Positions 1-31,460 of a stretch of 31,460 nt of DNA are shown one piece after another. A model generated the notes under the pieces. That model saw only the letters and a program-made list of their open reading frames with translations. It did not search any database and was not told the DNA's origin. The translations under genes were made by a program, and so were the position numbers. This stretch comes from Candidatus Mcinerneyibacteriota bacterium (lineage in GTDB: Bacteria > Macinerneyibacteriota > Macinerneyibacteria > Macinerneyibacteriales > DSCS01): positions 1 through 31,460 of the forward strand of contig JAFGWL010000028.1 in assembly GCA_016937175.1 (NCBI GenBank), in the 5' to 3' direction. The first letter of the stretch is position 1. Each line of letters opens with the position of its first letter.

Positions 1-923
1 ACGGCCATGGAGTTGACTGAACTGACATCGGGATACTCATGGACATCGATCCCGATATTATGTCCCGTCCTGTGGGTGAAAAAATCTCCGTAACCCTTTT
101 GGGTGATAATTTTCCGGGCGGCCCGGTCGATCTCAGAGAAGGGGATCCCGGGTTTGACCACAGATTCTGCAGCCTGATTGGCTTCAAGGACGACCGCATA
201 GATCTCTTTCAGTTTTGGGGCGGGCGGCCCGAATGAAAAGGTCCGGGTCATGTCAGAGCAGTATCCCTTTGTCCTGCCCCCGATATCAAACAAAACGCTA
301 CTGCCGGCTAAAGGAGTCCCTGTGCCGCTCTCATGATGGGGGACTGCGGCGTGGCTTCCGAAGGCGATGAGAGGAGTAAAAGAGAAAGAAGAACTGTTAC
401 GGGTGTAAAAGTCATCCAGTTTCCTGACGAGTTCCTTTTCTGTCACTTCCGGATGAAAGGCTTCGGCGAGAAAAGCAAGGGCCTTGTCATTCAGCAGGGA
501 GGATTCCTTCATAAGCCAGATCTCTTCTTCGTCTTTGACCATCCGTACCTGGTCGATGACTGAAGAGGCGTCAGACAGGGGGAGAGAGAGTTCCAGCAGG
601 GGAAAGAGGAACCTGGCCGGACACTCCTTGTCCACAGCAAGCCCCGCTGAAGGAGAAAGGTGTCGCACCAGGAGAGAAAGGGGGTCTTCTCCGTCTTCAT
701 GCCAGATCGTCTCATAGGGAGACTCTTCCCCCTGGGGGAAAAGACGGTTGCAGAAAAAGAGGGGCTCTTCTCCTTGTTTTATAAGCAGCCCGGCAAAACG
801 TTCTCCCGGGTCAAAGGAGAGGCGGGTCATGTAAAAAATATTGGATGAGGAAGTGAGAAGCATCTGGTTCACTCCCCTTTGGTTCATCTGGTCCATCACA
901 CGTTGAAGACGTTTTTTATCCAT
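1..923 (-). CDS. pepQ: Xaa-Pro aminopeptidase/dipeptidase, M24B family (partial, C-terminus off window)
   Basis: The reverse strand is open from an ATG at 923 to the window edge (307 codons), so the last part of the protein is missing. It is a cytosolic metallopeptidase that removes residues N-terminal to proline. Residues 1-150 resemble the creatinase-like N-domain. The pita-bread catalytic domain follows: FDIGGRTKGYCSDMTRTF carries metal ligands Asp213 and Asp224, and TGHNIGIDVHE carries His288. The two glutamate ligands of the family would lie beyond the edge. The start is set by an AGGAGG site about 8 nt upstream, and a sigma70-like promoter lies at 948-976. Divergent from the exonuclease gene at 1027. 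PepP versus PepQ specificity cannot be decided, so the symbol is provisional. Confidence 0.88.
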   Translation of the reverse strand, partial: MDKKRLQRVMDQMNQRGVNQMLLTSSSNIFYMTRLSFDPGERFAGLLIKQGEEPLFFCNRLFPQGEESPYETIWHEDGEDPLSLLVRHLSPSAGLAVDKECPARFLFPLLELSLPLSDASSVIDQVRMVKDEEEIWLMKESSLLNDKALAFLAEAFHPEVTEKELVRKLDDFYTRNSSSFSFTPLIAFGSHAAVPHHESGTGTPLAGSSVLFDIGGRTKGYCSDMTRTFSFGPPAPKLKEIYAVVLEANQAAESVVKPGIPFSEIDRAARKIITQKGYGDFFTHRTGHNIGIDVHEYPDVSSVNSMA

Positions 924-947
924 ATTCTTTCCTCCTGTCTGTCCTAT

Positions 948-976
948 ACAATAGATGCTTTCATCTTTCCTTGCAA
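948..976 (-). promoter_or_regulatory. Promoter of the M24 peptidase gene
   Basis: On the minus strand: TTGCAA, 17-bp spacer, TATTGT. It gives a short leader that contains the AGGAGG site. Confidence 0.55.
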
Positions 977-989
977 GAGCCTTTCTCTG

Positions 990-1018
990 TTGCTCCGTGT
1001 TCCTTTTTTTGGTAAAAT
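990..1018 (+). promoter_or_regulatory. Promoter of the DEDDh exonuclease, predicted leaderless
   Basis: TTGCTC, 17-bp spacer, TAAAAT. The ATG at 1027 lies only 8 nt after the -10 hexamer, so the transcript should start at or within a couple of bases of the start codon. No Shine-Dalgarno is present. Confidence 0.5.
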
Positions 1019-1026
1019 CTTTGTCT

Positions 1027-1605
1027 ATGAACTCCCGACTGGTTATTTTTTTTGATTTCGAGACGAACGGTTTCCCCGGCAGTAGCGTCCTGGAAGCTGC
1101 TTTGATCAAATGCAGAGTCAACGCTGAAGGAGAGGCGATCCCTATCCATATTTTTCACAGGTACTATCATGCCGAAGAGTCTTTCAACATGAGGGCCTTT
1201 GAAATCCACGGCCTCTCTCCCGATATCATCGAGGAAAACAGGATGAATCAGATGGCAGAATATGCACGTTATTTTGTCCGGGACGAAGACCTTTTTGCGT
1301 TTTCATTCGGATGCAGCCATTGGGTCGCCCATAATATCGATTTTGACACGGCGTTTCTTCCTTTCCGGCCGGAAAAACAGTTTTGTACTATGAAAGAAAA
1401 CACCTCTGTCTTAAAGCTTCCCCGGCGCTCCCATGGAGGATATAAATATCCCACCTTGAAAGAGGCGGCTCTCTACTATGGGCTGGATTATGAGGAAAGC
1501 AAGGCCCACAGCGGCCTCTACGATGCCACTTTGGCCAGGGATATTTTTCTGGGTATGCTCAAAGCGAAGAATGAAAGGGCACACCGCTTTTTAGCTGAAA
1601 ATTAG
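1027..1605 (+). CDS. DnaQ-like DEDDh 3'-5' exonuclease
   Basis: A 192-aa single-domain exonuclease of the DnaQ/RNase T fold, which removes nucleotides from 3' ends using two divalent metals. All three Exo motifs are visible: FFDFET (Asp10, Glu12), AHNIDFD in the middle, and HSGLYDATLARD (H-x4-D of the DEDDh type) near the end. An upstream ATG at 955 is in frame and would add a hydrophobic stretch. I reject it because it has no ribosome-binding site and a promoter lies between the two ATGs, with its -10 just 8 nt before 1027. It could be a free-standing proofreading subunit or a repair/RNA exonuclease; the sequence does not decide. It faces the unknown 121-aa gene tail to tail, 18 bp apart. 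Confidence 0.85.
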   Translation: MNSRLVIFFDFETNGFPGSSVLEAALIKCRVNAEGEAIPIHIFHRYYHAEESFNMRAFEIHGLSPDIIEENRMNQMAEYARYFVRDEDLFAFSFGCSHWVAHNIDFDTAFLPFRPEKQFCTMKENTSVLKLPRRSHGGYKYPTLKEAALYYGLDYEESKAHSGLYDATLARDIFLGMLKAKNERAHRFLAEN

Positions 1606-1623
1606 CACCTTAGGGAAGAGGTC

Positions 1624-1989
1624 TCATCCCCTGATCTTTTTATTGGTCTTCTCCTGATGTTTGGAAAGATGGATCCATCGGTTGGTGGCCTGTTCCGCCA
1701 TCTGGGAGATGATATGGGGGAGGTCGGATTCGTTCCACAGTTTTTGGAAAGCTTCCTGATTCAGAAGGTCGCTGTGGAGAGTGAAGAGGTCCTCTTCTCC
1801 CGGGGTGAGGGTGACAGCCTCTCCCGGAAGGTTCACTCCTTTCTCGTCGCATGCCCTTTTTAAAAAAGAGGTCGCAGCCACCGTAAATTCATTGAGGGCT
1901 TCGTGGGGCCGCTCAGTCTGGTTTAACCGTTCTCTTAATTCGGGGAAAAAAATTCTGGCATGACTTGTGAAAGAGAGTGTACGATTCAT
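1624..1989 (-). CDS. Hypothetical protein, 121 aa
   Basis: I do not recognise a family. The protein is soluble-looking, probably mostly helical, with no signal peptide, membrane segment, cysteine cluster or nucleotide-binding motif. It has a single Cys (in KRACDEKG) and a charged C-terminus rich in Lys and Gln. That it is real is supported by a strong AAGGAGG site a few nt before the ATG at 1989 and a near-consensus promoter of its own at 2011-2039. The gene lies just downstream of DUF554 on the same strand, but the promoter suggests separate expression. No function is proposed. Confidence 0.7.
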   Translation of the reverse strand: MNRTLSFTSHARIFFPELRERLNQTERPHEALNEFTVAATSFLKRACDEKGVNLPGEAVTLTPGEEDLFTLHSDLLNQEAFQKLWNESDLPHIISQMAEQATNRWIHLSKHQEKTNKKIRG

Positions 1990-2010
1990 AAAACCTCCTT
2001 TGTTTCTCTT

Positions 2011-2039
2011 ATTATACGTCCCGGAGCCTTGTCTTGCAA
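2011..2039 (-). promoter_or_regulatory. Promoter of the 121-aa hypothetical gene
   Basis: Minus strand: TTGCAA, 17-bp spacer, perfect TATAAT. It sits between the stop of the DUF554 gene and the start of the hypothetical gene. Confidence 0.65.
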
Positions 2040-2045
2040 GGAGGC

Positions 2046-2717
2046 CTAAAGAAGAGAGGCTGCTGCGGCGATAAGAAGGGCGGGAATGTAGTTGAGGACT
2101 TTGATCTGTCTGATGTTTAAGATGTTGAGTCCCAGGCCGATGATCATCAACCCTCCCGTTCCGGTGAGATTGGCGACGAGAACATCTGAAAACAGACCGC
2201 GGGAGAGGGATGCCGTCAGGGTGATACCCCCCTGGAAGAGGAGAAGAGGGACAAACGAGAAAAGGACCCCGATTCCGAAGGTAGAGGCCAGGGCCACAGA
2301 GGTGAAAGCGTCAAGAATGGATTTTGTCAGAAGCAGGCTGCGTTCGCCATTGATTCCCTCTTCGATGGCGCCGACAATGGTCATAGACCCCATACAGAAG
2401 ATGAGAAAAGCTGTGAGCAGCCCCTGGGAAAAGAGGCCGGCATCTTCCGTATTACGCCCCATACGGCGGGTCAGGCGTTCCAGGCGTTTTTGAAGGCTGA
2501 GAAGCTCTCCCAGGACCCCTCCGATGAGGAGGCTGAAGATGACGATGAGAGCATCATGGGATTTCAGAGCCATGGAAAGACCCAGAAAAAGACTGGCCAG
2601 CCCTACGCCGTCCATGACGATAAGGCGGATATTTTCAGGATATTTCTTCCCGATAAAGAGGCCGAAAAGACTTCCGGCAATAACAGCGGCGGCATTGATG
2701 AGAGATCCCCAGGGCAT
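2046..2717 (-). CDS. DUF554 (YdfK-like) integral membrane protein
   Basis: A 223-aa inner-membrane protein with six or seven hydrophobic segments. It begins PWGSLINAAAVIAGSLFGLFIG, continues with the GMGSMTIVGAIEEG-like segment (here CMGSMTIVGAIEEGING), and ends in a hydrophobic helix. This gene-long pattern is typical of the DUF554/YdfK family, whose molecular function is not established; some relatives are called putative transporters. The ATG lies 5 bp after the stop of the GGDEF gene, with only a weak AGGA inside that gene's last codons, so translation is probably coupled and the two form an operon. Nothing here shows whether it works with the cyclic-di-GMP enzyme. Confidence 0.82.
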   Translation of the reverse strand: MPWGSLINAAAVIAGSLFGLFIGKKYPENIRLIVMDGVGLASLFLGLSMALKSHDALIVIFSLLIGGVLGELLSLQKRLERLTRRMGRNTEDAGLFSQGLLTAFLIFCMGSMTIVGAIEEGINGERSLLLTKSILDAFTSVALASTFGIGVLFSFVPLLLFQGGITLTASLSRGLFSDVLVANLTGTGGLMIIGLGLNILNIRQIKVLNYIPALLIAAAASLL

Positions 2718-2722
2718 AGTAT

Positions 2723-3631
2723 CTATCCTAATGTGACTTTGTTTTTACCGGAGCTTTTGCTCTGGTACAAAAGAGTGTCTGCCCGTTTCAAAAGAGTCGT
2801 AGAGTCGTCATCTCTCCTGGCCAGGGTAGCGCCCCCGGAGATGGTCACCTTGACATATTCCCCTTCGCTTGTCTTGTACCGGGAACGGGAGACAAGCATT
2901 CTCAATTTCTCCGCCTTTTCCATGAGAGAGTCGGCATTGACATATTTCAAAAGAATGAGGAACTCTTCTCCGCCCCATCGGCCTGCGATGTCTGATGAGC
3001 GGATGTTCTTGTTCAGAGTAGCCGAAAGTATCTTCAAAACCTTATCCCCGAAAAGGTGGCTATAGGTGTCGTTGATATGTTTGAAATCGTCAATATCAAA
3101 AAAGACAAGCCCGAAGGTCATCTGGTAATGGCGGGTCTCGTTAAGGAGGTTGCTGATGGCTGTATCCAGGAAACGTCTGTTAGGGAGAGCCGTCAAGGTA
3201 TCGTAGAGGACCTGGCTTTTAAGAAAACTGATCTCTTCTTCCAGGTGCTGGCGCTGGGATTTGTCGGTGAAAAATTCTGCAGCTCCTTCGATCCGGCCTT
3301 TTTTGTCATAAAGGGGGATGACAGTGACAGCCACGGGAACCCGATGGCCCTCTTTGTGGTGAAGGTAGACAACGGCGCTTCTCTCCTGTCCGTCACTGAT
3401 CGACGCGTGAAGAGGACAGCCCCCGTGGCAGAGAAGCCTCCCTTCCTGGTCCACATGCATGAGGATATTGTCATAACAGTGGGAGTGGAGGACTTCGGCC
3501 GCCTCATATCCCGTGATCAGCTCGGCCTGATGGTTCCAGAAAAGAATCGTCCTGTTGCGGTCTACGATATAGAGGCCGTCATTGATCCGGTTAAGCAGCG
3601 TTAAAAGTGATTTGTCTTGAAGAATATTCAT
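2723..3631 (-). CDS. PAS-GGDEF diguanylate cyclase
   Basis: A 302-aa cytosolic enzyme predicted to make cyclic di-GMP from two GTP. Residues 8-125 form a PAS sensor domain. Residues 140-300 are the GGDEF domain, with the active-site loop GGEEF at 220-224 and the metal-binding FFDIDDFKHIND at 177-188. RSSD at 211-214 is an intact inhibitory I-site five residues before the loop, so product feedback inhibition is expected. The PAS domain has three cysteines (52, 68 and 72, in HCYDN and LCHGGCPL), a possible metal or redox site. No membrane segment is present, so the signal is cytoplasmic. Start: ATG at 3631 with AAGGAG upstream and a promoter at 3648-3676. Operon with DUF554. Confidence 0.92.
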   Translation of the reverse strand: MNILQDKSLLTLLNRINDGLYIVDRNRTILFWNHQAELITGYEAAEVLHSHCYDNILMHVDQEGRLLCHGGCPLHASISDGQERSAVVYLHHKEGHRVPVAVTVIPLYDKKGRIEGAAEFFTDKSQRQHLEEEISFLKSQVLYDTLTALPNRRFLDTAISNLLNETRHYQMTFGLVFFDIDDFKHINDTYSHLFGDKVLKILSATLNKNIRSSDIAGRWGGEEFLILLKYVNADSLMEKAEKLRMLVSRSRYKTSEGEYVKVTISGGATLARRDDDSTTLLKRADTLLYQSKSSGKNKVTLG

Positions 3632-3640
3632 ATAAACTCC

Positions 3641-3668
3641 TTGATAAAGTATAGCAGAAGTTTATTCT
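3641..3668 (+). promoter_or_regulatory. Candidate promoter of deoC
   Basis: TTGATA, 16-bp spacer, TATTCT. It overlaps the oppositely directed cyclase promoter, so the two could compete for RNA polymerase. The -10 is weak. Confidence 0.35.
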
Positions 3669-3676
3669 TGTCGTAA
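3648..3676 (-). promoter_or_regulatory. Promoter of the PAS-GGDEF/DUF554 operon
   Basis: Minus strand: TTACGA, 17-bp spacer, TATACT. It is followed by a short leader with AAGGAG. Confidence 0.5.
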
Positions 3677-3695
3677 GAAGAAAGAGAGGGGCCCT

Positions 3696-4478
3696 GTGAA
3701 AAAAGAGTTGTGGCAGGAGCGTGTCATCGAATTACAGGAACTTTTAACAAGAGGTTCAGTTGAGCGCTGGGAATCCCTGGCAGAGACGGAGATGAGAGAG
3801 GTCGCTGAGCCTCTGGAGGTTTCCGATCTGGCTCAGGCCATCGACCATACACTTCTGGACCCTTTCGCCCGGGAGGAGGATATCAGCCGTGTCTGTGCTG
3901 AAGCTGCGCATTTCGGGATCGGGACTGTCTGCCTTTTTCCCTGCTGGATGCTTCTGGCAAAACAAATGAGAGACGAGCTCAAAGGGGCATTTCACATCTG
4001 TGTCGTCATCGATTTCCCGGGAGGAGGAGAGCTTACCGTTACGCGGGTAAAAGCTGTTGAAAATGCCTTTAAAAGAGGATGTGACGAAGTGGATATCGTC
4101 ATCCCTCTGAGCCTTTTCCTGTCCGGGAATTATACGGCTGTCCTGGAAGACCTTTTGTCTGTGAGAGAGGCTGCCCCGGGAATCGTCAAAGTGATTTTGG
4201 AGATGTCGAGATTAAGCCCCCTCCGGAAGAAAGATGCCGCACTTATCGCCTTTGTTTCGGGAGCCGATTTTCTCAAGACCTCCACAGGGGTCAACGGGAA
4301 AGCCGTCGAGGAGGATGTCCGTCTTCTCCGAGACCTGGCCGGAAAGATGTGCGGAGTCAAAGCAGCAGGAGGGATCCGGAGCCGCCATGAGGCTCTTTCC
4401 ATGCTCAAAGCCGGGGCGGACCGTATCGGGAGCAGCGCAGGGCCCCTTTTGTTAGAGGGGCCTAAGCTGCATGAATGA
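3696..4478 (+). CDS. deoC: Deoxyribose-phosphate aldolase
   Basis: A 260-aa class I aldolase that cleaves 2-deoxyribose-5-phosphate to acetaldehyde and glyceraldehyde-3-phosphate in deoxynucleoside catabolism. The TIM-barrel landmarks are present: AIDHTLLDP near residue 49, CDEVDIVIP with Asp133, the Schiff-base lysine in FLKTSTG (Lys194), and the assisting lysine in VKAAGGIR (Lys222). The start is GTG at 3696 after AGAGAGGGG. About 45 residues precede the conserved core, a charged helical N-terminal extension also seen in longer family members. The usual VGFP-x-G loop reads IDFPGG here. Its 3' end overlaps the convergent LuxR-type gene by 17 bp. A purine nucleoside phosphorylase lies about 17 kb away, completing a possible deoxynucleoside salvage route. 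Confidence 0.93.
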   Translation: MKKELWQERVIELQELLTRGSVERWESLAETEMREVAEPLEVSDLAQAIDHTLLDPFAREEDISRVCAEAAHFGIGTVCLFPCWMLLAKQMRDELKGAFHICVVIDFPGGGELTVTRVKAVENAFKRGCDEVDIVIPLSLFLSGNYTAVLEDLLSVREAAPGIVKVILEMSRLSPLRKKDAALIAFVSGADFLKTSTGVNGKAVEEDVRLLRDLAGKMCGVKAAGGIRSRHEALSMLKAGADRIGSSAGPLLLEGPKLHE

Positions 4479-5394
4479 TATTGATGAGTTCCACCCGGCT
4501 ATTGATGCCGAATTTCTGATAAATGTTATAGATATGATGCTTTACCGTCTGTTCTGATAAAGAGAGGTCCCAGGCGATCTGTTTATTACTCATCCCCTCG
4601 CAGACGTAACGGATGATCTCGCTTTCCCTCTTTGAGATGTTCTTTTCCCCGAAGAGAGCCTGAAGACGCTCTTCCTTCTTATCGTCATGGATAAGCTGTC
4701 CGAAGTAGTTGTCAGAGAGGCGTCTGATCAAAAGAAGGGGAAGGCCGTTGAGAAGGAGATAGTAGAGGGCGCCTGGAATACCCGCCTGGCGCGTGATGAC
4801 CATCTGGAAAGTAAAGAGGTGGAAAGCAAAGAGCAGGGTGTAGAAAGCTGCCAGGATAAGGATGAGAAAGGTCCGTTGTTTTGACCTGATCCGTCCCAGT
4901 GAGAGGAGAAGGCGGATATTGGAGAGGATCATGATAAAGAGAAGCACTTTTACGGAGACCACGCTGAACGAGGAGATCATCAGGGAGCTCTTGGTAAGAA
5001 GGTAGATCCGTGTAAAGAAGAGAAAGACCAGGATCAAAGCTCCGGAGATGACGGTAAATATGATCCCAACGGTTTTTTCAGACTCCTCATGGAGGAAACG
5101 AAGCGTCATGAGGACATAACTGTAAGCGGAAAGAAGTGTAAATCCAAGGAGAGAGACGACGTAGACCAGGTTAAGAGCCAGAAAAGAACTGAAGTCCCCG
5201 CCCATGAGAAGGTTTGTGGCTGCATATTTCGTTGCAAGCTGGAAGAGAAGGGAAAGGAGTGAAAAAAGGTAAAAGGAAAAGTAGTAATCCAGGAAGGTCT
5301 GTTTATAACGGGTGCGCAGCTGGGTGATAGATATCAGCAGGCCGAACCCGAAGATGATACTGATGAACTTGAGAAAAATCACAATGTGTTCCAT
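4462..5394 (-). CDS. Seven-TM membrane-anchored LuxR-type transcription regulator
   Basis: A 310-aa protein with two parts. Residues 1-225 contain seven hydrophobic segments (about 5-25, 38-57, 72-95, 108-128, 137-157, 172-193, 200-220). Residues 245-310 form a GerE/LuxR winged helix-turn-helix with SKRESEIIRYVCEGMSNKQI and SEQTVKHHIYNIYQKFG. No kinase, receiver or known ligand domain is present, so sensing would occur in the membrane part and DNA would be bound from the membrane. The promoter at 5403-5431 is near consensus and ends 8 nt before the ATG, with no ribosome-binding site: predicted leaderless. A perfect palindrome 10 bp beyond its -35 is a likely autoregulatory operator. It is divergent from the secreted TPR gene at 5571, its likeliest target. 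The inducing signal is unknown. Confidence 0.88.
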   Translation of the reverse strand: MEHIVIFLKFISIIFGFGLLISITQLRTRYKQTFLDYYFSFYLFSLLSLLFQLATKYAATNLLMGGDFSSFLALNLVYVVSLLGFTLLSAYSYVLMTLRFLHEESEKTVGIIFTVISGALILVFLFFTRIYLLTKSSLMISSFSVVSVKVLLFIMILSNIRLLLSLGRIRSKQRTFLILILAAFYTLLFAFHLFTFQMVITRQAGIPGALYYLLLNGLPLLLIRRLSDNYFGQLIHDDKKEERLQALFGEKNISKRESEIIRYVCEGMSNKQIAWDLSLSEQTVKHHIYNIYQKFGINSRVELINIIHAA

Positions 5395-5402
5395 ATGATA
5401 AA

Positions 5403-5431
5403 ATTTTACTCTCCTCTGAGAAGGGTGTCAA
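5403..5431 (-). promoter_or_regulatory. Promoter of the 7-TM LuxR gene, predicted leaderless
   Basis: Minus strand: perfect TTGACA, 17-bp spacer, TAAAAT. Only 8 nt separate the -10 from the ATG at 5394. Confidence 0.7.
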
Positions 5432-5441
5432 GAAAGGGGAG

Positions 5442-5459
5442 GTGATACTTAAGTATCAC
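5442..5459. promoter_or_regulatory. Perfect 18-bp palindrome, probable LuxR operator
   Basis: GTGATACTTAAGTATCAC is a perfect inverted repeat of two 9-bp arms, 10 bp upstream of the LuxR gene -35 and about 57 bp upstream of the TPR gene -35. Its size and symmetry fit a dimeric helix-turn-helix protein. That the neighbouring regulator binds it is inferred from position. Confidence 0.65.
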
Positions 5460-5475
5460 TTCGGCAGATGAACGG

Positions 5476-5484
5476 AAGTATCAC
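5476..5484 (+). promoter_or_regulatory. Additional operator half-site
   Basis: AAGTATCAC exactly repeats the right arm of the palindrome, 25 bp further on and 31 bp before the TPR gene -35. The opposite arm is not conserved (3 of 9 positions), so it is a single half-site. Confidence 0.5.
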
Positions 5485-5515
5485 GTTCTGAAGCCAAAAG
5501 CAAACTTAAGTTTTA

Positions 5516-5544
5516 TTGAACCCTTCTCATAGGGGACGGATAAT
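5516..5544 (+). promoter_or_regulatory. Promoter of the secreted TPR gene
   Basis: TTGAAC, 17-bp spacer, GATAAT. A leader of about 20 nt with AGGAGGT precedes the ATG at 5571. Confidence 0.6.
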
Positions 5545-5570
5545 GAAGCATCAACCACAGGAGGTGGATT

Positions 5571-6512
5571 ATGAGAAAGACAGTTGCCTTTGCGCTGCTT
5601 GCCCTGGTAATGATCCTGCCGGCTCTTTCCCAGGAGATGAATTCTGAGAACATCTATAAGAAAGCGGAAGAACTCTTCTATAACGGAAACTACATGGAAG
5701 CCGCAGAACTGGCCGGGAAAGTCCTCCAGGATGCTGACCTTGGCTCCAAGGCCAATATCCTCATGGGACGTGTCTATATGGCCCTTGAAAACTACGATAA
5801 GGCCATCGAGTATTATGATAAGGGGATCCAGGCTGCCGACAAGACGAGAGACACGGTCAACATCGCCTGGGCCTATAACAACATCGGCGTCATCTACAAG
5901 ATGAAGGGGAACTATCAGAAGGCCCTGGATTATTACCAAAAAGCCCTGATTATTGATGAAGCTTTTAACCTGAAGTATGGCATGGCCCGGGAATATAATA
6001 ATATTGCCAATATCTACTATATCCTCGGGAATAAGAAGTTTGCCCAACTCTTCTATCGAAAGGCTCTCTGGGCCAACCAGGAGATCAATCATATCGAAGG
6101 GTTAGGCATCGCTTACAACAACCTGGCCTCTTACCACTACAACGATGATAACTACACCAAGGCCATCGAGTATCTGAACTATGCCATCAAGTATGATGCT
6201 CAGCTTCCCTACAAAGGGAACCTGGCCGATGATTATCAGAACCTCGGCATCATCTACGAGACCATGGGAGACTATGAACGTGCCAAGGAGAATTATCTGA
6301 AGTCATTGGACATCAACCTCAAGATCGGTGTCTTTTCCAAGATCCTGCAGAACTATGAGAATCTTTCTTTCCTCTATGAGAAGAAGAAAGACTATCCCAA
6401 AGCCATCGACTACAGGGAAAAGATGATCGAGGTCGACCGCAAAGCCGGGTTTATGAGGATCTACCGCGACCAGGAACATCTTAAACGCCTCAATGAAAAG
6501 CTGAATCAATAA
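5571..6512 (+). CDS. Secreted tetratricopeptide-repeat protein
   Basis: A 313-aa protein with an N-terminal signal peptide (MRKTVAFALLALVMILPALS) and then about seven TPR units filling the rest. Typical repeats include YNNIGVIYKMKGNYQKALDY, YQNLGIIYETMGDYERAKEN and YENLSFLYEKKKDYPKAIDY. No catalytic domain or lipobox cysteine is seen, so it is probably a periplasmic protein-interaction scaffold. The start is fixed by AGGAGGT about 6 nt before the ATG. It is transcribed away from the 7-TM LuxR gene, with shared operator sequences between them, which suggests regulation by that protein or a role in its signalling. A hairpin terminator follows at 6526. The binding partner cannot be told from sequence. 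Confidence 0.9.
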   Translation: MRKTVAFALLALVMILPALSQEMNSENIYKKAEELFYNGNYMEAAELAGKVLQDADLGSKANILMGRVYMALENYDKAIEYYDKGIQAADKTRDTVNIAWAYNNIGVIYKMKGNYQKALDYYQKALIIDEAFNLKYGMAREYNNIANIYYILGNKKFAQLFYRKALWANQEINHIEGLGIAYNNLASYHYNDDNYTKAIEYLNYAIKYDAQLPYKGNLADDYQNLGIIYETMGDYERAKENYLKSLDINLKIGVFSKILQNYENLSFLYEKKKDYPKAIDYREKMIEVDRKAGFMRIYRDQEHLKRLNEKLNQ

Positions 6513-6525
6513 CAGGTTCACATAG

Positions 6526-6551
6526 AGAGGGCCGGAATCACCCGGCCCTCT
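6526..6551. terminator. Rho-independent terminator, tail-to-tail between TPR and RibU-like genes
   Basis: AGAGGGCCGG, a 6-nt loop and CCGGCCCTCT form a perfect 10-bp GC-rich stem followed by TTTAT for the + strand gene. The hairpin includes the stop and last codons of the RibU-like gene on the other strand, so it may act in both directions, though that side lacks a U-tract. Confidence 0.75.
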
Positions 6552-7125
6552 TTATCAATCCTCCGAGTTTTCTGTATAAAACCGATAACATCAAAGTCAG
6601 GATCATGCCCTTGAGCAGGTTGAACGGTACCATGCTCCAGAGGATGAGAGACCACTTGTCTGTGACAAAACGGTTGACAGCCGATGCCATGCTGATAACG
6701 GCTTCCACCGGGATCCCCAGGACACTCTCGTAGAGAGGGAGAAAAAGAAAAAAGTTTAAAAATGCCGCAGCGGTTGTCATGGCCAGCGTTCCCGCAAGCC
6801 CTGAATAGAGGGCTTGCGCCCTGGACCGGGAAGCGCTGTGGACAAGAGAAGCTGTCACCACAAAAAAGATGCCGACGAGGAAATTGGCGCTTTCCCCGAT
6901 AAAAGCCGTATGCCCTGCCAGGAACCCGTGGAGGATATTCTTGATGAGCTCCACGGTAATACCGCTGAGGGGCCCCATGGAGAGGGCAGCGATGAGAGCG
7001 GGCAGGTCTGAAAAATCCATTTTTAAAAAGAGGGGAAAAAGAGGGATGGGAAATTCGATGAGCATAAGGATAAACGAGAGGGCGGAGAGAATTGTGATGC
7101 GTAAAGCGCGTACCCGGGTTCTCAT
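6538..7125 (-). CDS. ribU: ECF transporter S component, RibU-like (riboflavin)
   Basis: A 195-aa membrane protein with about six hydrophobic segments. The section FLKMDFSDLPALIAAL followed by GPLSGITVELIKNILHGF and GESANFLVG is the pattern of RibU substrate-binding subunits of energy-coupling-factor transporters, which import riboflavin with a shared EcfA/A'/T module (not in this window). The start ATG at 7125 has AAGGAGG just upstream and a promoter at 7146-7173. The leader is only about 15 nt, so no FMN riboswitch can fit. Substrate assignment rests on motif resemblance; another vitamin or small-molecule S component is possible. The last codons lie inside the terminator hairpin at 6526-6551. 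Confidence 0.8.
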   Translation of the reverse strand: MRTRVRALRITILSALSFILMLIEFPIPLFPLFLKMDFSDLPALIAALSMGPLSGITVELIKNILHGFLAGHTAFIGESANFLVGIFFVVTASLVHSASRSRAQALYSGLAGTLAMTTAAAFLNFFLFLPLYESVLGIPVEAVISMASAVNRFVTDKWSLILWSMVPFNLLKGMILTLMLSVLYRKLGGLIKRAG

Positions 7126-7145
7126 GAGTCCTCCTTGTTAGGGAT

Positions 7146-7173
7146 ATTATAGCCCGTGTAATGGATTTGGGAA
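7146..7173 (-). promoter_or_regulatory. Promoter of the RibU-like gene
   Basis: Minus strand: TTCCCA, 16-bp spacer, perfect TATAAT. The -35 is weak. Confidence 0.5.
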
Positions 7174-7251
7174 GAGGGAATCGTTTTGTTGTGCCCTGCA
7201 GACTCTTTTTTTAAAAAAATGCAATCTGCGGATGAAGGTTGTTTTTTTTTA

Positions 7252-7279
7252 CTGGCAAAAAAAAAGTTCATGCTATACT
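7252..7279 (+). promoter_or_regulatory. Promoter of the outer-membrane barrel gene, with A-tract spacer
   Basis: CTGGCA, 16-bp spacer, TATACT. A run of nine A (7257-7265) begins at the last base of the -35 and fills the first half of the spacer. A run of nine T lies just upstream (7242-7250). Confidence 0.5.
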
Positions 7280-7301
7280 AGGAAAAAAAAGGGGGACAAC
7301 C

Positions 7302-8282
7302 ATGAAAAAAGTCTTGTTGCTGACGCTGCTCACAGCATTAGTTTTTTTATCCTCAGCCTTGGCTCAGTATATTGAACCGGGGCATACCCATGGAGATGAA
7401 GATGTCCTTTTCGACCTCTCTTTTATCGATGCCATGGAGATGGACACTCTGGAAGAGGAAGCTGAAACAGAAGAAGTGCCGGACATGCCCGCTGCCGACG
7501 TGTCGGGAGAGATGAAGTTCAGCAAGTATCAGAAGAATTTCAATATTCCCCTCTCTTACGGAAAACCGGTATACTTCTTCGGGCGCAGCCCTCAATACCT
7601 GACCGGGAAACTCGTCCTGCCTATTACCAGCAGATCGGTGGAGTTGCTGGACGGGACCAGGTTCAAAAAGACAGGATTGGGCGATATCACAGTCGGGGCT
7701 GACTATCTGAGAAAGATGGGAAGTGTGCTTACGGTGGCCGGCCTCTATTTCAAGCTGCCTACCGGGAAGATGGAAGTGGAGAATGAAGAGCTTCCTCTGG
7801 GAAGCGGCAGTTTTGATGTGGGGCTTCATCTCTGGGGCCGCAAGAAGCTCTCCTTTATGACCCTTTCCGGCGACCTGGGTTACGTTCTGCGGGGATCCTA
7901 CGACAGCGACGCCCTGAATGTGACCTATGATTACGGCAATGTCTTTCTCTTCAAAGTGAAAGGGTCAAAAAGACTCGCAGACAATCTCTACGGCCATGTA
8001 GCTATGAGATATGTCTCCTTCGGAGAGACCGAAGTCCAGGATAATGACGGGGGCCTTCCCTATTATTTCGCCGGGGTCAAAGCCCTTGACTTGATCCCCT
8101 ACGCGACCTGGCACTGGAAGTACAATCTCTCTCTGACCGGGAAGCTGGAAATCCCTCTCTACAGCGGATGGGCCCTAGATAAAGCCCCCGAGCCTCTTTC
8201 AGGAGACTGGCCCCTGGAACCCATCGACCCGGAACGTTTCATAAAATTTTCTTTTAAAGTGACTTATCCCTTCAGTGTATGA
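7302..8282 (+). CDS. Outer-membrane beta-barrel protein, transporter/MetA-pathway-like
   Basis: A 326-aa protein with a clear signal peptide (MKKVLLLTLLTALVFLSSAL-A-Q). A His/acid-rich segment follows, starting EPGHTHGDED with many Glu and Asp to about residue 66, and then a region of alternating beta strands to the C-terminus. The stretch GLGDITVGADY, FKLPTGKM and LGSGSFDVG resembles the outer-membrane transporter (phenol MetA degradation-like) family, whose substrates are mostly unknown. The start at 7302 follows GGGGG at 7291-7295 and the promoter at 7252; an upstream in-frame ATG at 7239 lies before the promoter and is rejected. A strong hairpin follows the stop. No close functional call can be made. 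Confidence 0.75.
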   Translation: MKKVLLLTLLTALVFLSSALAQYIEPGHTHGDEDVLFDLSFIDAMEMDTLEEEAETEEVPDMPAADVSGEMKFSKYQKNFNIPLSYGKPVYFFGRSPQYLTGKLVLPITSRSVELLDGTRFKKTGLGDITVGADYLRKMGSVLTVAGLYFKLPTGKMEVENEELPLGSGSFDVGLHLWGRKKLSFMTLSGDLGYVLRGSYDSDALNVTYDYGNVFLFKVKGSKRLADNLYGHVAMRYVSFGETEVQDNDGGLPYYFAGVKALDLIPYATWHWKYNLSLTGKLEIPLYSGWALDKAPEPLSGDWPLEPIDPERFIKFSFKVTYPFSV

Positions 8283-8287
8283 TGCAA

Positions 8288-8320
8288 AGAGCTGCTGTCC
8301 ACTCATGGGACAGCAGCTCT
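8288..8320. terminator. Perfect 13-bp hairpin after the outer-membrane gene (no U-tract)
   Basis: AGAGCTGCTGTCC, a 7-nt loop and GGACAGCAGCTCT form a perfect stem just after the stop at 8282. It is followed by GAAACTTG rather than T residues, so it may be a 3'-end stabiliser or processing site instead of a classic terminator. Confidence 0.5.
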
Positions 8321-8343
8321 GAAACTTGAAAAAGAGGTGACTT

Positions 8344-9417
8344 TTGAGTCTTGACCCCCTTGTCCTCTGGCGGCAGTTGCACAGCCTTCCGGAGCATTCC
8401 GGGAAAGAAAAAAGGACTTCGGCTCTTCTCAGAGAGGTTATGGCCCGTGTCCGACCCGACGGGGCTATCGTCTCCTTGTCGGGACACAGCTTCGCCTGTG
8501 TAGCCGGCCCGCAGGACAACCGCCTTCTTATCAGAAGCGATATGGATGCGGTATCGGGCCCCGGGGGGAGGCCTTCCCATCTCTGCGGCCATGACGGCCA
8601 TGCAGCGCTCCTGGCCCGGGCGGCTTCTCTTCTGAGCAGAGAAGGACGCGGTTATGTCTTTCTCTTTCAGGGAGAGGAAGAGACCGGGAAAGGGGGACGC
8701 AGAGCTCTCCAAACTCTATCTGAAAAAGGGGTCTCCTTTGCCGCGGCCCTGGGGTTTCATAATATCCCCGGATATCCTTTAGGGACCGCCCTTGTGAAGG
8801 GGGGGAGTTTCACCCAGGCCTCTGTGGGGTTCTCACTTCATCTCAAAGGAGAGTCCTCTCATGCCTCAGAACCCCAAAAGGCTAAAAACCCTGCTCTTCT
8901 CATGGCAGAGCTGATCCGTGAGATCCCCGGACTTCCGGCCCACTCCGGGATCCTGCCTTCTATGGCCACAGTGGTCCACGCCCGCCTGGGAGAAGAGGCT
9001 TTCGGGGTGACTCCGGGAGAAGCATGCATTTATGCGACTCTGCGTTCTCCTTCCGATGCTCTCCTGGAAGAGCTGAAGGAGAAGGTGAGCTCTTTTTGCT
9101 GTGAACAGGCCCGTAGAGAGGGGTTTTTTCCTTCTGTCCGATGGCAGGAGTTCTTTCCCGCTGTAGCCAACAGAGAATCTCTGGCTGTTAAAGCAGAAAA
9201 AGCCCTCTCGTCTTCAGGTTTGCCTTTTCTGCCCCTCCATGACCCCTTCCCCTGGTCGGAAGACTTCGGTTGGTTTTCCAGAGAAGTGCCTTCTCTTATG
9301 GTGGGTCTTGGAAGCGGAGAAGAACAGCCGCCGCTTCATCATCCTGATTATCTCTTTCCCCCGGAGCTCCTTCAGCCCGGCGCCGCAGTCTTGGCCCTTT
9401 TGGCCCGCTCCCTGTAA
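8344..9417 (+). CDS. M20D-family amidohydrolase/deacylase
   Basis: A 357-aa cytosolic metallohydrolase of the M20 peptidase family (hippurate hydrolase, N-acyl amino acid deacylase, IAA-amino acid hydrolase group). The metal-site motifs are complete: SDMDAVSG near residue 65, LCGHDGHAA with Cys81 and His83, GEEETGKGG with the catalytic and metal glutamates near 111-113, GFHNIPGYPLG with His139, and a C-terminal PPLHHPDY histidine. The small dimerisation domain lies between about residues 150 and 260. The start is TTG at 8344, three bases after GAGGTGA, and no in-frame ATG or GTG is near. It follows the barrel gene by 61 bp with a hairpin between. The acyl-amino acid substrate is not predictable. 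Confidence 0.88.
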   Translation: MSLDPLVLWRQLHSLPEHSGKEKRTSALLREVMARVRPDGAIVSLSGHSFACVAGPQDNRLLIRSDMDAVSGPGGRPSHLCGHDGHAALLARAASLLSREGRGYVFLFQGEEETGKGGRRALQTLSEKGVSFAAALGFHNIPGYPLGTALVKGGSFTQASVGFSLHLKGESSHASEPQKAKNPALLMAELIREIPGLPAHSGILPSMATVVHARLGEEAFGVTPGEACIYATLRSPSDALLEELKEKVSSFCCEQARREGFFPSVRWQEFFPAVANRESLAVKAEKALSSSGLPFLPLHDPFPWSEDFGWFSREVPSLMVGLGSGEEQPPLHHPDYLFPPELLQPGAAVLALLARSL

Positions 9418-9432
9418 AAATTCGTTTTTCCC

Positions 9433-9461
9433 TTGAAAAAGACTCTTTTTTATGGCATTTT
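9433..9461 (+). promoter_or_regulatory. Candidate promoter of the CDP-alcohol transferase/GtrA pair
   Basis: TTGAAA, 17-bp spacer, CATTTT. The TTG of the -35 is in frame with the gene but is unlikely to be its start. The -10 matches only 3 of 6. Confidence 0.3.
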
Positions 9462-9477
9462 CAAGGGTGGTCGTGTT

Positions 9478-10158
9478 ATGGAAAAAGAAAAGGAGACCCG
9501 CGACACAAAGACTATTCTGACAAAGCCGGAGCAGGCCGCTTTAAAATGGCTCTTAGGCCGTCTGCCTCGCTGGGTTACGCCCGACATGATGACTGTGACA
9601 GGGCTGGCGGGAGCCTTACTGGTGGCTTTGGGATATGCCCTGACACGCGTGGACCGTGCCTTTTTGGCCATGGCCTCTGTCGGATACGCCGTCAACTGGC
9701 TCGGAGACAGCCTGGACGGGACGCTGGCCCGTTACAGGCATGAGGAGCGTCCACTTTTCGGGTTTTTCATAGACCATAATATCGATACGGTCACTGTCTT
9801 TCTTATCGGAATCGGAGCAGGGCTGTCTCCCTACTTAAAACTTTCCACCTCTCTTCTCATCGTCACCGGGTATTTCATGATGAGTATCCTGACCTATATC
9901 AACACCTATCTCACAGGGGTCTTTAAGATCTCTTACGGGATGCTGGGACCCTCGGAGTTCAGAGTGATCATGATCCTCTTTAACAGCGGCCTCTATTTCT
10001 TCCATAACAGAGCCGTCGTCACATTTAAAAATTTTACCGGGACTGTCTTTGATGTGCTGGGGGTGGGGATAGCAGTCTTCCTTTACGGACTCTTTCTCTT
10101 TTATTTCATCAGGGGGCTCTGCTTATATCATAAAAGGGACCCCCGGCCGCGCTCATGA
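9478..10158 (+). CDS. CDP-alcohol phosphatidyltransferase family membrane enzyme
   Basis: A 226-aa integral membrane enzyme that transfers a phosphoalcohol group between a CDP-linked donor and an alcohol acceptor, normally in phospholipid or polar-lipid synthesis. The signature is visible as DG-x2-AR-x9-G-x3-D-x3-D, with Asp80, Gly81, Ala84, Arg85, Gly95, Asp99 and Asp103. The AR-to-G gap is nine residues rather than the usual eight. Several hydrophobic helices follow. I place the start at ATG 9478, after AAGGGTGG, rather than at an in-frame TTG at 9433 that forms part of a likely promoter. It overlaps the GtrA gene by 4 bp (ATGA). Donor and acceptor are unknown. Confidence 0.87.
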   Translation: MEKEKETRDTKTILTKPEQAALKWLLGRLPRWVTPDMMTVTGLAGALLVALGYALTRVDRAFLAMASVGYAVNWLGDSLDGTLARYRHEERPLFGFFIDHNIDTVTVFLIGIGAGLSPYLKLSTSLLIVTGYFMMSILTYINTYLTGVFKISYGMLGPSEFRVIMILFNSGLYFFHNRAVVTFKNFTGTVFDVLGVGIAVFLYGLFLFYFIRGLCLYHKRDPRPRS

Positions 10159-10568
10159 TCCGGCGTGCAGGGAAATTCATACTCACGGGAATAAGCGGGA
10201 CAATGGTGGATACCGCTGTCCTCTGGCTTTTAAGCCGGTTCCTCTTTTCCTCCTATACAGGGGTCTATCTCATCGCTCCTGCCCTCTCCTTTGAAGTGGC
10301 CATGCTCAATAACTATATCATCTCTTATCACTGGGTATGGAAAAAGAGAGTCCTCAAGACTGCGGAAGATTTTTTCCGCCGCCTGATTCCCTATAATCTC
10401 TCCTGCCTGGCTGCTTTCGGGGTAAAGATGCTTTTTCTGATCCTGGCCGAGCGTCTTTTTCACCTTCATGTTGTCTATTGTAACCTCATCGCCCTGACAG
10501 TCTCGGGCGGGGTCAATTTTCTCCTGGGAGAGCATCTGATTTTTTCAAAAGGCTCTTCCCGCAAGTGA
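10155..10568 (+). CDS. GtrA-like family membrane protein
   Basis: A 137-aa protein with four hydrophobic segments matching the GtrA-like family: FILTGISGTMVDTAVLWLL at the start, LNNYIISYHWVWKK in the middle and VSGGVNFLLGEHLIF at the end. Relatives are thought to move lipid-linked sugars across the inner membrane or to anchor glycosyltransferases. Its ATG overlaps the stop of the CDP-alcohol transferase gene, so the two are co-translated and probably act in one polar-lipid or cell-envelope glycolipid pathway. No glycosyltransferase is adjacent. Confidence 0.88.
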   Translation: MIRRAGKFILTGISGTMVDTAVLWLLSRFLFSSYTGVYLIAPALSFEVAMLNNYIISYHWVWKKRVLKTAEDFFRRLIPYNLSCLAAFGVKMLFLILAERLFHLHVVYCNLIALTVSGGVNFLLGEHLIFSKGSSRK

Positions 10569-10575
10569 TTGTCTC

Positions 10576-10603
10576 TTGATTTTTCCTTTCTTTATGCCAC
10601 AAT
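10576..10603 (+). promoter_or_regulatory. Promoter of pckA
   Basis: TTGATT, 16-bp spacer, CACAAT. It starts 8 bp after the GtrA stop and gives a leader of about 45 nt containing AAGGAGG at 10641-10647. Confidence 0.45.
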
Positions 10604-10655
10604 CGTGCTGTGCAGGTGTCATTCATCTTTCATCATTATTAAGGAGGCCATTGCC

Positions 10656-12299
10656 ATGGATTGGAAAGCCCGGTTGGCGACTGTGATCGAAGAACAGAAT
10701 AATACTCTTGTGAATCCGGCCAGAGAGGTCATGATCAGACGTGCGGTGGAAAAGGGGGAAGCAGTCATAGCAGCTTCAGGCTGTCTGGCTACCTGGACTC
10801 CTCCGGAATCTACAGGACGGAGCCCCAAGGATACCGTGATCGTCCGGCATCCTTCTGTGGAGGAGAATATCGACTGGACATCTCCCAATAATCTCCCTCT
10901 GGACCCGGAGACTTTTGAATTGATCTTCCAGGATACCTGTGCTGCTCTCAGAGACAAAAAAGAGTTATATATCACCGACAGGGTCGTAGGCGCTGACAGC
11001 CGGTATGCTCTTCCAGTCCGTACTGTCACCGATAATGCCCTCTCGGCTCTTTTTACCGATAATATGTTCCGCCCGGTTCCCTCCGACCTGGAAAAGAGCC
11101 TCTTTTACAAAAAAGGATACACCCTTCTGGCCCTTCCCTATGACAAGCTGGAAGCCCATAAGTATGTCGGAAAGCTGAGGGCTTTACCCGACGGATCTCC
11201 TTCGCGGATGATCGTGGCTATGGATTTTGAGCGAAGGCTGGGGATCATCATCGGTTCGGCTTATATGGGAAGCATCAAAAAGATGATCTTTACCGTTATG
11301 AATTACTATCTTCCCCTGGAAGGGATCCTTCCTCTCCACTGCTCGGCCAATGAAGGAGAGGGAGGGGAGACCGCCCTTCTCCTGGGACTTTCCGGCACAG
11401 GGAAGACGACGCTGTCTGCCGATCCCTCGCGTGCTCTTCTCGGGGATGACGAACATGGCTGGAGCCGGGAAGGGATCGCTAATTTCGAATATGGTTGCTA
11501 CGCAAAAATGATAAACATCAACAAAGAGAAGGAACCTGAGATCTATCAGGCGGTCAATCACAAGGACGATTATCTGAGACACGGGGCCATCGTGGAAAAT
11601 GCCATGATCTATCCCGACGGACTCTTCGATTATGATGATGAACGTCTGACGCCCAATTCCAGAGCCTCCTATCCTCTACGCTATCTGACCAATATAAAAG
11701 ACTCCTCAGTGGGGGGGCATCCTTCCACCATCCTCTTTTTGACAGCCGATGCCTACGGGGTTCTTCCCCCGGTCTCCCGCCTGAACAAACAACAGGCCAT
11801 GCTGTGGTTTCTCATGGGATATACGAGCAAGCTGGCTGGGACAGAGACCGGAGTCGTAGAGCCCGAGGCTACCTTTTCCCGCTTTTTCGGGCAGCCCTTT
11901 ATGCCTGCCAAACCCCAAGTCTATGCCTCTATGCTTGGCGAAAAGATGGATGAACACGATACAAGTGTCTATCTTGTCAACACCGGATGGACAGGGGGAT
12001 CCTTCGGGACGGGGAAACGCATAGATCTGAAGATGACACGGGCCATGGTCAATGCCGCTCTTACCGGGGCTCTGGACCACGTTGAATATAAGGAAGACCC
12101 CTTGTTCCATCTGAGTCTTCCCTGCAGCTGTCCCGGAGTCCCCGAGACTATCCTGGATCCAAAAAACACGTGGAGTGATAAAAAGAGATACGAGGAGACA
12201 GCGGCTCTTCTGGCCGGGAAATTCAAGGCCTATTTCGACAAAGCCTATGGCGGGCAGAATATCGATCCTGATGTAGCCGCCCAGTGTCCCGGTAAGTAG
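10656..12299 (+). CDS. pckA: Phosphoenolpyruvate carboxykinase (ATP)
   Basis: A 547-aa cytosolic enzyme interconverting oxaloacetate + ATP and PEP + CO2 + ADP, at the junction of gluconeogenesis and the TCA cycle (or running anaplerotically in fermenters). The ATP-type kinase signature is clear: P-loop GLSGTGKTTLS from residue 244, then LLGDDEHGW with the metal-binding aspartates. Other family blocks are WTPPESTGRSPKD near the N-terminus and NTGWTGGSFGTGKR near the C-terminus. The length is the usual 530-550. The start at 10656 is fixed by AAGGAGG 8 nt upstream; an in-frame extension to 10569 would cover the promoter and is rejected. A GNAT-HAD fusion gene follows after 15 bp, probably in the same transcript. 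Confidence 0.97.
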   Translation: MDWKARLATVIEEQNNTLVNPAREVMIRRAVEKGEAVIAASGCLATWTPPESTGRSPKDTVIVRHPSVEENIDWTSPNNLPLDPETFELIFQDTCAALRDKKELYITDRVVGADSRYALPVRTVTDNALSALFTDNMFRPVPSDLEKSLFYKKGYTLLALPYDKLEAHKYVGKLRALPDGSPSRMIVAMDFERRLGIIIGSAYMGSIKKMIFTVMNYYLPLEGILPLHCSANEGEGGETALLLGLSGTGKTTLSADPSRALLGDDEHGWSREGIANFEYGCYAKMININKEKEPEIYQAVNHKDDYLRHGAIVENAMIYPDGLFDYDDERLTPNSRASYPLRYLTNIKDSSVGGHPSTILFLTADAYGVLPPVSRLNKQQAMLWFLMGYTSKLAGTETGVVEPEATFSRFFGQPFMPAKPQVYASMLGEKMDEHDTSVYLVNTGWTGGSFGTGKRIDLKMTRAMVNAALTGALDHVEYKEDPLFHLSLPCSCPGVPETILDPKNTWSDKKRYEETAALLAGKFKAYFDKAYGGQNIDPDVAAQCPGK

Positions 12300-12314
12300 A
12301 AGAGAGGAGACTTA

Positions 12315-13514
12315 TTGAACAAAGTGGTCTTTGTGACAGAAAGGTTGTCTGTGGTGGCGCCGCAAGTGAGCGATGCCTCTTTTTTCATATCTCTATGGCG
12401 CGATGCCCGTGTCATGGCCCATGTGGGATTCCCACGGGGCCTCTCTTGTGATGCAGAAGAACTGGCCCTTCGGATCGCCCGGGAGAACAAGGAGGGCAAA
12501 GTCTTCGGGCGTCCTCTGCTGATCCGCCTGGCCGGAGAGGGGACGCCTGTAGGAGAGTGTTTCATGTCTCTTCCCGATGAAGAGGGGATAAGCGAGACAG
12601 ATGTAAAACTTTTGCCCGGGTACTGGGGACGAGGTTACGGGACTGAAGTCAAAAAAGGGCTCCTGGGGGCTATCTTTTCACAGACAGAGGCCCGTGGTGT
12701 CAAAGCCACACCCCATATCAATAACAAAGCATCCATCCGAATGCAGGAGAAATGCGGAAGTCTCTGCCTGGGGAAAAGCCTCTATAAAGCAACGCTAAAG
12801 CAGAAAGAAGAACAGGGAGCCTGTGATGTTCCGCACTATATCTATGTAGCCTATCGAAAAGAAGAGAAAGTGAAAAAAACGGTCATCTTCGATCTGGACG
12901 GGACTCTCCTGGATACGATGGGAGATATCACCGACGCTGTGAACGCTGCCCTGGCCCGGTTCGGCCAAAGACCTTACACCGAAGGCGAAGTGCGTCCTAT
13001 GGTGGGAAGGGGGCTTGAAGTGTTGATGGAAAAGGCCGCCGGCAGAAAGCTTACTTTTGAAGAAAAAGATGAGTTGGTCGGACTCTTCAACAAAGCATAT
13101 GGGGAAAACTGGGACCGGAAGACCCGTCCCTATAACGGGATCCCGGAGCTCCTGGAAAGAGCCCGGAAAGCGGAATATGTCATGGGCGTCCTCTCTAATA
13201 AACCCCATGAGTTTACCGTTAAATGTGTGAAGAGGTTTTTCCCCGACATCCCTTTCCGGGTCATCAGGGGTATCAGGGAAGATGGATTGGTCAAGCCAGA
13301 CCCTGTGCTGACCCTTCATGTTATGAGACTTCTCGGCGCTGATCCTGAAAAGACCGTCTTTCTTGGGGATTCTGAGATCGATGTCCGCACAGCCAAAGCC
13401 TGCGGCCTCTTCGCGGGAGCAGCCTTGTGGGGTTTTCGCACAGAGGAAGAACTGACGGCCGAAAATCCTGACGCTTGTTTCTCAACTCCGGATCAGGCAG
13501 CAGCCTGGTTTTAA
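12315..13514 (+). CDS. Fusion of GNAT acetyltransferase and phosphoglycolate phosphatase-like HAD hydrolase
   Basis: A 399-aa protein joining two enzymes in one frame. Residues 1-180 are a RimJ/RimL-type GNAT N-acetyltransferase, with LLPGYWGRGYGTEVKKGLL as the acetyl-CoA loop and HINNKASIRMQEKCG as the family motif after it. Residues 186-399 are a complete HAD phosphatase of the Gph type: FDLDGTLLDT (Asp193 nucleophile, Asp195), LSNKP motif II, VKPDP lysine motif III and FLGDSEID motif IV. The start is TTG at 12315 after AGAGAGGAGA. An in-frame GTG at 12870, after a weak GAAGAGAAA, could start the HAD part separately. It follows pckA by 15 bp. Both substrates are unknown, and the HAD part may not act on phosphoglycolate. 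Confidence 0.85.
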   Translation: MNKVVFVTERLSVVAPQVSDASFFISLWRDARVMAHVGFPRGLSCDAEELALRIARENKEGKVFGRPLLIRLAGEGTPVGECFMSLPDEEGISETDVKLLPGYWGRGYGTEVKKGLLGAIFSQTEARGVKATPHINNKASIRMQEKCGSLCLGKSLYKATLKQKEEQGACDVPHYIYVAYRKEEKVKKTVIFDLDGTLLDTMGDITDAVNAALARFGQRPYTEGEVRPMVGRGLEVLMEKAAGRKLTFEEKDELVGLFNKAYGENWDRKTRPYNGIPELLERARKAEYVMGVLSNKPHEFTVKCVKRFFPDIPFRVIRGIREDGLVKPDPVLTLHVMRLLGADPEKTVFLGDSEIDVRTAKACGLFAGAALWGFRTEEELTAENPDACFSTPDQAAAWF

Positions 13515-13539
13515 CGAAAAAAGGGACAGCCTCCTGATA

Positions 13540-13568
13540 TTGCCCCCGGGGCCGGAGTATGGTAGAAT
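13540..13568 (+). promoter_or_regulatory. Promoter of the yhaM-tilS-EamA operon
   Basis: TTGCCC, 17-bp spacer, TAGAAT. A short leader with GAGGAGG leads to the ATG at 13588. Confidence 0.6.
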
Positions 13569-13587
13569 ACCCTGTGAGGAGGTAATT

Positions 13588-14550
13588 ATGACAAGCGATT
13601 TTTCTGATCTTGAAAAGGGGCAGAGAGCTACTCTGGAAGCTCTTGTCACAGGAGTCAATGAGCGTGTGGACCGGAACGGGAACACTTACATAGATTTGAC
13701 TCTTACCAGGGGGGAGGAGAGCCTCTCGGGGAAAATATGGAACAGCGCCCGCTGGGCCGCTGTCTTTCCCCAGGTCTATAAGCTCCTTTTGGAAAAGAAG
13801 GGGCTGGTCGTCTCCACTGACGGGACTGTGGATGAGTTTAACGGTAATCTTCAATTACGTATCGACCGTATGGATATTATGGCCGATGCCGACTACCGGG
13901 ACTATCTGCCGCGCTCTCCCCTGAACCGGGAAGAGATGATCAAAGAGTTTGACGAGCTTCTGCTCCATATCAAAGACGGGGAGACCGGGAAACTGCTCCG
14001 GGCCGTTTTTGACGGAGAGGTCCGGGAACTCTTTTTCGATGCCCCTGCTGCCAAGACCTATCATCACAATTATCTCTCCGGCCTTCTGGAGCATACCCTT
14101 TTCATCGCCCGTCTGGGTGGAAAGCTTCTGGAGGTCTATCCTCCTCATCTCATCAATGCCGATATTCTCATCGGGGGGATCCTGGTCCACGACATCGGTA
14201 AAATCTGGGAGTATGAGAATCAGATGGGCTCCATAGATGTGACAGACCAGGGAAAACTCAAAGGGCACATCATCATCGGGTCTGAGTATGTGGGGAGGAA
14301 AGCGGAAGAGGCGGGTATCGACCCTTCTGTCGCCTTACCCCTCCAGCATATTATCCTTTCCCATCACGGGACCCGAGAATTCGGAGCAGCAGTCCTCCCC
14401 ATGACCATCGAAGCCTACCTTGTCCATCTGCTGGACAATATCGATGCCAAGATGAAGCGCTATTCCGACCTGCTCAAAGAGTTTCCCGAAGCCCGATGGA
14501 CGGGACGTCAGAGGATGTTCAACGACGTGGAGATCTTTCTGGATCAGTGA
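13588..14550 (+). CDS. yhaM: YhaM-type 3'-5' exoribonuclease (OB-fold plus HD domain)
   Basis: A 320-aa protein. Residues 10-100 form an OB-fold nucleic-acid-binding domain (GNTYIDLTLTRG, SGKIWNSA, GNLQLRIDRM). Residues 155-300 form an HD domain with LEHTLFIARL, LVHDIGKIWEYE (His201-Asp202) and QHIILSHHGTREFG. This OB-HD order and length match YhaM/CBF1, a metal-dependent 3'-5' exonuclease acting on RNA and single-stranded DNA. The start at 13588 follows GAGGAGG; an in-frame GTG/ATG extension to 13540 would overlap the promoter. tilS follows after 2 bp. Confidence 0.93.
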   Translation: MTSDFSDLEKGQRATLEALVTGVNERVDRNGNTYIDLTLTRGEESLSGKIWNSARWAAVFPQVYKLLLEKKGLVVSTDGTVDEFNGNLQLRIDRMDIMADADYRDYLPRSPLNREEMIKEFDELLLHIKDGETGKLLRAVFDGEVRELFFDAPAAKTYHHNYLSGLLEHTLFIARLGGKLLEVYPPHLINADILIGGILVHDIGKIWEYENQMGSIDVTDQGKLKGHIIIGSEYVGRKAEEAGIDPSVALPLQHIILSHHGTREFGAAVLPMTIEAYLVHLLDNIDAKMKRYSDLLKEFPEARWTGRQRMFNDVEIFLDQ

Positions 14551-14552
14551 CC

Positions 14553-15935
14553 ATGGATATCAGAAAGATCTTTGATGATTCCGGACTTATCAACCCCGGA
14601 GATTCTCTCCTGGTCGCTCTTTCCGGCGGGAAAGACTCTGTCTTTCTTCTCCAGGCCCTTGTGAAGGTCAGCCGGGAGCTCGCTTTACAAAAGATCGGGG
14701 CCGTCCATGTGAACCATAAGCTCCGGGGAGCTGAGAGCGACGGGGATGAAGCCTTCTGCCGCAGTCTCTGTGCCTCTCTTCGAGTTCCGTTTTACTCAGA
14801 GAGGGTCAATGTCAAATACCTGGCCCTCCTGTGGAAGCTCTCTTTGGAAGAGACAGGGAGGAAAGTCCGATATGCTGTCTTAAGCCGCATTGCCGAAAGG
14901 TCAGGGTACGACAAGATCGTGACTGCCCATACGCTGGACGATCAGGCAGAGACTCTTCTCTTTCGTCTTGCCAAGGGGTGCGGCCTGGAGGGAGTGGCCG
15001 GGATACGTGAGATGAGGGGAAAGATCATCCGTCCGCTTCTTACCACAGAGACAGAGGCCATTGTCGCCTGGCTTGAAGAGAACGGGATCTCCTACAGGAC
15101 TGACCAGACGAATACCATGACCACCTTCGAACGGAATCTCATCCGGCATGAGGCTCTTCCTGTATTGAGAAAGATCAATCCCCGTTACCGGGAAGCTCTT
15201 CTTCGTTTCCGCTCCATCGCAACAGAAAGCAGCAGCCTTCTTGACGAATATACGGAAATCCTCTTGAAAGAGCGGTTTAAAGCAGAAGAATCGGGATATT
15301 TCATCGATATCAGGGGATTGTCACCGGCGGCTCTCAAGATGCTTGTCAAAAAGATCGCCCGTGATTCATTCGGGATGACTCTCTCGTGGAAAGACCTTTC
15401 TCTCATCGACGAGATGGTGAGGCGGGGTGTTTCAGGGAAAAGGCTGGCCCTATCCAGGGATTGGGTGGTGCATCTCAACTATGACAGGCTCTTTTTCAAA
15501 CCTCCTGAGGGTTTCTTCTCTCTGGATGCCTTTGAAATAAAACCGGGGCGAAACGAGATCCCTTCCTATAACCTAACCATTGAGATGAGCGTTGTCGGGG
15601 AATATCCTTACCAGGTAGGAGAGAATGAGTATCTCATCCCTGAAAGCCTCTGCCATAAAGAATCCCTCTGTGCCAGGACGAGGCGCCGGGGAGACTTTTT
15701 TATCCCTGCGGGGGGGAAACGCAAAAAGATGAAAAAGTATTTGAACGACTTGAAGATCCCCCGGGTGGCCCGGGACAACCTCATCATGATCGCCGATAAA
15801 GAGCGCATCTGGGCTATTGTAGGTATCTGCGAAGGAGAGGGCGTCAATGAGCCGGGCCGGGAGCGCTATATCCGGATCAAAGCTTTTCGGGATGAAGAGA
15901 GCCGGACGGAAACGCAAAGAACGAGAGAAAAATGA
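14553..15935 (+). CDS. tilS: tRNA(Ile)-lysidine synthase
   Basis: A 460-aa essential tRNA-modifying enzyme that ligates lysine to C34 of the CAU-anticodon isoleucine tRNA using ATP, changing its identity from Met to Ile. The PP-loop SGGKDS is at residues 24-29, followed by AVHVNHKLRG and TAHTLDDQAET. NLIRHEALPVL is the conserved segment before the middle domain. The C-terminal TilS domain is intact, with ARTRRRGDFFIP and LKIPRVARDN. The start is the ATG at 14553, two bases after the yhaM stop, with no clear ribosome-binding site; translation is probably coupled. The last four bases overlap the EamA transporter gene. Functionally related ileS lies about 9 kb away. Confidence 0.96.
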   Translation: MDIRKIFDDSGLINPGDSLLVALSGGKDSVFLLQALVKVSRELALQKIGAVHVNHKLRGAESDGDEAFCRSLCASLRVPFYSERVNVKYLALLWKLSLEETGRKVRYAVLSRIAERSGYDKIVTAHTLDDQAETLLFRLAKGCGLEGVAGIREMRGKIIRPLLTTETEAIVAWLEENGISYRTDQTNTMTTFERNLIRHEALPVLRKINPRYREALLRFRSIATESSSLLDEYTEILLKERFKAEESGYFIDIRGLSPAALKMLVKKIARDSFGMTLSWKDLSLIDEMVRRGVSGKRLALSRDWVVHLNYDRLFFKPPEGFFSLDAFEIKPGRNEIPSYNLTIEMSVVGEYPYQVGENEYLIPESLCHKESLCARTRRRGDFFIPAGGKRKKMKKYLNDLKIPRVARDNLIMIADKERIWAIVGICEGEGVNEPGRERYIRIKAFRDEESRTETQRTREK

Positions 15936-16777
15936 AACGGATGACAGGGCTTCTTTTTGTGATCACCTTTCTGTGGGGAAGTACCTTTATCTTTTCCAAA
16001 GTAGTCCTTCCCCATTTTTCTCCGGCTTTCATCCTCTTTATCCGTTTTTTCGTCTCTGCTCTTCTCTTTTTCCTGGTCTTTCATAAACAGATCAGGCTGG
16101 ATAAAAAAGTGATCCGCGCCGGGCTTTTCATCGGGCTCGCCAACGGGGCAGCCATGTTTCTTCAGCTAATAGGACTGCAGTTCACCACGGCCACCAATTC
16201 CGGTTTTATCACATCCGTCTACATCGTTTTCGTCCCCATTCTGGAATATCTGGGGTGGAAGAAAAGAATAAGCCGGACTATACCCGTAAGCATACTTCTG
16301 AGCCTGGGAGGGATCTACCTCCTCTCCACAGGGGGGGCTCTTCTCCACCTGAACAGGGGGGATATTCTCACCCTCTTCTGCGGAGCGGTCTTTGCCCTTC
16401 AGATCTATCTGATCAGCTATTACGGGCGTTTCTACGACACCTTTACCCTTGTCTTTATGCAGTTTGTAGTCACTTTTGTCATGGGGCTGGCGACTGCCCT
16501 TTTCCAGGGGGCTGTTGTCCGGGGGACAGACTATCTGCGTTGGGACGTCATCGGAGCACTGGCTGTCCTGACCCTTTTTGGAACCTTCATCCCCTTTGCC
16601 ATGCAGTTTTTTATACAAAAGAGGATCTCTCCTACAGTGGCGGGGATCATCTATCTGTCGGAACCTGTCTTTGCCACACTCCTGGCTTTTCTCATCCTGG
16701 GAGAGCGTCTTGCTACACTTCAGTGGGGAGGGATCTTTTTGATATTGGGCGGGATCCTCATATCGATCCGCCGTTGA
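15932..16777 (+). CDS. EamA/DMT-family transporter
   Basis: A 281-aa inner-membrane protein with about ten hydrophobic segments in two EamA repeats. TFLWGSTFIFSK at the N-terminus and LSEPVFATLLAFLILGERL in the second half are the classic drug/metabolite transporter signatures. Members export or import amino acids, nucleosides, sugars or other metabolites; the substrate cannot be read here. It overlaps tilS by 4 bp (ATGA), so it is the third gene of the yhaM operon. Its 3' end overlaps convergent tadA by 20 bp. Confidence 0.92.
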   Translation: MKRMTGLLFVITFLWGSTFIFSKVVLPHFSPAFILFIRFFVSALLFFLVFHKQIRLDKKVIRAGLFIGLANGAAMFLQLIGLQFTTATNSGFITSVYIVFVPILEYLGWKKRISRTIPVSILLSLGGIYLLSTGGALLHLNRGDILTLFCGAVFALQIYLISYYGRFYDTFTLVFMQFVVTFVMGLATALFQGAVVRGTDYLRWDVIGALAVLTLFGTFIPFAMQFFIQKRISPTVAGIIYLSEPVFATLLAFLILGERLATLQWGGIFLILGGILISIRR

Positions 16778-17237
16778 GAATTTTCTTTTTCCGGCGCAGA
16801 TGTTCGAAAAAACGACTGAGGAGAGCCGAGGAGGTGCCTTTGCCGAGGCCTTCTTCAAAATCAGGGATATGATTGAGCCATTGAAAATCATAGGCTCTGA
16901 CACACGTGACCAGGGCCCCGGCTTTTGGGTCAGCCGCCCCGAAATAGACTTTACGGATCCGGGCCAGCGAGATAGCGCCGGCGCACATGAGACAGGGTTC
17001 CAGGGTGACATAGAGGTCGCATTCTTCGAGCCTCCAGGATCCTCTCTTCCGGGAGGCCTCCCGGATAGCGATGATCTCTGCATGGGTAGTGGGGTCCTGG
17101 CTGGACTCTCTGAGATTATGGCCCCGGCCGATGATTTCTCCGGCATAGACCACGACGGCTCCCACAGGGACTTCTCCTTTTGCATAGGCCTTCAGAGCCT
17201 CTTTCAGGGCCTGGCGCATAAAAATATTTTGCTTCAT
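16758..17237 (-). CDS. tadA: tRNA-specific adenosine deaminase
   Basis: A 159-aa zinc deaminase that converts A34 to inosine in the tRNA(Arg) wobble position. The zinc and catalytic residues are visible in THAEIIAI (His52, Glu54) and EPCLMCAGA (Cys82, Cys85). GEVPVGAVVV and DPKAGA are TadA-typical. The start is ATG 17237: TATAAT lies only 6 nt upstream, so the message should be leaderless, and the in-frame extension to 17282 would run through the promoter. It is divergent from the radical SAM gene at 17322, which has the same promoter layout. Confidence 0.94.
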   Translation of the reverse strand: MKQNIFMRQALKEALKAYAKGEVPVGAVVVYAGEIIGRGHNLRESSQDPTTHAEIIAIREASRKRGSWRLEECDLYVTLEPCLMCAGAISLARIRKVYFGAADPKAGALVTCVRAYDFQWLNHIPDFEEGLGKGTSSALLSRFFEHLRRKKKILNGGSI

Positions 17238-17243
17238 GGAAAG

Positions 17244-17271
17244 ATTATAGAAGAAACGGGAAGGGACGCAA
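17244..17271 (-). promoter_or_regulatory. Promoter of tadA, predicted leaderless
   Basis: Minus strand: TTGCGT, 16-bp spacer, perfect TATAAT. There are 6 nt to the ATG at 17237 and no Shine-Dalgarno. Confidence 0.65.
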
Positions 17272-17286
17272 GTGAAAGACAAAAAA

Positions 17287-17315
17287 CTGGCGCTTTACGC
17301 CTTCTGTGTTAAGAT
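17287..17315 (+). promoter_or_regulatory. Promoter of the yhcC-like gene, predicted leaderless
   Basis: CTGGCG, 17-bp spacer, TAAGAT, then 6 nt to the ATG at 17322. A GAGG just before the ATG is too close (2 nt) to act as a normal ribosome-binding site. Confidence 0.45.
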
Positions 17316-17321
17316 GAGGCT

Positions 17322-18197
17322 ATGATTGCTCCGTATTTTACCTTTGCCCGGTACATCCGGGAAAATTTCAGGACCAAGGCGTTCAGGATCTCTGTAGACG
17401 GGTTTCTGGGGTGTAACGGAAAGTGTATCTATTGCGAGAACAGTTATTACCGCTCCCCCGAAGAGAGTCTTGAAGAGCAGATAATTCGGTTGAAAGAGTT
17501 TTATGAACAACGCTATAAAGTCCGCGATTTCTATCTCTATTTTCAGAAAGGGACGAATACAGCAGCTCCCGCTGAGGAGCTTAAAAGACTCTATGACAAA
17601 GGACTTTCTCTTTTCCCCTTTATCGGACTGATCATCGGGACAAGGCCTGATGCCGTTGACAAAAAGGTCATAAGCATGATAGAAAGTTATACGTCTACCT
17701 ATGACGTCTGGGTGGAGTTCGGGCTTCAATCCACTTTTAACGAGACTCTTCAAAGGGTCAGGAGGGGACATACCTATGAAGATTTTCTGGGGGCTCTGGA
17801 TCTGCTGAAAGAGACGAAGATCAAATGTACCGTCCACATGATCCTGGGCCTGCCCGGCGAGACCGGAGAGATGATGGCCGAAAGCGTGCGCCGTTTGTCC
17901 CGTCTTCCCATACAGGGGATCAAATTCCATCATCTCTATGTCCTGGACGGGACAGAACTGTCCCGTCTCTATAAAGAAGGGGAGTATACTCCTTTGGAGT
18001 ATTCCCGGTATAAGGAGATACTCATCGATTGTCTTGAAAACCTGCGAAGTGATATTGTGGTACACCGGGTCCTCGGTGAAGACAGGAGCGGTCATCTCCT
18101 GGCTCCCAGGTGGGAAGTATCCAAAGACGAGATCCTGGCAGATATAAAAAAAACTATGACTGAGTCAGGCCGTTTTCAGGGGCGGCTGTTTCCCTGA
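17322..18197 (+). CDS. Radical SAM protein, YhcC-like (TIGR01212 type)
   Basis: A 291-aa radical S-adenosylmethionine enzyme. The [4Fe-4S] cluster motif is C-x3-C-x2-C at Cys31, Cys35 and Cys38. FRISVDGF before it, then FQKGTNTAAPAEEL, IIGTRPDA, WVEFGLQS, RRGHTYEDF and GLPGETGEMM, follow the block order of the YhcC/Elp3-related family. The C-terminal LYKEGEYTPLEY also fits. The family's substrate is not established; relatives act on RNA or small molecules. The gene is divergent from tadA with back-to-back promoters, and its 3' end overlaps convergent popT by 22 bp. The start ATG 17322 has a -10 hexamer 6 nt before it and is the first possible start. Confidence 0.87.
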   Translation: MIAPYFTFARYIRENFRTKAFRISVDGFLGCNGKCIYCENSYYRSPEESLEEQIIRLKEFYEQRYKVRDFYLYFQKGTNTAAPAEELKRLYDKGLSLFPFIGLIIGTRPDAVDKKVISMIESYTSTYDVWVEFGLQSTFNETLQRVRRGHTYEDFLGALDLLKETKIKCTVHMILGLPGETGEMMAESVRRLSRLPIQGIKFHHLYVLDGTELSRLYKEGEYTPLEYSRYKEILIDCLENLRSDIVVHRVLGEDRSGHLLAPRWEVSKDEILADIKKTMTESGRFQGRLFP

Positions 18198-19078
18198 CGT
18201 CTTCTTTTCTCCAGGGCCAAAAGAAGGGCCGCGGTCATCCCTCCCAGAAGAAGAAAGATCAATGCCGTGAAAAGGCCGCTCATGCGGAGCTCAGCATGGC
18301 TCAGAACCAGGCTGGCCGGTTTCCTCAGGGCCCCGGCTATAAACCCGCTCAAAAATGCGAGAGTGATTCCGTGATACTTTGAAAGAAGAGCTTTGATCCC
18401 CTTGGATACGGTCATCAGCCCCAGGCCGATTCCGGCAAAAAGGCATAAGAGAGCCAGAAACGCCTCTGCCGGAAAAGGAAGAGGTACAGAGAAAAGAGAA
18501 AAGATATAGTCGATAAAGCTGTTGCCGTATGAGATGACAGGTTCGTAAAAACCTGTGATCAGGAGGATAAACGAGCCGCTTATACCGGGAAGCATCATAG
18601 CGCTTACGGCAAAGATCCCCGCGGGGAAAAAAGCGGCGGCTCCGGGGAGGCCGGCTTCCCTCACCGGGAGTCCGGAGACGAGGAAAGCAGCGATGGCTCC
18701 CACAGTCAGGGCGGCGAGACGTTTTCCCTTGATGGGAAAAGCCTCTTTCAGAGGCTGATGAAGAGAGAAGAGGATAAGGCCGATAAAAAAAGCATAGGTC
18801 TCCGCAGGGAACCGGGAGAGAAGGAGACTCATAACCTTGATGCCCGTGACCAGAGCTGTGAGGATGCCGGCTCCCAGAAGCAGGAGAAAATCCCGATGGG
18901 GCTGAAAGGCTTTCCTGTCAGTGAAAAGAGAGGTCAGGGCGCTGAGCCCCTCGATAAAGGGAGTATAGATCCCCGCCAGGAGCGCGATGGTCCCTCCTGA
19001 GATCCCCGGGATGATATCGGCGATCCCCATCAAGAAACCTTTGATGATAAGAGTGAAGGGAGTATTCCGGGTTGTCAT
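18176..19078 (-). CDS. popT: DUF368 / PopT-type polyprenyl-phosphate translocase
   Basis: A 300-aa inner-membrane protein with eight or more hydrophobic segments and the two diagnostic repeats of DUF368: FLMGIADIIPGISGGTIALL near the N-terminus and MLPGISGSFILLITGFYEP in the middle. Family members (PopT) recycle undecaprenyl phosphate from the outer to the inner leaflet of the cytoplasmic membrane for peptidoglycan and O-antigen synthesis. The ATG at 19078 lies 6 nt after TATACT of a near-consensus promoter, so the gene is predicted leaderless; there is no ribosome-binding site. The assignment to the family is firm; the exact lipid is inferred from the family. Confidence 0.9.
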   Translation of the reverse strand: MTTRNTPFTLIIKGFLMGIADIIPGISGGTIALLAGIYTPFIEGLSALTSLFTDRKAFQPHRDFLLLLGAGILTALVTGIKVMSLLLSRFPAETYAFFIGLILFSLHQPLKEAFPIKGKRLAALTVGAIAAFLVSGLPVREAGLPGAAAFFPAGIFAVSAMMLPGISGSFILLITGFYEPVISYGNSFIDYIFSLFSVPLPFPAEAFLALLCLFAGIGLGLMTVSKGIKALLSKYHGITLAFLSGFIAGALRKPASLVLSHAELRMSGLFTALIFLLLGGMTAALLLALEKRRRQGNSRP

Positions 19079-19084
19079 GGGATA

Positions 19085-19112
19085 AGTATAGGAGAAAAAG
19101 AGGGAAAGTCAA
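19085..19112 (-). promoter_or_regulatory. Promoter of popT, predicted leaderless
   Basis: Minus strand: TTGACT, 16-bp spacer, TATACT, with 6 nt to the start codon. It is back to back with the macrodomain gene promoter. Confidence 0.7.
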
Positions 19113-19138
19113 CAAAGGGGAGATAGAGGGAAAAAATA

Positions 19139-19167
19139 TTGAACAGAAGGGCTCTTTTTGCTAAAGT
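19139..19167 (+). promoter_or_regulatory. Promoter of the macrodomain gene
   Basis: TTGAAC, 17-bp spacer, TAAAGT. It is followed by AAGGAGG before the ATG at 19192. Confidence 0.6.
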
Positions 19168-19191
19168 ATCGGGATGTCGACAAGGAGGTGT

Positions 19192-19764
19192 ATGAAATTT
19201 TTCGTTGATGGCAAAACTATCACCTGTCTTTGCGGAGATATCGCTTTCCAACCCGACATAGAGGCCGTGGTCAACGCCGCTAATGCTTTTTTGAGAAACG
19301 GTGGAGGAGTGGCCGGAGCGCTTCACCGGGCAGCCGGCCCCGGCCTTGAAGAGGAGTCAATCCCCCTGGGGCCCATCAAACCGGGAGAGGCTGTGATCAC
19401 AGGTGCTCACCGCCTTCCCAACAGGTATGTCATCCATTGCCTGGGGCCCGTCTATGGAGTGGATAAGCCGGAACAGGGGATTCTGAGCTCCTGTTACAGA
19501 GAGGCGCTGAAGCTGGCTGAAAAGCATCGGATCCGATCCATCGCCTTCCCGGCTATCTCTACGGGTGTTTTCGGTTACCCGCCCCGGGAAGCGGCAAATG
19601 TGGCTCTGATGGCCGTTCTCTCTCTTCTTCCGGGTTTGCGTTTTGTCGGGCATATCCGGTTTGTCCTCTACCGGGAAGCTGACCTGACTCTCTACATAAA
19701 TACTTTGAAAGAGCTTCTCCCCGGACAGGGAGAGGAAGGCAAAGAAGGGGAAAAATGCACTTGA
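19192..19764 (+). CDS. Macrodomain protein, YmdB-like ADP-ribose hydrolase
   Basis: A 190-aa single macrodomain, expected to bind ADP-ribose and to hydrolyse O-acetyl-ADP-ribose or ADP-ribosyl-protein bonds. The binding-site blocks are GDIAFQPDIEAVVNAANAFL (with the catalytic-type Asn residues), NGGGVAGALHRAAGP, and PAISTGVFGYP. The start is ATG 19192, right after AAGGAGGTGT; an ATG 18 bases upstream has no ribosome-binding site and lies too close to the promoter. The last 15 residues are a charged Gly/Glu/Lys tail outside the fold. No ADP-ribosyltransferase is adjacent, so it is not an evident DarTG-like toxin-antitoxin pair. Confidence 0.93.
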   Translation: MKFFVDGKTITCLCGDIAFQPDIEAVVNAANAFLRNGGGVAGALHRAAGPGLEEESIPLGPIKPGEAVITGAHRLPNRYVIHCLGPVYGVDKPEQGILSSCYREALKLAEKHRIRSIAFPAISTGVFGYPPREAANVALMAVLSLLPGLRFVGHIRFVLYREADLTLYINTLKELLPGQGEEGKEGEKCT

Positions 19765-19788
19765 ATTTTATCTGTCTTGAATTAGAAT
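19761..19788 (+). promoter_or_regulatory. Promoter of the yggS operon
   Basis: TTGAAT, 16-bp spacer, TAGAAT. It overlaps the stop of the macrodomain gene and gives a leader of about 30 nt. Confidence 0.5.
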
Positions 19789-19826
19789 AAAGCTAGGGAA
19801 TACGAATTATCTGAAAAGGCAGGGTT

Positions 19827-20513
19827 ATGAGTATCAGAGATAATATCCTCCGCGTCCGAGAGGCTGTGGAGACAGTCAAAGCGAAAAAGGGAATTGTCCG
19901 GAAAGTGGCTCTGTGTGCCGCCACAAAGACCCGCTCCCTGGAAGAGGTCAAAGAAGCTCTCCGGGCAGGCGCGGATATGGTGGGGGAGAACCGTATCCAG
20001 GAAGCCCGGGAGAAATTCCCCTTTGTCCCTGATGCGCAACGCCATTTTATCGGACACTTGCAGAAGAATAAGATCAAATATACCTTTGACCTCTTTTCCT
20101 GCATACAGTCAGTGGACAGCATCGAACTTCTCAGGGCGCTGGATCTGGCGGCCGTGAAGCGTGACAGGGATATGGACCTCTTTATTGAGATCAATATCGC
20201 CGGAGAAGAGTCGAAGTACGGGTTTCCTCCCGGGAGGGCCGAAGAGATCATGGGCGCTGCAGCGGAATGCGAACGGGTGAGAGTAACAGGGCTCATGGCC
20301 ATGCTCCCTCTGACAGACGATGATTCCCTGCTTCACAGAAAAGCAGCCGAAGCGTACAGGCTCTATGAGCGGTTCCGGTCCTGGGACAATGGAAAGAATA
20401 TTGCTGTGGAATGGCTCTCCATGGGAATGAGCCAGGATTATCTCATTGCCGTGGAGGAAGGAAGCAACCTGATAAGGATCGGGACAGCACTATTCGGAGA
20501 GAGGGGTGTCTGA
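19827..20513 (+). CDS. yggS: PLP homeostasis protein, YggS/PLPBP family
   Basis: A 228-aa TIM-barrel protein of the alanine-racemase-like fold that binds pyridoxal 5'-phosphate and maintains B6 and amino acid homeostasis. The PLP lysine is Lys34 in LCAATKTRS. GENRIQEA, HFIGHLQKNK, SMGMSQDYLIAVEEGSN and RIGTALFG are the standard family blocks. Start ATG 19827 has a modest AGGCAGGG upstream. The stop overlaps the yggT start by one base (TGATG), the widely conserved yggS-yggT pairing. Confidence 0.95.
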   Translation: MSIRDNILRVREAVETVKAKKGIVRKVALCAATKTRSLEEVKEALRAGADMVGENRIQEAREKFPFVPDAQRHFIGHLQKNKIKYTFDLFSCIQSVDSIELLRALDLAAVKRDRDMDLFIEINIAGEESKYGFPPGRAEEIMGAAAECERVRVTGLMAMLPLTDDDSLLHRKAAEAYRLYERFRSWDNGKNIAVEWLSMGMSQDYLIAVEEGSNLIRIGTALFGERGV

Positions 20514-21370
20514 TGCATATTGTACGGTTTACATATTCTTTGAATCTGATTGTCATCCTCCTGAACACCTATATCATGTTTTTTATTATCAGGCTTTTTG
20601 TACCCTTCAGGAAACAGATCATCTTTAACCGCCTCTACAAAGTGATCTACTATGCTACGGAACCCGTCCTGCGTCTTTTCGGGCATAAGAAAGTGACAGC
20701 CCGGAAGCACGATGTGCGAGCCCTCTATGTCACCATTATCTTTGTCAGCCTCTACTCCTTTTTCTGGATCTTCGACAACCCGGACAAGACAGCTTTCGGG
20801 GGGCTTGTCTATATGGCCGCCTCTTTTGTGACCTACTTTTTCTACCTCTTCTGCTTTATCTTTATCGCCGACTTTTTCATCCTCATGCGTGGCCCTTATG
20901 CTTACGGTGAGCTGGCCAGGATCATCCATTTTGCCAGTGATACCATCATCGCCCCCTGGCGTAGGGTCTTCCCGGGACTTTCCGGAAAGAGACGGGACTA
21001 TACGCCTTTTCTGGGGATCTTCTTTGCCGTGGTCCTGAGTGCCTTTATCATGACTATTCTCAGCGGCCTGCTCGGGGATGCCGTCTCTTTTATGGAAAAT
21101 CTGGGACGGGGGCTGGAAGCCCTGGTCAACATGTTTATGTCCCTCTGGGTCATTTTGATCATCCTCAGGGCTCTCTTTTCGTGGTTTGCCGTTCCCCAGA
21201 ACAACTTTATCCTGGAGAACCTGGTCTTCCTCACAGAGCCTCTTCTTTTGCCTCTGCGGCGACTCTTTCCTCCCTATAAGATAGGACTGGATTTTACCCC
21301 TGTGGTGGCCATCGCCATGATGATCATCGTCCGGTGGGTCCTGATCCTGATCATTGATTTTATCTTTTGA
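20513..21370 (+). CDS. yggT: YggT-family membrane protein with two YGGT units
   Basis: A 285-aa inner-membrane protein with about six hydrophobic segments. The C-terminal unit, ILRALFSWFAVPQNN through LTEPLLLPLRRLFPP to LDFTPVVAIAM, is a standard YGGT repeat. A more diverged copy appears earlier as DTIIAPWRRVFPG and YTPFLGIFFAVV. Single-repeat members have about 100 residues; this one also has an N-terminal extension of about 100 residues with two or three more membrane helices. The role is unclear; relatives are linked to osmotic tolerance and cell division site organisation. The start is the ATG that overlaps the yggS stop. Confidence 0.87.
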   Translation: MHIVRFTYSLNLIVILLNTYIMFFIIRLFVPFRKQIIFNRLYKVIYYATEPVLRLFGHKKVTARKHDVRALYVTIIFVSLYSFFWIFDNPDKTAFGGLVYMAASFVTYFFYLFCFIFIADFFILMRGPYAYGELARIIHFASDTIIAPWRRVFPGLSGKRRDYTPFLGIFFAVVLSAFIMTILSGLLGDAVSFMENLGRGLEALVNMFMSLWVILIILRALFSWFAVPQNNFILENLVFLTEPLLLPLRRLFPPYKIGLDFTPVVAIAMMIIVRWVLILIIDFIF

Positions 21371-21405
21371 CATCGACAGCGAAGACCGTCATAAGGAAGG
21401 ATGTT

Positions 21406-22230
21406 ATGGAACAATACCGTAAGACAGCAGAATACCTGAAAAAAGTGGGTTTTTCAGACCCTGATGCCTGTGTCGTCCTGGGGACAGGCCTCAGCGGGCT
21501 GGCGGGATACGGAGAAAAGCTGGCTGAGATCACCTACAAGGAGATCCCGGGATTCCCTCTTTCGACCGTGGGAACTCATAAGGGGATCCTTTCCATGAAC
21601 CGGATCGGGACCCGGAATGTTCTCTTTATGCAGGGGCGCTTCCATCTCTACGAAGGGTATGAGCCTGTGGATATCGCTTTTCCCGTCCGCGTCATGCGTC
21701 TTCTGGGATGCAAGACCTATATCGTCTCCAATGCCGCCGGCGGCGTGGGACGTCATCTGGATCCCGGCGACCTCATGCTTATCACAGACCATATCAACTT
21801 TACAGGAGTCAATCCTCTGACCGGGCCCAATGATGAAAGCCTGGGCCCCCGTTTCCCTGAAATGGACAAGGCCTATGACCCTGAACTGCAGGAGCTGGCA
21901 AGGAAAGCGGCCCGTAAAGAGGGGATCTCTCTGAAAGAAGGGATCTATTTAGGATTGCGCGGGCCTTCCATGGAGACAGACGCCGAATACCGCATGGTGG
22001 GCCTTCTGGGGGGAGATGCTGTGGGGATGTCTACCGTCACAGAGGTCATCGCCGCCGTTCACTGCGGAATGCGTGTATTAGGCTTTTCTGTCATCGCCAA
22101 TAAGTTCGGCGGAGGGGGGGAGAACAGAGGCTCGTTCAAAGATGTCGTAACCACTGCTTCACAGAGCGGAGAGCTTTTAGCCCGGCTCATCACACGTGTC
22201 ATTAAAGAACTTGACAGAGAAGTGAAATAA
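21406..22230 (+). CDS. punA: Purine nucleoside phosphorylase (trimeric, PNP/MTAP family)
   Basis: A 274-aa cytosolic enzyme that splits purine (deoxy)nucleosides with phosphate to base and (deoxy)ribose-1-phosphate. The family blocks are in order: VVLGTGLSGLAG (phosphate site), GRFHLYEGYE, SNAAGGVG, GLRGPSMETDAEYR, GGDAVGMSTVTEVIAA and SVIANKFGG. The Asn in the last block corresponds to the purine-binding Asn of trimeric PNPs. The start ATG 21406 follows AAGGAAGG; an in-frame TTG at 21367 is upstream of that site and rejected. It lies 35 bp after yggT, likely in the same transcript. Together with deoC it would serve nucleoside salvage. Confidence 0.93.
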   Translation: MEQYRKTAEYLKKVGFSDPDACVVLGTGLSGLAGYGEKLAEITYKEIPGFPLSTVGTHKGILSMNRIGTRNVLFMQGRFHLYEGYEPVDIAFPVRVMRLLGCKTYIVSNAAGGVGRHLDPGDLMLITDHINFTGVNPLTGPNDESLGPRFPEMDKAYDPELQELARKAARKEGISLKEGIYLGLRGPSMETDAEYRMVGLLGGDAVGMSTVTEVIAAVHCGMRVLGFSVIANKFGGGGENRGSFKDVVTTASQSGELLARLITRVIKELDREVK

Positions 22231-22239
22231 ACGTAGTAT
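22211..22239 (+). promoter_or_regulatory. Promoter of the FlgD-Ig-like/PorV-like genes
   Basis: Perfect TTGACA, 17-bp spacer, TAGTAT. The -35 lies inside the last codons of punA. Confidence 0.5.
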
Positions 22240-22261
22240 CTGAAACCAAAGGAGGTTGATT

Positions 22262-22648
22262 TTGAAAGCTTTTTCAAAATTCCTGACGCTTTTCCTTGTG
22301 GCTTTTACCTTGGCCGGGACTCTTTTTGCCGTGGAGCCGGCTCCGCACCCTAATCCATGGCGTTTCGGAGAAAACAACTCCGCCAACGGCGGGATCGATT
22401 TCAATATCAGAACAGACGCTGTCAAGGCCGAATTGTCCATTTACAACCTCAACGGCGACCGGGTACGCCTGGTCAAGGTCACAGATTTGGGCCTCCTCTC
22501 CACAGGAGCCGTCACCTGGAACGGCCAAAATGAAAATGGCTGGGTCGTCGCAGGCGGAGTTTACTTTTATGCCCTCACCGTAACGTTCCCTACGGGGACG
22601 GGGACTGACGAAGAGACCTACAAGGGCAAATTTGTCTTTATCGATTAG
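22262..22648 (+). CDS. Secreted protein with a FlgD Ig-like domain
   Basis: A 128-aa exported protein: signal peptide about residues 1-22 (MKAFSKFLTLFLVAFTLAGT onward, ending LFA-V), then one Ig/FN3-like beta domain. The pattern AELSIYNLNGDRVR, then TGAVTWNGQNENGWVVAGG, then VYFYALTV is the FlgD_ig fold that commonly ends large secreted proteins in FCB phyla and spirochaetes. Here it is a stand-alone protein with no passenger. The start is TTG at 22262, 6 nt after AAAGGAGG. A second TTG at 22256 touches that site and is too close. It lies 8 bp before the PorV-like gene, which suggests a joint role at the outer membrane. Confidence 0.8.
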   Translation: MKAFSKFLTLFLVAFTLAGTLFAVEPAPHPNPWRFGENNSANGGIDFNIRTDAVKAELSIYNLNGDRVRLVKVTDLGLLSTGAVTWNGQNENGWVVAGGVYFYALTVTFPTGTGTDEETYKGKFVFID

Positions 22649-22656
22649 GGGGGGCT

Positions 22657-23598
22657 ATGAAAAAGATTCTGGCAATTATCTTGTTTGCGGTGATGCTCGC
22701 AGGAGCGGCACAGGCTTTTGAGACCATCGGGACCGGCCGGACCGGCGCCCAGCTTCTCCGGATGAACATGTCAGCCCATAGCCTGGCTCTGGGCGGAGGA
22801 GGATCGGCGGTCCTGACAGGGCTGGACGCGTTCTGTATGAACCCCGCCGGACTGGCCCAGATAGAGCATATGGAGATCTCTTTTTCCCATAATGAGATGT
22901 TCGGGGATGTCCGGGCTGAATATCTGGCCTTTGCCAAAAAGTATTTCGGAATGGTCTTCGGGATCGATTTGCGGGGAATCACATTTACTATGGACGAAAG
23001 GGATAATACAGGCCTGGAGACGGGGGAAAGCTTTCACTTTTATAACATAGCCGGGAGCTTCGGCGTAGGGATCCCCGTCGGTGAGAATTTATTCATCGGA
23101 GGAAGCGCCTCGGGGATCTATGAACATACGGGACTCGACGGTTATGACGATTTCAATTGGGGGTTCAACGGAGGACTCAAGTTTATGCTTATGGACCATA
23201 AGATCAAAGTAGCCGCGTCTGTACGCAATGCGTCGACCACACGTGTCGGATTTACTGAATCGAGGGATTTTCCCATGCCGCTCACCGCGAATGCGGGGAT
23301 CTCCTATACCTTCCGAAACGGAGAGATGAAAGACAAACTGGTCCTGGCTGCCGATATAGAAGGCTACTGGGAACAGGCCTACACACTCTCCGGAGGAGTC
23401 GAATACTTATGGACAGACTGGCTCTCTGTGAGGGCCGGCTACCGCCACAAAGAGGATTATGACCTCCTGGATCGTATCAGTTTCGGATTCGGAGTCCGGG
23501 AAAAGATCAAAAAACTCGACGGGCATCTGGATTATGCCTATGCACCGTATGGCGATATGGGGGCGACCCACCGTATCTCCTACGGATTGAGCTGGTAA
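22657..23598 (+). CDS. PorV/PorQ-like (UPF0164) outer-membrane protein
   Basis: A 313-aa protein with a signal peptide (MKKILAIILFAVMLAGAAQA), then a beta-barrel of the PorV/PorQ (UPF0164, FadL-like) type. The diagnostic N-terminal block is AHSLALGGGGSAVLTGLDAF followed by MNPAGLAQIEHMEISFSHNE. The C-terminus ends in RISYGLSW, an aromatic-terminated final strand. In Bacteroidetes PorV works in type IX secretion; here no other T9SS gene is in view, so only the family is assigned. A run of seven G between the upstream stop and this ATG forms the ribosome-binding site. Confidence 0.85.
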   Translation: MKKILAIILFAVMLAGAAQAFETIGTGRTGAQLLRMNMSAHSLALGGGGSAVLTGLDAFCMNPAGLAQIEHMEISFSHNEMFGDVRAEYLAFAKKYFGMVFGIDLRGITFTMDERDNTGLETGESFHFYNIAGSFGVGIPVGENLFIGGSASGIYEHTGLDGYDDFNWGFNGGLKFMLMDHKIKVAASVRNASTTRVGFTESRDFPMPLTANAGISYTFRNGEMKDKLVLAADIEGYWEQAYTLSGGVEYLWTDWLSVRAGYRHKEDYDLLDRISFGFGVREKIKKLDGHLDYAYAPYGDMGATHRISYGLSW

Positions 23599-23642
23599 AA
23601 AGAGAAGAATACCCCTAAGGGGCTTTTGAGGAGGAGAGAGAC

Positions 23643-26402
23643 GTGGACTACAAAGAGACATTGAACTTGCCTAAAACCGATTTTCCCATGAGAGCCAATC
23701 TCCCTGTCCGGGAAAAAGAGATCCTGGAGAAATGGAGTCAAGACAAGGGGATCTATGAGGCCATCATCAGCAAAAGGGAAAACGGCGAAAAGTATATCCT
23801 CCACGACGGCCCTCCCTACGCCAACGGCATGATCCACATGGGGCATGCCCTGAACAAGACATTAAAAGACTTTATCCTCAAATATAAGTCCCTCAAGGGA
23901 TATAAGACTCCATATATTCCCGGATGGGACTGTCACGGCCTTCCCATCGAACTGGAAGTCTCCAAACAGCCGGGAAGCGAAGCTCTTTCCGTCCCCGAGT
24001 TCAGGAGGAAATGTCGGAATTACGCCTTGAAATTTGTGGAGAAGCAGCGGAAGGATTTCGAACGCCTGGGCATCTTCGGAGAATGGGAAAACCCTTATCT
24101 GACCATCGACAGGGGCTATGAGAAGGGGATCGTCGAGATCTTTACAAAACTTGTGATGGACGGCTATATCTTCAGGCAGAAAAAGCCTGTCTATTGGTGT
24201 TCGCACTGTACCACAGCCCTGGCTGAAGCCGAGATAGAGTACGGGGATCATACTTCTCCCTCTATCACAGTCAAATTTGAAGATGCCCGTAAGAAGGGGA
24301 CTTTTTTCATCATCTGGACGACCACTCCCTGGACGCTGCCTGCCAACGTAGCCATTGCCCTTCATCCGGATTTCACCTATGTGGACGTAGCTGTAAACGG
24401 TGAACACTGGATCGTTGGGGAGCCTCTTTTGGAAAAGATGATGCAGGAGGCGGGTGTCACAGATTATAAAGTGACGGAAAAGTTCAAAGGACGGGAACTT
24501 GAAGGACGGGAAGCTGAACATCCTTTTATCGAAGGGCGCCTGAGTCGTGTCGTACTGGCAGACTATGTTACCGATGATACCGGGACCGGCTGTGTCCACA
24601 CTGCTCCGGGCCATGGCCAGGAGGATTACATCACAGGCCTTAAATACGGGCTGCCCATATTGAACCCTGTGGATGACAACGGAAGGTTCACAGCCGAGTT
24701 CAAGCCCATGGAAGGAGTCTCGGTCTTTGAAGCCAACGAGCCTATCATAGAACTACTGCGTCAGAAAAATGCGCTTGTCCATGTAGCAAAGATCACCCAC
24801 TCCTATCCCCATTGCTGGCGGTGTAAAAAACCTGTCATCTTTCGGGCCACGGAGCAGTGGTTTGTCAAAATAGACCATAAAGAATTGAGAAAGCATATCC
24901 TTGATGAGATATCCCGCACCCGCTGGATCCCCGAATGGGGCGAGAACCGTATCAGGGGTATGGTCCAGGACAGGCCCGACTGGTGTATCTCACGCCAGAG
25001 AAGCTGGGGTGTCCCGATCACCATGTTTCATTGTCCCGAATGCTCCCAATATGCCGTGGAAGAGAAGATTATGAAGAGAGCCGTGGAGTTCATCGGGGAA
25101 GAGGGCTCCGACGGGTGGTTCACCAGGACAGAAGATGAGATCCTGGGAGAACTGAACAGGTGCCCCTCCTGCGGCCATCAAGGCCTTGAAAAGGATATGA
25201 ATATCCTGGATGTCTGGTTTGAGTCGGGTTCCAGTTATAAGAGTGTCGTGGAAAAGGAGGAGGCTCTGGGCCTGCCTGCTGACCTCTACCTGGAAGGATC
25301 GGATCAGCACCGGGGATGGTTCAACAGCGCCATCACTTTGAGCACCGCTGAGCAGGGGAAGGCCCCCTTCAAAACTGTCCTGACCCATGGGTTTATCGTC
25401 GATGGCGAAGGGCGGAAGATGTCCAAGTCTCAGGGGAACGGTGTGGATCCCCAGGATATCATCAAAGAGTACGGAGCCGATGTCCTCAGGCTCTGGATCG
25501 CATCGGAAAACTACCGCAACGACGTGCCGCTCTCTTCTGAGATCATGAAAAGGATCGCAGAAGCCTACCGGAGGATCAGAAATACATTGCGCTTCATGCT
25601 CGGTGTCTTAAACGGCTTCGACGTGGAAAAGGGACGGGTCGCCTATGAGGATATGCCTGAAATCGACCGGCATATGATGCTGGAGCTTAAGTCCATGACC
25701 GATTATGTGGATAAGGCTTATGATGAATTTGAGTTTCACAAGGTCTTTCACACAATACACCAATATTGTACCGTGAAGCTCTCCTCTTCTTATCTGGACG
25801 GAAGCAAATCCAACCTCTATGCCGACGGCGAAGAGTGGATGAGCCGGAGGGCTACTCTGACGGTCATCTGGGAGACGGTCTATGCCCTGACCCGAATGCT
25901 AGCCCCGCTGATCCCCTTTACCGCCGAAGAGGTCTGGGGTTATCTCAGAGAGATGTCCCCTCTTGAAGAGAGTGTTCATCTGGCTCTCTGGCCGGTAATC
26001 GATTGCCCGGAAGATAAGGTGCTTGCCGAAAAGTGGATGCGTCTCGACGCTCTGCGCGACGATATCCGGCGTATCCTTGAAGCCAAGAGGAATTCTGGGG
26101 AGATCGGACATTCCCTGGATGCCTATATCTATCTCCATACGGAAAACAAGGACGATGAACTCTTTCTGAAAAGCCATCTGGACGATCTGCGGCGGATGAA
26201 TATCGTCTCTTCCGTATTTGTGGAACAAAGGGAGGAGATGAGCCCGTGTCATGATTGGCCGGGACTCTCCATTGCGGCTGTAAAGTCGCCCCACGATAAG
26301 TGTGCACGTTGTTGGGAATATTCCCCGACAGTAGGAAAGAGTGGGAAACATCCGGACCTGTGCAGCCGCTGTGTCCGTGTTCTCGAAGAAGAAGGCAGGT
26401 GA
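23643..26402 (+). CDS. ileS: Isoleucyl-tRNA synthetase
   Basis: A 919-aa class I synthetase charging tRNA(Ile). The HIGH motif reads HMGH at residues 65-68, KMSKS is at 592-596, and the editing-domain blocks (FFIIWTTTPWTLPAN and TGTGCVHTAPGHG) are present. The C-terminal zinc site, CARC (887, 890) and CSRC (907, 910), marks the standard bacterial zinc-containing type. The start is GTG at 23643 after GAGGAGAGAG. The 44-bp gap to the PorV-like gene contains only a tiny CCCC-TAA-GGGG hairpin, so no T-box leader is possible. It heads a tight run of eight genes to 30650. tilS in this window supplies the lysidine tRNA that this enzyme must charge. Confidence 0.98.
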   Translation: MDYKETLNLPKTDFPMRANLPVREKEILEKWSQDKGIYEAIISKRENGEKYILHDGPPYANGMIHMGHALNKTLKDFILKYKSLKGYKTPYIPGWDCHGLPIELEVSKQPGSEALSVPEFRRKCRNYALKFVEKQRKDFERLGIFGEWENPYLTIDRGYEKGIVEIFTKLVMDGYIFRQKKPVYWCSHCTTALAEAEIEYGDHTSPSITVKFEDARKKGTFFIIWTTTPWTLPANVAIALHPDFTYVDVAVNGEHWIVGEPLLEKMMQEAGVTDYKVTEKFKGRELEGREAEHPFIEGRLSRVVLADYVTDDTGTGCVHTAPGHGQEDYITGLKYGLPILNPVDDNGRFTAEFKPMEGVSVFEANEPIIELLRQKNALVHVAKITHSYPHCWRCKKPVIFRATEQWFVKIDHKELRKHILDEISRTRWIPEWGENRIRGMVQDRPDWCISRQRSWGVPITMFHCPECSQYAVEEKIMKRAVEFIGEEGSDGWFTRTEDEILGELNRCPSCGHQGLEKDMNILDVWFESGSSYKSVVEKEEALGLPADLYLEGSDQHRGWFNSAITLSTAEQGKAPFKTVLTHGFIVDGEGRKMSKSQGNGVDPQDIIKEYGADVLRLWIASENYRNDVPLSSEIMKRIAEAYRRIRNTLRFMLGVLNGFDVEKGRVAYEDMPEIDRHMMLELKSMTDYVDKAYDEFEFHKVFHTIHQYCTVKLSSSYLDGSKSNLYADGEEWMSRRATLTVIWETVYALTRMLAPLIPFTAEEVWGYLREMSPLEESVHLALWPVIDCPEDKVLAEKWMRLDALRDDIRRILEAKRNSGEIGHSLDAYIYLHTENKDDELFLKSHLDDLRRMNIVSSVFVEQREEMSPCHDWPGLSIAAVKSPHDKCARCWEYSPTVGKSGKHPDLCSRCVRVLEEEGR

Positions 26403-26408
26403 GTCGCC

Positions 26409-26786
26409 ATGAAAAAAGAACGCCTAGAGTATTATAAGATGATATTGACGGATCTGAAAAACAGTATCCTCGAAGACCTGGACTCCATTGAAGACCAGCA
26501 TATACACCATTCCAGCGCAAAGGAGTATGGCGACTCGGCCTATCCCATCCATCTGGCCGATATTGCTGATTCTCTCACGGAAGCGGAGCTGGGGTTCAAA
26601 CTCAAAAACTCCGAAGAGATCATCCTGGCCGCCATCGACGCAGCCCTTAAAAGAATAGAGGAGGGGACTTACGGGATCTGCCAGGATTGTGGCGCCAGGA
26701 TCTCAGACGAACGCCTGGAGGTCATGCCCTATGCTGTCCGCTGTATAACCTGTAAAAGCGTATATGAGAAAAATAAGACTAAATAG
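26409..26786 (+). CDS. TraR/DksA-family zinc-finger protein
   Basis: A 125-aa protein with an N-terminal coiled coil and a C-terminal C4 zinc finger (Cys91, Cys94, Cys112, Cys115 in ICQDCG and RCITCK). The coil tip reads HLADIADSL, keeping two aspartates spaced as in DksA (Asp51, Asp54), the residues that reach into the RNA polymerase secondary channel. A DksA-like role in (p)ppGpp-dependent transcription control is therefore plausible. It begins 6 bp after ileS and its 3' end overlaps lspA by 23 bp. A gene of this type between ileS and lspA suggests co-regulation with translation and envelope growth. Confidence 0.9.
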   Translation: MKKERLEYYKMILTDLKNSILEDLDSIEDQHIHHSSAKEYGDSAYPIHLADIADSLTEAELGFKLKNSEEIILAAIDAALKRIEEGTYGICQDCGARISDERLEVMPYAVRCITCKSVYEKNKTK

Positions 26787-27270
26787 CCATATGATCATCG
26801 CAGGGGCCTTTCTCTTTGCCCTGGCGGTGGATATCATCACAAAAGAGTGGGTGGCCTCCCGGATGGTTCTGAACCAGAGTATTCCGGTCCTGGGAGACTT
26901 GTTCAGACTGACTTATCTGAAAAATTCGGGGATAGCCTTCGGGATCTTCCAGGGATTCTCCTCGCTTCTCCTCTGGGTCTCTCTCATCGTCGTTGTGGTC
27001 CTTATATTCGCTTTCCGGGGTATCACACAGCAGCGTCCGGTGGTCCTGGCCGCTTACGGCCTCATCTTCGGAGGAGCCATCGGGAACATCCTCGACCGGA
27101 TCCGGTTTAACAGTGTCCGCGATTTTTTAGATTTCGGGATCAATGCCCGAACACGCTGGCCGGTCTTCAATGCAGCTGACGCTTTTATCTTTATAGGTAT
27201 TGTCTGTATAATCCTGTTTTTTAAAGAATACAGAAAAGATGAGAAAAAGGGGGAGATCCATGAGGCTTGA
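26764..27270 (+). CDS. lspA: Lipoprotein signal peptidase (SPase II)
   Basis: A 168-aa inner-membrane aspartyl protease that cleaves prolipoprotein signal peptides. Four hydrophobic helices and all conserved blocks are present: KEWV near residue 27, LKNSGIAFGIF, GGAIGNILDRIRFNSVRDF and FNAADAFI. The catalytic dyad is Asp120 and Asp139, with the family's 19-residue spacing. The start ATG lies inside the end of the traR/dksA-like gene (23-bp overlap), and the 3' end overlaps pyrB by 11 bp. ileS-lspA linkage is common in bacteria. Confidence 0.96.
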   Translation: MRKIRLNSHMIIAGAFLFALAVDIITKEWVASRMVLNQSIPVLGDLFRLTYLKNSGIAFGIFQGFSSLLLWVSLIVVVVLIFAFRGITQQRPVVLAAYGLIFGGAIGNILDRIRFNSVRDFLDFGINARTRWPVFNAADAFIFIGIVCIILFFKEYRKDEKKGEIHEA

Positions 27271-28183
27271 TTTCAAAGGGCGTTCTTTCATTTCGCTGAA
27301 TGATATGGATAAAGAAGAGCTGCTCTATTTAATGGAAAAGTCTGCCGAAGTCAAAGCAGGCAAACACAAAGGGTTTTTAAAAGAGAAGACTGTGGCGACG
27401 CTCTTTTTCGAGCCTTCCACCAGGACACGGCTCTCCTTTGAGACAGCAGTCCTTCAGCAGGGTGGGAACGTCTTCGGGTTTTCATCTTCAGCTTCCTCTT
27501 CGGTTCAGAAAGGGGAGTCGCTTACTGATACCATAAAGACCATAACAGGCTATTGCGATGCCATCGTTATGCGGCATAAGATCGAAGGCGCTGCCCGGCG
27601 GGCTTCCCAGGCAGCCACAGTACCGGTGATCAATGCCGGAGACGGGGCTAACCAGCATCCCACACAGACCTTCCTGGATATATTTACCATGATGGAAAAG
27701 AAGGGCTCCCTCGACGGGAAGACTATCGGCCTGATGGGAGACCTGAAATACGGGAGAACGACCCATTCCCTTCTCATCGCTCTCTCCTTTTTCAAGGTCA
27801 AACTCGTCTTCATCTCCCCCAAAGAGCTGAAGATGCCGGAACATTATACAGATTTTCTTAAAACCAAAAAAATAGATTTCGAAGAGCGGGATCTTCTGGA
27901 CCAGACGGCTGCTTCCCTTGATTTTCTCTATTGCACGCGTATTCAGAAAGAACGCTTTTTCGACCCCATGGAATATGAGCGCGTTAAAGGGTCCTATATC
28001 CTCGACAGAGAAAGCATCTCTCTTTTGGGGGATTCCACCTATATCATGCATCCTCTGCCGCGGGTGGATGAGATCTCGGAAGATGTGGACGACGATCAAC
28101 GGGCCATCTATTTTGAGCAAGCCCATAACGGGGTTCCCGTCCGTCAGGCTCTTCTGGGCCTTGTCCTGGGAACCATTAAATAA
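27260..28183 (+). CDS. pyrB: Aspartate carbamoyltransferase, catalytic chain
   Basis: A 307-aa enzyme making carbamoyl-aspartate in the first committed step of pyrimidine synthesis. The carbamoyl-phosphate motif STRTR is at residues 53-57; NQHPTQTFLD, GDLKYGRTTHSL and MHPLPRVDEI follow as in all ATCases. The start ATG 27260 has AAAGGGGGAG upstream; an in-frame ATG at 27239 lies deeper in lspA without a site. It is followed after 11 bp by the regulatory chain pyrI, so the enzyme should be the allosteric dodecamer (c6r6) type. No leader or attenuator exists upstream, because the gene starts inside lspA. Confidence 0.97.
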   Translation: MRLDFKGRSFISLNDMDKEELLYLMEKSAEVKAGKHKGFLKEKTVATLFFEPSTRTRLSFETAVLQQGGNVFGFSSSASSSVQKGESLTDTIKTITGYCDAIVMRHKIEGAARRASQAATVPVINAGDGANQHPTQTFLDIFTMMEKKGSLDGKTIGLMGDLKYGRTTHSLLIALSFFKVKLVFISPKELKMPEHYTDFLKTKKIDFEERDLLDQTAASLDFLYCTRIQKERFFDPMEYERVKGSYILDRESISLLGDSTYIMHPLPRVDEISEDVDDDQRAIYFEQAHNGVPVRQALLGLVLGTIK

Positions 28184-28194
28184 GGAGGTCGGCC

Positions 28195-28662
28195 ATGAGC
28201 AGCGACAGAAGTTTTCGGGTCTTCAAAATAGAAGAGGGTACCGTCATAGACCACATCCCGTCTCCTCTGGGCCTTTTCGTTCTGGATATCCTGGGACATA
28301 AAAACGAAGGGATCATTTCCATCGGCCTTAACTTCGATTCCCGTCAGGTCGGCAAAAAAGACCTGATCAAGTTTGAACATAAAGTCATCAGAAAAGAGGA
28401 GACAGACAAGATCGCCCTGGTGGCGCCCCAGGCGACGATCAATATCATCAAAGAGGGCAAAGTCGTGGAGAAACGTGATATAGATGTCCCCGATTCCATC
28501 GAAGGTTTCCTCACCTGTATGAATCCTAACTGCATCACAAACCAGGAGAAGGTGAAGACTGCTTTCGACGTCATCGATAAAGAGAAGGTCAAGGTAAAAT
28601 GCCGCTACTGCGAGCGTGTATGGGAGGTCAAGCCCAATATGATAGAAAAGGACGGACGCTGA
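28195..28662 (+). CDS. pyrI: Aspartate carbamoyltransferase, regulatory chain
   Basis: A 155-aa allosteric subunit that binds CTP/ATP and inhibits or activates PyrB. The N-terminal allosteric domain includes GTVIDHIPSPLGL. The C-terminal zinc domain has CMNPNC (Cys108, Cys113) and CRYC (Cys136, Cys139), which contact the catalytic chain. Length and order match the E. coli protein. The start has AAGGAGG upstream, and the stop overlaps the marR start by one base (TGATG). Confidence 0.97.
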   Translation: MSSDRSFRVFKIEEGTVIDHIPSPLGLFVLDILGHKNEGIISIGLNFDSRQVGKKDLIKFEHKVIRKEETDKIALVAPQATINIIKEGKVVEKRDIDVPDSIEGFLTCMNPNCITNQEKVKTAFDVIDKEKVKVKCRYCERVWEVKPNMIEKDGR

Positions 28663-29090
28663 TGAGCGAGCAAGGCCTTTTTGCGCAATTGGAGCTGGCT
28701 TTCAGGCGTTTTTATGTGAAATTATTCCGCTACGGACGAGGTGAACTGGCCAAATTCGGGATCTCAGGCTCCCAGTTCAATATCATCGTTACCGTCTATT
28801 TCCAGGGCCCCCAGAGCCTCAAAGATCTCTGCGAACGTTTGGCCCTGGCGCCCAGTACGATTTCAGAAATGATCGTCCGCATGGAAGATGCCGGCCTGGT
28901 CATCAAGAAGAAGGATGAACAGGATAAGCGTAAGATTCTCATCGATCTGACTGAGGAGAGCAAAAAAATCGTCATCTCGGTCATCGACGCCCGGGTGCGA
29001 TATGTGAAGGAAATCAGTCAGGGAATCGATAAAAAACAGCTGGAGATCCTCAGGGATACGCTGGAATCCATGCTGGAATGTCAAGAATAG
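28662..29090 (+). CDS. MarR-family transcription regulator
   Basis: A 142-aa winged-helix protein. The DNA-binding part reads ISGSQFNIIVTVYFQGPQSL, then ERLALAPSTISEMIVRMEDA (recognition helix), then a beta wing GLVIKKKDEQDKRKILIDL with the conserved D-x-R-x3 tail. Helical dimerisation segments flank it. MarR proteins usually repress their own operon and are released by small ligands. It lies between pyrI and the lysine-aminomutase-like gene, overlapping the latter by 13 bp. It has no separate promoter that I can see, and the target and ligand are unknown. Confidence 0.92.
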   Translation: MSEQGLFAQLELAFRRFYVKLFRYGRGELAKFGISGSQFNIIVTVYFQGPQSLKDLCERLALAPSTISEMIVRMEDAGLVIKKKDEQDKRKILIDLTEESKKIVISVIDARVRYVKEISQGIDKKQLEILRDTLESMLECQE

Positions 29091-30094
29091 TCACCGGGCT
29101 CAACACTCTCGAGCCCTTTGTCCTTACCCGAGAGGCTGTCGCCGCTGCCGGCGAATTCCCGTTTAAGACCACTGAATACTATCTTTCACTTGTACGCTCC
29201 TGTTCCGAAGATGACCCGGTTTTCCGCCAGATCGTCCCTTCCGGAGAGGAGATTGCAGGAAATTACCCCTCCGACCCCTTCATGGAAGAGGAGAAGATGC
29301 CTGTCCCGCACCTGATCCACCGCTATCCGCAACGCGCTGTCTTTCTGGCCAACAATTTCTGCGCCTCGAACTGCCGTCATTGTATGCGGAAAAGGATCTG
29401 GAAGGAAAAACCTTCTTCAGCGTCCCTGGAAGAGGTGAGGGAGGCAGCGGACTATTGCCGCCGCAGCGGGATAGAAGATGTGATCATCTCCGGCGGCGAC
29501 CCGTTTCTCCTTCCTCCGGAATTTCTGGGTGAGATAGCAACGCTTTTCAGAAAAAGAGGGGGTGTGAAGGTCCTTCGTATAGGGACACGGCTTCCTGTGG
29601 TCGATCCCGGGCGGGTCTCCGGGAAACTTCTCAAAACACTATCTCACGTGTCTCCCATCTATATCATGCTGCACTACAATCATCCTGCTGAATGGACACC
29701 GCAGGGAGACGAATTGCTTCGTAAAATGGGAACCTGCGGACTGATTCTGATGAATCAGAGTGTTCTTCTCAAGGGAGTCAATGATGAAGCTTCTGTTCTG
29801 GGGGAGCTCTTCATGGGACTGTTGGAACGCGGGGTGAAGCCCTACTATATCCATCAATGTGACCTGGTCAGGGGAGTCACCCATTTCTGGGTGGATCTGT
29901 CACGGAGTGTAGGGCTGCTGCGAGAGCTCCAGGGCTATATCTCGGGCCTGGCTTTGCCCTATCTTGCGGTGGATGTCCCCGGTGGACTGGGGAAAGTCCT
30001 TCTGGGGCCTTCGGACAGTTTGCCCCGAAAAGAGGGGAAGTACCTTCTCCGCACCTATACCGGCCGGGAGGTCCTTTATGGATTCGATTCCTGA
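29078..30094 (+). CDS. KamA-family radical SAM/PLP aminomutase, compact lysine 2,3-aminomutase-like
   Basis: A 338-aa enzyme. The radical SAM cluster is C-x3-C-x2-C at Cys95, Cys99 and Cys102 (FCASNCRHCMRKR), and VIISGGDPFLLP follows. The PLP lysine is Lys306 in DVPGGLGK. Asp262 (in HQCDLVRG) and Asp299 (in VDVPGG) occupy the positions of the two aspartates that bind the lysine substrate in clostridial KamA; the spacings of 37 and 7 residues match. EpmB (YjeK) proteins are of this length but to my knowledge lack that Asp pair, so activity on free L-lysine (giving beta-lysine) is the better guess. It lacks the C-terminal extension of the 416-aa KamA. No beta-lysine acetyltransferase or EpmA is nearby. 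Start at 29078 overlaps marR. Confidence 0.85.
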   Translation: MSRIVTGLNTLEPFVLTREAVAAAGEFPFKTTEYYLSLVRSCSEDDPVFRQIVPSGEEIAGNYPSDPFMEEEKMPVPHLIHRYPQRAVFLANNFCASNCRHCMRKRIWKEKPSSASLEEVREAADYCRRSGIEDVIISGGDPFLLPPEFLGEIATLFRKRGGVKVLRIGTRLPVVDPGRVSGKLLKTLSHVSPIYIMLHYNHPAEWTPQGDELLRKMGTCGLILMNQSVLLKGVNDEASVLGELFMGLLERGVKPYYIHQCDLVRGVTHFWVDLSRSVGLLRELQGYISGLALPYLAVDVPGGLGKVLLGPSDSLPRKEGKYLLRTYTGREVLYGFDS

Positions 30095-30650
30095 CAAGAG
30101 CCACCTCAGGAGAGAGAAGATCGAGGAGCGAAAAGGGTTGACTTCCGGGGAGTGGGCCCAAAGAAGCAGAGCCGTTGTGGAGAAACTTCTGCATACGGAT
30201 TTATTTCAAAATAATCAGACCTTTCACGTCACCTTTCCCATGAACAATGAAGTGGATATCAGACCGCTGATCCGATGGATCTGGTCTAAGGGGAAACGTG
30301 TGGTCATGCCAAGGACCGATTTCACTGAAAAACGGCTTGTCAATTACATCGTCCATTCCTTTGATGACCTGGAGCCGACTCGGTTTCATATGCATGAGCC
30401 CAAAATGAATAATCCCCTTTTTACAGGGCATGTCGACCTTATTCTCGTCCCCGGTGTAGCCTATGACAAAAAATGTAACCGGCTTGGGTACGGGGGCGGG
30501 TTTTATGATCGTTTCCTGACTGAGCAGAAAGCCTTTTGTCTGGCTCCGGCTTTTGATTTTCAAATCATCGAACGTCTGCCCGTCGAGTCCCATGACCGGC
30601 CGGTAGACCTCGTAATCACCGAAAAGCGAAGCTTCAGGCTTTCTTCTTGA
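30078..30650 (+). CDS. ygfA: 5-formyltetrahydrofolate cyclo-ligase (MTHFS)
   Basis: A 190-aa cytosolic enzyme converting 5-formyl-THF to 5,10-methenyl-THF with ATP. The family signature VDLILVPGVAYDKKCNRLGY continuing into GGGFYDRFL is intact, and FPMNNEVDIRPLI is the substrate-binding N-terminal block. The start is ATG 30078 after GGGAGG; it overlaps the aminomutase-like gene by 17 bp. Earlier in-frame starts lie far inside that gene and are rejected. It is the last gene of the ileS-headed run. Confidence 0.94.
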   Translation: MDSIPDKSHLRREKIEERKGLTSGEWAQRSRAVVEKLLHTDLFQNNQTFHVTFPMNNEVDIRPLIRWIWSKGKRVVMPRTDFTEKRLVNYIVHSFDDLEPTRFHMHEPKMNNPLFTGHVDLILVPGVAYDKKCNRLGYGGGFYDRFLTEQKAFCLAPAFDFQIIERLPVESHDRPVDLVITEKRSFRLSS

Positions 30651-30675
30651 CTTTTTCCTCCGATGAGGATATAAC
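30647..30675 (+). promoter_or_regulatory. Promoter of ybgC-birA
   Basis: TTGACT, 17-bp spacer, TATAAC. The -35 overlaps the MTHFS stop codon; the leader of about 27 nt contains GGAGGAG. Confidence 0.65.
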
Positions 30676-30708
30676 AAAGTTAGATGAAGATAATTTAACG
30701 GAGGAGAT

Positions 30709-31110
30709 GTGAACCAAAAGATTCTCTACAGAGTGATCTACGGAGATACCGATCAGATGGGTGTGATGTATCATGCCAATTATTTTCGCCTCTTTGAGAT
30801 CGGACGGAACGAATATTTCCGATTGAGAGGAGTCCTCTACCGTGACCTGGAGAAAAAGGGGATCTTCCTCCCTGTCAAAGAAGCCTGGTGTGACTACATA
30901 TCAGGAGCACGTTATGATGATGTGCTGGAGATTACCTGTGGTATCCAAAAAAGCACACGATCCTCTCTTCTCTTCGGTTACAGGATCTTAAGGGGGGATG
31001 AGCTCATGGCGCTGGGGACGACGCGTCACGCCTTTGTGGATAAGGCGGGACGGGTGATCCGCCTCTCACATGAGGAGTACAGCGCTATGACAGAAGAAGG
31101 ACTGTCATGA
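30709..31110 (+). CDS. ybgC: YbgC-like acyl-CoA thioesterase (4HBT hotdog fold)
   Basis: A 133-aa hotdog-fold protein. YGDTDQMGVMYHANYFRLFE is the YbgC signature, with catalytic-type Asp15. It hydrolyses acyl-CoA or acyl-ACP thioesters, and in some bacteria acts with the Tol-Pal envelope system or phospholipid synthesis; no tol genes are in view here. The start is GTG 30709, four bases after GGAGG. It overlaps birA by 4 bp. Confidence 0.92.
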   Translation: MNQKILYRVIYGDTDQMGVMYHANYFRLFEIGRNEYFRLRGVLYRDLEKKGIFLPVKEAWCDYISGARYDDVLEITCGIQKSTRSSLLFGYRILRGDELMALGTTRHAFVDKAGRVIRLSHEEYSAMTEEGLS

Positions 31111-31460
31111 TCCTGGAAGAAAGACAGGTGACCTCCACCAATGACCGGGCCGAAGAGTGGCTGCAGTCTCACGGGACAGGGGACCTGCCCTCCTTTTTCC
31201 GCGCAGACGAACAGACAGCAGGAAAGGGAAGGCGAGGGCGTTTCTGGGCTTCTCCTCCCGGAGGCCTCTATATGACAGCAGTCTTCGAGGCTCCGGATGA
31301 AAGGGAGAGTCTCCTTCACCCTATGCGTTGTGCCGCTCTCATCCACAGAAACCTTCAAGCTCTGGGAGCCAGGGAACTAAAGATCAAATGGCCCAATGAC
31401 CTCTATGCAGGGCGCCGAAAACTCGGAGGCCTCTTGAGCCGGAGGGTCGTCTTGGGGGGC
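31107..31460 (+). CDS. birA: Biotin-[acetyl-CoA-carboxylase] ligase (partial, C-terminus off window)
   Basis: The first 118 codons of a biotin protein ligase, open to the window end. Near the N-terminus is VTSTNDRAEEWL. ADEQTAGKGRRGRFWASPPG matches the biotinyl-AMP binding loop, usually GRGRRGR. KIKWPNDLYAG and KLGGLL are the next conserved blocks. No helix-turn-helix domain precedes it, so it is the monofunctional type that does not repress biotin genes. It starts at ATG 31107, overlapping the ybgC stop (ATGA). Confidence 0.93.
   Translation, partial: MILEERQVTSTNDRAEEWLQSHGTGDLPSFFRADEQTAGKGRRGRFWASPPGGLYMTAVFEAPDERESLLHPMRCAALIHRNLQALGARELKIKWPNDLYAGRRKLGGLLSRRVVLGG

Follow-up and report, generated by a model that had tools for sequence, protein, structure and literature searches.

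Conserved half-sites and an apparently species-specific palindrome between divergent genes for a membrane LuxR-type regulator and a secreted TPR protein

The 176-bp gap between divergent genes for a membrane LuxR-type regulator and a secreted TPR protein likely serves both genes of this local pair as a control region. In our best reading of the sequence, the perfect 18-bp palindrome in this gap would be a species-specific elaboration, and the conserved control elements would be a block next to the TPR -35 and two half-sites, one of which overlaps the palindrome. We give roughly an even chance to a scheme in which the membrane LuxR recognizes a set of half-sites, activates the TPR gene and tunes its own gene.

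Results

Gene pair and genomes compared

The window (the whole stretch of DNA that was analyzed, 31,460 nucleotides) is contig C40 of a 1.88-Mb genome that is 98.66% complete (G000). Three genomes of the phylum were compared: G000 itself, G001 from the same genus and G002 from the same order. A contig scan for more relatives added no full-length relative beyond the G001 contig. The features of the locus are listed in Table 1.

Table 1. Features of the LuxR/TPR locus, in window coordinates, with their state in G001 where available.
Feature	Position	Strand	Description
Membrane LuxR-type regulator	4462..5394	-	7 TM helices, residues 2-234; GerE HTH, 252-305
luxR promoter, predicted	5403..5431	-	TTGACA-17-TAAAAT; 11/12 matches; in G001, -35 identical and -10 present as TATTAT
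Conserved half-site 1	5442..5454	-	ACTTAAGTATCAC; G001 ACGAAGGTATCAG
Perfect 18-bp palindrome	5442..5459		GTGATACTTAAGTATCAC; left arm 7/9 and right arm 3/9 kept in G001
Conserved half-site 2	5472..5484	+	ACGGAAGTATCAC; G001 ACGAAAGTGTTAG; includes repeated AAGTATCAC
-35-proximal block	5496..5515	+	AAAAGCAAACTTAAGTTTTA; 18/20 in G001; abuts TPR -35
TPR promoter, predicted	5516..5544	+	TTGAAC-17-GATAAT; 9/12 matches; both hexamers identical in G001
TPR gene Shine-Dalgarno	5560..5566	+	AGGAGGT, from sequence; conserved in G001
Secreted TPR protein	5571..6512	+	signal-peptide-like N terminus, then all-TPR superhelix; Pfam TPR families

The divergent LuxR/TPR pair was found in the same orientation in all three genomes. 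Identity to the G000 proteins was 66% (G001) and 29-30% (G002) for LuxR and 75-77% (G001) and 55-56% (G002) for the TPR protein. Because the outer neighbors of the pair differ in G002, the pair can be regarded as a conserved unit, and its retention in three of three genomes despite these differing neighbors makes a shared control region plausible.

Membrane LuxR-type regulator

The C-terminus of the regulator matched the GerE HTH (PF00196, E 1.3e-19, 70 bits). This score exceeds the curated Pfam cut-off of 23.5 and places the protein in the LuxR/GerE (NarL/FixJ) family. This HTH matched the C-terminal domains of NarL, DosR, VraR and LiaR at ~1 Å rmsd (Foldseek). The structure model showed seven long helices followed by the HTH (mean pLDDT 75.9), and the hydropathy and charge pattern of the N-terminal part also gave seven TM helices. 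The predicted loops held 14 K+R inside and 4 outside, which therefore argues for an N-out/C-in orientation. The predicted architecture is a polytopic membrane domain with a cytoplasmic HTH.

The autoinducer-binding domain of classical AHL-type LuxR proteins was not found in the N-terminal part, which consists of the seven TM helices. The 7-TM part matched no Pfam family and no PDB fold at E 0.001 or better, and a profile search of 386 genomes returned relatives only in the three genomes of this phylum. Matches to GPCRs (TMq up to 0.45) were rejected as homology. Sequence change in the 7-TM domain is rapid: 58/231 positions are shared with G002, against 163/285 in the TPR partner.

Secreted TPR protein

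The signal peptide of the TPR protein was judged by eye from the sequence. The closest folds to its model (mean pLDDT 92.2) were the TPR domains of LGN and kinesin light chain (Foldseek). Among NCBIfam models, that of the FimS sensor kinase scored best, although well short of its cut-off, and the nearest TPR paralogue in G000 (L073 1048-2724, G000:C31) appears fused to a GGDEF domain. Both the sub-cut-off match and the fused paralogue are only hints of a signaling role. The TPR protein may be an effector or co-sensor of LuxR.

Promoters and start signals

Three promoter-like sites were found, compared with 0.6 in shuffled sequences. The two opposing promoters that a preliminary description of this DNA had called well formed scored as claimed (11/12 and 9/12 matches), and hexamer identity between G000 and G001 was 6/6 for the luxR -35, the TPR -35 and the TPR -10. 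The predicted transcription starts are at about 5551 for the TPR gene and about 5396 for luxR. The luxR transcript is predicted from sequence to be leaderless. A distance of 8 nt (6 nt in G001) separates the end of the luxR -10 from the ATG, and the interval 5394-5408 (minus strand) contains no Shine-Dalgarno, whereas that of the TPR gene (AGGAGGT) is strong. The LuxR start M-E-H is kept in G000 and G001 and reads M-L-E-H in G002.

The 18-bp palindrome

Both sequence observations of the preliminary description were exact: the inverted repeat at 5442-5459 is perfect (GTGATACTTAAGTATCAC), and its half-site recurs without change at 5476-5484 (AAGTATCAC). Copies of AAGTATCAC lie at 5442-5450 (-), 5451-5459 (+) and 5476-5484 (+), and an unrelated copy was found at 18371-18379 (-), with 0.11 matches expected in the whole window. 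Even with 3 mismatches allowed, no other site in the window matched GTGATACTTAAGTATCAC. In dinucleotide shuffles, the expected number of perfect palindromes with arms of at least 9 was 0.0013 for the 176-bp gap and 0.13 for the window. One further perfect 18-bp palindrome, TCCGGGAGGCCTCCCGGA, is present in the window, at 17048-17065 inside a deaminase-like coding sequence (TadA-type, by eye).

It is highly unlikely, in our judgment, that the palindrome in the gap is chance or neutral sequence without a role. Its uniqueness in the genome, its lack of conservation and the presence of the second palindrome in a coding region would fit such an origin, but the expectation of 0.0013 in the gap, the core that it has in common with another gap palindrome (see below) and the conservation of its left arm all run against it. 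No terminator-like site was found, and the palindrome sits upstream of both promoters; a terminator or transcribed hairpin was therefore rejected.

The preliminary description had named a lack of conservation of the palindrome in relatives with both genes as grounds for refuting its reading, and the dyad as drawn was indeed not conserved. With up to 3 mismatches allowed, GTGATACTTAAGTATCAC was found in neither G001 nor G002, and in G000 it matched this locus alone. The stretch after the palindrome was 3/11 identical in G001, and G001 retains the repeated half-site as AACGNAAGT. G000 and G001 agree at 51/54 positions of the GerE domain and at 19/19 of the recognition helix. DNA-binding specificity is therefore expected to be the same in both, so that a change in specificity does not explain the loss of the palindrome in G001, and the operator should be among the conserved elements.

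These results make it unlikely that the palindrome with its AAGTATCAC repeat is the main LuxR operator for both genes, as was originally put forward. Perfect symmetry, improbable by chance, would suit such an operator, and so would the conservation of the left arm and the repeated half-site in G001. The ACTTAAGT center may resemble the cores of DosR/VraR-type GerE sites. However, the palindrome is missing in G001 despite the near-identical HTH domain, and its right arm is identical there at 3/9 positions. What stands of the shared operator is the pair in three of three genomes, with both promoters and two of the three half-sites kept in G001; the palindrome itself does not.

Conserved half-sites and the -35-proximal block

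The gap alignment consisted of two sequences, G000 and G001, the G002 gap being too diverged to align. In G001, two of the three half-sites are found at the same place and in the same orientation, and the half-site at 5471-5484 is 10/14 identical. Half-sites 1 and 2 are mutually inverted, with a 17-bp spacer in both genomes. Neither G000 nor G001 has an exact match to this spaced, inverted pair outside this locus; since these loci supplied the pattern, the result shows uniqueness and not independent discovery.

The best-conserved block between the -35 boxes was AAAAGCAAACTWARGTTTTA, which immediately precedes the TPR -35. The -35-proximal block includes a second perfect dyad, AAACTTAAGTTT (5502-5513), which was absent from the preliminary description and has the core ACTTAAGT in common with the 18-bp palindrome. 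As ACTTAAGT/ACTAAGGT, this third element is centered at ~-43.5 from the start at 5551. Two palindromes with arms of at least 6 occurred in the gap in 0.1% of shuffles. When compared with all 8-mer palindromes, ACTTAAGT was nonsignificant after multiple testing. Identity in G001 between the -35 boxes was 29/39 in the three candidate sites and 21/44 elsewhere (Fisher test, P = 0.015, with the sites picked post hoc).

The G002 gap has AATACTTTCG and AAACTAAAGTTT, which are similar to the half-sites. Their significance varied with the motif: P < 0.001 for a single 10-mer selected once the sites had been seen, P = 0.03 for an 11-mer with one mismatch and P = 0.18 for a PWM from the other sites. As operator-like sites they are suggestive only. 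Genome-wide, neither the palindrome nor the -35-proximal block matched any other locus when up to 3 mismatches were allowed, giving no sign of a wider regulon, and the 11-bp half-site showed no excess in G000 (11 matches compared with 20 for the reversed control).

Counting this LuxR, two GerE proteins passed the Pfam cut-off in G000, two in G001 and one in G002. The other G000 protein (L079 792-1499, G000:C5) has 235 aa and is response-regulator-like. The gap could in principle be a shared operator for another regulator, either a second GerE protein, which both G000 and G001 possess, or an unrelated repressor, with LuxR acting elsewhere; a palindrome could suit many dimeric regulators. We consider this improbable, as local regulators encoded divergently from a conserved partner usually control the gap between the two genes and the LuxR/TPR pair is kept across the order.

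Discussion

A scheme in which the local LuxR acts through the half-sites can be outlined as follows. LuxR would sit in the membrane by its seven TM helices, with the HTH in the cytoplasm, and once activated would bind the half-site array AC-NN-ARGT(RTYA) between both promoters. The site abutting the TPR -35, in a class II position (~-43.5), would activate the TPR gene. From its position upstream of both -35 boxes, the inverted pair 5442-5454/5472-5484 could support either promoter, and it may also mediate autoregulation of luxR. The palindrome would have arisen because site 1 gained a mirror arm in this species, and is probably a stronger site there, not the ancestral operator. We infer LuxR binding in this gap and activation, and likewise autoregulation and the direction of control in the pair.

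Membrane-embedded LuxR proteins have only recently been described as a family. A compact pair with a short control region, kept in a little-known phylum, would make a simple model of how such proteins reach and select DNA. The locus also illustrates that the palindrome that stands out most is not necessarily the conserved operator.

Co-component systems such as VtrA/VtrC and ToxR/ToxS, in which a membrane-tethered transcription factor adjoins the gene for a periplasmic partner, resemble the arrangement observed here (PMC9214523). In those systems, however, the factor is of the ToxR type, its partner is lipocalin-like and the two genes form an operon (PMC9214523), whereas the genes here are divergent and encode a GerE HTH and a TPR partner. 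The likeness consists only of adjacency and the signal-peptide-like N terminus. A more speculative reading, which we hold to be doubtful, is a split co-component receptor, made of the lineage-specific 7-TM-GerE protein and the periplasmic TPR protein: the TPR superhelix would capture a peptide or protein signal for presentation to the 7-TM domain, and via the three-site array the regulator would drive its own sensor's gene.

The LuxR proteins of Coriobacteriia with 10-12 TM helices (DadR, HcdR and CadR; Eggerthella lenta) activate genes near their own loci, and their TM domains are less than 20% identical among themselves (PMC9734109). By published description, they have an N-terminal polytopic membrane domain and a C-terminal GerE HTH, as does the regulator described here, and DadR is opposite in orientation to its target, as LuxR is divergent from the TPR gene (PMC9734109). 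The seven TM helices predicted here fall outside the 10-12 of the Eggerthella type, and the neighbor is a secreted TPR protein instead of a metabolic enzyme. ComA of Bacillus subtilis uses an inverted repeat and downstream direct-repeat elements, with different sites serving type I and type II activation (PMC4797271). ComA promoters thus share with this gap the GerE-type HTH family and an inverted repeat with extra elements, but the ComA hexamer (TTGCGG) and its 4- and 5-nt spacers differ from the sequence and spacing here (PMC4797271). The layout of the gap fits a GerE-type activator with a class II site at the TPR promoter and, upstream, an inverted pair available to both promoters; ComA is a precedent for mixed arrays of this sort, and the E. 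lenta LuxR proteins are a precedent for polytopic activators of nearby genes.
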